From Spiroplasma turonicum (GTDB taxonomy: Bacteria > Bacillota_I > Bacilli_A > Mycoplasmatales > Mycoplasmataceae): DNA of 64,000 nt. The stretch is from the NCBI RefSeq assembly GCF_001262715.1, contig NZ_CP012328.1, positions 806,001 to 870,000 of the forward strand, given 5' to 3'. Made by a program: the position numbers and the translations under genes. Positions 1-64,000 of this stretch are shown in pieces. The notes beneath the pieces were generated by a model, which saw only the letters and a program-made list of their open reading frames with translations, ran no database searches and was not told the origin of the DNA. Every line of letters starts with the position of its first letter. The first letter of the stretch is position 1.

Positions 1-280
1 AGATTGAAAATAATCTAACATAATTAGAAGAATAATAATTTGTTATCCTACTTGAAGAATTATTCAATTCATCAAGAGTCTTTTCTTGTAAGTCTTCTCA
101 AATATTTAAATAATCATAAGATGTATCAGGTCAAATATCATTTTTTCTAATTATTGTTTCTAAACGACCTTCTAGTGTATAATCTATTTTCTTAAATGAA
201 GATATAAATAATGCAATATTTATGATAAATACAATTATAATTGGAAGTAATAATAATAATAATTTAAGTTTTGCTTTCAT
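1..280 (-). CDS. Partial membrane-anchored protein of unknown function
   Basis: The start is an ATG at 280 preceded by GGGGATGATT, and the frame stays open to the window edge, so the C-terminus is missing. About 93 residues are visible. A basic start (MKAKLK) leads into one hydrophobic segment (about residues 6-28), with no lipobox cysteine, so it is an uncleaved anchor or a single transmembrane helix. A polar, Asp/Glu/Asn-rich outer part follows. Two TGA codons are read as Trp. It lies just downstream of the small lipoprotein gene at 297-878 on the same strand, with an 16-base gap, so the two are probably co-transcribed. I do not recognise the family. Confidence 0.6.
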
Positions 281-296
281 AATCATCCCCTATTTA

Positions 297-878
297 TTAA
301 TTGATATAAATATTTTTTATAAATCTCAAGTTATATATATATTTATAACAGTTAGAAGTTTCGTTAAAAGTAATTACTTCTTGATTTACAAATAATGTAA
401 AATAGTTATTTCCTTTCTTGCCTTCAATTGAAAAGAAATAGTTTATTCACTCATAATCACTTTCTTTATTTTTATAACTATCAATAACATAAAATATTTC
501 TTTTAATTCATTAGAAAATGATGCATACTCACTTGAGAACTCACCATTAACAAGTAAAAATGTGCCTTTATATGAATCAATGTCATATTTATACTGATCT
601 TTATCAGTATATTCATTAGAAGGTGTATCAATATAATCCTTTGTCAATTTTTTGTCAACAATACTTAATGGTGACTCATCATCTTCATTGTAAATTGTAG
701 TTATTTCATTTTTTAGTAGATTTATTACATTTAAATCGGTCTTTTTTTCTTTATATTCTAATTCTTTTGGATTTGAATTTATTGTATCTTGTGAATAATT
801 TGTTGTTTCACCACAAGAAATAACATTTAAACATAAAAAAATAACAAAAAAATTTATCAAAAAAAATTTTAATTTCAT
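297..878 (-). CDS. Small lipoprotein, paralogue of the pair at 27.1-28.2 kb
   Basis: A lipoprotein of 193 residues. The chosen start is the ATG at 878, because GGGGAATATT sits just before it; an upstream in-frame ATG at 890 contains that ribosome site and is less likely. The signal is a hydrophobic stretch ending in the lipobox NVISCGE, so the mature protein should be lipid-anchored on the outer face of the membrane. The TGA at 447-449 is Trp; the frame then runs on for about 50 residues to a TAA. It shares SNPKELEY, a KDYI segment and the block EGKKGNNYFTLFV with the two small lipoproteins at 27101-27664 and 27674-28248, so all three are paralogues. The function is unknown. Confidence 0.8.
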
Positions 879-890
879 AATATTCCCCAT

Positions 891-1319
891 ATAAATATAT
901 TAACATAATAATGAATTATATTAAACAAAATATATTAATTAAAAATTTACAAATAAAAAGTAAAAACAAAATTTTTTTTACATTACAAAAATGTTTTATT
1001 AATAAAATAATTTATACATTATTTAAAAATTACTTTTTATTAATTTTATATGCAGTTACAGTCTTAATGTATAATATATAAAAAATAAGTAATTATAGTT
1101 ATAAATAAAGGTATTGCTACTCAAATTTATGAATAATTTTTATCATAATATAATAAAAAACCAATGATTTTACATTGGTCAAACAAATTATTTTTATTAA
1201 TAATTTAATTTTCAAAAATTACTTTATATATGAATACAATAATTTTTTGTAAATATTTTTTGAATTTAATATTTTTTGAATTTAATATTTTTTTAATTAA
1301 TTTTAAATTGTTGCTAATT
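891..1319. other. AT-rich intergenic region
   Basis: Some 430 bases separate the PTS gene from the small lipoprotein gene. Apart from the hairpin at 1154-1179 and the expected promoter of the lipoprotein gene, I see only AT-rich sequence with short repeats of the type TTTGAATTTAATATTTTT (1258-1290). No open frame of useful length and no RNA gene is visible. Confidence 0.5.
1154..1179 (-). terminator. Terminator after the beta-glucoside PTS operon
   Basis: The arms ACCAATG and CATTGGT (1160-1166 and 1173-1179) form a perfect 7-bp stem with a 6-base loop. On the minus strand it is followed by a T run (1154-1159). It lies about 140 bases past the PTS stop codon. Confidence 0.7.
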
Positions 1320-2990
1320 TTATTTTTTTATTTGTTTAGTTTTATTTTTCAAATAGTTTAAGTAATCAGTTTTCTTCATTAATCTTAATTCAAATATATC
1401 TTCATTAAAATCTTCTAATAATAAGTTTCTGCTTCTATTAGAAAAATATTTTATTTTTCCAAGTAAAATGGTTGTCATAAATGTTACAAGACAACTAACA
1501 AGAATTGAAATAGCTCCTCATAAAAAACCACCACCAACTCAAGTATCAACCCCAGTTAAAACAGGTGCTTTGTGTTGAAACATTAAATAACCAAATATAG
1601 AACTAGCTCCTTGTAAGGCATAGGTGTTTGATGCAACTAATACAATGCTTCCACAAAAAACTCCTATTGAACAAGAAATTAATGGATAAAGGTGTTTCAA
1701 ATTTACTGTAAATAAAGATGGTTCAGTTATTCCACCCACTATAGCAGATACTCCATTTGAAATACCTAATTCTCTTAATTGTTTTATTTTCCTATTTAAA
1801 ACTACAAATGCAATCGTAGCAACACCTTGTGAAACATTTGACAAAGTACATAACCCTTGAATAATTGTTGCTCCATAAGTTGCTTGACCTTGCAAAATTA
1901 TAGGTGTAAGTGAATGATGCAATCCAGTAATTACAAGAGGTCCATATAATGCTCCTAAAAGTGGTAAAGCAATATATTTTGCAATATAATTAGTACTTAA
2001 TCAGTTTACTCCTATAGATAAATAATTTGTGAATAACATACCTATTGGTGCTACTATAAATATCGCAAATATGAATGTAACCCCTATTATTAATATTGGA
2101 CTTAATATATTTTTAGCAGTGGTATTAGATATTTTAGAAGTTCATCTTTCCATATAAGCACCAAATATAGCTACACCAATCATTGGAACCATTAAACCAT
2201 TAAAGTTTATTTTAAATGGGTATTTTATTTCATCACCAAATAATGTTCAACCTGGGTATTCTCCTAATATTGTTTGACCAGTACTAGGTTTTACATCTCC
2301 CATGTTTATTAAACCTGGAGCTGTTAAAACTACGGCTATTAAAATTCCATAAATTGATGTACAGCGCATTGCTTTAAAAACAGTATATCCAACTGCAATA
2401 GTTATAAATAATGAAAATGTATTTGTTAGAACATTTAAAATACTTGCAAATTGTCCAAAAAAGTGTACACTTTCACTTACTGAACTACCTTCACCATTTC
2501 ATTCTACAGTTAATAATGATCAAATTGTTAATAGAAGCCCATAACCAATTAATGGATAAACAATTGGTGAAAACACTTTCGAAATAAATGTAAGACATTT
2601 ATTAGTTATACCTTTAAATTTAAACCTATTTTTTAAAGATTGTATTTCTTGAGATTGTGTTGTTTTGAATTCATCATTTTTTTCTAATTTATTAATCTCT
2701 TGATTAATTATGGTTTTTCCATCAATATCATAATTATTTATTTTACAAAATGTTTGATAAAAATCAGCTACATCCATACCAATAATAACTTGATATTCAT
2801 TAGAACTTTCATTTTTTTTAATACCAGTTGTAAAAGAATTATTTTTAATTTCATTATCATTAATTATACTTCAGTTTTTCAAATGAAATCTCATTCTTGT
2901 CATACAATGTGTAAATGAAATAATATTGTCATACCCGCCTAATTTATTAAATAAATCTTGTACTGCATCTATATACTTTTTTTTAATCAT
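1320..2990 (-). CDS. PTS beta-glucoside-type transporter, EIIBC
   Basis: A membrane permease of 556 residues that takes up a sugar and phosphorylates it. The N-terminal EIIB domain carries the phospho-cysteine in the motif SFTHCMTRMRFHL (Cys29), typical of the glucose/beta-glucoside EIIB fold. A linker to about residue 150 is followed by a polytopic EIIC domain with the conserved GGITEPSLFTVNL sugar-site segment. No EIIA domain is fused at the C-terminus, so phosphate must come from an EIIA encoded elsewhere. The C-terminus is short and basic. Its ATG overlaps the end of the upstream GH1 gene by 8 bases (ATGATTAA), so translation is probably coupled. The pairing with a phospho-beta-glucosidase suggests a beta-glucoside substrate, which is inference. 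Confidence 0.9.
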
Positions 2991-4353
2991 TATATAGAAC
3001 CTTATTTTCTATTAAACTTTTAAATCAAAATGCAGATTTTTTAAACTTTCTTGATTGATCATTTAGATTGAGTTCAATTAACCCATATCTATTTTTAAAA
3101 GCATTTCTAAAACTTCAACAATCAATGGCTGCTCACACATGATAACCAAAACAATTTGATCCATCATCAATGGCTTTTTTGATTTGCATAAGATGATCAT
3201 TCATAAATGATATTCTGTAATCATCAACTATAATACCATCTTTATCTCTAAACTTGTCCTCTCCTTCAACACCCATACCATTTTCTGCAATATATCATGG
3301 AATATTATTATAATTATTTTTAATTTCCATACCTATTTCATATAAAGCTTCCGGGTAAATTTCTCACCCCCTATGAGGATTTATTTTTGCGTTTTTAGGT
3401 ATTTCAATTATGTAGTTATCCATAATTCATCTATTTTTATTATTTGGTTTAAATCTAACCCTACATGGAAAATAATAATTTATTCCTAAAAAATCTATTT
3501 TAGTCATAGTAATAATATTTAACTCTTCCTTAGAATAATTTGGTAACATATTATATCTTTTTAAAGTATCAATTAATATTGGGTCAATTCTGCCATTAAA
3601 CATTATGTTTAAAGGCCCTCTATTTACATATGCATCATAAACTTTTGCTGCCTCTATATCTTTAATAGAATTTGAAAATGGATATGTATAATTTCAATTA
3701 AAAACTAAACCAATTTTAGCTTTTAATGAATGTTTTTTATACTCTAATAAAACCTTAGAATGTGCAAGAAAAATACCAAAAGCTTGTTCTATAGCTTCTT
3801 TTGGATCATCAATTGCTGGGTAATGTTTATCATTTAAATAACCTTCATAAACTGGAACTAAAGGTTCATTAAAAGTAACATAATAATCAATCTCATCACC
3901 ATATTCATTGAATACAAAATTACAATAAATTAAAAACTTGTTTATAACTTCTCTTGAAGACCAACCACCAATTTTATGTGCTCATAATGGCATATCAAAG
4001 TGAAACAAGGTCATAATTAATTTAATATTTTTTTTCTTAAATTCTTTTATATATGAATGATAAAAATTTACTGCATCATTATCAACATTTTCTCCATCTG
4101 GGAAAAGTCTAGATCATGAAAAACTAGTTCTAAAAGAATCAAAACCAATCTCTTTAAATTTTTTAATGTCTTCTTTATAATTTCTAGTTATGTCACAAGT
4201 TATATCGGGCCCAACTTTGTTAAAAAATAACTCTGGATGTTCTTCAAAGTACTTATCAAAAGTTGATTTACCGATATTGGTTATGCCCCTACCTTCAGTT
4301 TGTAATGCACTAATTGATGCACCTAACTGAAAGTTTTTGTTAAATTTAATCAT
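2983..4353 (-). CDS. 6-phospho-beta-glucosidase, GH1
   Basis: A 456-residue cytoplasmic glycosidase of family GH1, full length for the family. The acid/base glutamate is in TFNEPL (about E163) and the nucleophile is in IAENGMG (about E357). The N-terminal LGASISALQTEG fits the usual start of these enzymes. It would hydrolyse the phosphorylated glycoside delivered by the overlapping PTS gene downstream. The start has a strong ribosome site, GGAGGTAAATATATG. It is the first gene of the operon, and its promoter faces the RpiR gene at 4472. It is a paralogue of the GH1 at 6476-7849; both begin MIKFNKNF. Several TGA-encoded tryptophans are present. Confidence 0.92.
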
Positions 4354-4471
4354 ATATTTACCTCCTAACTGAATCTTATACTTGGGATAATTTTTTACAA
4401 TAGTATTATGTAAATAGAGAATTTTTTAAAAAAATAAGAAAAATTTTGCTATTATAAATTTGAGGTATTAA
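4354..4471. promoter_or_regulatory. Divergent promoter region for GH1/PTS and RpiR gene
   Basis: This 118-base gap lies between divergent starts. On the minus strand a candidate promoter is TTGTAA, a 16-base spacer, then TAAGAT, followed by GGAGGT for the GH1 gene. On the plus strand TGCTATTAT resembles an extended -10 box about 15 bases before the ribosome site GAGG. The stretch around 4438-4452 (GAAAAATTTTGC) is near-palindromic and could be the regulator's site, but this is weak. Confidence 0.45.
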
Positions 4472-5221
4472 ATGTTTAAAAGTATAAAGGAAAAACTAAT
4501 AACAATAAAAAATAATCCTGAAAATCAGACACATGTAATGATTGCAAACTATTTATTGAAATGTATAGAAGAAAAAACTGTGCCTAAAATAAATGAATGC
4601 TCCAAGGTAAGTTATTGCTCAGAATCAGTAATTACTACTTTTGCTAAAAAATATGGTTATGATGGTTTTAAAGAAATCTCAATAAGAATAAAAATAGAAA
4701 CTGAATATTATGATTATAATAATTCTAAAAAAAATGCAAATAGTGATAACTATAGAAATACAATTAATAAATCATTAAATATGATTGATAATCAAGATGA
4801 TATGATTAACAAATTTATAAACATAATTAAAAGTGCTAAAAATATTTATGTTATAAGTTGTTATCAGCAACTTTTTAATGCAGAACTATTTGTAAGTGAA
4901 TTAAGTTTATATGGTTTTAGAGCAAATATCAATATACAAAGAAAATTAAATCAAGCATGAATTAATCGTGCTAATGAAGATGATATTTTTATTTTTTTTG
5001 GTTTTGGTTTGGACAATCAATACGTGATTAATTATTATAATTTAGTTATAAAAAAAAATATAAAAGCATTAGTGATTTGTTCTAAATCTCAAAAACATAA
5101 ATTTAATGAGAGTAATAATATAATTATTGTTGACTATTATGAAAGAAAATTAATTTTAGAATCAATTAGGTGCATTTTAATAATGTATTTATTAAGCAAA
5201 ATTATTAAAGGTTTGATTTAG
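4472..5221 (+). CDS. RpiR/MurR-family transcriptional regulator
   Basis: A 249-residue regulator. Residues 1-75 form the HTH_6 winged-helix domain (for example NECSKVSYCSESVITTFAKK, with the family's 'S..TI.RF..KLG' pattern). The rest is a SIS-type sugar-phosphate-binding fold (NIYVISCYQQLFNAELF, then IFIFFGFG). The TGA at 4958-4960 is Trp and the frame continues to a TAA at 5219. RpiR proteins sense phosphosugars and control sugar operons. The divergent position next to the GH1/PTS pair argues that it regulates them, and perhaps the dehydrogenase downstream. It is shorter and less conserved in the SIS part than typical members. Confidence 0.85.
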
Positions 5222-5301
5222 TATCTTTATAAACTTATTTTATTTAGTTGATAACTTAATAATTATTTTTTGCTAATGTTTTAATTAAATATAAATTTAT
5301 T

Positions 5302-5332
5302 TTTGAAATAACTTCTAATATGTTTGAAATAA
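5302..5332 (+). promoter_or_regulatory. Direct repeat upstream of the alcohol dehydrogenase gene
   Basis: The 10-mer TTTGAAATAA occurs at 5302-5311 and again at 5323-5332, exactly 21 bases apart (two helical turns). The second copy may also provide a -35 box (TTGAAA), with TATAAA some 15 bases later. This spacing suits a dimeric regulator. Binding by the neighbouring RpiR protein is speculation. Confidence 0.4.
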
Positions 5333-5378
5333 AAACATGGTTTATATAAAGGAGTAAAATTAATTTGGAGGTGTTTAA

Positions 5379-6419
5379 ATGAAAGCTGCTTGTTTTGATA
5401 AAAATAAACTAACTTATATTATAAAAGATGTTGAAAAACCAAAATTAATAAAAAATACTGATGCAATAGTTAAAATGTTATATACAACTATATGTGGTAC
5501 AGATATACATATAATTAAAGGAGATGTACCTGAAGTTCCTGATGGTTGTATATTGGGTCATGAAGGTATTGGGATAATTGAAGAGCTAGGAGCAAATGTT
5601 AATGGTTTTAAAATTGGTGATAAAGTAATTATTTCTTGTATTACTACTTGTGGTAATTGTGAATATTGCAATAAAAATTTTCAATCACATTGTGTTGATG
5701 GAGGTTGAATATTTGGTCACCTAATAGATGGTACTCAAGCTGAATATTTGAGAGTTCCTCATGCAACAAACTCACTGCATAAAATAAATGATGATAATGA
5801 AATTGAGAAATTTACATTAATTAGTGATATTTTCCCTACTTCATATGAAATTGGAGTTTTGAATGGTTCAATTAAGGAAGATGACATAGTGACAATAATC
5901 GGTGCTGGCCCAATCGGTTTAGCAGGTATGATGACAGCATTATTAAAAAAACCAAAAAAAATTATAATGATAGATTTAGATAAATCAAGACTTGATTTTG
6001 CCAAATCACTTGGTGCAACAGATATAATATGTGAAACTGGTAAAGAAGCAATTGATAGTGTTATGAAATTAACTGACAATATTGGTTGTAATGTTGTAAT
6101 TGAAGCTATTGGATCAAATGCTACTTTTGATATAGCACAAAATATAGTTGCTCCAACAGGGAGAATAGCAATTGTTGGAGTCTTTGGTGAACCAGTAAAA
6201 TTCAATATGCAAGATTTATGAATAAAAAATATAACTTTGACAACTGGTTTAGTAAATGCTTATTCTTCAAAAAATCTTATTAAAATGATTGATAATGGAG
6301 AATTAGTTGTTGATAAATTATTTTCTCACAATTTTAACTTTAATAATTTTTTAGAAGCATTTGATGTATTTAAAAATGCAAAAGATAATAAAGCATTAAA
6401 AGTATTAATAAAATTTTAA
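5379..6419 (+). CDS. Zinc-dependent alcohol dehydrogenase (MDR family)
   Basis: A 346-residue cytoplasmic NAD(P)-dependent dehydrogenase of the medium-chain family. The catalytic zinc ligands are visible as C39 (TTICGTDIH) and H61-E62 (LGHEG). The structural zinc lobe is present as C91, C94, C97 and C105 (CGNCEYCN...SHC). The Rossmann segment is IIGAGPIGLAG, near residue 175. Two TGA codons (5706-5708 and 6219-6221) are Trp. The start has an excellent ribosome site (TTGGAGGTG). The gene stands alone, followed by a terminator at 6435. The substrate cannot be told; a small alcohol/aldehyde or a sugar alcohol are both possible. Confidence 0.9.
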
Positions 6420-6434
6420 AATAATTATGAAAAA

Positions 6435-6466
6435 AATATTCTTTAAAATTAAAGAATATTTTTTTT
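6435..6466. terminator. Bidirectional terminator between ADH and GH1 genes
   Basis: AATATTCTTT (6435-6444) and AAAGAATATT (6451-6460) form a 10-bp stem with a 6-base loop. A run of T follows on the plus strand, and A residues precede it that become T on the other strand. It separates the convergent ADH gene and mannoside operon. Confidence 0.8.
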
Positions 6467-6475
6467 ATAATAAAG

Positions 6476-7849
6476 TTAATTATTTTTATTTTCAATAAGT
6501 TTTTTAAAATATAAACTAGATTTTTTATTGATAGTTTTTTTTGATTTTAAACTATACTCAATTAATCCATACCTATTTTTAAAAGAGTTAGATCAACTCC
6601 AACAATCTATAAAAGTTCATAATGAATATCCATTACAATTACAACCTTCTTTTATTGCTTTTTTTAGTCACATTAGATGTTGCTTTATAAATTTTATTCT
6701 ATAATTATCATTAATAATATTTTTCTTTCTAAATCTATTTTCATTTTCTACTCCCATACCATTTTCGCTAATTATATAAGGAAAATTGTTATATTTATTT
6801 TTAATAAGTATAGACAAATCATAAATGCCTTTTGGGTAAATTTCCCAGCCCCTATATGGGTTTATAATTTTTTTGGGTCAATCATAGTAATCATAATAAT
6901 CGGTAGGCATGTTTAAATTAGTTTCGTTAGTAGTTTTTTCTTTTTCTTTAACGCGAACAGGTTGATAGTAATTTAAAGATAGATAATCAATTTTAGATTT
7001 TTTTATAAATGATTTTTCATCTTCACTAATAATTGGATATAAATCTTTTTTTATTAAAAACTCTTTCAAGTTATTATTAATTTTATTTTTTAAAACTAAA
7101 TCAAGTTGAGAATATGTAATTAACATGTTTTGGAATTCAGTTGCTTTTAAATCGCCAAAACTATTAGATCTTGAATAAGCAGGAGTTATATTTAAAATTA
7201 TAGAAATTTTTTTATCTTTATAATTATTTTTAAAATAACAAGTTACCATTGAATGTGCAATAATCATGTTTGTATATACCTGTATAGATAATTTAAAGTC
7301 TTTTTTCTTAGGAAAATGAAGACCATATAAATATTTCGCATCAACATCTGCCATAGGTTCATTAAAAGTTGTCCATTCATCAACAATATCTCCAAATAAA
7401 CTAAAGCATTTTTTTGCAAAATTATAAAACAAATTTATTGTTTCTTTGGTTTCTCAACCACCCTTTTTATATATTAAATATGGTATATCAAAATGATGTA
7501 GATTAACAATTAAAATAATTTTTCTTTTTTTAATCTCTTTAAAATAATTTAAGTAGAAATTATATCCATCAGTATCAACTTCACAAGTTTTAAAATCTTT
7601 TATCAACCGACATCATTGTATTGATGTTCGAAATGATTCTATATTAATTTCATCTAACCACTTTAAATGTTCTTTATAATCACTATACATATCAATCGTA
7701 TCATTTGGTCCAATATTTGCATCAAAGTCATTTGGAAAGCTATTATATCAAAAATCCATAATGCTATCATTAACCTTATTTTTATTACCTTCTGTTTGAG
7801 GGCCAGATAATGAGACACCAAACTTAAAATTTTTATTAAATTTAATCAT
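6476..7849 (-). CDS. GH1 glycosidase, probable phospho-beta-glycosidase
   Basis: A 457-residue GH1 enzyme with the acid/base motif TFNEPM and the nucleophile motif ISENGMG, so it should be active in the cytoplasm. It is the last gene of the six-gene operon that starts near 14459. Its ATG overlaps the ROK kinase stop by 8 bases (ATGATTAA). It is a diverged paralogue of the GH1 at 2983-4353, with insertions and a lower match in the substrate loops, which suggests a different substrate. With a GH38 enzyme, a ROK kinase and a fructose-family PTS in the same operon, the natural substrate may contain both an alpha-mannosyl and a beta-linked sugar (inference). Confidence 0.88.
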
Positions 7850-8714
7850 AATTATCCTCTAATAAATTAGCTCCCAAAAGATTTGAATCATTATAATGCT
7901 TGCAAACATTAATAAAAAACTTATTAATCATTCCTGATTTAGATAATAAATTATAAACTTTTTCTTTTAATAAGTTTATGAAATCCTTATTCAAACTAAC
8001 GGCTCCTCCAATTAAAACTAAATCAAAATCTATTATAAAAGAAATATTTAAAATTAGTTTTGCTAAGTAATATATTTGTTTATTAATTAATTTATATGCA
8101 TAATTATCAACATTATAATTTAAATAAATTTCATAACCAGATTTATTAAAACCTGTTTCTCTAAAATAATTTTCTTGAAGGCTGTACATTCCACATAAGT
8201 TAGAGTAATTTATAAAATTATTATTATCTAAATTATTTAAACAGCACCCTAATTCACCCGCAGTAAAGTTACTACCTTTATAAATTTTTTTGTTAATAAT
8301 TAATGCTCCTCCAAGACCTGTACCTAATACTAAAACTAAACAATTAGTAGAATTAATTGCATTACCTATTTTAAGCTCTGCAAGAGCAGCACATTTAGAG
8401 TCATTTTCAATAAACACTTTTTTCTTATATTTATTTTGTAAATCCATTTTAAAATTAACTTTATCTAAATATTTAATTGCAGATAACCCTTTAGATATTC
8501 CAGATTCATTATCTACAACACCAGGTATTGACAAACATATTTTATTAACTATTTTCATATCATAATTTTTATCAATAAAATTAATAAGTTTTTTTATTAG
8601 ATACTCAGCGGTGATTAGTCTTTTATAATTTATTATCTTTTTACAGCTAATAACATTTTTATTAATATAACAAAGTTTAGTTGACATGCCTCCTATATCA
8701 ATACATAAGTTCAT
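7842..8714 (-). CDS. ROK-family sugar kinase
   Basis: A 290-residue ASKHA-fold kinase. The N-terminal phosphate loop is DIGGMSTKLCY, where most ROK proteins have DIGGT. The catalytic region is FIENDSKCAALAE and the second phosphate motif is LGTGLGGALI. The usual ROK zinc motif (CxCGxxGC) is absent; only a Cys pair is seen near GELGCC. It would phosphorylate the free sugar released by the mannosidase or glycosidase. It is coupled at both ends: its ATG overlaps the EIIA stop (TAATG), and its end overlaps the GH1 start. A beta-glucoside kinase of the BglK type, or a mannokinase or glucokinase, are alternatives. Confidence 0.85.
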   Translation of the reverse strand: MNLCIDIGGMSTKLCYINKNVISCKKIINYKRLITAEYLIKKLINFIDKNYDMKIVNKICLSIPGVVDNESGISKGLSAIKYLDKVNFKMDLQNKYKKKVFIENDSKCAALAELKIGNAINSTNCLVLVLGTGLGGALIINKKIYKGSNFTAGELGCCLNNLDNNNFINYSNLCGMYSLQENYFRETGFNKSGYEIYLNYNVDNYAYKLINKQIYYLAKLILNISFIIDFDLVLIGGAVSLNKDFINLLKEKVYNLLSKSGMINKFFINVCKHYNDSNLLGANLLEDNYD

Positions 8715-9175
8715 TACTTAATTTCAACCTCCGAAACAATTTTATATATGGTTTCTTTATCTTTTGCAAGTAACAAATTATTTTTAAAAATTGGATCTAC
8801 CAATTTTCTTGCAATACTACTTAACATTTTTAAATGTAATTCATCATAATTATTATTCGGTATTGCTAGACTTATAAAAAAGAATGTTTTTTTATCATCC
8901 ATAGATTCCCATTCTATACCCTCTTTAATTTTCAAAACGAAAATTCCAGGTTTAACAATTGCGTCTACTTTTGAATGTGGTATTCCAATTCCATCAGTGA
9001 ATGCTGTAGAACCTTCTTCTTCCCTTGCATAGAAACCATCAAGTAAATCTTTTTTATTAATGGAAAAGCCATTTTTAAAAAAATAGTCTGTTATAAAATT
9101 AAAAACTTCCTTTTTAGTTTTAAATTCATTATCTAAAGAGATTGAATTTATATTAAATATATTGTTACTAATCAT
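8714..9175 (-). CDS. PTS EIIA, fructose/mannitol family
   Basis: A soluble 153-residue phosphocarrier. The phosphoryl-accepting histidine is H67 in DGIGIPHSKVDA, the hallmark of the EIIA-2 family. The following hydrophobic block (TFFFISLAIPNNNYDELH) also fits. It supplies phosphate to the EIIBC encoded at 11791-13734, which lacks its own EIIA domain. The start overlaps the end of the GH38 gene by 8 bases (ATGATTAG), and the stop overlaps the kinase ATG by one base. Confidence 0.92.
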   Translation of the reverse strand: MISNNIFNINSISLDNEFKTKKEVFNFITDYFFKNGFSINKKDLLDGFYAREEEGSTAFTDGIGIPHSKVDAIVKPGIFVLKIKEGIEWESMDDKKTFFFISLAIPNNNYDELHLKMLSSIARKLVDPIFKNNLLLAKDKETIYKIVSEVEIK

Positions 9176-11807
9176 CTAAAATATCTCCTTTTATAGAAAT
9201 TGTTATTATTTCATTTTTTTTAATCAAAATCTCATTTTTATTTATATGCTTTATGTCCTCATTTAAATCAAGAACATTAAAAAGTATATTATTATTAGTA
9301 TTATTATTTTTAAGTGAAAGATTAATATCTTTATCAAGTGGATTAAATCCTCTTATTATTAAATCATTAGTTTTTTCAGCTTTTTTAAAAGTTTTAACTA
9401 TAAAATCTGTATTTGATAAACTTATACCCAGACTTTTAATTTCAATACTTGGAATTTTTAATAAAAATCTATCAAATTTTTTATGTAACGTATTGTAATT
9501 TTGGTTTTGATAATATAATGTATTCTTTATATTATGTCTTGATTCTAATAAATTATTAACATTGTTATTAAAGTCAATTGTTAATGAAACATCAAAATTA
9601 TAATTAATTAACCTTGAATCAAAGGTTTTTAGATTGTATTCAGAGGTACCACTTGATCTACCAGGTCTAAAGAGTAAATCATTTTTTCCGAGAAAGGATA
9701 CAGATCTATAAAGTGTAATAGCAAATTTATTATTATCAAACATTTCATATTCATTTAAAAATTTAGAATATATGCAAAAAACATTTCTAACTCCACAAAT
9801 ATATTCAAAAGGTTCTATGTTAATTGGAGCTTCTTTTCATTTATCAATTTCTCACGTTTTTAAATATTCATTATGGTTTCTATCAATAATACTATAACAT
9901 TGGTCATTGAAAGTTGATTTTAATTCTTTTGGAGATAGAATTATAAACCTCCATCTTAATTCTGAACTATTATTAGTTGTGTTAATGTTAAAAGTCAATT
10001 TATTATTTTCATATTCATAAATAGTTATAAAAAACTTTTGTAATATTTTTTTTGATTTTTTTTCTGATTCAGGTACCAAGTAATCTATTGTTATTTGTGA
10101 AATATTAAGTCTATTATGAATTATATGTTCAATTGAACTATTTAAGAATGTATTTATTTCCTCAGTCTTGAATGATTTTGGTGAATAATCGTATGAATCA
10201 CCAAAATCATAGGTACATTCAAAAATTATTTTATAACAGTCATCATTATAATTATTTTTAATAACAATCATATTTTTATCGAGAGTTATTTTAAAGTTAG
10301 ATATATATTTATCTATATAAATTTCATTTTTTTTAACTATATTTAATACGCTAAAGAATAATGAATCAATTTTTAAATCGTTTATTAATATATCATGTTC
10401 GTAAAATCCATCCAGTGATTCAACTTTTTCACCATTAATTGAAGGTTTTACTGACATACCACTTTCACAATAGCTACTTTTTATAACCGAATAATTAACT
10501 ATTTCACCATTTTTTTCTTCTAAATTAAAATATTTATGCTTTGTGAATATTTTTACAAAGTAGTCATGACAAGTATCAAATAATTCAGTATTAAATATTA
10601 ATAAGCTCTCATTTTCTAAATTAACATTTTTAGAAATTATTTTTAATATTTTTGTTTCAATAGATTGAACTAAATCATAAGATCTTTCAATTCGGTTTTT
10701 TATATCACTATTTGTTCGGTCACTATTGCAACCTCCTAAACTATCATGAGCTTGAGATAATAAAATATTTTTAATAATTTCATCAATGAAAGATTTATCA
10801 TATTTTTTTGCAATTAAAAAATAATATGACATTAATGGTTCTAAATTAAGATATAACTCTGTTTCTAATTTTTTTAAAATATATTTTATATCTTGTCTTT
10901 GAGAACCTATTGTTCTGTGAACTCTTGATAAATAAGGAAATCTTAATTCTTCATTTATCATTGGAAGATTATTAGTTGAAATATTTATATTATCAAAAAA
11001 GGTGTCGTAATCACTTACTATTCATTGATCATTGCTTAAATTATTTATTTCATTAACAAACTCATTAAAATAATTTAATATTGGCGCTTGATCACCGCCT
11101 ATAGGTATCAGTATGCTGTTAGTTATCCCCAATGATTTATTCTTAATTTCATCAATCATTAGCTTGGTATTTTCATAAAATTCCTTAGCTTTTAAATTTA
11201 TATTACTTTTATTTAATTCTAAATAAGGATAATAAGAACCAAATGGTCAATAACCAAATAATAAATTATATGAAAGTATTTTGCTACCATCAATACCTAC
11301 TCAATCATTAATAATTCCATTATTATCAATAATTTTTTTTGATATACCTCTTCAATATAAAAATCTATTTAATCCAAAGCTATTATAAATTTGAGGCATT
11401 TGATTATTATGTCCAAAAGAATCAGGTACATATGCAACTTTTAAATAATCTGAATTTATTGACTGACAGCCTTTGATTCCATATAGTAAATTTCTTATAA
11501 TTGATTCAGAACCTGAATTAAAAAAGTCAGGTTGAGTATATCACGGACCGATTATAATTTTTTTATCTTTTACATATTTTTCTATTTTTGTTTTATTATC
11601 TGGATTATACTTAATATAATCTTCAATAATTGAATATTGACCATCAAATGTAAAATTACTAATTTCATTATTGTCTAACATGTTTAAAAGATTATTCACA
11701 TTATCATTTAATAGAATATCACTATCTTGTTTAGTAAAGTATCACTCTTTATCTCAATGCGTATGTGCAACAAGATGAATTATTCATTTATTATTTTTTT
11801 CGTTCAT
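9168..11807 (-). CDS. Alpha-mannosidase, GH38 (MngB-like)
   Basis: An 879-residue cytoplasmic enzyme with no signal peptide. Metal ligands are visible in HTHWDKEW (residues 15-22). The catalytic nucleophile is the Asp of YVPDSFGH (about D129), and a later metal histidine lies in LLSQAHDSLGGCNSD. The C-terminal part is the usual beta-rich GH38 tail. The enzyme releases alpha-linked mannose; the bacterial MngB branch hydrolyses 6-phosphomannosyl-glycerate. Being sandwiched between EIIBC and EIIA genes suggests a substrate phosphorylated during uptake. The start codon lies inside the end of the EIIBC gene (17-base overlap). The exact start could be debated, but the ATG at 11807 puts the HTHWD motif at the expected distance. 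Confidence 0.92.
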
Positions 11808-13734
11808 TTACTTTATTCTCTAATTCTTCTAATGTAATATAATAATTTTTTTTAAAAGTTTCTTTTTGATCTTTCAACTTTTGTTTATTTTCTGCAAGTA
11901 ATAATTTTCTTTTTGCTTTTTTTAATTTAATTTCTTCTATTTCTTGAATAGTTTTCTTTGTAAATATTTTTTTAAATAAAATAAATAAGGTTTTAAAATT
12001 TTTATATATGTTAATGAAAAAGCTTAATAAAATTATTATGGCATTTTTTCAATAAGCACATCAATTTTTTCAAAATCTTTTTCAATATAAACTCTGACTT
12101 TTAAGAATTTTTTTTATAATTAACTTTGGTTTTCTAAAAAACATTTTAATGTTTAATCTCAATAACATCCTTTTTTTCTTTGTTTCTGATTTTTCTTTTA
12201 AATACAGCTCATATTCTTCTCCTACAATTTTTTTCTTTAAAAATCCTGCGGTTAATGCAGTTACAACAATACCTAAAACTATTGGTAAAATTCAACTTAA
12301 AGGTCACATTGGTCCTCTAATATAACCTAGAAATGCACCTATAGGAGATCCCAGTCCAGCAGCAAACTGAACATTTCACAATGTCACGCCAACAGCTGCT
12401 ACAACACTACCACAAATATTAGCGAAAATAATTCTAATTGGGTCAGAAGCTGCAAACGGTATAGCACCTTCCGTAATTCCTACAATACCGGTTCCAAAAG
12501 CTGCTTTCCCCATAACTCTTTCATTTTTAGTATACTTATTTTTAAATAAAATAGTTGATAATCACATACCCAGTGGTGGTACAGAAATTGCTGCTTGAGT
12601 GGCAGTTCCTGGAACGAAATTAGCATCTCAATATCCCAAACCTTGTGACATTGCATCTGCTAAGGTTTGATAAAAAACAACTGTACCAAAAACTAAAGCT
12701 GTTTTATTAAATGGTCCCCCTAAGTCAAATGCAATCATAATAGAAACTACTATTGCAATTACAATTCCTGTTCCGGTAAATTTTTTTTCTAAATCACTTA
12801 ATCCATCAAACATACTAAGTACTAATGACGCAATAGGAGGTCCAATTAAAAATTTTACTAACGATGCCATAACTACTGTTGCTATAATAGGAATTATCAT
12901 TATTGGAACAATTGGATTTAAAAATTTAGGTCAATGAATACTTTTTAATATTTTCACTAAATAACCAGTTAATAAACCTACAACTATTGCTCCAATAAAC
13001 CCAGCACCCGGTTCAATAACAGATTGTTCAGAAGCTTTTACAGATATTCCTAACATATTATTATCATTAATTATTCATCCAGCAATAAGTGCCGGCGCTA
13101 ACCCTGGTCTATCAGCAATTGAATATGCAACAAATCCAGCAAAAATAGGAATCATTAGTTTAAAACCTAATCCACCAACTTGCATTAAAAAATTAGGAAA
13201 TTCTCTTTGGCCTAAAACCCAATTTTCTCCATAATCACCTATATTGTCAACATATTCGGTCTGAAATGCACATAAATTAGCAACAGCCATTAAAAGACCT
13301 GATGCAATTGTTAATGGCAACATTCAACTTATGCCGGTCATTAAGTGACTTAAAATTCCTTGTTTTTTAGTTTTACCTAGTGTTACAAAACCTTTTTTAG
13401 TCCCTTTTCCACCTTGAATTTCACTGTAGTTAAATGCATCTTTAATTAACTTATCAGGATCTTTTATTGCAGATTTAACATTTGCACTAAAAACTTTTTT
13501 TCCATTAAACCTACTTAAATCAATTTTTACATCTGAAGCAATTATAACTACATCTGCTTCAACTATTTTCTCAGTAGGTATTTCATTTTCAATACCTATT
13601 GTTCCTTGTGTTTCAACATGTATTGAATAACCCAATTCCTCAGCTTTATTTTTTAAACTATCTGCAGCCATATAAGTATGAGCTATACCTGCTGCACAAG
13701 CGGTTATTGCAACAATTTTCTTTTTTTTATCCAT
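11791..13734 (-). CDS. PTS EIIBC, fructose/mannosylglycerate family, with basic C-terminal tail
   Basis: A 647-residue membrane permease. The EIIB domain has the active cysteine in ITACAAGIAHTYMAAD (C13), followed by a polytopic EIIC domain of the fructose family (GISWMLPLTIASG, then FGTGIVGITEGAIPFAASDP). EIIA is a separate protein (8714-9175). After the last membrane segment there is an extra tail of about 130 residues, largely Lys/Glu and aromatic with one further hydrophobic stretch; I know of no function for it. The start follows the lipoprotein stop by a TAATG overlap. It should import and phosphorylate a mannose-containing glycoside for the GH38 enzyme; the exact sugar is inferred. Confidence 0.9.
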
Positions 13735-14459
13735 TATTTATTCATCTCCACATCTATATAAAACAATGTTGGACTTAAGTTAAATTTTACAGACGGTGAA
13801 AAACTAAATAAAAATCTTACAATATAAGAAGTTGATTTCATTTTATCTGAGCCTAATCCTCAAATCATATTAATATCAAGAGCACTATACTTATTTTCAC
13901 CACTTATAGATGAGTTCTTTGGCTTATTTAATGGATCAATATCGTAATTTTCATTATTTATAACAACAGGTATTTTAATATTTCTTTCTTCATACTCTGA
14001 TAATCATAAATTTTTATCAACTGATTTAATATCATTTAACCTTATTGAAAAATAATAACTTTTTAATAATTCTAGTTTTTCTAATGATATATCTAAATCA
14101 TTACTCATATAACTTTGATCAAATTGACCATCTATTAAGTTTAACCCTTTATTAAAGTATCCATCTTTCTCGTTTGAAAGTTTATTACCAAATAAATTTG
14201 TTATATTATCAGACCAAATTCTTGCAGTTTCTGAAGATTGATTTTCAGGATCATAATTTCATGGCAATATAAAATTTTCATCCTTATTAAATAATGGTAT
14301 GTCATCAATATAACCATCAAAAACTTGTGTTTTAGCTATATTAAAAATATGATTAAGCTGTTCAGTGTTCAATGGTGGTTTTTTTCAATCACATGAAGCA
14401 GTCAAAAAACTAATTGAAAACAAGTTAACAGATAATACAAAACTTATAATTTTTTTCAC
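13734..14459 (-). CDS. Lipoprotein of the mannoside PTS operon
   Basis: A 241-residue predicted lipoprotein and the first gene of the operon. The start is GTG at 14459: GGAGG lies 6 bases upstream, while the overlapping ATG at 14461 is in a frame that stops after a few codons. The signal MKKIISFVLSVNLF ends in the lipobox LTASCDW. The mature part has no domain that I recognise; it is rich in Asn, Asp and Trp (several as TGA). Its place at the head of a sugar operon suggests a surface role in capturing or trimming the glycan, but this is a guess. The stop overlaps the PTS start (TAATG). Confidence 0.82.
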
Positions 14460-14503
14460 ATTACACCTCCATATTTATTCTAAATTTTTTTTAAAACTAA
14501 TAA

Positions 14504-14521
14504 CAAAATTTGGAAATTTTG
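14504..14521. promoter_or_regulatory. 18-bp palindrome, candidate RpiR operator
   Basis: CAAAATTT-GG-AAATTTTG is a perfect inverted repeat in the 90-base gap between the divergent operon and regulator starts. It lies just upstream of the plausible -10 of the regulator gene (TATTATTCT at 14525-14533). Position and symmetry fit an operator for the RpiR protein encoded at 14550. Confidence 0.5.
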
Positions 14522-14549
14522 GAATATTATTCTATTAGAGGTGAACAAA

Positions 14550-15398
14550 ATGTTAAATATCCAAATATTAAATGAAAAACAAATTGATTTTTATAACTTT
14601 AGCATAAAAAATATAAAGATATTTGAAAAGTTTTCATTAAAAGAGATAGCTAAAAAATTTGGTTGTGGTATTAGTTTTATATATAAATATTTTGAAATAT
14701 TGGGTATATCAGGAATAAAAGAGTATATTGTTTGTATAAATTTAATAATATCAAAAAAAGAAAATTTAAAAGAATTATTAGTGAATAATAATGGTGGATT
14801 TCTTGATGATGAGTTAAGTTATTATTTTATTGAACAAATGAATCAAGTTGATATAATAAAAAAACAAACAAGAAGTATAAATAATTTTAAAAATTATTTA
14901 AGACAATCAAGAAAAGTTTATGGTATAGCTTTTGGGCATTCAAAACTTGCAATACAAGATTTTCTTGGATTTTATAGTTACATAAATAAGAATTGTGAAT
15001 TTTTAAATTGTGATAGTAAAATTGATTTTAAAAATTATATAGAAAAAAAATCATTAATAATAATATATTCTATTAGATTTGCTAATAAAAAATTATTTAA
15101 AATACTAGATATTTTAAATAAACTTCAAGATGTAAAATTATTACTTGTAACAAGTAATAAATTAATTGATTATAAATATGGACTAAATGAAATAATATAT
15201 ATTGATAATGTTATGAAGAATATTGACAACATTAATATTAATTATTATATAGGACCATTAAATTCATTTATATTATTAAATAACTTTTTAAAAGCTGAAT
15301 TATTTGAAGACAATAAAAGTATTTTAATGAAAAATAAAAGTTTTTTAAAAGAAACAATTGGATGAAAAAACTATAAGGAAATAGAAAATATAAAGTAA
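14550..15398 (+). CDS. RpiR/MurR-family transcriptional regulator
   Basis: A 282-residue regulator. The ATG at 14550 was chosen because AGAGGTG lies at 14537-14543; the in-frame GTG at 14541 overlaps that site. Residues 1-75 form the HTH_6 domain (FSLKEIAKKFGCGISFIYKY). The C-terminal half resembles a diverged SIS domain (VYGIAFGHSKLAIQDF, then SLIIIYSIRF). The TGA at 15363-15365 is Trp, adding ten residues to the stop at 15396. It faces the six-gene mannoside operon and is its likely phosphosugar-responsive regulator. Confidence 0.83.
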
Positions 15399-15458
15399 GA
15401 ATTTTTATTTATTTAATTTAATTACAATAGTAGTTTTTATAATTTAAAATTAAATTTA

Positions 15459-15475
15459 AAAGGCACCCCAAACTA
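15459..15475. repeat. Solitary IS-end-like repeat
   Basis: AAAGGCACCCCAAACTA closely matches the terminal repeat of the adjacent element (AAAGGGTCACCCCAAACTA) with two bases missing. It lies about 90 bases outside that element's left end, in the same orientation. It is probably the remnant end of an earlier copy or a related element. Confidence 0.55.
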
Positions 15476-15547
15476 AAACTATTTAAAATGTTATAAAACA
15501 TCAAAACTTAAAAGTTTTTTATAAAATAAAAAACATATTTTATAAAA

Positions 15548-15569
15548 TAAAGGGTCACCCCAAACTACA
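15548..15569. repeat. Left terminal inverted repeat of the IS3-type element
   Basis: The 22-bp repeat is a perfect inverse of the one at 16872-16893. Confidence 0.9.
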
Positions 15570-15612
15570 CAAAAATTATGTATATAATTTTTATAGGAGG
15601 GTGTCTTTTTTT

Positions 15613-15972
15613 ATGGCTAAAACAAAACTATTTACTGCAGATGAAAAAATGAAAATAGTAAATGAATTTTTATCATCTGACATAAGTGCAAAAAAAATAG
15701 CAGAAAAATATAATATTAAACAACCATGTACTATTTATCAATGACAGAATAGGTATATAACTAGTGGAATCTCTGGTTTATTTGACCAAAAAAGAGGTAG
15801 AAAATCCAATATTGATAAACAAAATAACTTTGAAAACATCAAACAAGAGTTAAATTTTTTAAGAAAAGAGATGCAAAATAAAAATAAGGAAAATAGAGAG
15901 TTAATTAATAAGGTAGAAATTATGGAAAAGTTCACAGCATCTCTGGTAAAGGATTTAAAAAACAAAAAATAA
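15613..15972 (+). CDS. IS3-family transposase OrfA
   Basis: A 119-residue protein with an N-terminal helix-turn-helix (SAKKIAEKYNIKQPCTIYQW) and a Lys/Glu-rich leucine-zipper-like C-terminal half (LRKEMQNKNKENRELINK), as is normal for OrfA. The start ATG follows a GGAGGG site. Near its end the sequence TTTAAAAAACAAAAAAT offers A-rich slippery sites for the -1 frameshift that makes the OrfAB fusion in this family. OrfA itself looks intact. Confidence 0.85.
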
Positions 15973-16870
15973 ACATTGAATTTTATAAAATAATAAGTAA
16001 ATACTTGCAAGAAAATATAAAACTTTCATGACTATTAAATTTATTAAACATTAACTTTAAAACTTATAAAATTGAGTTAATAATGGTTCAAAAGATTATA
16101 AAACAAAAAGAAATACTTCTTATGATCTATTCATAAAGCTAGTATTTAATGATTGTGACTTAAAATATGGTACACACCGTAAATGAGGTCATAAAAAAAT
16201 AGCTTTAAAATTCGGCATTGGTAGAAAAACAGTTTTAAGTTCAATGAAAAGTCAAGGATTTTTTCCTGATAATTGTGAAAAAAGTAGAAAGTGAAAATCT
16301 TATGTTAGTGGCAAAAAAAAACCTGTAAATACTGCCCCAAATTTATTGAAAAATCCAATTAGTGGTAAAATAGAATTTTTTGCTTCAAGACCATTGGAAA
16401 AAATATGTTTAGATATATCAGAATTTAAGCTTAATAACTATAAATTATATATGTTTGCATATATTGATGTTTATTCTAGATTACCTTTAAAAACTTATTT
16501 TTCAAGTAATCAAACTACAAAAGAATTAATAAAATCGCTATATATATTAAAAAATAACTACAATATATGTAATTCAATTATCCATACAGATAGAGGTGCA
16601 CGATTTAGAAGTATTAGTATGATGGACTTTTGTAAAGCAAATAAAATACAACAAAGTATGACGGATGGTTATACTTCATGATAAAACGCAATAGTAGAAA
16701 CTTTTTTTAATTTTATTAAACAAAATTATTTTAAAGGATACAAATTTTTAAACAAAAAAGAATTTCTATCTTGAATGGAAAATTGTATCTGAAATTATTC
16801 AAACAATAGAATAATAGATAAATTAAAAATTACTCCTATAGAAATGTACAAGAGTAATTTGTTAAAATAA
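15969..16870 (+). pseudogene. IS3-family transposase OrfB, broken
   Basis: The -1 frame after OrfA encodes the OrfB start, but ends at a TAA near 16116-16120. Homology resumes in another frame (TSYDLFIKLVFND, HRKWGHKKIALKFGIGRKT), which shows an indel near 16100-16115. The DDE core is recognisable: Asp in CLDISEF, Asp in IIHTDRGARF and Glu in NAIVETFFNFIK. A TAA at 16682-16684 replaces the residue just before NAIVE, where family members have Asp or Tyr. The frame then runs to the natural end TAA at 16868. At least two disabling mutations are therefore present. Confidence 0.87.
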
Positions 16871-16871
16871 T

Positions 16872-16893
16872 TGTAGTTTGGGGTGACCCTTTA
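16872..16893. repeat. Right terminal inverted repeat of the IS3-type element
   Basis: Perfect inverse of 15548-15569. Confidence 0.9.
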
Positions 16894-16987
16894 AAAAAGA
16901 ATATGTTTATAAATCTTAAATTAAGTTATAAAATACTATAAATATTAGATATATTAATTTTTATTAAATGTGAATAATACAATAACA

Positions 16988-18043
16988 TTATTTATTTTCA
17001 CCATTTGGTAAAATAACACTTGCTTCAATTTCTTCTGATTTTTCAAAATTTTTAGGTGGATTTTTTGAATCATTTTTATCTTTAATCAATTCTATTGCTT
17101 TATCAATTGCGGCTTCAACTATTTTTTTAAACTCTTGTTTAACAGTTGCATATATATGGTTTCTAGTGGTTTCAGTTCAAGATGCTACATCAGAAGCAAC
17201 ATCATCTGAACCATCAAAACCAACTATAAATCCTTTTTCTTTTTCATTAAACCATGATTTATATTGTTCATTTGTATCAATTGCTTTTTTCATACCTAAA
17301 GCCATTGGGTCATTACCAGCTCAAATTATATTTGCATTTTTTGCTGAGTCAGAAGAACTTCATTCATTAGTAAGAACATCACCAGCTGCATCTCCAGTAT
17401 TTTCATTCCCTTTTGCAACACTTCCTTGATTGTAGCCTTCTCCTTTATGGTTAACAATTTCAATTCAATCTATGTTGTTTAAAACAAAACCTTTAAATCT
17501 TTTTCTTTCAGCATCATTGTCTTGATTAGACCACATTGCATAAACTTTTACTTTTTTATTTTTATTTGAGCTTGTAGGTTCCTCGCCCATAATTTTTTTA
17601 TAGACTTTTTTAAACATTTCACTGCTTGCATTAGTTTGTTCTGAAACAAAACCAGCAGCACCTCTTTCACCAACGCTCTGTTCATATTCTGTATCAATGT
17701 TTAAAACAGGTATATCTTCATTTAAAGCGGGAACAATTGCTTTATTATTTTTAACGTTTGCAGGGTTTATAATTATAGCCTTATCACCTTTTGTCATTGA
17801 AGCAGAGACATTTTCTTGATCAGTAGCACCACTCACATCTGCTTTTGAATCATAAGTATTTAAATTGTATCCTTTTTCTTTTGCATATTCTTTACCTGAA
17901 TTCATCATATTCTGAAAATATGCATTATTAAAATTTGATATTAAAAGACCTATTGATTCACCATTGTTACCACATGATATAATTGTAGAAGTAGAAGAAG
18001 CAATTATGCTTGCTCCAGCTAATATAGTTAAAAGTTTTTTCAT
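16988..18043 (-). CDS. Sugar ABC transporter substrate-binding lipoprotein (RbsB-like)
   Basis: A 351-residue surface lipoprotein with a lipobox at C24 (TIISCGN) and a ribosome site AAGGAG. The mature part begins SIGLLISNFNNAYFQNM, the typical first strand of the periplasmic-binding-protein-like I sugar family. Further family blocks are AIIINPANVKNNKAIVPAL, PVLNIDTE and IWAGNDPMALGMKKAI. It should capture a monosaccharide outside the cell for the permease and ATPase genes just upstream. It is the last gene of the sialic acid/ABC operon; the ABC genes are 10-13 bases apart. The ligand is unknown, and sialic acid, ribose or galactose-type sugars are all possible. Confidence 0.9.
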
Positions 18044-18053
18044 TATTTTCTCC

Positions 18054-19811
18054 TTATAAAGTTCTAATATTATTAAAAGTTTTTGAAACTCATTTTTTTA
18101 TTTTTTGAGTAATTTTGTACTCAGTATTTGAAAATACTGCAACCATTATAATAAGTCCTTTTAATATATTTTGTACATCACTTGATAATCCTATTAAGTT
18201 TAAAGCGTTTTTTAAAACACTTAATGTGAACCAACCAAGTATTGTTAGAAACACACCTCCCTTTCCGCCAGTTAATAATGTACCACCTAATACAACACAA
18301 GCAATTGCATCAAGTTCTCAAGCATTACCAGCAGATGGACTAGCTGTTTGAATTCTAGCTGCATATATTACAGAACCTATCCCAACACACAAACCACCAA
18401 AAACATAAACTGAAGTTAATATTGTTTTTGCTTTAATACCTGACAATTGTGCGCTTTTATAATTTCCACCAACTGCGTAAACATGTCTTCCATAAACTGT
18501 GCATCTTAAAATAATAAATGATACTAAAGCTAATAAGAACATTATTCAAACTACAATACTTAATCCTAGAAATTTTGTTTGTATTAAATTAGTTAAACTA
18601 ATATTATCAAAAGATCTTGAAGTATTTTCTAAAATATATTGTGCTGAACCCCTTCAAACCATCATAAGAATAAGTGTAATTATAAATGAAGGAAACTTAA
18701 GAATACTTACAAATATTCCTGAAATAAAACCAGATAATCCACAAAATAGTATTACTACTAATAAAGATAACCAAACATTTGCACCACTTAGTATTAATTT
18801 AGCAGCTAGGGCTGTAGCAAATGCTAATGTTGAACCAATTGATAGGTCAATTCCACCAGTCAAAATTATAACAGTTACACCAATAGCCATGCACCCAATA
18901 TCTGCATTTAGATACAAAATATTTTTTCAGTTATTTTCACTAAAAAAACCAGGTTCAATAATACCGACAATTATTGCAAAAAACATTATTATAAACACTA
19001 ATTTAACTGAGCTAATAGAGTTAATCGATTTATTTAAAATTTTTTTTCTATTTGAGAAACTTAAAATAAAATTATTATTAACTTTCATAATATATTTTTT
19101 TACATGTAATGTCTCATTGGACATATTTATCTTTTCTATTTCAATATCTTTATCTTCGTTAAATTTATTTTTTTTATTCTCATAATCCAGTGGCCCTATT
19201 TTATTGTTTTTTAATTTATTTTCTAGCTTAATTATTTTTTTAGAACATTTTGAATATTTAATCATTCTTATTTTTTTTTCTAAACTTTTTTTATCTAGTT
19301 CTATAAGTTCCTTATTATTAGATTCTAATATTTTCAACAATTTATTTACTCTATAATTAAGTTTAATTATTACTTTATCTTGTTTTTCATTAATTCGTTT
19401 AATTTTAATTTTATTTTTATCTTTATTTTTATTAATAAGTTTTTCTCATTTTAATAATTTTTTATTTTTTTTATTTTTTAATAAAAGTATTTTTTTTGAC
19501 TGTTTTTTATAATTACCACTTTTAATTGAAGATGCTAATTTATTATATTCTGTCTCTGTAATTTCTAAATTATCAAATTTATATTTTGCTTCTTCTAAAT
19601 ACTTCTTTTCTAATTCCATTAAAAAATTAATTTTATTATCAATATTTGCAATACACATATCTCTATATGAAGACAGTTGATAAATATAATCTAATTTATT
19701 TTCTATTTTATTACTATAATACTTTTGTATGTAAGTAGTTTCTAAATCAGAACGAACATTTATATAATTTAATAAATAACTATAACTATCTTTCTTTATT
19801 AATTCTTTCAT
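18054..19811 (-). CDS. Sugar ABC permease (RbsC-like) with long N-terminal coiled-coil extension
   Basis: A 585-residue protein read through several TGA tryptophans. Residues from about 268 on form a standard BPD_transp_2 permease (IGCMAIGVTVIILTGGIDLS, GVFLTILGWFTLSVLKN). The conserved coupling segment is YGRHVYAVGGNYKSAQLSG. RbsC proteins are normally about 320 residues; here about 265 extra residues precede the first membrane helix. That region is Lys/Glu/Asn/Leu-rich, has no signal peptide and has heptad-like patterns (KLDYIYQLSSYRDM, KIIKLENKLKNNKIG), so it is probably a cytoplasmic coiled coil. The start ATG at 19811 follows a weak site (AAGAATAATATT), but the frame is open throughout, so the fusion looks real. 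Confidence 0.88.
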
Positions 19812-19824
19812 AATATTATTCTTT

Positions 19825-21345
19825 CTATATTGAAAACTTCATAATTTCTTCTGGATTTACGCTTTTTTGGGTTAAATTAGAAGTTATTCTGCCTTTTTTC
19901 ATTACAATGACTCTATTACATAAACCTATAATTTCAGGTAAATCACTTGAAATAATAATTACACCAATTCCACTGTCTTTTGCCTTGTATATTAAATCAT
20001 AAATCTCGCGTCGACTTCCTACATCTACACCTCTTGAAGGTTCATCAAAAATCATTATTTTAGGTTTTGCTGCAAAAGCTCTTGCTAATAAAACTTTTTG
20101 TTGATTTCCACCGCTCATACTTCCAACAATGTTTTCAGAGCTAGTAGTTTTTATAGACATTTTATTAATAAAACTTTTTGCTAGAACTTTCTCTTTTTTA
20201 TTACTTATGAATCCAAAAGTTGAAATTTTTAATAGCATTGATAATGAGATATTTTTTCTAATTGAATCATATAATAAAAGACCATCATTTTTTCTATCTT
20301 CTGTTACATAATAAATTCCTTTTTTTATAGAACTACTTACACTTCTTAATATTATTTCTTTATTTTTTAGAAAAACTTTTCCAGAGTTTTTAGGTATTAA
20401 ACCTATTATTGATTTGAATAGTTCCGTACGTTGTGAACCAATCAACCCTGAAAATCCCAATATTTCCCCTTCATATAATTCGAAGTTAATATTTTTTACA
20501 AAATTATTTGATAGATTTTCAACTTTAAAAATAATTCTTTCGAAGTTTTTATTGCTTTTACTAGGATATTTTTCTATAATTTCCCTACCTACCATTTTAC
20601 TAATTAATTGATCTTCGTTTAATTCCCCTATTATAAATTCACCTATATAATTTCCATCTCTTATTATGGTTATAAAATCGCAAACTATAGGGATCTCTTC
20701 TAATTTATGAGAAATATAACAAATAGCAACACCATCATTTTTTAAATCCTTTATTGTTTTAAAAAGGGCTTCAACCTCAGTTTTGCTCAAAGAAGATGTT
20801 GGTTCATCAAAAATAATTAATTTACTTCTTCTTAGTATGGATTTTGCAATTTCAACCATCTGTTGTTCTGCAATTGTTAATTTATTCATTACTTCGTTTA
20901 AATCAATATTTAAGTTAAGAGAAGAAAAAACAGACTTAGCAAGTTTTTTTTGTGATTTATAGTCAATCAATCCAAATTTTGATTTTTCATGACCTGCGAA
21001 AAGATTATCAATTACACTCATATCATTGAAACAATTAATTTCTTGATGTATTATTGACACACCCATTTGTTCTGCATCTTTCACACTTTTTAAATTATTT
21101 CTTAATGAACCATTTCAATATAACTCTCCTGATGTTTTTTGAACTACGCCACTAAGAATATTCATTAAAGTTGATTTCCCTGCACCATTTTCACCCAAAA
21201 TACCCATTGCCTTACCTTTAAAAGCTCTAAGGTTGACTCCTTTTAATGCATGAATACTTCCAAAACTTTTATTTATATTTTTTAAAACTAATAATGGATT
21301 ATCAGTAATTTTTTCATTAAAATTATTTTTATTATCTAGAATCAT
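19825..21345 (-). CDS. Sugar ABC transporter ATPase, double cassette (RbsA-like)
   Basis: A 506-residue cytoplasmic ATPase with two nucleotide-binding domains. The first has Walker A GENGAGKST (residues 51-59), the signature-like LTIAEQQMVEIAKS, Walker B LIIFDEPTSSL and the ISHK switch. The second has the degenerate Walker A region GLIGSQRTELFKS usual for this family, the signature SMSGGNQQKVLLARAF and Walker B IMIFDEPSRGVDVG. The ATG at 21345 was chosen because GGGGGAATA precedes it; an ATG 81 bases upstream has no such site. It pairs with the permease at 18054 and the binding protein at 16988. Confidence 0.93.
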
Positions 21346-21442
21346 TATTCCCCCTTTCAAGATAATTATACAATAATTTCCATATTTAATATTATAAATA
21401 GATTTTTTTCTGTTTTTTAAACTCAATAATATAAAATAGCTA

Positions 21443-22318
21443 TTATAATAAATTATTTTTCTGCAACAAATACTTTAAGGAACCAATCATACCAGAATTG
21501 TTTTTTTGTTTTGAGTACTCAATATCTACAGTTTGGTTTAAGTAATTTTTTAATCATTTATTGAAACTTACAATTAATAAATCTAAAACTTTTATATCAC
21601 AATGACTAAAACCACCACCTAAAAATATTTTTTCAGGTTCATACATTAAATAAAATCATTTTAATACTTCGCATAAGTTATTAATATAACTATCAATTAT
21701 GTTTTTGCATTCAAGATTATTACAATATATGTAATAAATATCTTTTGAATTAATTTTTTTTGTATTATCATAAATTTTATTTAATTTTTCAACCAAGTTA
21801 CTAAAAGATAATTTCTTATCTATACATTCACCTTCTAAACTAATATAACCAACTTCACCAACAAAACCTTTAATTCCAGTGTATAAGTTTTTGTTTATAA
21901 CTACTCCGACTCCGACTCCAGTACCTAAAGTAATACATATAAAATTAGATAATATATTATCAGTTTCTGCGAAAGTGGCAGCATTTGCATCATTTAAAAC
22001 AACATATTCAATATTTTTCTTATTTTTTTTAAGGATATCTTTTAAAAAATAATTATAATTGAAATCTTTATAATTAGTAAAGTTATTATTTGAAAAAATA
22101 ATTTTATTATCATTGCTTACAATACCTGCTGTTGAAATTGATAAACCATCAATTATGTTTAAGTATTCTTCTATAATATCTGTTAATTGTATGGATAGCT
22201 CCCTAATATTTGTATTAGTTACAACTTTATTTACTGATAATGGCTTTAAATTAATATCAAATAATCCATATTTAATATTTGTACCACCTATGTCAATAGC
22301 TAAATATTTTTTAATCAT
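21443..22318 (-). CDS. nanK: ROK-family kinase, probable N-acetylmannosamine kinase
   Basis: A 291-residue sugar kinase with the phosphate loop DIGGTNIKYG, the catalytic segment VVLNDANAATFAE and the second phosphate motif LGTGVGVGVVI. The ROK zinc motif is missing. Its place between nanQ and nanA-type genes suggests it phosphorylates N-acetylmannosamine to feed the NanE epimerase. That role is inferred from context, because ROK sequence alone does not fix the sugar. The ATG overlaps the nanQ-like gene by 8 bases (ATGATTAA). Two TGA tryptophans fall near the C-terminus. Confidence 0.85.
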
Positions 22319-22760
22319 ACTTAATTTTAAAAACTACTTTATCTAAATTTTTTGAAGTATTTTTTAATTTTGGAGCATGGGCATCATTTGGAAAAAATAA
22401 ACCAAAGGTAGTATTGTCTTGATCAATTACTTTAGTTATTTGAAAATTATACAATGAACAATCATCATTATCATTATAGTGAGCTTCTGCAATTTTATGA
22501 TTTATAAATTTATAACCTATTTTTTCATCACCTTCAATAACTATATGCAAATCTAAATACTTGAAATGTGATTCAAAAATACCTTTATTAATTTCTATAG
22601 TGTCAATTATCATTCTATTGTAGTAAAAGTTATCATTTATAATATTTATTCCTTTATTTAAAGTTTTTAAATCATTCTTAATTATAAAATCAATGACTGT
22701 ATCAATATTTTTATGTATACCTTTATATATTTCAAGGTTTTTGATTTTATCGTGAATCAT
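22311..22760 (-). CDS. nanQ: YhcH/YjgK/YiaL family protein (NanQ-like anomerase)
   Basis: A 149-residue cytosolic beta-barrel protein of the YhcH/EbgC family. Conserved blocks are ESHFKYLDLHIVIEGDEKIG, with the metal-site His, and FFPNDAHAPKL with its nearby lysines (VVFKIKYD at the end). In sialic acid operons these proteins speed up anomer conversion or otherwise assist sialic acid breakdown. A strong site AAGGAGGAATAAT precedes the start; this ribosome site lies inside the end of the symporter gene. Confidence 0.88.
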   Translation of the reverse strand: MIHDKIKNLEIYKGIHKNIDTVIDFIIKNDLKTLNKGINIINDNFYYNRMIIDTIEINKGIFESHFKYLDLHIVIEGDEKIGYKFINHKIAEAHYNDNDDCSLYNFQITKVIDQDNTTFGLFFPNDAHAPKLKNTSKNLDKVVFKIKYD

Positions 22761-22761
22761 A

Positions 22762-24468
22762 TTATTCCTCCTTATTTTTATTCTTTTTATTATTTTTATA
22801 TAACTTATTTATCATTGTTTTTTTAAACTCTTTTTCATTTTGCTTAATCAAATTTCATTCTTCTTCACCTTTTTTTACAACTTCTTCAAACTCTTCTTTA
22901 GAAAAAGTATGAATAGTCAATCCATCTAATTTATCAATCTTTTTATTTTTGAAAATAAAACTTGATAAATATCCAGTTATTAATGATCCAAAAAATGCAA
23001 GTAAGGTTCCATAAAATTGAGATATTTGTGGAACTGAATCAGGGTTATTATTATGTACAATTGATAAAATAAAGAATATAAATAAAACTATAAATCCAAA
23101 TAAACCTGCCAAGATAGCGCCAATATTAGAAGTACGCTTTGTAAATATTCCTAATATATATATGACTGATACTGATACTCCAAATAAGGATATGAAATTA
23201 GTTGTCAAATCTAGCATATTTTGAGCTTTAGTTGCTATTAATGTTAAAGCAGCTGTTGTACCAATTATTCCTGCTATAACAATGATTATCTTAGCATAAA
23301 GTAGCTTTTTCTTTTCTTCTAAATCTGGTTTTCATTTCTTAATGATGTCTTCAACAATACAAGTCGCAGAACAATGTAAAGAAGAAGATATAGTACCCAT
23401 ACTAGCAGCATAAATTCCAGCAATAATTAATCCACTAATACCAATTGGCAAAACAGTAACTATGAAATATGGTAAAATTTGTTCTGATGTAATACCTAAG
23501 TCATTTACAATATCACTTGAATTAGATAAACCTGTCTTTTGATTGTAATATGCAAATAATAAAGAACCCATTCCATAAAACAAGAAAATTGTTATTAAAG
23601 ACAATATTGCATTTGTTCACAACCCTTTTTTAGTTTGTTTAAAACTTTGATTTGATTGATATCTCTGTATCACGTCTTGTGAACCAACATATTGATAAAA
23701 AGTATTAATAATTTGTCCAAAAAATAGTATTAAAATTCAATCATTTGCCCAACCATTTGGTAAAGCACTTTTTAAAGATAATATTTTGTCATTATCTTGA
23801 ATTGAACCATTAATTCCACCTATATCAGGCATCTTGGCAAGTGCGAATATTATAGCTAATGCTATTCCCCCTAATAATACAATTGCTTGAATGAACTCTG
23901 TTCATATAACTCCATTCATTCCACCTAATATTGTATATATCATACAAAGAATACCAATAACTGCAGCAATTGCATAAGGATTTATATCTGTAACTGAAGT
24001 TAATGCAATTGTTGGTAAATAAATTATTACTCCTATTTTTAAAGTATGAAATAAAATAAACATCACACTTGAAAATAATCTTAAGAAATAACTAAATCTT
24101 TTTTCTAAAAAACCATAACCTGTTGTTGCATCTAGTCTTTTAAAAAATGGGATTATAAATTTTATAAGTAATGGTGTAACTATGAAAATAGTTAAATTTC
24201 CAAATGCTCATAATCAATCTCCTGAAAATGCTTTAGCTGGAGTTGACATATAAGTTATTGCAGATATTGTTGTTGAGTATATTGAAAATCCAGCTATTCA
24301 ACCTGGTATTTTTCCACCTGACCTAAAAAACTCTTTTGAGTTATGTTCAGTTTTTTGTATTTTTGATTTGATTTTAAAATAGACACCTATTCCCATCATT
24401 ATAGCTAAATATAATGCTAATACAATATAGTTTGCTATATGAAAGTTTATTTTTGTATCATTGAACAT
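22762..24468 (-). CDS. Sodium:solute symporter (SSS family), probable sialic acid transporter
   Basis: A 568-residue membrane protein with about 13 hydrophobic segments. SSS-family blocks include SYSTTISAITYMSTPAKAF (as IYSTTISAITYMSTP), GGMNGVIWTEFIQAIVLLGG, YVGSQDVIQRYQ and GIYAASMGTISSSLHCSA. It lies between nanA and nanQ and directly abuts nanA (TAA then ATG), so it most likely imports sialic acid with sodium. The C-terminal 60 residues are highly charged and rich in Lys and Asn. This is a second possible import route, besides the ABC transporter further down the operon. Confidence 0.9.
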
Positions 24469-25353
24469 TTATTTTAAAAACTTATCTTTAATTTCTTTTG
24501 CTTTGTCTTTATATTTAATTATCGATTGAGTCATAGGTAGTCTACAATAAACTTCTTCTAAATTATAATGTTGTCTGATTATTTCTTTTAATATTGCATA
24601 TAATCCATTTTTTAAAACAATATCAATAAAATCATTAATTTCTTTTTGCAAATTCAAAGCTTCTAAGTTTTTACCTTCTTTTACTGCTTTATGTAATTTT
24701 TTAGCTTTATTTGCATTTACATTAAAAGTTGATCCGATATAACCATCAATATTATATATTGAGGCAGCTAATTCTTGTTCATCAAAACCATAATAGACTA
24801 ATTTATCAGGGTGGTTGGCTTTTATTCTTTCTAAAGTATATAAATCGGTTGCTGTAAATTTTACACCTATTAAATCTTTTATTTTAAATAGTTTATCAAA
24901 TGATTCCATATCAAAGTTTACACCTGATAGTATAGGAATATAATAAGCTATTAAAGGTAGGTTGCATGAATTTTTTATTACAGTATAATAATCTAATATT
25001 TGTTCAAATGTAAACTTATAGTAGAATGGTGTTACTGCGCTAATTGCATCATAACCTAGTTCTTCTGCAAGTTTAGCTTGTTCCATTGCTTCATAAACAT
25101 TTAAACCTCCAACTTGAGCAATTAAAAATACTCTACCTTTGCATTCTTCTGAAACTATTTTTAATATTAACTTTCTTTCTTCATTTGATAATAAAAATGC
25201 TTCACCTGTTGAGCCATTAACATACAATCCATCAACTCCTGATACTTCAATATTATAATTTATAAACTTTTTCAAAGCTTCAATATTTAGTTTTCCATTT
25301 TTATCAAATGGTATTAAAAGTGCAGCTATAACTCCTTTTAAACTTTTATTCAT
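24469..25353 (-). CDS. nanA: N-acetylneuraminate lyase
   Basis: A 294-residue class I aldolase that cleaves N-acetylneuraminate to N-acetylmannosamine and pyruvate. The substrate loop GSTGEAF (residues 47-53), the catalytic tyrosine in LIAYYIP (about Y137) and the Schiff-base lysine in GVKFTATD (K165) all fall at the positions known for NanA. The length matches the family. The start has a ribosome site AAGGAG within the end of nanE. It is the best-supported gene for identifying this operon as sialic acid catabolism. Confidence 0.96.
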   Translation of the reverse strand: MNKSLKGVIAALLIPFDKNGKLNIEALKKFINYNIEVSGVDGLYVNGSTGEAFLLSNEERKLILKIVSEECKGRVFLIAQVGGLNVYEAMEQAKLAEELGYDAISAVTPFYYKFTFEQILDYYTVIKNSCNLPLIAYYIPILSGVNFDMESFDKLFKIKDLIGVKFTATDLYTLERIKANHPDKLVYYGFDEQELAASIYNIDGYIGSTFNVNANKAKKLHKAVKEGKNLEALNLQKEINDFIDIVLKNGLYAILKEIIRQHYNLEEVYCRLPMTQSIIKYKDKAKEIKDKFLK

Positions 25354-25356
25354 TTT

Positions 25357-26046
25357 TTAACTCTCCTTAATTTTTTCTAATCATCATTTTGTAATAAGAT
25401 GTGGTCTAGTTATTGCACTCCCAACCACAACAGCATAAACTCCACCATTTAATAATTCTCTTACTTTGGTTGGAGTTCATATTCCACCTTCAGCTATAAA
25501 AGGTTTATCAATTTTGGTTAATATATTTTTTATATAATTTAGTTCATTCTTTTTATCTTTAAGATGAATAGTATCCATAGTATTTCCACATAAAGTTAAA
25601 GAAACTATATCAAAACCTAATTTTGAAGCGTAAATCACTTCTTCAGATGTTGAACAATCAGCCATAAATAATTGATTTGGTCAATTTTTTTTAATTAATT
25701 TAAATAAGTCATCTAAATTTGTATTATTAGGTCTTTTTCTAAATGTAGCATCAATAGCAACTATATCTACTTTTGCTACCTCTATTAAATCTTTAACTTC
25801 CTGAAAAGTTGGTGTAATATAAACTTCTGAATCTGAATACTTTTTTTTAACAAGACCAATTATTGGAACATTTATAAATTTTTTAGCTTCAATTATATGT
25901 TCTATTTGACTCATTCTAAGTATTTCAGCACCACCTAATACACATGCATATGCTAACTTAGATACTATATATGCATCATTCAAAGGTTCTCCTTCTACTG
26001 ATTGACAAGATATAATTAATTTATTTTTTAAAATTCCAATATTCAA
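25357..26046 (-). CDS. nanE: N-acetylmannosamine-6-phosphate 2-epimerase
   Basis: A 229-residue TIM-barrel enzyme that converts ManNAc-6-P to GlcNAc-6-P. Family motifs are LIISCQSVEGEPL at the N-terminus, LVKK (catalytic lysine region), VDIVAIDATFRKRP and KPFIAEGGIWTPTK. The start is TTG at 26046, supported by GGGAGG five or six bases upstream; no ATG fits. It is the first gene of the operon. The C-terminus runs through two consecutive TGA tryptophans (RPHLITKWW) to a TAA just before the nanA ATG. Confidence 0.93.
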
Positions 26047-26156
26047 AACTTACCTCCCAAAAGTATTATTAGATATTTAGAAAAAATTATCAATAATTTT
26101 AGTTAATATGAAAATTTTTATCAAAAGACATTATAATATTCTTTGGGGATTGTAAA
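26047..26156. promoter_or_regulatory. Divergent sialic acid promoter region with two candidate operators
   Basis: On the minus strand a candidate promoter is TTGATA, 16 bases, TAATAA, ahead of the nanE ribosome site. Two related near-palindromes are TGAAAATTTTTATCA (26109-26123) and TAGAAAAAATTATCA (26078-26092), about three helical turns apart. The second overlaps the promoter, as expected of a repressor site. They are candidate sites for the RpiR protein encoded at 26157. Confidence 0.5.
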
Positions 26157-27011
26157 ATGCATACAATAAATTTAATTACAAAAAATAAATGTTTTACTAA
26201 AACTGAAAAATTCTTAATAAATTGAATTGAGAGAAATGTTGAATACTTTATAAATAATAAAATTGAGGTTGTTGCTCAAAAAGCTAATGTTTCAACTGCA
26301 ACATTAACTAGACTTTCTAAAAAGCTAAAATTTGATAATTTTAGAGTGATGCAACTTAAAATAAATGAAAATTATGTAGTAAATAAAAATAACTATAAAC
26401 TTAGCACAGAAAAAAATATTAGTTCAACAATAAATAATATTAAAGTATATAATACATATTCTATAAATCTAAGTACAAAGGATATTGACATTGATCAAGT
26501 TGAAAGCTTGATATCAGATATAAAAAACTCAAATAAAATTTTAATTTATGGAGCAGGTTCAAGTAGCTTAGCTGCTAAAGAATTAAAAATAAATTTATTA
26601 AAAATTGGATATCATATTATGTCATCAAATGATTTTCATGAAATATTGTTAATTATTGCCAACATTGAAATTAATGACCATATTATTTTAATTTCTAAAA
26701 GTTGCAATACAAATGAAATTATATTTATTGTAGAATATTGTATAAAAAATAACTTAAAATTTTCATTAATTACATCAAATTATAATTGTATTTATAAATT
26801 ATACTCTAGCAATTTTATTTTATTTAGCACACATGAACAAAAATATAGAATATCTGCAATTAGTTCTAAAGTAAATGAATTAGTAGTAGTTGATATAATA
26901 TATAGTGAATTATTTAAATTAGATAAAAATAAAAATAAGGACATTATTGACAAAGGCACTAAGATTGTAAATGAGTGAAATCATATATGTAAAAATTGAA
27001 AAGATGTTTAA
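26157..27011 (+). CDS. RpiR-family regulator, probable NanR
   Basis: A 284-residue regulator. The ATG at 26157 follows TTTGGGGATT. The first 75 residues form an HTH_6 domain (EVVAQKANVSTATLTRLSKKL); a TGA tryptophan near the start must be read through. The SIS domain begins NKILIYGAGSSSLAAKEL and continues DHIILISKSCNTNEI, keeping the small-residue phosphosugar loop. It faces the nan operon. RpiR-type NanR proteins that sense ManNAc-6-P or GlcNAc-6-P are known from other bacteria. The C-terminus has two more TGA tryptophans. Confidence 0.87.
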
Positions 27012-27025
27012 TGTTAAATAAAAAA

Positions 27026-27052
27026 ACATATTCTATACTTGACAGAATATGT
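27026..27052. terminator. Bidirectional terminator between RpiR gene and lipoprotein
   Basis: ACATATTCT (27026-27034) and AGAATATGT (27044-27052) form a 9-bp stem with a 9-base loop. On the minus strand a run of seven T follows, so it ends the lipoprotein transcript and probably the regulator's as well. Confidence 0.75.
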
Positions 27053-27100
27053 TTACTTAATTAGTATTTGATGTTTTAACATTAAATTATATTTTATAAA

Positions 27101-27664
27101 TTAACTTAATTTTATATTTCTTTCGTATAATTTATCAAAATCATATGAAATGTCTTTTGAATCTTTTGAACCACTCATTTTCACTTTATATATAAAAAGG
27201 TTAAAATTGTTTTCGCCCTTATTTCCAAATAGTGATAATGTATGATACTCTCGATAATAATTGATTGGATCATTGATTTTTTTTAAATCTTTTAATTCAA
27301 CAATTATTTCCTCAAGATCAATGCAAAATGAAGCATTTTCTTTATAATAACCAGCAACAAATAAATTGGTTCCATCATAACCTGATAAATGAATATTATA
27401 ATCATTTTGAGTATAATCTTTAGCTTGTGAATTTTCATATGATTTTGATAATAAATTATTTTCTATTTGTAAAGGTTTGTTGTCATCACCAGTTCCAGAT
27501 TGTTTGCTAGTAAATAAATTTACCAAATCTTTATCACCCTTATTTTTATAATATGTAAAACTCTCAACTTTATTTTTATCACCGCAAGACACAACATTAT
27601 TAACTAATGAAGTAGATCCAGATAATAAAGCAAATGAAGTTACTATTGATAATATTTTTTTCAT
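27101..27664 (-). CDS. Small lipoprotein, paralogue family
   Basis: A 187-residue lipoprotein with the signal MKKILSIVTSFALLSGSTS and lipobox VVSCGDK (C27). A good site (AGGAGGAAAAT) precedes the ATG. The C-terminal block LSLFGNKGENNFNLFIYKV matches its neighbour at 27674 (LYGKKGENNFTLNVYYI) and the lipoprotein at 297-878. No domain is recognised. The gene lies 10 bases after its paralogue, so the two form a small transcription unit. No TGA codon occurs in it. Confidence 0.85.
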   Translation of the reverse strand: MKKILSIVTSFALLSGSTSLVNNVVSCGDKNKVESFTYYKNKGDKDLVNLFTSKQSGTGDDNKPLQIENNLLSKSYENSQAKDYTQNDYNIHLSGYDGTNLFVAGYYKENASFCIDLEEIIVELKDLKKINDPINYYREYHTLSLFGNKGENNFNLFIYKVKMSGSKDSKDISYDFDKLYERNIKLS

Positions 27665-27673
27665 ATTTTCCTC

Positions 27674-28248
27674 CTAAACTAATGAAATATTTTTATAAAA
27701 AATATTATGAACTTTAAAATTATTAACAGAGCTAAAATTTATATAATAAACATTTAAAGTGAAATTGTTTTCCCCTTTTTTACCATATAAAGAAACTGTT
27801 ATTATTCCTTCGAAATCCATGTTCTCATAACTATAGCCGTTCGGTAAATTTAATGTTTCTTTAAAATATGCTTTTATATAATTAATATTATAAAAGAGTT
27901 CTCCTTCTATAAAAAAATCATCACCAATTTCTTTACTATCTCATTGAGAATTTATATATTTTCTTGTTTCAATGTAATCTTTTAATAATAAATTTTTGCT
28001 ACTATCAATCTGGATAGTCTCTTTATTTTTACCATCCATCAATCTAAAATCATTCACTTTATTATCACTGTTTTTTATGTCATTTAATAATGTAGTGTCT
28101 GATTGATTATCTAAGTATGTTAATTCTTTTGGTGAATTTTCATACTCTTCATTAGATGTTTTAATTTCATCAATATTGCCACACGCTAAAACTCCAGTAG
28201 GAGTTGAAATTAACAAAATAGATGTCAAAGAGTCAATATTTTTTTCAT
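27674..28248 (-). pseudogene. Small lipoprotein with a frameshift in its signal peptide
   Basis: An open frame of 184 residues begins at a TTG (28228) and reads into a short, incomplete signal, then the lipobox GVLACGN. In another frame, 20 bases upstream, an ATG at 28248 after AAAGGG begins MKKILTL, a classic lipoprotein start, and then hits a TGA in a poor context. Joining the two by one frame shift near 28227-28230 gives a perfect signal peptide. The rest of the protein is intact and paralogous to 27101-27664. Either the gene is inactivated or phase-switched, or there is a base error here; translation from the TTG would give a weak signal. Confidence 0.65.
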
Positions 28249-28371
28249 TTTTTACCCTTTCTCAAATAAAATATTTATTTATAAACATTTTTAACTTTAA
28301 TTATATTAGTTATTAATAATAATCTTAAATTAATATAACTAAACTAATATAGCAAAAAGGAAGCTAAGTAG

Positions 28372-28397
28372 ACCAGTATAAAATTACTGGTTTTTTT
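28372..28397 (+). terminator. Terminator hairpin just inside the IS left end
   Basis: ACCAGTA and TACTGGT (28372-28378 and 28385-28391) form a stem with a 6-base loop, followed by seven T (28391-28397). It sits between the inverted repeat and the transposase start, so it would stop transcription entering from outside. The same hairpin is kept in the remnant at 44704-44723. Confidence 0.75.
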
Positions 28398-28412
28398 GAT
28401 AGAAAGGAAATA

Positions 28413-29810
28413 ATGCCAAAAATTTATGATATTAATATAAAAACTGAAGCCGTAAAAAGGTACAAAAACGGTGAAAATATAGACAAAATAGCTAATGATT
28501 TAAATATTAAAGCAGGATCACAATTAATAAGAATCTGATATAAGTCCTCAAAATCTTGTTATTCTTATAGTATATATAAGGATTGCAAAGAGGTTAAATT
28601 GATGAGTCAAAAGTTAAAAAAAGATTTTATTTCTAAGGAACTTAAAGAAAAAAATAAAGAAAATAAATTACTTAAGGACCGAATAAAAAAATTAGAAAAA
28701 AACTTAAAGTTTGAGATAGAAGAAAAAATGTTGGCAATAGCGAGTAAAGAAATATTGGAAAAGTCCATTCCTTCTTGCACGGCAACAATATTAATGAATT
28801 TATTGAAAATGAGCAAGAAGGAAAAGATAATGATAATGGCAACAAAAGCTTATAAATATTATGCATGCTCTCAAATATATTATTTAGTTGCTAATTATGG
28901 CATGGGAACCAATAGGTTAATAAATTATTTTAAAGTTCATAAAAATACTTATTCGAAATTCAAAATGAAATTAAAATTAGAAAACCCTATTTTGTTATAC
29001 AAATACAAGCTAAAGATTCCAACTATTAATAGCTTTGAAAATGAAAGATTTGAAAATGCAGTAGACTTAGTAAAAGATTTTAAAGAAGCAAATAATGATT
29101 TACAAACAGGTTCTCTTTTAATAAGGAAATGAATTTTTGTTAATAAGAATAAAAGAGTCTCTGAAAAAATGATTAACCTAATCAAAAGAGAAAAACCTGA
29201 GGTATTTAAAAACTCATTTAGTAGGGACAATTGCAAAAAATCAAGTTATTTCAATGAATCTAAAAAACATAACTCTTATGTTAGAGATGATTTGATTGAA
29301 ATGAATTACAATACTCCTAATGTAGTTGGAGTTGATGGTACTAATCTAAAAATAGAATTAAATAATTCTTCTTATAAAACAAAATTAAATTGCATGATAT
29401 CTTATGACTGGGATTTAAAAACTATTGTTGCATATAACTTTGATAAAAACGAAAATTCAAACAGCTCGTTAAAGGTTTTTAAAAGGATAAATGAATATTC
29501 AGTAAACACTAATTCAAACAAAGTAATACAATCTGACAGAGGTTTAGCTTTCTCATGTGAAAAAATATTTGAATATGTAAATAAGAAGAATAATAATATA
29601 GTGCATTCTATGTCTAAAAGAGGTTTTAAACATAACGCCTCAACCGAAAGTTTAAATAGATGAGTAAAAGAAAAGTTTTTTAAAACTTATGGGTGTAAAT
29701 TTAAAAATATACAAAATTTTTATGATACTTTTAGAAAATTTGTTTATAACTTTAATAAACTACAATTTTTGAAATATAATATATTTGATCAAAAAAACCA
29801 ACATTTATAA
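28413..29810 (+). CDS. IS3-like transposase, single fused frame
   Basis: A 465-residue transposase read through several TGA tryptophans. It has an N-terminal helix-turn-helix (ENIDKIANDLNIKAGSQL), a Lys/Glu-rich coiled segment (about residues 65-105) and a DDE catalytic core. The three acidic residues are the Asp of VVGVDGTNLKI, the Asp of VIQSDRGLAFS and the Glu of ASTESLNRWVKEKFF. Unlike classic IS3 elements there is no OrfA/OrfB frameshift; both parts are in one frame. The start ATG follows AAAGGAAATA. The frame is undamaged. Confidence 0.87.
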
Positions 29811-30017
29811 AATAATTGGTCTACTTAGGTTACACAATGCTTATATTAATATTTTATATAATAATTATAAATTTTTATAAAATAAAAAAATTATTACATA
29901 TTTGAAGAGCGTATTTTAAATTAAAAATGTTAAAATTATTTAAATAATTACTTAATAATTAAAATTATCTATTATATGAAAGGATAAATATAATATAAAA
30001 TTATATAGAATTAAATT

Positions 30018-31004
30018 ATGAAAAATTCAAATATAGAACTTCTTAGATTTTTTATGGCTTTATTAATAGTATTTTTTCATCAATATGTTGTTTTTTATTG
30101 AAAAATTTTTTTGTTAATTAAATTAATCATATTACCTTGAATTTTTATACCAACTTTAGTTTTTATTTTAATTACTGGTTTTTATAAGGTTAATTCAAAT
30201 AAATTAATAAATATAAGGTTCTTATTTGTTGTATTTATTTGTTGATTATTAAATATTATTATTGCATCAATTGTATTTAATTTCACTAAAAATAATATAC
30301 CTTTTTTAGGTTTGCTTCTTGGAGGCAGGGATTGATGATATTTATGAGCAATATTATTAATTCAATTAATGGCACCAATTATTAATAAAATTTTGCATAG
30401 TTTTAACAAATATTATATATTATTTATAATAGTCACTTTATATATTTTATTAGAATTCACAAATAATTACATTTACGGAAAATTATTTGGAATATCTAAT
30501 ATTTTAGCAATGATTTTAATGTATATGATTGGTGGTTTGATTAGACTCGAAGTAAAATTAAATAAAATTTATCATTACATTTTTTGTATATCTTTTTTAA
30601 TAATCCATTGGATTATTTCGTCTATTTTGTCTTATTATTATGATTTTAAATTTTTATCTAGTCAGTTGAGTATATGATATGCTTTATTTGCAATTGTTTT
30701 TTTTACACTAATAGTTTCAATAAAACCTTATAATAATAAATTTATAAATTATATTGGAGGTTGTTCATTATTTGTTTATTTATATCATTATTTACCTCAA
30801 ATTTTAGAAGAAAAGTACCTTACTCCATCTATATTAAAAGGCATTGATCAAAACTTATCCTATTTAATATTTTCAACAATAACTTATATTTCTACTTTTG
30901 TATTTGCAGCAATAATTTACAAACCAATTAATCATGTATCGAATAAATTTGCAAACTTTAAAATATTTAGAAAGTTATCAAAATTTAATTGTTATAAAAA
31001 ATAA
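30018..31004 (+). CDS. Acyltransferase-3 family membrane protein
   Basis: A 328-residue membrane protein with about ten hydrophobic segments. The start MKNSNIELLRFFMALLIVFFH has the family's R and H residues (ELLRF.A...V...H), and GGRDWWYLWAILLIQLMAP follows. The end resembles WecH/OafA-type O-acyltransferases (GCSLFVYLYHY). Such proteins move acetyl or succinyl groups onto surface glycans or lipids. No strong ribosome site is seen. The next gene is a paralogue in the same direction, 120 bases on. Many tryptophans are TGA. Confidence 0.82.
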
Positions 31005-31124
31005 TTACAAGCACTATTAATGTAGAACTATCGAAACTATGTTAACTAAAAAAGTGGTTATTATATACATAAACATATATCATAAAATTATAAATCTACT
31101 TTATAATTTAATAAAGAGGTAAAA

Positions 31125-32135
31125 ATGAGGCAATCAAAAATTGAATTATTAAGATTTTTATGTGCATTGGGAGTAATTTTTTTTCATGTTGGTGGAATAG
31201 AAGAATTATGACCTAGTTGATTATATGTTGTATTTTCACCATTTGCTGAAGTTCCTATTCCAATCTTTATAATAATAACTGGGTATATGTCTTTTAATAA
31301 TAAAAAAAATAGAGGTGTTTATTATTTAATTACTTGTTTTTATTATTATCTTTTGTTTTTGTTATTAGAAACATTAATTAATATTGAAAATGAAAACTTT
31401 GTTTTCACAAACTTATTAACAGGTGGTTCAAGATGATGATATTTATGATCAATGATACCAATATACTTTGTTGGACCATTTTATAATATTATTTCAAAAA
31501 CATTTTCAAAGTATCAATTATTATTTTTTATTGTAATTCTTTTATCTGTATTTTATCTAACTTCAGAAATCAAATATAGTTTTCCACCTTCATTAGGTAA
31601 TTTTGTTTACTTAAGTTGTGGTTATTTGATTGGAAACTGGTTGAATAGATATGAAAAAGATATAAAAATTTTTATAAAATTATGATTTTCATATATTTAT
31701 ATAATCTCAATGTTAATTATTGAAATTATAATATTTGCAACAATCAAGTATGTAGATGACTCACCAATTGGTCCTCATGTTTTAATTCTAGCAATTTCTA
31801 TTTTTACAATATTTAATAATTTTAAAATAAAAAATAATAAGTTTATTAACTTTTTAGGTAGCTTATCTTTGTCATTTTATTTATTTCATTACTCATTATT
31901 TGAAGTAATTTTAATCTATTTAGACAATTATATTAATACCTATGACAGAAATTTATTACTAATAATTTACTTTTTTATAACAACTTTATCAACTTTTATT
32001 TTTTCTATAATAATAATATTTCCAATTAATTTATTGATAAAGAATACAAATAAACTTTATAATTTTATATATTCATTTATTTATGAAAAAATAAGTAATA
32101 AAATGAAAAAAGTTAAAATCGATAATAATAATTAA
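31125..32135 (+). CDS. Acyltransferase-3 family membrane protein, second copy
   Basis: A 336-residue paralogue of the gene at 30018. It starts MRQSKIELLRFLCALGVIFFH after AGAGGTAAAA, shares GGSRWWYLWSMIPIYFVGP in the middle, and ends with a similar SLSLSFYLFHYSLFEV helix. About ten hydrophobic segments are present. It probably modifies a cell-surface glycan or glycolipid. The tandem arrangement suggests two enzymes with different acceptors. A bidirectional terminator follows at 32201. Confidence 0.83.
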
Positions 32136-32200
32136 GTATCATAGTAATTAATAATATTTTTAAAAATTAATATATTATTCAAATCATATTTGAAAATAAA

Positions 32201-32230
32201 AAACCAATTAGCCTAATTACTAATTGGTTT
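32201..32230. terminator. Bidirectional terminator between convergent genes
   Basis: AAACCAATTAG (32201-32211) and CTAATTGGTTT (32220-32230) form an 11-bp stem with an 8-base loop. T runs flank it on both strands. It ends the acyltransferase pair and the lipoprotein at 32240. Confidence 0.85.
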
Positions 32231-32239
32231 TTATTTAGT

Positions 32240-34585
32240 TTAATATATATTGTAAAATTCATCTCCATTTTCATTATAACAATTAATTCCAGTTATTATT
32301 CAATATGGACTTTCTGAATTTTCAGAAATATTTTCTCAGGTAATTTTATATTTATTATTAACAGTTTTATAATCTTTAAAATTACCATATCCATCATAAT
32401 TAATGATTTGTTCATCATTCATTTTTAATTCATCTATACCTAAAACTTTACCAGATAACTTAATTTTTTCTTCATCTAATAAATTTTGTCCTTTAAGTTT
32501 ACTAATTTCATCATCTTGATAATTCAATATTGTTTGATAAGGGTTAAATTTATTAGGTACATTTAATTTTGTTTTTTGCATACTTGCATTTGAAGTAACA
32601 TCTCCATTACCTTTATAATTAATTGTAAATGACATTTTTCCTTTAGTTTGAGTGTTATTATTTGTATCCATTGAAATATCATCAATACTTCAATATTTTT
32701 TATCTGTTAAATATTGAATAACTCCACCATGAACTACTTCCATATCTCTTGATAAATAATCTCTAAATCCTTCAACCATAATCCTAAATTCTTTTTCTCC
32801 TAAAACAGAATCATTTGTAACTCCATTATATAATTTATAAAGAGGAGAATTTTCTTCATAAGCAGAATTTTTATAACCTAATTGACTCATTAACTCGGTT
32901 TTTGAACTAGATGATAATTCTGATATTTTTGTATAGTCTTTATAATCTACTTGTATTTGTTTTATTAAATCTTGATAATCTTTGTCAGCTGCCATTCTAT
33001 AAACTTCTGATCCTAATTTTAATAAATTCATACCACCTATATTATTACTTTTTACAGATTCGTTTCAAACATCATCACTCATATATTCGATAAGTTTTGA
33101 GTAAGCTGATTTGAATGGTGATTTATCATCAACAAACATGCTATTAATAAAACTTTCTTTATCATTTTCACTTAGCTTTTCGAAATTAGCATAAATTTTA
33201 TCAATTATTTGATATATATTTTTAGCATTTGTTCCTGGCAATTTTACATCTTGGTCTTGTTTACTAAATAATTTATCTATTCCTAAATCCTTAACATTTG
33301 GAATAATAAAACCAAAAAGATCTGTTAAAGGTTCTAATGCAGGATCTAAAGAATTAATAGATTTTAATATTTCATCAGTAATTACATTTTTATTTAATGA
33401 ATCAGAACTTATGTTTTTTAAACCTTGTCATAAATTTGTAATAAATGAAAACCCTACAGCTTGAGCAATTTGATTTACATCAAGTCCACTTTCCTTAGAA
33501 TATATATAAGGAGTTAATATATTAGAAAATTCTGTTAACATAGACGCGCCATTAAAAGTTTCTGAGAAATTATCAAACATTGAAGCAAATAATGATATGT
33601 AACCTTTTGCTTTATTATCCCCTGCTTCTTTAACTAAAATATTTCCAGTTGAATTAAATAATTTCATTTCATTAGGTTTACTTGCATTTAATGCTGAACT
33701 AAATGAATTTCGTATATTTTCATTTTTTTCTTGTAAATCATTATAAGAACCAAAGTCTAGGTCTGCAATTTTATCAGAAACTTTTTTATTTGGATAAATT
33801 GCAGATTTTTTAGCTGAACCATTTAACAATAATGAATTGTAATATAAATAACCACTACCATTAGATCCACCAGTACTATCACTAGGTTTTGATACTTCAT
33901 TAGACTTTCCATTTGTATCCCCAGGATTAGCTCCATCAAAACCTTTAGATAATAAATAATTACTTAGTGCTCCAGTATCTTGAATTCCTCATGCTAGGTT
34001 TCTTCTATTCTCTTCTTCAGATAAATCTATATTTTTACCTAAACCAGCAGCAAAGCCCATAGCATTATTTGATTTTTTGTTAAAACCTTGATTACCATCT
34101 TCTGAAAAAGTATCATTAAAATAATAAGCTGGTTTTTCATCAGATACATCACCGTTAATGATTTTTGAATAAAAGTCATTATCATACATACCCATAATAT
34201 AACTAGCTGCCATTGTTGCATTTGTACCATTGTTAATTTTGTCAATGTTTGGTGCTAAATAATTTTTATATTTGTTTAAATCCTCAGTTAAATTGACATT
34301 TTGTCCTTCATAGTTATAAGTTACAGGTAATTTAAGAGACTCAGGCTCTGGAGTTAAAAATAAAGACAAAATTTCATTAATGTTATAATTCAAATTTTCA
34401 TGTCTACCAGCTACAATTAACTTACTAATAAATGAAGCCCCTTCAATCATCTCATTTTGCAAAGGAGTTAAATTGTTATTAACGTCCCCATTATCATTGT
34501 TATTTTTTGTTTTACAAGAAATAACAGTTATCATAGGACTACCAGTTAATAAGATTATTAATAATCCATTTAATAATTTTTTCAT
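32240..34585 (-). CDS. Large lipoprotein
   Basis: A 781-residue lipoprotein. The ATG at 34585 is preferred over an in-frame ATG at 34600, because GAGGTGG precedes it. The signal MKKLLNGLLIILLTGSP ends at the lipobox TVISCKTK. The mature part is polar, rich in Asn, Asp, Ser and Lys, with no recognised domain and no membrane segment. It sits directly downstream of the FtsX-type permease gene, separated by a terminator and its own short promoter region, and is a plausible partner of that permease. Three internal TGA codons are Trp. Large surface lipoproteins of this sort are common in Spiroplasma-like mollicutes. Confidence 0.85.
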
Positions 34586-34655
34586 TTTATTCCACCTCAT
34601 TACTATTATATATTATTTAAAAGTGTTAACATTTTAAAGTTTATTAAATAATAAA

Positions 34656-34681
34656 AAACTAAACTTATTAAGGTTTAGTTT
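34656..34681 (-). terminator. Terminator after the FtsX-type permease
   Basis: AAACTAAAC (34656-34664) and GTTTAGTTT (34673-34681) form a 9-bp stem with an 8-base loop. A T run follows on the minus strand. Confidence 0.75.
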
Positions 34682-34717
34682 ATTTTTTAAGTTTTATAAG
34701 ATTTTAAACAAAATTTA

Positions 34718-37700
34718 TTAATCTTTTCCAATTAAACTTGCCATCCTTGTTTTTTTAACACCAATTATAATTAATGAATAAGAAGATAAGAATATTGCTA
34801 AAGATAATATGAATATAAATGGTAATATTCAATAATTAAACATCATCGGTACCGCTAAATTAACACTTAATAAAATATTTGGAACAATTGCATAGATTAA
34901 TAGAATTACAGAACTCATTGCTAAAATTGATGAAATTATAGTAATTGGTAAGAAAATTCACATCATAATTGAATTAATTTCTTTCATTGAATAACCAAAT
35001 ATCCTCATATTCACCATAAATATTTTATATCTACCAATAAATATATCTGTAATTAAGAAAATAACAATAATAGCTGCAATCATTGATATTGATATAAATA
35101 TTATTGAAATAGAGACAACTGAAGAAAGTAAATTTTTTACTGCATTTTTTTTAGTTAAAACAGAATCACTATGATTTATTGATTGTTTCATATAATCCAT
35201 AAATCCATCCATAGTATTATTACCAGATTTAGGAGTTAACATAATCTTTTCAAGTTGATCTGAATTATAATCATTTGAAGTAATTTTAGAATCTGATCAA
35301 CTATTTAGATTAACATTATCATTAATATTTAAAACTGAATCAAAACTCTCATAACCTTTTAATATATTTGCATAATATTGGTCTAAATAAAACTTATATC
35401 CGTCATATAAATCTTCTACTCCAACAACTTCTAAATTTTCAACATTATCATAGAAAACCTCATCAGAAAATAAAGAGTTTTTTAAAGCTATATTTAATCA
35501 ACTATTTGTAATCCCTGCTTGCATTATTTGATCAATCAAAGGCTTTGTACTTCCATCATTTTCATAAACATAAATATCATATGGATGAACATAATAATAC
35601 TGACTATCTTCTTTTATTTTATTATTCGAATATTTATAATACTCTTCATTCACTTGTTTAATCAAATCATTATTTATTAAGTTTTTTGGTAGTTTTAAAA
35701 GAATATCTTTAGGGTTGAAATATTCTTTGATTTCTCCATTTTCTGTATAGTAAAAATTAGATGCAGAAGAGCTATTTTTTCAATAACTTAATTTATTTAC
35801 ATTTATGTTCCAAATATCTTCTTTAGAGTTTTCTAAGGACCATCATGTTTTATCTAATGGTACAATTTCTTTTGATTTATCAAGATATGTTAAATAATTT
35901 TTTTCCATCTTAATGTTTAATTTTTTACCAACACTATACCCCTTTAATGCCATTTTTTTATTAACAAGAATTGGAATTGTTTTATTTGAATTGTTTTCAT
36001 TATATTTAATTAAACTTTTATTTTTAATATTTATTTTAATCTCATTATTAAAATCAAGCCCGTATCCTACAACATCAGCTTTATTAGATTCATTTAATTG
36101 TCCATCAATTCTTGTGTATAAGCTATCAGTATTAACGTTATAAGGAACCTTAGAGAAGTTAAAACTAAAGTTTTTGTAACTATTTTCATCTTTATCTCAA
36201 TTTTCTTTAATTGAAGAAGGAATAATATTACCAGATATCAATTTAATACAATCATTATAATCTTTTGCATCATTTATTTGTTGTTGATTAAATAATTGTG
36301 GTAATAATTTACAAGCAAAAGTATTTGTAAATTGTTTTACAACATTATTAATAGCAGGGTTAACTTCCTGAGATAATTCAATAATATAATCTAATACGCT
36401 TGGTGATAAAAGTATACCTTTAAAAGTAGCTAAATTATATAGGAATGAGTCTTGCATTACTTGAGCAAACAATTTAGGATTAGCTCTTCAATAGCTTAAT
36501 TCAGATTTATCTAACAATGAGTGGTATGTATTAGTTTTTTCATCTTTAATTTTTACATTAAAAATTGATGAATCATTATTTACATCACTTATATTATAAC
36601 TATTATCATAATAAGTATATTTTGATAAAGGATTATTTGCAGTTACACTTGAATATGAGTATTCATTATTATATGTCATATTTTTATAAAACTCATTTGA
36701 CATTTCACTAAGAATATTTGGTGTAATTGAAGATATTAATAATACAATTGTTGAAACAAATACAACAAAGAAAAAGGAAACTAAATCTCTAATTGAAGAT
36801 GCAAATATAATGTTTCTTAATTTTGATGTAAATTTAAATGTCTTAAACTTAGAAAATATTTTTGTTATATATAATCGTGGTTTAGCATTATTGGGTGGTT
36901 CTAATAATTTTAAAGGCGATTTATTAACTTTTATATAACTAATTGTAAATACTATAATACCAATTAATAGTACAAAAAATAACAATTCAGATAATAACAT
37001 TATTCAATTAACTGTTAAATCATTTGGTATATCGAAATATTTTGCAAAGATATCAGTTAAAATTTTCTGTATTCCAATACTAAATGACCAACCAATTGGA
37101 ATTATTAATAATAATGGTAAACACATATAAGAAATATAATTTAAAATAATTTTAAAATTCGAATATCCTAATGATTTTAAATTACCAATTTGAGATCTTT
37201 GAGAATCTAATATTCTTTTAAACAATCTATTTATTACAAAACATAGAGCTAATATAAATAATATGCTGAAGGCAATTGCAATATAATAAAAGACTTTTAC
37301 TATTTTATCAAATAAAGTAGATCTTAAACCTAAAGTTGATAATTCATCAAAACCTTGAACATTTGCTCTCGATAAGCTTGTTGGTAATTCTTTATCTGGA
37401 TTATTAATTTTATCAACAATTTTTCCTAAATTTAATATATTATCTGCTAAATATAATTTATATAAATCTATATCATCATTCATATTAGCTTCATTTTGAC
37501 CAATATATTTTAAATACACTCTTGAAACATCTTGATATTTAGAAGGGTCTACATAATTAACATCATCTTTATTAGTTCTAAATTTTAAACCATATAAATT
37601 AGTTGAGATATAAAAAATAGCATTAGTATTTTGGTCTACCATTAAGTCTTCTTCATAAATTGTTGGATATAAATTTAAAGCATTCGACATACTTCCATCT

Positions 37701-39031
37701 AACCTATATTTTTGAGAATCTTTAAACTCACCAGGAAATATATTATAACTTTCTCCAATTCTCATATTATTAGTTCTAAAATGACCAATAGAAGTTAAGA
37801 AAGAGTTTTCAGTAAATACATCATTACTATCTAATTTTTCATAAACAGTATTCAAATCATTATTATAAAATTCAGTAACATACTTGCCATCTATTTTTTT
37901 ATTATAAAAACTTGATATATAACGATACTTTTCACCATTATTCCCTCACATTACAACTTCATTAGTTACAGTTGATGTAAAATTTGTCAAATTTGAAAGC
38001 ATCTTATTAAATGAATCAAATCAATTTCTTGAAGTTAAATGCTTATTATCAACTAAATAACCTTCTTGATGTTCTAATGTTTTAAATATATTTTCAGACT
38101 CATAATTTCTTATAAAAATTGATGAGTATTTAGAAAACAAATTATATTCATCAGTTGAAAATTTTTGAAGATTATTATTTATATAGTATAAATCTTTATT
38201 TCCAACTTTATTAAAACCATTATTTACTAATTCATTGATTTTTGCAATTCTATTATCAAGTGAATCATCTTCATTATATATTTCTAAAATTTCATATTTA
38301 ATTGAATATGTAATAAATGAGTTATTTAAATAAAACATATAATTAAATATATTTATTGCTGCATCCTTTTTTAATAAGCTAAATTCATCAATACTTCCAT
38401 TGAAAAAATCAAACTTTTTGTATAAATTACCAATTAATGAATTTAAAAAATAATTTGAATCAAAATTAAATTTAAAAAGGTCACCAAATTCTCCTTTTTT
38501 AACAACATTAATTTTTTGTTCTTCATTATAATTTAAAATAGATTGACTTTCATTAGGATAATAATGACTATTTTTTGGAGGTGTTGTACCTTCTACATCT
38601 CCAAAATGAAAGTTTATTTGTTTTTTGTTGTCTTTAGAATAAACAGATGATAAGTAGCAATCTTCATTAAGTTTATTATCACAATAAGGAGAAAAGATAT
38701 ATTTTTTTAACGCATTTTCATCACCAAAATTAAGTGATTGAAAATACTCTTTTTCATCACCTTTTTGAGTTTCATTTATTTTAGTATTAAAGGCAAATCA
38801 TGGACTAAAAGTTTGTGTGTCGTTAGATTTATAACCACTAGAATTAAATCGATAAGAATAATCAAATCCCTTAAAGTTTTTAGTTATAGTATCGTTAGAT
38901 TTTATTAAATTACTTGAAACAATACCAAAAGTTGATGTAAATACAACTGACACCAAAACTAAAATAATATATATGCTAAATTGAACATATTCCCTAAGAA
39001 GTTTTCTTAGTCCATTTTTAAAAAGTAACAC
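34718..39031 (-). CDS. Giant FtsX/MacB-type ABC permease
   Basis: A 1437-residue membrane protein. The start is GTG at 39031 with GGGAG six bases upstream; the overlapping ATG at 39033 is out of frame. A helix near residues 17-38 is followed by a large outer domain of about 530 residues, then three helices with an FtsX block (FKRILDSQRSQIGNLKSLGYS, about 579-700). A helix near 750 leads to a second outer domain of about 540 residues, and a C-terminal FtsX block (about 1310-1430, IGRYKIFMVNMRIFGYSMKE) closes the protein. The two-module layout resembles large mollicute exporters or lipoprotein-handling permeases. No ATPase gene is adjacent, so it must use one encoded elsewhere. Many TGA tryptophans are present. 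Confidence 0.87.
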
Positions 39032-39208
39032 ATTAATCTCCCAACTTTAATATATTTTAAATTATAACATTTTTAACATAAAATAAAATTATGAATATTT
39101 TATGTAAATAAATGTAATTATAATTATTAATAATGAGACTTAAATTGTTTTTAAGATATTAAAAATTAAACATTATTTGAAAGTTTGAAGGTTAATAGTA
39201 TATAAAAA

Positions 39209-39231
39209 AAAGCAGTAATTAATACTGCTTT
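39209..39231 (-). terminator. Terminator after the dipeptidase gene's divergent neighbour gap
   Basis: AAAGCAGTA (39209-39217) and TACTGCTTT (39223-39231) form a 9-bp stem with a 5-base loop, followed on the minus strand by a long T run. It ends the dipeptidase transcript, whose stop codon is 9 bases away. Confidence 0.8.
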
Positions 39232-39239
39232 TATAAAAA

Positions 39240-40589
39240 TTATAATTTTGTTAATTTTGCAATAGATTTAGCATATATTTCAATCATTTTTTTCAATTCA
39301 TCGATTTTTACATATTCATTATAAGCGTGCATTGTAGATTCTTCAATATTAAACTCAGCACCAAAAGCGATCATGTTTGGCATTGATTTTGCAAATGTAC
39401 CCCCACCAATTGCGATTGGTTCTGATTTATAATCTCCAGTAACTTCTTGATAAACTGACATTATTTTCTTAACAACATCACTATCTTTTGCAAAATATAC
39501 ACTATTTTCAATAGAACTTACTATAAGTTCCATATCAAAATCTTTAATAAAACTGATTAACTTATCATTTATATCTTTTCTTGGATCAAATGTACAAGGA
39601 ACTCTAAAATTAATTGTAAATCTAAAATCTTTATTTGTAATTTTTAAAATTCCATTACAAGCAGTTAAATCTCCAGTTTCATCATTTATTTTACCAAATA
39701 CTTTTTCCATATTATGGTCTAAATGAAAGTAATTTGCAACAAATTGAACTAATGGGTGTTTTATTCCTATATAATCCATAGCTTTTAATAATCAACTTGA
39801 AGCAGCAACACCCTTTTCAGGTAAACTACCATGACTTGCAACTCCTTTAACATATAATTTATCATTTTCAAGGTAATTTGAAATATTATTATCATTTAAA
39901 TAATTTTGAATTTCATTGATTTTATCACCTTTATAATAAACCAAGTCATTTACAGCGTTATAAACTTCTCCACCCATGACTTCAAAATCACAATCATATT
40001 CACCTATTAAGTCTATATCATCAATTCATTTTTCTGCATAAACAACAGGAAAATGTCCGTCTGGAACATAACCTAAATCACAAATTCTTTCATTAGCAAC
40101 ATATGATTCCATACATTCTCAAGTAGTTTCTTCAGTAGTTCCAAATATAAATCTAATTGTATAGTCTGGTTCAAAACCATTATCAATTAAATATTTAAAT
40201 GCAAATAAATTCATCATTGTTGGTCCCTTGTCATCAAATGAGCCACGACCAAATAATTTTCCATCTTTTTCAATTGGTTCAAAAGGAGGATTGTTTCATT
40301 CTGTTATATTTCCAGGAGGAACAACATCTAGATGGCAAATAATACCAAATAGTTTTTCACCATTACCATAATCAGCATAACCATATTTATAATCATCAGC
40401 TATAAATGTTTTCATACCAAAACTTTTACATAAATTTATACAATGATCAAGTACATTTCTAATATCTTGATCAATTGGTGTACCTTTTTCAGCAATTTTT
40501 CTATAAGAAGGCATTGATACTACTTTTTTTGTTTCTTCCAATGCATCTTGAAAGTATTCATTTAATAATATGTCTTTATTAATTTCCAT
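39240..40589 (-). CDS. pepV: PepV-like dipeptidase, M20 family
   Basis: A 449-residue cytosolic zinc peptidase. Visible metal-site residues are H86 and D88 in ICHLDVVPPG, the Asp of GRGSFDDKGP, the Glu pair of FGTTEET, and the late histidine in EESTMHAYNEYV. The lid-domain region SHGSLPEKGVAAS also fits PepV. It would hydrolyse dipeptides in the cytoplasm to supply amino acids. A strong ribosome site (TGAGGAGGTAG) precedes the ATG. Length and domain order match the family. Confidence 0.93.
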
Positions 40590-40672
40590 TTTTCTACCTC
40601 CTCAAGTATTATACAATAAATAAAAAAATGTATTTGTTATTTAAAGATTTAAAAATAAAATTAATTTTTATC

Positions 40673-41662
40673 TTAATCAGGATAATATTTTTGCTTTATA
40701 AAGTCAAGTGTAGTACATACCAATGGAACTGTTGATAATAATATTATTAAATCAAATAATGTATTTATACCATTGTAAATAAAAGAGTAAGCAACTCGAT
40801 TATCTCAATTAAATTCAAAATATACATCACCATTAACATTAGGATTTAATCAATAAACAACACCACTTATTGATCTACATATAAACATAATTATAAAAGG
40901 TATTATAATAAAGTTTAAAAAAGAAATTGCTCTTAACATTTTATTATTAGTTGATTTTTTAGGTTTAAAAAAACAACTAATTGACATTAATACTGTTGGT
41001 ATTCAATAGTCAAATAAAAATTGTAAAACAGATAATTTATAAGTTGCTGGATTAATTAATGTTATAAAAGCACATAATAAACATAGTAATAATGATTTTG
41101 AAAAACTCAATAAATAGCAACCAAAAAAAATGATCATATATTTAAATGGTAAAGTGATACCGAATGGGATTGGTGGTACTAAACCAGTAACAAAATCAAA
41201 AATTTCAAATAATGCAAGCAGTAATGAAATTATTGTAATGTCAATTATTTTTAATCTATCTTTACTTATAATCATTTTATTAAATCTTAAGTTAATTAAA
41301 TAAATAACTAGTATTTCAATGTTAAGTGCAATTATTGAACTAAAAATATTTGATTTAAAATCATAAGTGTTATAAAAATAATTTATTATTGAATTTATTG
41401 ATAATATTACATATATAAATAAAGCAAATATAAACATAAAAATAAAAGTAAATTTCATAGTGGTGTTAATTGGAACTTCATAAACAGAATTATCTTCATA
41501 AACTTCTGTTGTTGTATTTACTAATTTATTTAACAAAAAATAAGTCAGAACAATAAATAATGAAAGTCTTAAAATAGAAAATGTAATTGATACATATAAT
41601 ATTTTTAGATTTTTAGTTATTTTTGAATTATTGTATATATCATTAAATTCATTTTTTTCCAT
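40673..41662 (-). CDS. Multi-spanning membrane protein, ThiT-like ECF substrate component
   Basis: A 329-residue membrane protein with eight to ten hydrophobic segments. The central part (about 150-230) resembles the thiamine-binding S-component ThiT: TGLVPPIPFGITLPFKYM, a serine/leucine-rich helix, then LSVLQFLFDYWIPTVLM, close to the ThiT 'Q.LLDY' segment. It is longer than ThiT (about 190 residues) because of an N-terminal extension with two extra helices and a polar loop. If correct, it would bind a vitamin for a shared ECF module encoded elsewhere. This is a similarity call from motifs only. Confidence 0.5.
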
Positions 41663-41705
41663 ACTTTAATAATACATTTAAAAAATTAAAAATAATAAAC
41701 TATTA

Positions 41706-42707
41706 TTAAATAGTCGCAATAATTAGATCTAATGATTTTTTAATACTATCGAAATCAGATACTATCTTTATAAATAGTTGTTTTTTAAACTTTTTATAAC
41801 TATTAATTGTTGAATAATTTAGTATTCCTATTTGTTCAATTATATTATTTTTTAAAACTGACATTCTTTTATAATAAACTTTTTCATTAAATCCTATTTC
41901 CAAAAAATCTTTATGATTTGATGATAATATTTTATCAATAAGTTTAGGAGATAAAAATAAAGGTCCCTTAATATCATTGGCATCAACATTAATTCTATAG
42001 TTTTTGTTAAAAACAATAGACTCTGATTTAAAAGACCTCCTATTTAATTTAACTTTTTCAACTTTTATATCATTAAATGAACTGTCATATTTATTTGTTG
42101 TAATATACATTGTACTTACACAATTATACCTAGACTTAATAAATAAAATTAATAGAAATAATACTATCGTATTTTCAATATCAATACTCATTAAAAAATC
42201 AACCTTTGGTAATTTCACAGGTTTTTCAATATAAAATGTTATTTCGTTGTTTTTATAAATAAATGTAATAGTGTTTTCAATACCTTTTCTAGTTTCTTTA
42301 TTATTATTATAAAAAAAGTTAAAATTACTAATATTAATATCTTTTAGATAAACTGATGCAAAATAATTATAAATTTTAAACATTTTTTTATTATCAAATT
42401 GTCTTTTTATAATTAAATTCTCTCGTCTTTTAGCTTTATCACTTAAAAAATAAATTAAAATAAGAAAAAATAAAGAAAAAATTCCTATTATTACAATTGT
42501 TATACCAATAATAAAAATAATTGATTTAATCTTAATATCAAATTTTAAAACATATATCATTAAAAACCCTAAAAATGTAATAATTAAACCTAATGTTGAG
42601 ATTATTTTATAAGTAAGTGAAACTTTATATAAATAATTCAAATTTTTTATTAGTACCATATCAGTTTTAAAATATTCATCAATTTTATTATATAAATCTT
42701 CTTTCAT
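41706..42707 (-). CDS. DUF3137-like membrane protein
   Basis: A 333-residue protein. Two neighbouring helices (about residues 33-53 and 62-88) lie near the N-terminus, then a mostly soluble domain. The segment FNKNYRINVDANDIKGPLFL followed by SPKLIDKIL and LEIGFNEKVYYK resembles the DUF3137 pattern, in which an 'F.V...D...A....P...' block is followed by a short beta strand. The function of that family is unknown. The start has the site TGGAGTAAAT. It lies 43 bases upstream of the ThiT-like gene, so the two may share a transcript. Confidence 0.6.
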   Translation of the reverse strand: MKEDLYNKIDEYFKTDMVLIKNLNYLYKVSLTYKIISTLGLIITFLGFLMIYVLKFDIKIKSIIFIIGITIVIIGIFSLFFLILIYFLSDKAKRRENLIIKRQFDNKKMFKIYNYFASVYLKDINISNFNFFYNNNKETRKGIENTITFIYKNNEITFYIEKPVKLPKVDFLMSIDIENTIVLFLLILFIKSRYNCVSTMYITTNKYDSSFNDIKVEKVKLNRRSFKSESIVFNKNYRINVDANDIKGPLFLSPKLIDKILSSNHKDFLEIGFNEKVYYKRMSVLKNNIIEQIGILNYSTINSYKKFKKQLFIKIVSDFDSIKKSLDLIIATI

Positions 42708-42775
42708 ATTTACTCCATTTAAAACTTTATACTTATAATATTATAATCAAAAAGTCTTATAAAAAAATATTATTT

Positions 42776-44640
42776 GATTCATTTAAATATTAATGTATTA
42801 AGTAAGACTAATATTGATGAAAAAAACATTATAAACATTCCTATTATTGGAGTTAATAAACCAGTAATTGACAATGGTATAACAACAATGTTATAAATAA
42901 ATGCTCAAAATAAGTTAGTGTAAATTAGTTTTTTTTGTATATTTTGCAAGCTTTATTGATTCTGATATTAGATTTATATCAGGATTTAAAGGATTAATGT
43001 CTGACTCTAAATTTAAAAATGCTTTTTTAGATATAACCGAAATAGACAAATCGGCTTTTTTGAATTGCAAGTATGTCGTTAATTCCATCACCAACATATA
43101 ATACTTTTTTACTATTAGTTTGATTTTTTTTTAATTATATCAAGCTTTTCATTTATACTTTTTTGAGCATATACTTTATCTATATTCAATTAATTAGCAA
43201 CAGTATGAGCCACTTTTATATTATCAACAGTAATCATAACAACTTCCAAGCCCATTTTTTTGTTTTAATTGAATTATATGAACTATTTCTAAATTGATCT
43301 TCAAACTCTATCATTGCAACAATAATATTATTTTCAATAATTAAAGATGTAGTATTTTCTATTTTATTAAAATCAATATTTATATTAGATTTTAAAGTTT
43401 AAATTATAATCAGATATTGGTAAAATTTTATATTCATTTTTATTAATAAAAATGTCTGATTATCTATTTTTTCAACTAATATATCATTATTTAATTTAAT
43501 ATTGCTTGTTCAAAGATAGTTAATTACACCAGTATCTATAAGGTGTATTAGTTGTTTTTCAATTAATACTATGATTTCGAGAAACTTTATATTTCGTGTA
43601 AATTTTTTAACTTTTATTTCACCATCTGTTAATGTTCCAATTTTATCAAATGCAACTACATATACTGAAGAGAACTTTTGGAATGATTCTGTCTATTAAA
43701 AGTAATACCTTTTTTAGCAGCTTTTGTTGAGCCAATCATAATTGCAATGGTATTGCTATTCCTAAAGAACATGGGCCATGCAGAAACTAATATAGTAACT
43801 AATATTTTTAATGAAACATAAAGATTATGTTTATTAATTAAAAAATAAGATATTAAAAATCCAAATAAAGATAAAAATACAATTAATGGGGTAAAATAAA
43901 TTTTAATTTTATCAATTATAGTTTGAAGTTGAGAATTCTAAGATTGAATTGTCAAAATTTTTGTAATAACTTTATTAATAAAAGAATCAGTATTTTTGTT
44001 TTTAACTAATAAAAGTAAGCTATCTGATTTGCATTTCATTCCTGAAAATATAAAATCATTTTTAAAAAATGTTTTAGAAATATTTTCTCCATCAATAATT
44101 TGAGTATTAACATTTGCTTTATAATTTAATAAAATTCCATCCAATGGTATTATTTCATTAGATTTTATTTTAATAACATTATTAACATTAACGATATTTA
44201 TATTTACATAATCTTCAAGATTATTCGAAATTTTTATTACTCTTGTTGGTATTAATGATGTTATTCTTTTTAAATCTTTAGAAACAAAACCTTTTATTTT
44301 ATTAGTTATATAATCTCCAGATTTGACAAATAAAATTACAAAAATTCCAAAGTCTACTAAGTCTGGATATAAATTATTTGCCAATTGATAAACTGATAAA
44401 TATTATAGATGTTTGCGTTGATAAAAATATTAGTTTATCATACCTATATTTTTTTAAACAAATATTTCGTAATAAGTCTTTTTAATAAAATTAAAACCAT
44501 GATACCTACAACTCAAAAAAATAATAAAAAATAAATGGATGCTTTTTTAACTTTCAATTATATACCTTCAAAACCTAATTTTAATTTGTAAATTTTTGTC
44601 AAAAGAATTTAATGTTGCATCAACATCAGTTACAATAAAC
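42776..44640 (-). pseudogene. Ruined heavy-metal P-type ATPase (P1B)
   Basis: Successive frames carry, in order, pieces of a CopA-like ATPase. They are a region with the actuator motif degraded to DGENISK, the membrane motif as SAWPCSLGIAIP (normally CPC), the phosphorylation site as FDKIGTLTDG (normally DKTGT), the hinge YVGDGINDILAIQ, and the last helices (YNIVVIPLSITGLLTPIIG). Several frameshifts and stops break the frame. Both the metal-binding cysteine and the threonine of DKTGT are changed, so loss is old and complete. No metal-binding domain was found at the N-terminus. Confidence 0.87.
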
Positions 44641-44654
44641 TTAATTTATCATTA

Positions 44655-44744
44655 TTTATTTTAATCATTTATTTTTGGCATTATTTAATTTCTTTCAAAA
44701 AAAACCAGTAATTTTATACTGGTTTGCTTATCTTCCTTTTTGCT
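44655..44744 (-). mobile_element. Remnant left end of the 28351-29841 insertion sequence
   Basis: Read on the minus strand, the sequence starts AGCAAAAAGGAAG at 44744 and follows the intact element's left end almost base for base: the same terminator hairpin (44704-44723), a similar spacer and the transposase start ATGCCAAAAAT. Similarity fades after about 85-90 bases. No right end was found, so this is a truncated copy. It lies just upstream of the ruined P-type ATPase. Confidence 0.8.
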
Positions 44745-44849
44745 TTGTTAAAAAGTTAAAATATATTTTAATTTATTTATTAAAAACTTCTACTTATTAT
44801 TTCAAAACCTATACTTTATCTAATTTTATTATGAAAATAATCAAATAAA

Positions 44850-44886
44850 AATTCTTTATAATTTTTAAATAAAACTATAAAGAATT
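44850..44886 (-). terminator. Terminator overlapping the end of the membrane protein gene
   Basis: AATTCTTTATA (44850-44860) and TATAAAGAATT (44876-44886) form an 11-bp stem with a 15-base loop. A T run follows on the minus strand. The upstream arm lies in the last codons of the gene at 44875-46725. Confidence 0.65.
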
Positions 44887-46725
44887 AAATTGTTTTTTTC
44901 ATATATTATTAATTCGTTTCAAAACTATAAATGCAATGGTGATTAATATTTTTTAATTAAAATCTATTTTGTTGAATTTTTTAATTGTTGAAAGAAATAG
45001 TAGCTTGCTTATAAGAAATAAAGTAATAAATAAATAAGATGGATCAATAAAATTATTAAAGGAGTTTTGATCAAATTTATTATTTATATTTTTTAAATCG
45101 AATATAATATATGGTAAAAATAAATTTTGTTGTTTATTTAATTCTATTAAAGAGGTACTGTTTGGATTAAATCATATGTCATCATAATATAAACCTGATT
45201 TATTAGTATAAAAAACTCAGGTCAAATAAAAAGGGTTTATAAAATTCATAATGTTCAATTTTTTTTTGATATCTAAATAACTTCTAAGAGTATCATTCTG
45301 AACCAATGAATAGTTTGTCGAATAATAATAATGAGTTGTATAATAAATTAAATAATTTTCAAGTATTCTTGTTAAAAACATTTCATCATTAATTATATTA
45401 TCATAAAAATAGTTTTTAAGTTCTTCTGAATATCTAATTGTAAAGTCTTTGTCATCAATAGGGTTCACCCCTGCAATTATAAAATTGAAAATAGATTTTA
45501 TATCATTTACATCTAAATCGATTTTTTCATTTTTACTTAAATTAATTATTTGATTGCTGTTAATATTGTTTGACAGAAATAAATAATCACCAAAAAGATT
45601 ATATTTTTGTTGAGGGATATTTATAATAGTTTTTTTTAAATCGCTTTTAAAGGATAAAAAGTCAGCAATATTACTTTTTATGCCTTCACTACTAGTACAA
45701 TTTAATAACTTTCTTATTTGGTGTTCATTTTTAAAATAGGAGTTTAGAGATAAATTAATTTTAATTTTATCACCTAATGATCATTTTTTTAGACTTGTTT
45801 TTTTAGAATTAGTTAATAATATTCCATCAAAACTTATTTCTTTTTTGGAAGGTACGACTATACCCATTTCATTTTTTCAAAATTCATTATATCTAATTAA
45901 ATTATTGTTGTTTAAATTATTAATTGTAAATATTATATTATCATTTCTACTGTAGTTAGTTAGATAATGGTTTAAGGAGTGAATAAGATTTTTATATTTT
46001 ATTTTTTTATTTATAATTAGACCTTCTAAAGCGATGGAATTATAAACATCTGTTTGATAAATATCATAAGATTCATTATTATTAAAATCTTTAAAAGTAA
46101 AAATTTTGTCTTTTTCGCTCTCTCAAATTAGTTTGGCTGGAATGTTGGCTACAAAGGAAAATGATAATAGTAGTGTAGAGATAACTAATGTTGGTTGATT
46201 ACCAATGAATAAAATAAGAAAAACTAAAAAATTAAATAGGCTTATTTCTAATATTATTGAAAATAACATAAAAACAAGTGTTTTTTTTATTACAAAATTA
46301 TTAGTAGTAAAGTCATTAGACAATATATAAACAATATTAAACATGATGTATGAAAAGAAAACTGGCGAAGTAATAATAATCAATAAAGTAAAATATTGTG
46401 TTATAAAGAATCTAATTCTTGAAAATGAATTTGCAATAACAACAAATATTGTTTTATCTTCAATTTTTCTAACAAAAAAGAAATTGATAATCTTAATAAT
46501 GAATATAAATAAAAATATATTTATAAAAATGATAACATAAAAATCAAAGAGTAAATTTTTTGTTTCACCAGATTTAATTAAAGAAAAAAGAACAGATACT
46601 AATAAAGAAAAAGAGTTTATTATTATAAAATAAATAACGAAAACTTTTTCATGAATAAGAATTCTATAAAAAAAATTGATTAAATCCTTAATTTTAATCT
46701 TGATTGTACTGGCCTCTTTTGACAT
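44875..46725 (-). CDS. Membrane protein with large polar C-terminal part
   Basis: A 616-residue protein, start at ATG 46725 behind TAGGAGGTGGTT. The first 200 residues hold five or six hydrophobic segments (for example KVFVIYFIIINSFSLLVSVL), similar in layout to an ABC-2 type permease. The rest is polar with two weak hydrophobic stretches near the end (SYLFITLFLISKLLFL). I do not recognise it further. It is 36 bases downstream of the large lipoprotein at 46762, so the two form an operon and probably act together. Several TGA tryptophans are present. An exporter subunit is possible but not shown. Confidence 0.7.
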
Positions 46726-46761
46726 AACCACCTCCTATAAAGTAATGACTTAAGAATTAAA

Positions 46762-48747
46762 TTATTCACCTAATTCAATTAAACTTTGAAATCTTTTACC
46801 ATTTTTTGAATTAAACATTTCTTTAATTCTGAAAACTACATTAATAAAATCCAATTTGAATTCAACATCTGCAAAAGAATTTACAGGTATATAATAACCA
46901 TCAACAGTAATGCCTTTTGTATCTCTTTTTTCACTATCTAATTTTTTTACATCAACATCACCAATATTTTTAAGCAGCCTAACATAAGGTTTATATTTTT
47001 TACTAAACTTTCATTCAAAAATGTTTTGGTTTCCTTGTTTATTTATAATATGTTTAGCCTCTTTTTGTATTAAAGTAGTATTTGGATCTTGACTATCTGT
47101 TAATTCAAGTGATAAAAATTTATTAAATTTATCTAAAATATTAGTATAGACTATTTTTAATCAATTTTCATGTTTTTCATTACTTTCACCATTACCATCT
47201 GGATCAATATATTTTTCGTTTAAAGAGTCTCATATATTTAAGTTATTACCTGTGGAATCTTTAAATACTCCTTTAAATTTTATTAACTTATAATCATTAG
47301 AGGTTTCTTGCACACCAAAAGTTTCTTTAAATGTTTTGATACCTTTTAAAAGATTTTCTGTTGTACCATAAATCAGTTTTGTATTATTTTTATCTATTAA
47401 GTTATCATCTATTTGATATCCAACTGCCAATATGAAATTAGGAACATCAAATTTAAATTTACCATTATCAATTAAAATTTCTAAGTTTTTAATAGGGGCA
47501 TTTTTATATTTAACAGTTTTACTTAAAACTTTTATGAAATCTTCTTTATTGTATGTCTCGCTATCTTCATAATTAACTTTTTCAATATAGGTATCCAATC
47601 ATTTTGAATAGTTTTCTTTTATATAATCATATACAGATAAAATATACTTATCATTTTTAAATATATAATCATAAAGTTTTTCATTAGAATCAAGGTCATC
47701 ATTACCTATATTTTTAAAATCATTCTTCCAATTAAAATAATTTGGAGGTGAATTTTTTGAAGTATACTCATTATCTCAAGAATCTAAGTTATCTACAATT
47801 CCATCATTAACAGCATCATCTTTTATTTTAACTTCTAAACCATTGTTTATTGGAGGTTTTATGATTTCTTCTAATTTTTTATATAAATTGTTATCTTTTT
47901 TAAATAAATCTAAATATTTAGAATTAATTACATCTTTATCTTCAAATAAATCTCCAGTTTTTTTTGATGTTTTAATTATAGAATCTCTTTCTATAAAAAA
48001 CTTGTATTTAATATCTTTTAATTGATTATTTATATAATCTAATAATGCTTCATAAGTGGTAACTGTAAAATTAAATTTTCCAAATGTTGGTTCAATTTCT
48101 AATGTTGAATTATTTAATTTAGATTTATAAAATATTTGAAATTTTATTTCAAAGTTTTCAAGAACTGATATATATTTTATATCTTTATTAACTTTATCTG
48201 ATGGTTCATAGTATTTTAATATTGATTTTTTATCTTTTGATTCATAATAATTTTGATCAATAGATAATAGTTTATTTTTTTCTAAACCACCTACCAAAAT
48301 AGAGTACTTTGGATCTTTTGCAACTTTACTAACTTCATCAATAATTAAATTAAAGTTTATTTTTTGTTTTAAATCATAATAAAAATTTTCTTTAGCTTCT
48401 AAATTGTTTTTCAAGACTTCACTTATTGATTTTTCAATTGTTCTACCCACATTTTTATAATCTAAAATTTTTTTTAAATAATTATTATTAAAGAATTTAT
48501 TTTTTATAGTTCCACCTTGTTCAGTTCAATTAACAATACTTTTTTTTACTTCTATATTAATTAACTTTTTAATTTTTTCTAAATATTCTTGTTTAATCGT
48601 TTCATAAGAATCTCCTAAATCATTGTTAGGATTTTCTTCACAGTTCTCATCAGAGTTATCATTTACTTTTGTGTTACAACTTACAACATAACTGATCGGT
48701 GAAGATATTAAACCTGTGCTCATTATTGATAATAAATATTTTTTCAT
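46762..48747 (-). CDS. Large lipoprotein, paralogue of the 51787-53841 protein
   Basis: A 661-residue lipoprotein. The signal MKKYLLSIMSTGLISSP ends at the lipobox YVVSCNTK. The body is polar and Lys/Asn/Asp-rich. Near the C-terminus NIFEWKFSKKYKPYVRLL and FADVEFKLDFINVVFRIKEM match the equivalent FEWNFDFSN and LKLNFINIKFDID of the lipoprotein at 51787, so the two are paralogues. The start has a clear site (AGGAGTTTATTTTATG). The gene shares an operon with the membrane protein at 44875. Its promoter holds a long T homopolymer (see 48781-48808), which suggests on/off expression. Confidence 0.85.
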
Positions 48748-48780
48748 AAAATAAACTCCTATCTATTTAATAATGTGTTT

Positions 48781-48808
48781 ATCTTAACAAAAAAAAAAAA
48801 AAAAACAA
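48781..48808 (-). promoter_or_regulatory. Candidate phase-variable promoter with 17-T spacer tract
   Basis: On the minus strand TTGTTT (48803-48808) and TAAGAT (48781-48786) are -35 and -10 candidates separated by 16 bases. Fourteen of these 16 are T; the homopolymer runs over 48789-48805 (17 bases). The start codon of the lipoprotein is 34 bases past the -10. A homopolymer in the spacer changes promoter strength when it gains or loses a base, as is known for the vlp genes of Mycoplasma hyorhinis. Confidence 0.6.
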
Positions 48809-48917
48809 GAGGTTTCATAAAAAATCTAATAATAATTAATTAATAAAACTTGTTGTGAATGTTTATAAACTATTAGTTAAAAACTTTTCTATTTAATTAA
48901 TATATATTTAAACTACT

Positions 48918-48975
48918 AAAAAAGGAAACTATATAAACTAGAGGTTTTACACCGCTATTATTAGTTTCCTTTTTT
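48918..48975. terminator. Long-loop terminator hairpin
   Basis: AAAAAAGGAAACTA (48918-48931) and TAGTTTCCTTTTTT (48962-48975) form a 14-bp stem with a 30-base loop; T or A runs lie at both ends. It could stop transcripts from either side. It follows the GH32 pseudogene on the minus strand. Confidence 0.6.
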
Positions 48976-48998
48976 TTATGCTGAATATTTTATATAAA

Positions 48999-51100
48999 TT
49001 ATATGTTTTTTAAATCATATAAATCATAACTTATATTTGTACTATTTTTAATGTCAAAATTTAATAATTCAATATCATTATTTTCTAAAAACTTAAGTAA
49101 AGTAAATGTTGAACCATCAATCATTTTCATTTCAATTACAGTTTTATCAAGTAAAATTTCCATTTTTCCATTACTTAGGTCTTTTAGATTTGAATTATAT
49201 TCTCTTATATTTATAAATTCTTTTTTAATTGAAAGCGTTTTATAAATAGTTACTCTTTTTACTGAGATCTTGTTTAAATTAAAATCATAAATTATAATTA
49301 CATCATAAAGATTAGCATTAATTGTCAATTCAATTTTTCATCACTTGCATTGAAATTATTTAAATTTATTTCTAGTCTATAAATTCCTTCAACTTCAGTG
49401 AAAATATTAATAAAAAATTGAACTGACTTAGTTTTTTTACATTTTTAAAACCTAAAAAATCTGATTTTATTATATATTTTGAATTCTTCATACTAGTATT
49501 TTTTCTAAATTTACTTTACGAACCAACAGGAAAATTAAACATTGAAATAGTTGAACCATCAGGTAATATTGCTTCTATTGAAGTAGTGTCTACATACAAA
49601 GTTATTTTTGAAGTGTTTTAATTATTGATAATTGTCTTATAAGTTATTTTTTGTATAAGACCATTATTATCTTCTAAAGTTTTGTCTAAAGAAGATCTAT
49701 AAGAAGAAGTTGAATTATCATCAAAATTTAATTGTATTTTATTTGTATATGTTTCATTATTAAATATTAAATCAGTAATTCCTTTTTTATTATTCATATT
49801 TTTTAGTGTTAATTCTAATTTATATTTTCCACCTTTTAAAGTTCTGTCTTCAAATTAATTTTCATTACCATATGAAGTAATATCTTTATCATCATAATCA
49901 AAAAAACTTTTTTTAAATGAGTATTGATTGTTATCATTCTTAATAAGAGATATTTTCTTGCAAGTGACATATTACCCCAATAGCCTGCATTAGGGACAAC
50001 TCTGTTATAATCTAAACTACTCATTAAACCTATACCAATTAAATGATAACCTAAATTATCTTTGCTATCTTTAGTATCTTCAAAAAAGCTGGCTTCATAA
50101 AATCTACTCCAAAGTCAAGTCTTTTAGGTTCTTATTCTTAATAAAAATAAAATCTTTATTTAAATGACCAACATAATAATATATACCAGTACCAATATTA
50201 TCTACATATGATAGTTGACCATTATCATTACCATTACCACCATATATCACAACAAATTTTTTTCATCTTTATTTCCGTTTACATTTAATTCAGATACATT
50301 AGCAAATCCTACCATCGGATGTTTTGCTTCATAACTACCTTTATAATGATACTCACCTAATGGTTTATCTGACTCATAAACACCAAACTTATCAAGTTGT
50401 GAAACATACATAATAAATTTATTATCTTTTTAAAAAAAATGTGGGTCTCTGAAATCTGGATATATTACTTCTAGTTTATTATTTTTTAATATTGGTTCTG
50501 CACCATTTAATACAATGAAATTATAACAAAGTAGTTTCCCTTACCATCATTATCACCTGGTGATTAATAATAAGCTAAAACATTTTGACCTTTTGGCCCA
50601 ATATATGCAGTTGAAATTGCAACTCTTCCGTTTTTTGTTTTATTATCATTAAAATCGCTTTCTTTATTTATATATATAGTACCACCAGCTGCATCTACTC
50701 AGCTATTTGGGTTTCATTTTTTTACAGCTAAACCTTTATATTCTCAATTGATAAAGTTTTTTGTTAGCATATGATACCACTCAGTATTATTCTCACCTAT
50801 TTGATCACCATTTTCATTATATTTTGCACCTTTGTTATATAAAAAATATACATGTCAATATTTCCCGTCAAAAAAAGCACCTTGCATATCATTTAACACA
50901 TCTTTTGATTCTGGTGCATCAACATGAAATTTGTTTAAATACTTGGTCTCTTGATTTGGTTTTATGGTTTTTGAACCATCAATTAAAGTAGTATTTGTTT
51001 TTTTATAAAATATGATTTCATCATCTTTTTTTTATTATTAGCATTACAAGACAAAATAGATAAACACAAAGGTCCATTTAAACATTATACCCCTAATGCA
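48999..51100 (-). pseudogene. Ruined GH32 fructan/sucrose hydrolase lipoprotein
   Basis: Pieces in several frames assemble into a lipoprotein-anchored GH32 enzyme. In order they are a signal with lipobox LSILSCNA, the nucleophile block NDMQGAFFDGKYWHVYF (the usual NDPNG region), the RDP motif as YPDFRDPHFF, and a block with SLDYNRVVPNAGYWGNMSLA. Two beta-sandwich-like C-terminal modules follow (STSSYRSSLDKTLEDNNG and DKTVIEMKMIDGSTFT). Frameshifts and in-frame TAA codons (for example after GQNVLAYY) interrupt it many times. The intact gene would have cut fructans or sucrose outside the cell. Confidence 0.82.
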
Positions 51101-51349
51101 CTTAATTTTTTTTAATACACCCAAATTATTATTAAAATGTAAAATTAATTAAACATAAAATTATTATATATTATTTAAATTTATAGAATGAGCATAAATT
51201 TATAAAATACTGATAAAAATGTATATAAATACACTAATTTATTAATTTATAATTAAAATGTTAATTTTTAATGAATTAAGAGTTAAAAAAAATCTCTAAG
51301 TATATTAAATAAAATATAAGAAGAGATTTTAATAAATCAAATTGTATTC
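51101..51349. other. AT-rich gap between GH32 pseudogene and small membrane protein
   Basis: This stretch is AT-rich and contains the terminator at 51284-51330. Otherwise I see nothing in it. Confidence 0.4.
51284..51330 (-). terminator. Terminator after the small membrane protein gene
   Basis: AAAATCTCT (about 51289-51297) and AGAGATTTT (51322-51330) form a 9-bp stem with a long AT loop. A run of T follows on the minus strand. Confidence 0.6.
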
Positions 51350-51667
51350 TTATTGTGTTACTGCTTGATTTTGTTGCTCATTTTGATTTAAATTATTAGC
51401 ATTATTTGTATTTACATTACCATAACTATTTTCATTTGTAACTAATACTAAAATTCCATTTATTAAGAAAAAAATACCTGTAAAGAATAAGCAACAAACA
51501 CCTAATCCCACACTAGGTTTATATTGATTAATTCTTGATTTAACAGCTAGTGTCATCGGTATCATTCAAGCAAGTGTTATAACAAATATAGATAATGATA
51601 TTGTTGATAAAATCATAAAGATATAAGCGGCTAGCATAGTTCCACTTTGTTTTGTGTTATCATTCAT
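51350..51667 (-). CDS. Small two-helix membrane protein
   Basis: A 105-residue protein, start at ATG 51667 with AAGGAATATAA upstream. Hydrophobic segments lie at about residues 11-35 (IFMILSTISLSIFVITLAW) and 55-72 (VCCLFFTGIFFLINGILVLV). The C-terminus is a low-complexity Asn/Gln tail (NTNNANNLNQNEQQNQ). The TGA at Trp34 breaks the frame under the standard code. It lies between two lipoprotein-related loci. Function is unknown. Confidence 0.75.
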
Positions 51668-51786
51668 AAATTATATTCCTTCTATTTTATTTAGGTATTA
51701 ACCTAAACTTATAATATTATAACTTATAATTATAAAAGTTGATTAAATTATTTTAAAATAAAAGTTAAATTTTATATTTATATTAA

Positions 51787-53841
51787 CTATGAAACTCTAC
51801 CTATGATGTTTAATCTTCATCATCACATACCTCAGTATGCAACAGTTCCATTTGGATATATATTTTCGTCGATATCAAACTTTATATTTATAAAATTCAA
51901 TTTTAAATTTCCATAATAATGAGTTACACCATCCATGTGAAAGAAATTAGGAACAAGAGATAAACCTTTTGAAGAAGAATATTCAAGATACATATTACTA
52001 AAATCAAAATTTCATTCAAAAACATCTTGATTACCAATATATTTCATATACTCTGAAAACTGGATTTGACTATCATATTTAAGTGATAAACTATTTGATA
52101 AATTTTTTGATACTAAATCTGGATTGTATAATGAAGTAGGAAGAACCATTGTATCTCATATATTTACTCTTATACTTGGTATTTCTTTACTTGCATTACC
52201 AGAAAATGTAGTCAATGATAAACCTTTACCATCAAGTCTTGAACCATTAGTTCTATGACCATAAGTTTCGTTAACAGTATCTTCATGAAAATCAAAAATT
52301 CTTTTCATAGCTTTTATACCATTTCTTGTATTATAATAAACAGAAGCAAAAAGTACACTTTGCTTATAAAAATCATCACTTATTTCTGAATTTGCTAAGT
52401 TATATGGTATTACATTTTCGCTTTCTTTTGGACTGTATGAACATAGAACATCAAATGAAGGTAATAATTGTTCAAACTCTCCTATTTTTATTTTTAAATT
52501 TTTTAATGTTAAGTAACCTAAACGAATACTATTATATAAGTTACTATTAGATTTTAAATCATCTATACTATATTTTGTATTTAAACTTTTAATCTCAGTT
52601 AATTCTTTGTTATATAAATTCGAAATATTTACTTTAAAGGAATTTTTAACAACATCTAATAGAATTTTATTTACTTGTTGTTGACCATCATTATTTAAAG
52701 TTACAGTATCATTCTCTTTTAATATATTTTCTCTAAAAAACAAATCATAAACATTTTGTGATGAATAGTCTTTATTCTCATAATTTTCTTTACTTTTTCA
52801 AACTAAAGGGTAATTACTTTTATTTTCTGAATCAGACATATATTCTTTTTCAGAGTCTAACTTTTGTAAATTTCTATAAGATCCAAAGAAGTCGTTTTTA
52901 TCAATTACAAAACTAAATTTATTTTTGCTTTCTGATAAATATGTATTATTCAATACGCTTGATATATTTTTTTTGTAATCATCAGTATTTACATATTTTT
53001 CTAAATCAACTAAGTATTTAGTATCATCACTATATGTTACCCTATTATTTTGTGGAATGTTAAATTTTTGATAATCAAACGCAAAAGAGTCTTTGAATGT
53101 TTGATTATTTAATAAACCCTCAGATTTTAATTCGTTTAAAACTTTACTTATAGCAACACTAACATCTTTATCAGAAGTAACTCCATAAATCATATTATTA
53201 TTAAAGTTCATTGTGCTTTTTTGATTTCCAGCATCTTTATAATTTAAGTCAAAACTATAATTAAACAATACATTTGCAGAAATTAAGTTTTCTTGATTAA
53301 AAATAATGCGTATTGAACCAAAATCAATTTTTAGATCAAATACTTCATTAATATTATCTAAATAATTTAATACTTTATACTCTTCTTTATAATAAATTTT
53401 TTTTATTTCTGAAATTAAAGTACTAAATTCTAATAACTTTTTAGTGTCATTAGTTAAGTCTGATTTTTGATATTCGTCTAATTCAATTGGGTCTGTTATA
53501 CTTTTACCTTTATATTTTTTTAATACATCAATTTTTAAAAATTTATTATCTAAAGTAGACATTTCAGCACTATTTAATGCATCTAATTGATAAAGATTGC
53601 TTGCTGTCTTAGTTAAGTTATTTTGAATTGCATTATTAACTTCTGATTTTAGACTTTTAATTAATGGAGAAATTACATTACTTTCATTGTTTCCATTATT
53701 AGATTCATTTCCACTATTTGGGTTTTCCTCTGGAGTAGAACTATTTGGTTTTGAAGGTATAATACTACCACAAGCAACAACTGTTGATGTTGTAAAAGCT
53801 GTAATTGAAATTAATGACAATAATTTATATATTTTTTTCAT
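51787..53841 (-). CDS. Large lipoprotein, paralogue of the 46762-48747 protein
   Basis: A 684-residue lipoprotein. The ATG at 53841 was chosen because AAGGAG lies 7 bases before it; longer in-frame starts lack a site. The signal MKKIYKLLSLISITAFT ends in the lipobox TVVACGSI. A short Pro/Ser/Asn linker (SKPNSSTPEENPNSGN) follows the lipid cysteine. The body is polar. The end (IGNQDVFEWNFDFSN, LKLNFINIKFDID) resembles the 46762 lipoprotein. It lies just downstream of a ruined ABC transporter with which it may once have worked. The protein ends in a Trp-rich segment (YWGMWWWRL), all or mostly TGA codons. Confidence 0.87.
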
Positions 53842-53975
53842 ACAAAAACTCCTTGATATTTTATTATTATAAACTTTATTGTTATATTTTTCAAACATAT
53901 ATTTTATATTTTAAACTATTTTTTTCTAAATATTATTAAAAATTAAAACATATTTTCTAAAACCATATAAAAAAC

Positions 53976-53995
53976 CATTTAATGATTATTAAATG
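53976..53995 (-). terminator. Terminator after the ruined ABC transporter
   Basis: CATTTAAT (53976-53983) and ATTAAATG (53988-53995) form an 8-bp stem with a 4-base loop, followed on the minus strand by a T run. Confidence 0.65.
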
Positions 53996-54018
53996 ATTTT
54001 AAGTAGTATATTAAAATT

Positions 54019-54840
54019 TTACAATAATAAATCTTTTCTTTTAAATATATAATATGATGAAACATAAAGCAACACAAAAATTATTAACAAAATAAATAAT
54101 CCTGATATAAAGCTTTTAACATCAGATAAAGCAGAAATATTTGTATTATAAAGGGAATTTAAACTGAAATATTTTAATCAACTTAATGATTGAATAGCCT
54201 GTGATAGAATGTTTGTTATTCAGAAGAATATACAAATACCTCCATTAACTAAAAATGTATAAATAATTTTATTAAATAAGCAACTGAATAAAAATATAAT
54301 TGATGATGTTGCTAATAATGCTAAATAAAATCCAATAAAGTGAATAGTAATTAAAACAAAATCCACTCCTTGTGATTGTTTTGAGATTAAAAATAATAAA
54401 ATTGTTAAAAAATAAATTAATATATTTGAAAAAGTTATACTACTAATAAAATCAAACATTTTAGTAAAAATTACAATTTTTCTAAATTGATTTGTGATTA
54501 ATATATTTACTAAATTACCCTTTTCAACCTCATTGCATACTAATAAAATTCCAACTACAATTGTAAAAATCAATAATAACATGTAAACAAGTCCACCAGG
54601 TCCAGTAATTAAATCAACGATTAAAGACTGAATTTTTGTATTAATACTCAAACTAGAATCATTAATAAGATCACTTTTAGAAAATAATGTATATGCAATA
54701 ACTGCACCAGATAATACTAATGAAGTAATTGTGATAACTAATAAAAATTTATAAAATTTTTTTTAAGTTAATTTAAATAACTCAATTGATTTTTTTGATT
54801 CTTTTTTAGAAATTTTTATATTTAAATGTTTTTCTAAATA
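54019..54840 (-). pseudogene. ABC-2 type permease with a nonsense mutation near the N-terminus
   Basis: The frame from about 54760 down to the TAA at 54019 encodes some 245 residues with six hydrophobic segments (LLVITITSLVLSGAVIAYTL, LVYMLLLIFTIVVGILLV and others) and the ABC-2 loop VEKGNLVNILITNQFRKIV. In the same frame, upstream of a TAA at about 54764, the sequence continues ELFKLT, which is the usual cytoplasmic start of such permeases. A single stop therefore separates the N-terminal codons from the rest. The neighbouring ATPase is also broken. An alternative start after the stop is possible but would lose part of the protein. Confidence 0.7.
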
Positions 54841-55790
54841 CTTTTTTTGAAGTTTTCATCTTTATAAAAGTTCATAAAGTACTCTTCTAAACTAAATGGT
54901 ATTTCTTTAAACCTTTTATATTAAATTTAAATAATAAGTTAAAAACTCATTTAATTGATTTGCTTTCACATCTAAAAGTAAACGATGATCATTAGTTTAT
55001 AAAATGTCAAACTTTTCAAAATCCTTTAGTTGAACATTCTCTAAAAATTTTAAGTCAAATTTTTTAGGAACTGTTAATTCAATTTGTTTAATATTTATTG
55101 GTGATACAATTTTTACTTGTTTAATTATTGATACATAATCACATATTTTTTCAACTTATGAAAAAAATGTGAGATGATAAGACAATTGCTTTTCCATTAT
55201 TTTTTTCTTTACAAGTTCAATAAATTTATTTTGCATCAAATGATCTAAACCAGAAGTTGGTTAATCTAATATAATTTTATCGGGATTATGCATTCATGCA
55301 ATTATCAAAGCAAGCTTCTATTTATTTCCTTTTGACAATTTTTTTATTTTAACTGTCGCATATAAGTCACAATATTTTATTAACTCTATAACATAATTTC
55401 TATTGTTCAAATTTCTTAAAGAATAAATTTGTCTAATAAGTTCAATACCTGTTATATTTAATGGAAAAGATATTTCTCCTGGAACATAACAAACTTTTCT
55501 ATTGATTTTATTTGCATCTTTTCAAGAATCATTTCAAATTATATTATTAACTTGATTCTCTGAATTTAAACTTACATCAATTGAACCACTGCTTGATTTT
55601 ATAAAACCATGAATAGTTCTTATTGTAGTTGATTTTCCATCACCATTTGGACCAAGATATCCAAAAAATTTTGCCATATTCAACATCAAAATCAATTTCA
55701 AATATTCCATAATTATTATTAAATTTTTTATTTACTTTTTTTACTTTATTTCCTATATTGTTAATGGAACCTCATCTTCAAAATTTTAAA
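54841..55790 (-). pseudogene. ABC transporter ATPase, broken
   Basis: Pieces in different frames show the order of an ABC ATPase. These are a start fragment FEIDFDVEYGKIF, Walker A LGPNGDGKSTTIRTI, CYVPGEISFPLN, the signature KKLSKGNK, Walker B KIILD with a stop where the Glu-Pro of DEP should be, SGLDHLMQNKF and an end fragment IPFSLEEYFMNFY. At least three frameshifts and several TAA or TAG codons interrupt it. It was the partner of the permease at 54019. Confidence 0.8.
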
Positions 55791-55899
55791 AAAGAGATTT
55801 GTCTATCACATTATAGTTTATTATTGAATTTTTTTGGTCTAAAGTTTTTTTCAAAAAAAATATAAAGCATTTTTGATTCTAATACATCTTTTTTGTGAC

Positions 55900-56415
55900 A
55901 CGAGAGCTTTTCTATTATAGGAATAATTATGCTGTTTAAAAGCATTTTTATTCACATTAAGTTGAATTTTACATAATTTAAAAAACTTGTATATAGGTTT
56001 AATAAATATGCTATAAACTCTTTTTTGAAAATAAATACTATTAATAATAAATAGTCATTAAAGTTATTATCATAAACATTAATACAAAATTAAAGACTAC
56101 TTGATTTATTATACCAATTACAATATTTATTATTAAAAATAATGTATTAAATAAATCAAAAAAAGATAATTTAATTAAATTATTTGTTTGACCATTTATG
56201 AAACTGATTATCATTATTATTAATATTTATTCAAAACTTTATTTGAGCAACTATAAATAAAAAATATAAAATAAATTCTTTTACAATATATTTAATAGAA
56301 ATATATGATAATGATTTATTATCAATGAAAAAATCAATAGCTGAAACTAAAATAATAATTAAAAGTATAGAAAGTATTAAGTTGTTTTTTAATAATTTTT
56401 CATTTTGATTCCTTT
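55900..56415 (-). pseudogene. Remnant of a multi-spanning membrane protein
   Basis: Upstream of the ruined ATPase, broken frames read as hydrophobic segments (NNLILSILLIIILVSAIDFF, VKEFILYFLFIVAQIKFW, NTLFLIINIVIGIINQVV) with frameshifts and stops between them. It resembles a decayed membrane subunit, perhaps a second permease of the same transporter. I cannot name it. Confidence 0.45.
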
Positions 56416-56591
56416 ATTAATTTTTTACGAAATTAAGCAAAATATATAAATATCTTAAAATACAATATTAGATTGTATCTTTATCTTATAGATCAATTTA
56501 CAAAATTATACATTAATTATAAACTAATTAATGTAATTGTTTAAATTCAAAAAATATTTATATTTTAATATATAAATATAATAAATTACTT

Positions 56592-57890
56592 TTATAATTG
56601 TTTATTTTTAAAAAATGTATTAGAGTATCATTTTGCAAAACTTCATTTATAAAACATAATATATTGGTTATTAACACTTGGGACTTGTCCTTCATATGCA
56701 TCGTAATTTATAGCCCAAGTCATAAGACCTCTTATAATTATATTGTTATCTTTAAGTAGATTATAACATTTATTTAAAGCATTTTCATAAGCACCACCTC
56801 TTCCAGCAGGTTCATTTGTTGAAGCACCTAGAACAAATTTATTAGGTTTTATAATATAAAAATCATTTAATCTACTATATTTAGTAGTTAAATATTTTGT
56901 CATTAAATAATAAAATTCTGCTCTTTTATCAAAATCATCATTTGAAACAATTGAATGTAAACTTAATCCTAATTCTTCAGATTCACTTTGTTCAACATAA
57001 GGTCCAAATGCTCATCCATTATAAAATTGAGGTTGTATTCAATCATAATAATTCTCCAGTTGTTTAAAAAATGGAATATAACTACCTCCACTAGACTCCG
57101 TTGAATTTTTAAGATATGGAAGTTCAGGAGCCATTGTTATGTAAAAATGTTTGTTTTGTTTTTGTCAATCATTTTTAATATCTATCAATACTTCAGATGT
57201 AATTCTTTGACTAGTTCTGTCAGTTAAGCAACTACCTTCTCAATCAATATCCAGACCATCTAAATCATAATAATTTACAACATTTAAAATTGATTTTTTA
57301 AGGTCATTCTTATTATTTTCATTAAAACGCATTTCAGAGCCTGTTTGTCCACCCATAGAAATTAATACTTTTTTCCCTTTAGAATGAAGATAGTTTACTC
57401 CTTCTTTAACTTCTGAAGGATTATTAGGGTTGAATACAGGCATTTGGTTTGCACTACTAGCATATAAGAAAGATAAATTGATAACATCATATCTTAAATC
57501 AATATCCTTAAGTTTAACTGAGTTTTGATAAGAACCTCCTCAATCATATCAATAACCGACAAGTAAGTTCTTATAACTTCATTCGTTTTCTGGTGTTGTT
57601 GGGTTTTCTGGTGTTGTTGGGTTTTCTGGTGTTGTTGGGTTTTCTGGTGTTGTTGGGTTTTCTGGTGTTGTTGGGTTTTCTGGTGTTGTTGGGTTTTCTG
57701 GTGTTGTTGGGTTTTCTGGTGTTGTTGGGTTCTCTGGTGTTGTTGGGTTTTCTGGTGTTGTTGGGTTTTCTGGTGTTGTTGGGTTCTCATTTGGATTTTT
57801 ATTTATTGAACCAAAATCACATGAAATAACAAAGTTTAAAGAATAAGATACTAAACTAATTGCTAATATAATTGATAAAATTTTTTTCAT
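56592..57890 (-). CDS. GH18 chitinase-like lipoprotein with repeat linker
   Basis: A 432-residue surface lipoprotein. The ATG at 57890 follows AGAGGATATGTT. The signal MKKILSIILAISLVSYS ends in the lipobox NFVISCDF. A linker of eleven TTPENP-type repeats (about residues 35-101) leads into a GH18 barrel that begins LLVGYWYDWGGSYQN. The catalytic motif DGLDIDWE is at residues 211-218, with the acid E218. Other blocks are KKVLISMGGQTGSEMRF and RGLMTWAINYDAYEG. It probably cleaves chitin or related N-acetylglucosamine polymers outside the cell, in line with an arthropod host. All hallmark residues are present, so it looks functional. Confidence 0.92.
57589..57786. repeat. Eleven tandem 18-bp repeats in the GH18 gene
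   Basis: The unit TCTGGTGTTGTTGGGTTT (plus strand) recurs every 18 bases from 57589 to 57786. Only two units differ, by a T-to-C change near 57730 and one at the end. It encodes the Pro/Thr/Glu/Asn linker. In-frame gain or loss of units would change linker length without breaking the gene. Confidence 0.95.
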
Positions 57891-58062
57891 AACATATCCT
57901 CTTTTGATTAACATATATAACATAATTATTAAAAACAATAAAGTTTTACTTTTTATTATGAGTTTAATAAAATATATTAATATTATTTAAGATTTTAATC
58001 TAATTTTTATTAAAAGTATATTATATTATTTATAAAAGAAATAATAATATTTAGAGGTTAAT

Positions 58063-59511
58063 ATGATTAATAAAAAAGAAACTAATTATGAACCTTTTGA
58101 AAAAATTAAGGTTCCATTTTATAAAATTGAAAACACAAAAGATATATTTAGTATGGCTATACCAATCTTCATTCAACTATTGTTTACAATTTTAATATCT
58201 CAAATTAATTTAATTGCTATTAACAATTATAAGGACGGTGCATATGCTGAAGGAACATCAAAAGCAGTATTAGCATACAATACTTTACAATTTGTTCCAA
58301 GTTTAATTGCAACAGGTACCATAATTGTTGCTGGTAACTTGATAGGTCAAGGACGAAAAAATGAGGTTTCAAGAGTTATTGTTACTGGTATATTAGTAAA
58401 TTTAGCCATTATGTTACCAATATTTTTATTAGTAACAATTTTAAGCGATTATATTGTTGGATGAGTAGAAGCTAGTTCAAATGAACCAATAATGGATGCA
58501 AGTGGAAAATTTGTCTTAGAACCAAAAGAACTAGATTATGTATCTAATTATTATCGTTTTACAAATATAAATTTATTAATGATGTCTGTTTATCAAGTTT
58601 TTGTAGCAGGTCTACAATCAATTAAAAAAAGTAGAGTTGTTACAATTGGCACAATGCTAGCAAATATAATTGACTTATCATTAATTTCTATATTATTGTA
58701 TGCAACTAATATTCCTCCAGTTTATAGTGCTTTAGTTTTACCTATTACTGGACTATTTCAAATTATTTTTATGTTGTTTATGTGTTTGAAATACATTGAT
58801 TTTAAAACTAATAAACATAAGCAATTAAGTTGGAACTACGCTAAAGAAACATTAAAAACAGGTCTCCCTATTACAATTGAAATGGGTGTATGAAATATTT
58901 GTAATTTTGGAACATCTGTTGCAATTGGCCAACTTCATTTAGGAACTGGAAATCACTGAATAACATTACACAGAAATGCCAATAGTATTGGACAATATTC
59001 ATCCGCGTTCATCCAAGCTATTGGAACTGTTACTGCAGTATTTGTTTCAAGAAAAATTGGTGAAAAAGATAAACAAGGAGCTTATGAAATTGCAATAAAT
59101 TGTTGAAAAGCCGCAATTTTAATAACTCTAATATCTAATATTGTAATGATTGCAATAAGTTATCCTCTTTTATATATATTAAATTCAAAAGATACAGCAA
59201 TCCCTTGAGGTGTTTCATTATTAGCGATATATGCTATAAAAATTTTATTTGATACCGTAAACATGACTTTATTAAGATCATTATGGAGCGTTGGTGATTT
59301 ATGATTTCCAATTATAGTTTCATTTATAACAATGGGACTAGGAATGGTAGCTTTACCTTTCATAATAGTAAAAGGTTTTAATATTGTTGAAGGTCCTGGA
59401 TTATTACTTATTTATGCGGCAGTTATTGTTGATCCCCTTCTTCGTTCAATAGTATATGTACGTCGATGATTAAAAGGTAAATGACAAAGATATATACATA
59501 TAATTGAATAA
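58063..59511 (+). CDS. MATE-family efflux transporter
   Basis: A 482-residue membrane protein with about twelve hydrophobic segments in two similar halves. Each half begins with a typical MATE helix: IFSMAIPIFIQLLFTILISQ and TLKTGLPITIEMGVWNICNF. The loops ATGTIIVAGNLIGQGRKNEV and IGTVTAVFVSRKIGEKDKQ occupy matching places (the 'G.....Q..GA' region). It exports drugs or metabolites using an ion gradient. The ribosome site TTAGAGG precedes the ATG. The gene stands alone, converging on the TDT gene. Confidence 0.88.
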
Positions 59512-59535
59512 TGAAAGAACTATTATTTATTATTC
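59504..59535. terminator. Bidirectional terminator between convergent MATE and TDT genes
   Basis: TTGAATAAT (59504-59512) and ATTATTCAA (59527-59535) form a 9-bp stem with a 14-base loop. It overlaps the ends of both genes. Confidence 0.55.
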
Positions 59536-60551
59536 AAAATTTTAACATTATGCAAATTAATGTATTTTTTTATATAAATAGATAAAATAAATCCTAATAA
59601 ATATAGTGTAAATATAGCTGTAATTATAATATCTATAATAAAAGTATAATAAAATATTTTTTTCAAGACAGACAAACTATCTAAATTGAAAAAATATTGT
59701 GAATAAATTCATTTTTCCATAGTAGCCATTGCTAAAGGGAAGCATAAATTTATATGTTTAAAATGAAAAAACTCTTTTTTTAAACTTATAAAAATCAAAT
59801 GATATAAAACAAATGATAAAATGATTGGAATAAAACCAATTACAATTAATAAATTATCTAAAAAGAAATTAGTATTTTTGAAGGTATAAAAATATGTGAT
59901 TATCAATAAACTGTAAATACCAATAAATGTAATAAAAAAACTACTGCATTCATTTCTATCAATATTATTTAAGTACTTAATTAATAGATTTATTGTTGTA
60001 ATAGTGAATAATATAAAAAACAATAATCATATAACAAATCACAAATTAAAATAATCTTTATTTAAATATTTAATATCAAACGTACTTGATACTATAAAAC
60101 CATTTAATGGAATATATCAACTTGGATTGAAGTTTTTATAACTAAGATTTTTAATATTTAAAAAAACTCAAAATAATAAAAATGAAAATGAGAAAATTAG
60201 TCCAAATCATCATAAATAAAGACCTATATTATAATTAATAATTGAATCAGTTGAATTAGATAAAAAATATTTTGAAAAAGCTAAAATACTCATTGTAACA
60301 AATCCAAAAAAAGGTACACTTTCTTTGTTTTTTTTGATAATTTTAGATAAATCCTTTATGTGAAAAATTATTTTAATAATAATTAAAATAAATAATGAAC
60401 CTGATATGGTTAATAATATAAAATCTAAAAGTTTATCCAATGTAACAATTGGAATAATAATTTTAAATGCCCCACTCAAAGTTAATGATACAAGCAATAT
60501 TGAAAGTATAGAAAAGGGAATGTTAGTAAAAAAAAGTTTGTGTTTTTGCAT
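59523..60551 (-). CDS. TDT-family membrane transporter (TehA/SLAC1-like)
   Basis: A 342-residue membrane protein with about ten hydrophobic segments. The start FFTNIPFSILSILLVSLTLSG and the late block LCFPLAMATMEKW recall the TehA/SLAC1 family (tellurite-resistance and dicarboxylate/anion channels), where an 'FP.A..A' helix is conserved. The ATG follows ATAAGGAGTGG. It may conduct an anion or export a dicarboxylate. The call rests on motif memory, so confidence is moderate. Confidence 0.6.
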
Positions 60552-60640
60552 TAAACCACTCCTTATTTATAATAATTATAAATTAAGACTCTATAAAATT
60601 AATTTAAATTTTAAAGAATATAATAATTCAACTGAAATAC

Positions 60641-60680
60641 AAAAAAAAAAAAAAATGATAAAAATTAATTTATCATTTTT
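60641..60680 (-). terminator. Terminator after the oligopeptide-binding protein
   Basis: AAAAATGATAAA (60651-60662) and TTTATCATTTTT (60669-60680) form a 12-bp stem with a 6-base loop. On the minus strand a 15-base T run (60641-60655) extends it, making a strong terminator. Confidence 0.85.
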
Positions 60681-60690
60681 TTAATTAATA

Positions 60691-62949
60691 TTAAATACTT
60701 CAAGCAAGTCCTTTGCGATGCTTTGTAATATCAGATTTCACTTCTTCTTTTTCTTTAATGTGTGAAGTTCTTAATGCTTCTATTTCATCATAAGTTAAAA
60801 ATTCATCTGTTACTTCAGAATTTGCATATTGTAGAGGACTTAGACCATACGAAACTCATGGATTTTTAAAAGGTAATAACTTACTAATTCAAAAAGTTTT
60901 TTCAGGACTCTTTCTAATTAAAGGCATTGCAAAATAATCTTTAAAAATAGTGTTAGCCTCGTTTTCAGCAAAACCTTTTATACGATCTTTTCATTCCTTT
61001 TTAGCATCTATTGATTCTAATTCTTTTGAAGAATTAAATCTATTTTTAAATAAATTTTCTCCATATTTATTTACTTCTATTTTAGAATTATAACCAACCA
61101 ATAATTTTTCAAACATTTCCTTATGATTATTATCAAGTTTTTTTCATTCTTCATCAGAAGAATTATTATAATCAAGTGGAGTATTACTATCATCAAATTG
61201 AAATAATTGACCTAATCTAAACTTGCTTCTATGTGGACCATCCAATTTCAGTGTTGCTAAATAACTCATTGGGTCTGCATAATCAGGAAATCATCCAGAT
61301 ATAGTTATGTCATGTTTTCCTGAATTAATTTTTTCTTGAAAGTCTAAAAAAGTATTTGGTGTTTCTACATCTAAAGCAATAGGATTATTATTTATAACAT
61401 TGAATTTTGCAAACATTTCAGAAACATTTTTATTAAAAGTAAGTTTACTTGTTGGATCTAAAAATACATTTAAATGAATTTTTCCATTATCTTTTAATTT
61501 TTCACTTAAATCTTTATCAACTGTTGAAAGCAAGTTTCTAAGATTATTAACATTATTTGTCTCTTCACTTGCAATATTAATGTTATCATTATGTGCTTTA
61601 GACCAATGATAATCATTGCCATCACTTAAGTCATTACCAGTTATATTATTTGCTAAATTATTAGTATTCAAATATTCCGCTTCATAATCATGATAATTTT
61701 TAGTAACTGAATTTTCTGTAAATTTAAAAGAATCTGGAACATATGAATTTCTTACATTTTTTGATACTTTAGAATCATCAAATAATTCAGAATAATATTT
61801 ACCATAAATTGATTTATCTAAATTTTCAAACATAAATTTTCTTACTTCTGTAACTTGCAATAATTTAGATTTTAAAATAGATTCTGTTTTATCCTTTTGA
61901 GTGAAATAATCAGAATTTAAATAATTAAATAATAAAAGACGTGTATCTGCATACTCTGGATGGTCTTTGTCATATTCAACAAGTCCTGGAGTTTTTTTAG
62001 GTTCATTTACATCTCCAACTAAAGTTTCAAATCCAGCTTTATCATTAACATCAATTATGTAATCATTTAAAGTTCCTGCTTCAAATAATTCTCTTTTTTT
62101 ACTTATACTTCCATCATTAACTAAGTATTGCTTAATTCTATTAATTTTGGTTTGTTCAGCAAAATGATAGTTTGGATTTTTATCATAAACAATTGAATTG
62201 TCCATAATATAGTTTTTTGGCAGGAAGGCTCCTGTGTAATAACCTTTTTTAAAGTCATTATCCATTGAAATATCAATTAATGTTTCTTCTTTTGTAGGTA
62301 CAAAAACTGAATAAGTCAAGACAGTTTCAAAATAAGGTGCTGGTTTTAATAATTCAAATGTTACTGTTTGTTCACTCTCATTTACTTTAATTCCAAGTTT
62401 ACCTTCACTTACAAATTTATTAAATAAATCCTCAAAGTTTGTTTTATTTTCAATAGCTTCATTATACAAATCTCTTGCACCAACAATAAAAAAATCTCAT
62501 AAGAAATATGCATCAGCAGTATTTTCTGGATTTAAAACAAACTTAGCAGTATTTAAAAAATCATTAACTGTAACATTTGCTACTTTATTTCCATTATAAT
62601 CACTTCAAGTTGCATTATTTCTTAACTTATATGTTCAAATTTTTAAGTCACTATCATGAGCACCAATATAAGGGTCATTATTTGAGTAATTTTTATTTGT
62701 GAGTTCAAATAAATCTCCATATTCTCTACCATATTCATCAGTTGCTAATGGGGTTGCATAAATATTTGCTAAAACATAAAAATCACTTTGTTGTAAAGCT
62801 TTTGGAGCAAGTCAATGCATTGGATTAGCAGGTGTAACTGTTTTTAACGTATGGGGAGGATCAATATCTTTTGTACCACATCCAATAGTAGCAGTTATTG
62901 GTGCACACAACAAATTTAAGTTAAAAAATGTTTTTAATAGTTTTTTCAT
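60691..62949 (-). CDS. Oligopeptide ABC transporter substrate-binding lipoprotein (OppA-like)
   Basis: A 752-residue lipoprotein. The signal MKKLLKTFFNLNLLCAP ends in the lipobox ATIGCGTK. The body has SBP_bac_5 features: a start LKTVTPANPMHWLAPKAL, IYATPLATDEYG, a TWSDYNGNKVANVTVNDF segment (the usual 'W.DG..vtA.D') and a late block ISGWFPDYADPMSYL. It should bind peptides outside the cell. No permease or ATPase gene is adjacent, so it must work with an Opp system elsewhere. The start has the site AAAGGAATAAAG. The terminator at 60641-60680 follows. Confidence 0.9.
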
Positions 62950-63090
62950 ATACTTTATTCCTTTTATTATCTAAAAATTATTTAAATTAATTTATTTTTT
63001 AGAGTATTTTCCAATATAATTTATATTAACATATATTTTTACTATATATTTATAATTAACTGAGAAATAAATATTAAAGGAATAAATAGA

Positions 63091-64000
63091 ATGAAAGAAA
63101 TTAAATTAAATACATATGATAATGAACTAATTCATACATACATTTTTGATGAAGTAGTTAATCCAAAAGGTATATTTCAAATAATTCATGGATCTTGTGG
63201 GCATATTTTATTTTATAAAGACTTTATAAAATATCTTAACTCTAATAACTATATTGTGATTGGGTTTGACTTAAGAGGTCATGGCAAAACTTGTAATGAA
63301 AATAATAAAAGGTTCTTTTCAGAAATTGATGGATGAACTAAAATTGTAAATGATGTTAAAACAATAAATGATTACATAAGAATTAATTATAAAGGCTTGA
63401 AAATATTTGTTCTTGGGCATTCCTTAGGTAGTTTTGTTTTAAGAGGATTTATTTCAAAATATAATTCGTTAATCAATGGCTGTATTATGACAGGAACTGG
63501 ATATTATGGCAAATGATTTTTGAAACATAGAAAAAAACTAGCAACTCATAATCAAATTAAATATGGTAATTATCATTTTGATGAACAAGTTTGAAAAATT
63601 AGTTATAAACCTTTAAATAAAAAATTTGAAAAAGAAGGAAATACTGGATTAGAATGATTGAGCATAAATAAACAAAATATTTCTGAAGCAATAAACGATC
63701 CACTTTCAGGTGGAATATTTACTAGTGCTGCTTTCAAAGATTTATTCACTGGATTATTAGAAATACAAAATACTAAAAATATAAAAGCAATTAATAATAA
63801 TTTGCCAATTTTAATTCTGTCTGGTGTTGAAGATAGTGTTGGTGATTTTGGTAAAGGAATTATTAAATTAAATAACTTATATAAAAAATATAATTTAAAT
63901 ACAAGTTATAAACTATATAAAGAAATGAGACATGACATTTTGTTTGAAAATAATAATAAGTTAGTATATAAAGATATATTAAGTTTTATAAATGGAATTA
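63091..64000 (+). CDS. Alpha/beta hydrolase (lysophospholipase-like), partial
   Basis: About 303 residues are visible and the frame runs off the right edge. The fold markers are IIHGSCGHILFYKDF, GFDLRGHGKT, the nucleophile elbow VLGHSLGSFVLRG (Ser), the acid region ILSGVEDSVGDFG and the histidine in KEMRHDIL. All three catalytic residues are therefore present, and little is missing. It resembles monoacylglycerol lipase/lysophospholipase enzymes, common in mollicutes that scavenge host lipids. The ribosome site AAAGGAATAAA precedes the ATG. It is divergent from the OppA-like gene. TGA is Trp at several places. Confidence 0.88.

Follow-up and report, generated by a model that had tools for sequence, protein, structure and literature searches.

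A poly-T promoter spacer as a probable length switch of a lipoprotein operon in Spiroplasma turonicum, with apparent counterparts across the genus

The window analysed here is a 64,000-nt stretch of the genome of Spiroplasma turonicum, which is associated with insects (contig NZ_CP012328.1, positions 806,001 to 870,000 of the forward strand). Its minus strand carries a lipoprotein gene, with a start codon (ATG) at 48747, followed by a membrane-protein gene and preceded by a homopolymer of 17 thymines (T17) that is flanked by promoter-like boxes (Table 1). Read on the minus strand, this region has the sequence TTG-T17-GTTAAGAT, and the distance to the lipoprotein ATG is 41 nt.

Table 1. Features of the lipoprotein operon and its upstream region (positions within the window)
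Feature	Position	Strand	Remarks
592-aa membrane protein, operon partner	44953..46731	-	starts 30 nt after the lipoprotein gene
661-aa lipoprotein (code 4)	46762..48747	-	signal peptide with Cys24
Shine-Dalgarno AGGAG	48756..48760	-	from sequence
-10-like box TAAGAT	48781..48786	-	TG before it (TGtTAAGAT) gives an extended -10
Spacer, T14+GT	48802..48787	-	16 nt
T17 homopolymer	48789..48805	-	14 T inside the 16-nt spacer
-35-like box TTGTTT	48803..48808	-	TTG abuts the tract; last three T are part of the run
Inverted repeat GGAAACTA...TAGTTTCC with A/T tails	48918..48976	-	likely terminator of the upstream gene

The first-pass annotation had described the gene downstream of the tract as encoding a surface lipoprotein and the next gene as its membrane partner. 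Both descriptions held, as the lipoprotein signal has a cysteine that is invariant among 13 homologues, with surface exposure predicted, and a membrane-protein gene follows closely. The lipoprotein family is fast-evolving, with ~30% identity among sister species. A Pfam search matched the S. turonicum protein to no family, a sequence search of the PDB gave no significant relative, and comparison of its fold model, which is of moderate confidence (pLDDT 72, pTM 0.63), with the PDB likewise gave nothing significant. Against a collection of named genomes, from which near relatives had apparently been left out, the lipoprotein sequence found nothing and the promoter pattern gave 55 matches. The membrane partner has a sub-threshold match only in Pfam, and its homologues were detected in 18 of 20 species, often adjoining or near lipoprotein genes.

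Inspection of the minus strand bore out the observation from which this work started, that 17 consecutive T on the coding strand nearly fill a 16-base promoter spacer. The segment reads ...AAACCTCTTG-TTTTTTTTTTTTTTTTT-GTTAAGATAAACACATTATTAAATAGATAGGAGTTTATTTTATG and in its wider context CCTCTTG-T17-GTTAAGATAAACAC...AGGAG...ATG, which places a homopolymer between the predicted -35 and -10 boxes of a lipoprotein promoter. These boxes match the consensus at 7 of 12 positions, below the threshold of a consensus scan, and the scan itself returned 49 promoter-like sites in 4.7 kb compared with 48.2 in shuffled sequences, which is chance level. It was dropped as evidence, being uninformative in AT-rich DNA and overlooking the T17 boxes. 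Given the weak boxes and a scan at chance level, the promoter reading needed an independent test, and it rests on a comparison with sister species. The TG preceding the -10 box indicates that the T17 promoter may depend little on the spacing of its -35.

T17 is the longest homopolymer in the single-contig genome of 1,261,374 bp. Within the window, A/T runs number 57 at 8 nt and five at 9 nt, with none at 10-14 nt, followed by one T15 and T17 itself, while the whole genome has only five A/T runs of at least 11 nt. This collapse of run counts beyond 9 nt, together with the five genome runs, indicates that the length of T17 is exceptional and not a matter of chance. Its layout, a promoter with a poly-T spacer, was seen at one of the five long tracts. 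The T15 (window 60641-60655, minus strand) follows an OppA-like lipoprotein gene, where it likely forms the tail of an intrinsic terminator, and lies ~90 nt before a membrane-protein gene. A T13 (L015 about 1501-1513, G000:C1:784131) is located between divergent genes for a MerR-type regulator and an aldo-keto reductase, the latter having a promoter with a MerR-like spacer. An A14 (L018 1376-1621, G000:C1:789980) lies in frame within an 81-aa ORF, possibly as a translational switch or in a decaying gene, and an A15 on the coding strand (L010 about 1501-1515, G000:C1:599567) precedes a TTGAAA-16-TATAAT promoter whose gene encodes a multi-membrane-span protein.

For the comparison we used stretches around long runs from five of 20 Spiroplasma species, which as a set contain 529 T/A runs of at least 14 nt, mostly 16-17 long, and set genes with T>=14 within 120 nt upstream against genes with only T6-10 there. 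TTG abutting the run (within 2 nt) was present in 31/56 long-T and 7/99 control upstream regions (p=4e-11), and TANNNT 0-3 nt past the tract in 33/56 and 20/99, respectively (p=2e-6), with no such -10 found in that interval for 23 of the 56 long tracts. The two motifs occurred jointly in 24/56 long-T regions compared with 2/99 controls (Fisher p=9e-11). Species G016 supplies 15 of these 24; with the richest species removed the counts were 7/31 and 0/58 (p=4e-4), and with similar proteins removed they were 22/54 and 1/92. When the offset was varied, enrichment was confined to 0-3 nt ahead of the tract for TTG and to 1-2 nt past it for TANNNT, and the spacers that the two motifs define in these five species were 14-19 nt long with a mode of 16. 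Lipoprotein genes made up 26/56 of the long-T genes and 33/282 of other genes (p=2e-8), and coding-strand A runs were found upstream of only 10 genes, compared with 56 for T. Other genes downstream of long T tracts, judged by eye from their N-termini, encode PTS components, RpiR-type regulators and C39-peptidase-type ABC transporters. In sister species, the poly-T spacer arrangement appears, from the upstream sequences, to be shared by dozens of genes for lipoproteins and sugar uptake. At two loci (L103 in G016, and L244) tandem T16/T17 tracts lie ~32 nt apart before single lipoprotein genes and are possibly double promoters.

The arrangement also recurs at homologous genes. Two homologues of the window lipoprotein in G013 have TTG-T17-GTTATAGT and TTG-T16-ATGTTAAAGT in the same place as in the window, and a pair in G018 has TTG-T18- and TTG-T20-GTTACTAT within near-identical flanking promoter sequence. 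As the coding regions of this G018 pair have diverged more than the promoter, and the tracts differ by 2 T, this points to a promoter that has been kept while its run varies. Several lipoprotein homologues, in S. turonicum and in other species, have no tract. The order tract, lipoprotein, membrane partner is found in the window and recurs twice each in G016 and G001 and once each in G002 and G019. Likewise, an RpiR-type regulator occurs in four species, each time with T16-17 upstream; the query here consisted of 60 residues read from sequence and 13 guessed, and the four orthologues match 71-90% over all 73, which leaves the outcome intact.

Run length itself has an unusual distribution. In 570 kb of sequence we counted 17 runs of 9 nt, one of 10, none of 11-13 and one of 14, followed by 8 of 15, 56 of 16, 49 of 17 and 11 of 18; these stretches had been picked for runs of at least 14 nt, which inflates the height of the peak and leaves the gap unaffected. 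In the unselected genus-wide count there were 538 runs of at least 11 nt compared with 529 of at least 14. The rest of the family has a similar gap (525 runs of at least 14 nt, 22 of 11-13), family f9 lacks it and shows normal decay (13 and 53, respectively), and some species centre at 18 nt or more, as in G007 (18/21 runs). In stretches L097-L176 and throughout genus g1, 11-13-nt A/T runs are almost absent, and those of 16-17 nt abound, whether in promoters, in terminator tails or at other sites. The length distribution of promoter tracts equals that of terminator tracts, with the 16-17 peak in both (p=0.42); the tract set includes TTG-selected sites and was hence used for comparing lengths alone. 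We rejected the peak as proof of promoter selection, because terminator tails share it, and for the same reason tract length probably stems from mutational equilibrium. A species-specific equilibrium that sets run length is probably the simplest reading.

In the absence of MutS, a 17-nt run should be unstable. A search for MutS (MutS_V match above cut-off) detected none in S. turonicum or in 157 related genomes (158 in total), while the same search, run on 14 reference genomes as a control, picked it up in 11. This absence in S. turonicum supports a switch without defining one, and it cannot fully explain why 11-13-nt runs are scarce, since MutS is also lacking in families that do not show the gap. 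A second S. turonicum subculture, resequenced by Illumina at about 288x, was reported to differ at 12 SNPs and by a single 1-bp indel, which lies in a homopolymer of unstated location (PMC5034139), which indicates that the consensus length of T17 changed by at most one base.

We consider it fairly likely, on the strength of sequence comparison, that T17 lies as spacer between the boxes of a sigma-70-type promoter and makes the lipoprotein operon phase-variable through its length. A promoter TTGTTT-16-TAAGAT with an extended -10 would drive the lipoprotein and membrane-protein genes together, and replication slippage left unrepaired would add one or a few T to the run or remove them, changing both the distance and the helical phase between -35 and -10. 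Provided that the predicted boxes are used and that length alters transcription, the cells of one clone would then differ from each other, some transcribing the operon strongly, others weakly and others not at all. T17, with a spacer of 16 as in a G013 homologue, would be an active length, and the mutational-equilibrium length of 16-17 would happen to coincide with the optimal promoter spacer. As for the phase variation that the first-pass annotation had proposed, its architectural part stands, since the arrangement recurs in sister species far above controls. Switching itself has indirect support, from near-identical paralogues that differ in tract length, from MutS not being found and from the typical contingency genes downstream. 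Overall, we regard a spacer-length switch like that of the vlp genes of Mycoplasma hyorhinis as probable and apparently genus-wide, with switching as the part that we infer.

Were T17 instead a constitutive structural spacer, rigid poly-T would set promoter strength and length drift would be incidental. We think this rather unlikely. The strong placement of tracts in promoters would suit it, as would a tract kept in promoter position for the RpiR regulator in four species, the two subcultures, between which no more than one homopolymer base differs across the genome, and an extended -10 that tolerates spacer changes; however, it fits poorly with the instability expected of a 17-nt run without MutS, with near-identical paralogues that differ by 2 T, with spacers that vary from 14 to 19 and with a lipoprotein enrichment of the kind expected for contingency genes. 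The near-absence of 11-13-nt runs across the genus and the equal lengths of terminator and promoter tracts would also be expected if slippage simply pushed A/T runs beyond about 10 nt to 16-17, with the products tolerated outside genes and one of them lying before a lipoprotein gene by chance. Such a neutral origin is improbable in our judgement, because the joint flanking by -35 and -10 goes beyond chance placement, and the bias of T over A on the coding strand, the lipoprotein excess and the recurrence at homologous genes would all be left unexplained.

Other tracts in the genus, and the T15 of the window, are terminator tails, so T17 might be taken for such a tail, with the upstream gene ending in an intrinsic terminator there. 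This reading was rejected as very improbable: there is no hairpin directly before T17 (score 5, compared with a null 98% threshold of 13), and the inverted repeat at 48918-48976 (Table 1) is already a likely terminator for the upstream gene, which argues that T17 is not its tail. Equally hard to credit is a sequencing or assembly artefact. The CP012328 (Tab4cT) assembly is from PacBio (PMC4653801), a platform prone to homopolymer errors, but the single 1-bp homopolymer difference genome-wide in the Illumina data (PMC5034139) largely refutes this, and similar tracts recur across many other genomes.

Length-variable promoter spacers have precedents. In the poly-C or poly-G spacer promoters of Neisseria opc and porA and Bordetella fim, slippage tunes transcription through the spacer length between the boxes, as proposed for T17, but these belong to unrelated bacteria and genes and have G/C runs that are usually shorter. 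Mrazek reportedly described in 2006 long A/T runs in Mycoplasma genomes that were not tied to promoters. Such runs are abundant in mollicutes regardless of location, whereas in Spiroplasma a clear subset of them occupies promoter spacers exactly, and the length distribution has its gap at 11-13. In M. hyorhinis the vlp tract is near 17 nt long. It consists of A and is located in the promoter region (Citti and Wise 1995, as described in PMC10502178), and both it and T17 are homopolymers in promoters of mollicute surface lipoprotein genes. The first-pass annotation had equated the two layouts, and the likeness holds in principle but not in detail: the S. turonicum coding strand has poly-T and not poly-A, the run abuts the TTG of the -35 box, and the profile searches gave no Vlp family match, the lipoprotein having no Pfam hit and only a sub-threshold, generic lipoprotein signal in NCBIfam. 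Furthermore, unlike vlp, the poly-T tracts of some sister species number in the dozens per genome and also precede PTS, regulator and transporter genes. The Vmm promoter of Mycoplasma mycoides has a dinucleotide repeat in its spacer (Persson 2002, also described in PMC10502178) and resembles the switch proposed for T17 in that a spacer repeat controls a surface protein, with mononucleotide T in place of the dinucleotide. For Bordetella, PMC10172299 mentions the deletion of a C from the fim3 promoter. The principle is therefore already known from vlp and Vmm, and the novelty lies in its apparent extent throughout the genus and in the gap in run lengths; our search of the open literature brought up no account of phase variation in Spiroplasma.

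More tentatively, and with somewhat less confidence than we would give an even proposition, the tracts may form a genome-wide contingency system, in which the set point drives A/T runs beyond about 10 nt to 16-17, the optimal spacer, and lipoprotein operons, PTS genes and regulators are switched independently. Under such a system the equality of set point and optimal spacer would let promoters easily acquire a self-restoring length switch, and each Spiroplasma clone would hold many surface and metabolic states. Phase variation in mollicutes has been studied mostly in vertebrate mycoplasmas, as antibody escape, and Spiroplasma species are mainly dwellers of insects and plants, hosts without antibodies. 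If the contingency system is real, bet-hedging of surface and sugar-uptake genes would serve other ends there, for example those concerning phage, host tissue or diet. The scarcity of 11-13-nt runs beside many of 16-17 nt is in addition a directly testable statement on slippage in cells that lack MutS.

Elsewhere in the window, a GH18 chitinase-like lipoprotein (56592-57938) contains an NPTTPE-type linker that is encoded by an 18-bp repeat of 11.2 copies with 98% match (57585-57785). The window also has apparent gene remnants, namely a piece of a P-type ATPase (43938-44384), a glycoside-hydrolase-like piece (50564-50899) and a broken ABC transporter (54019-55710).
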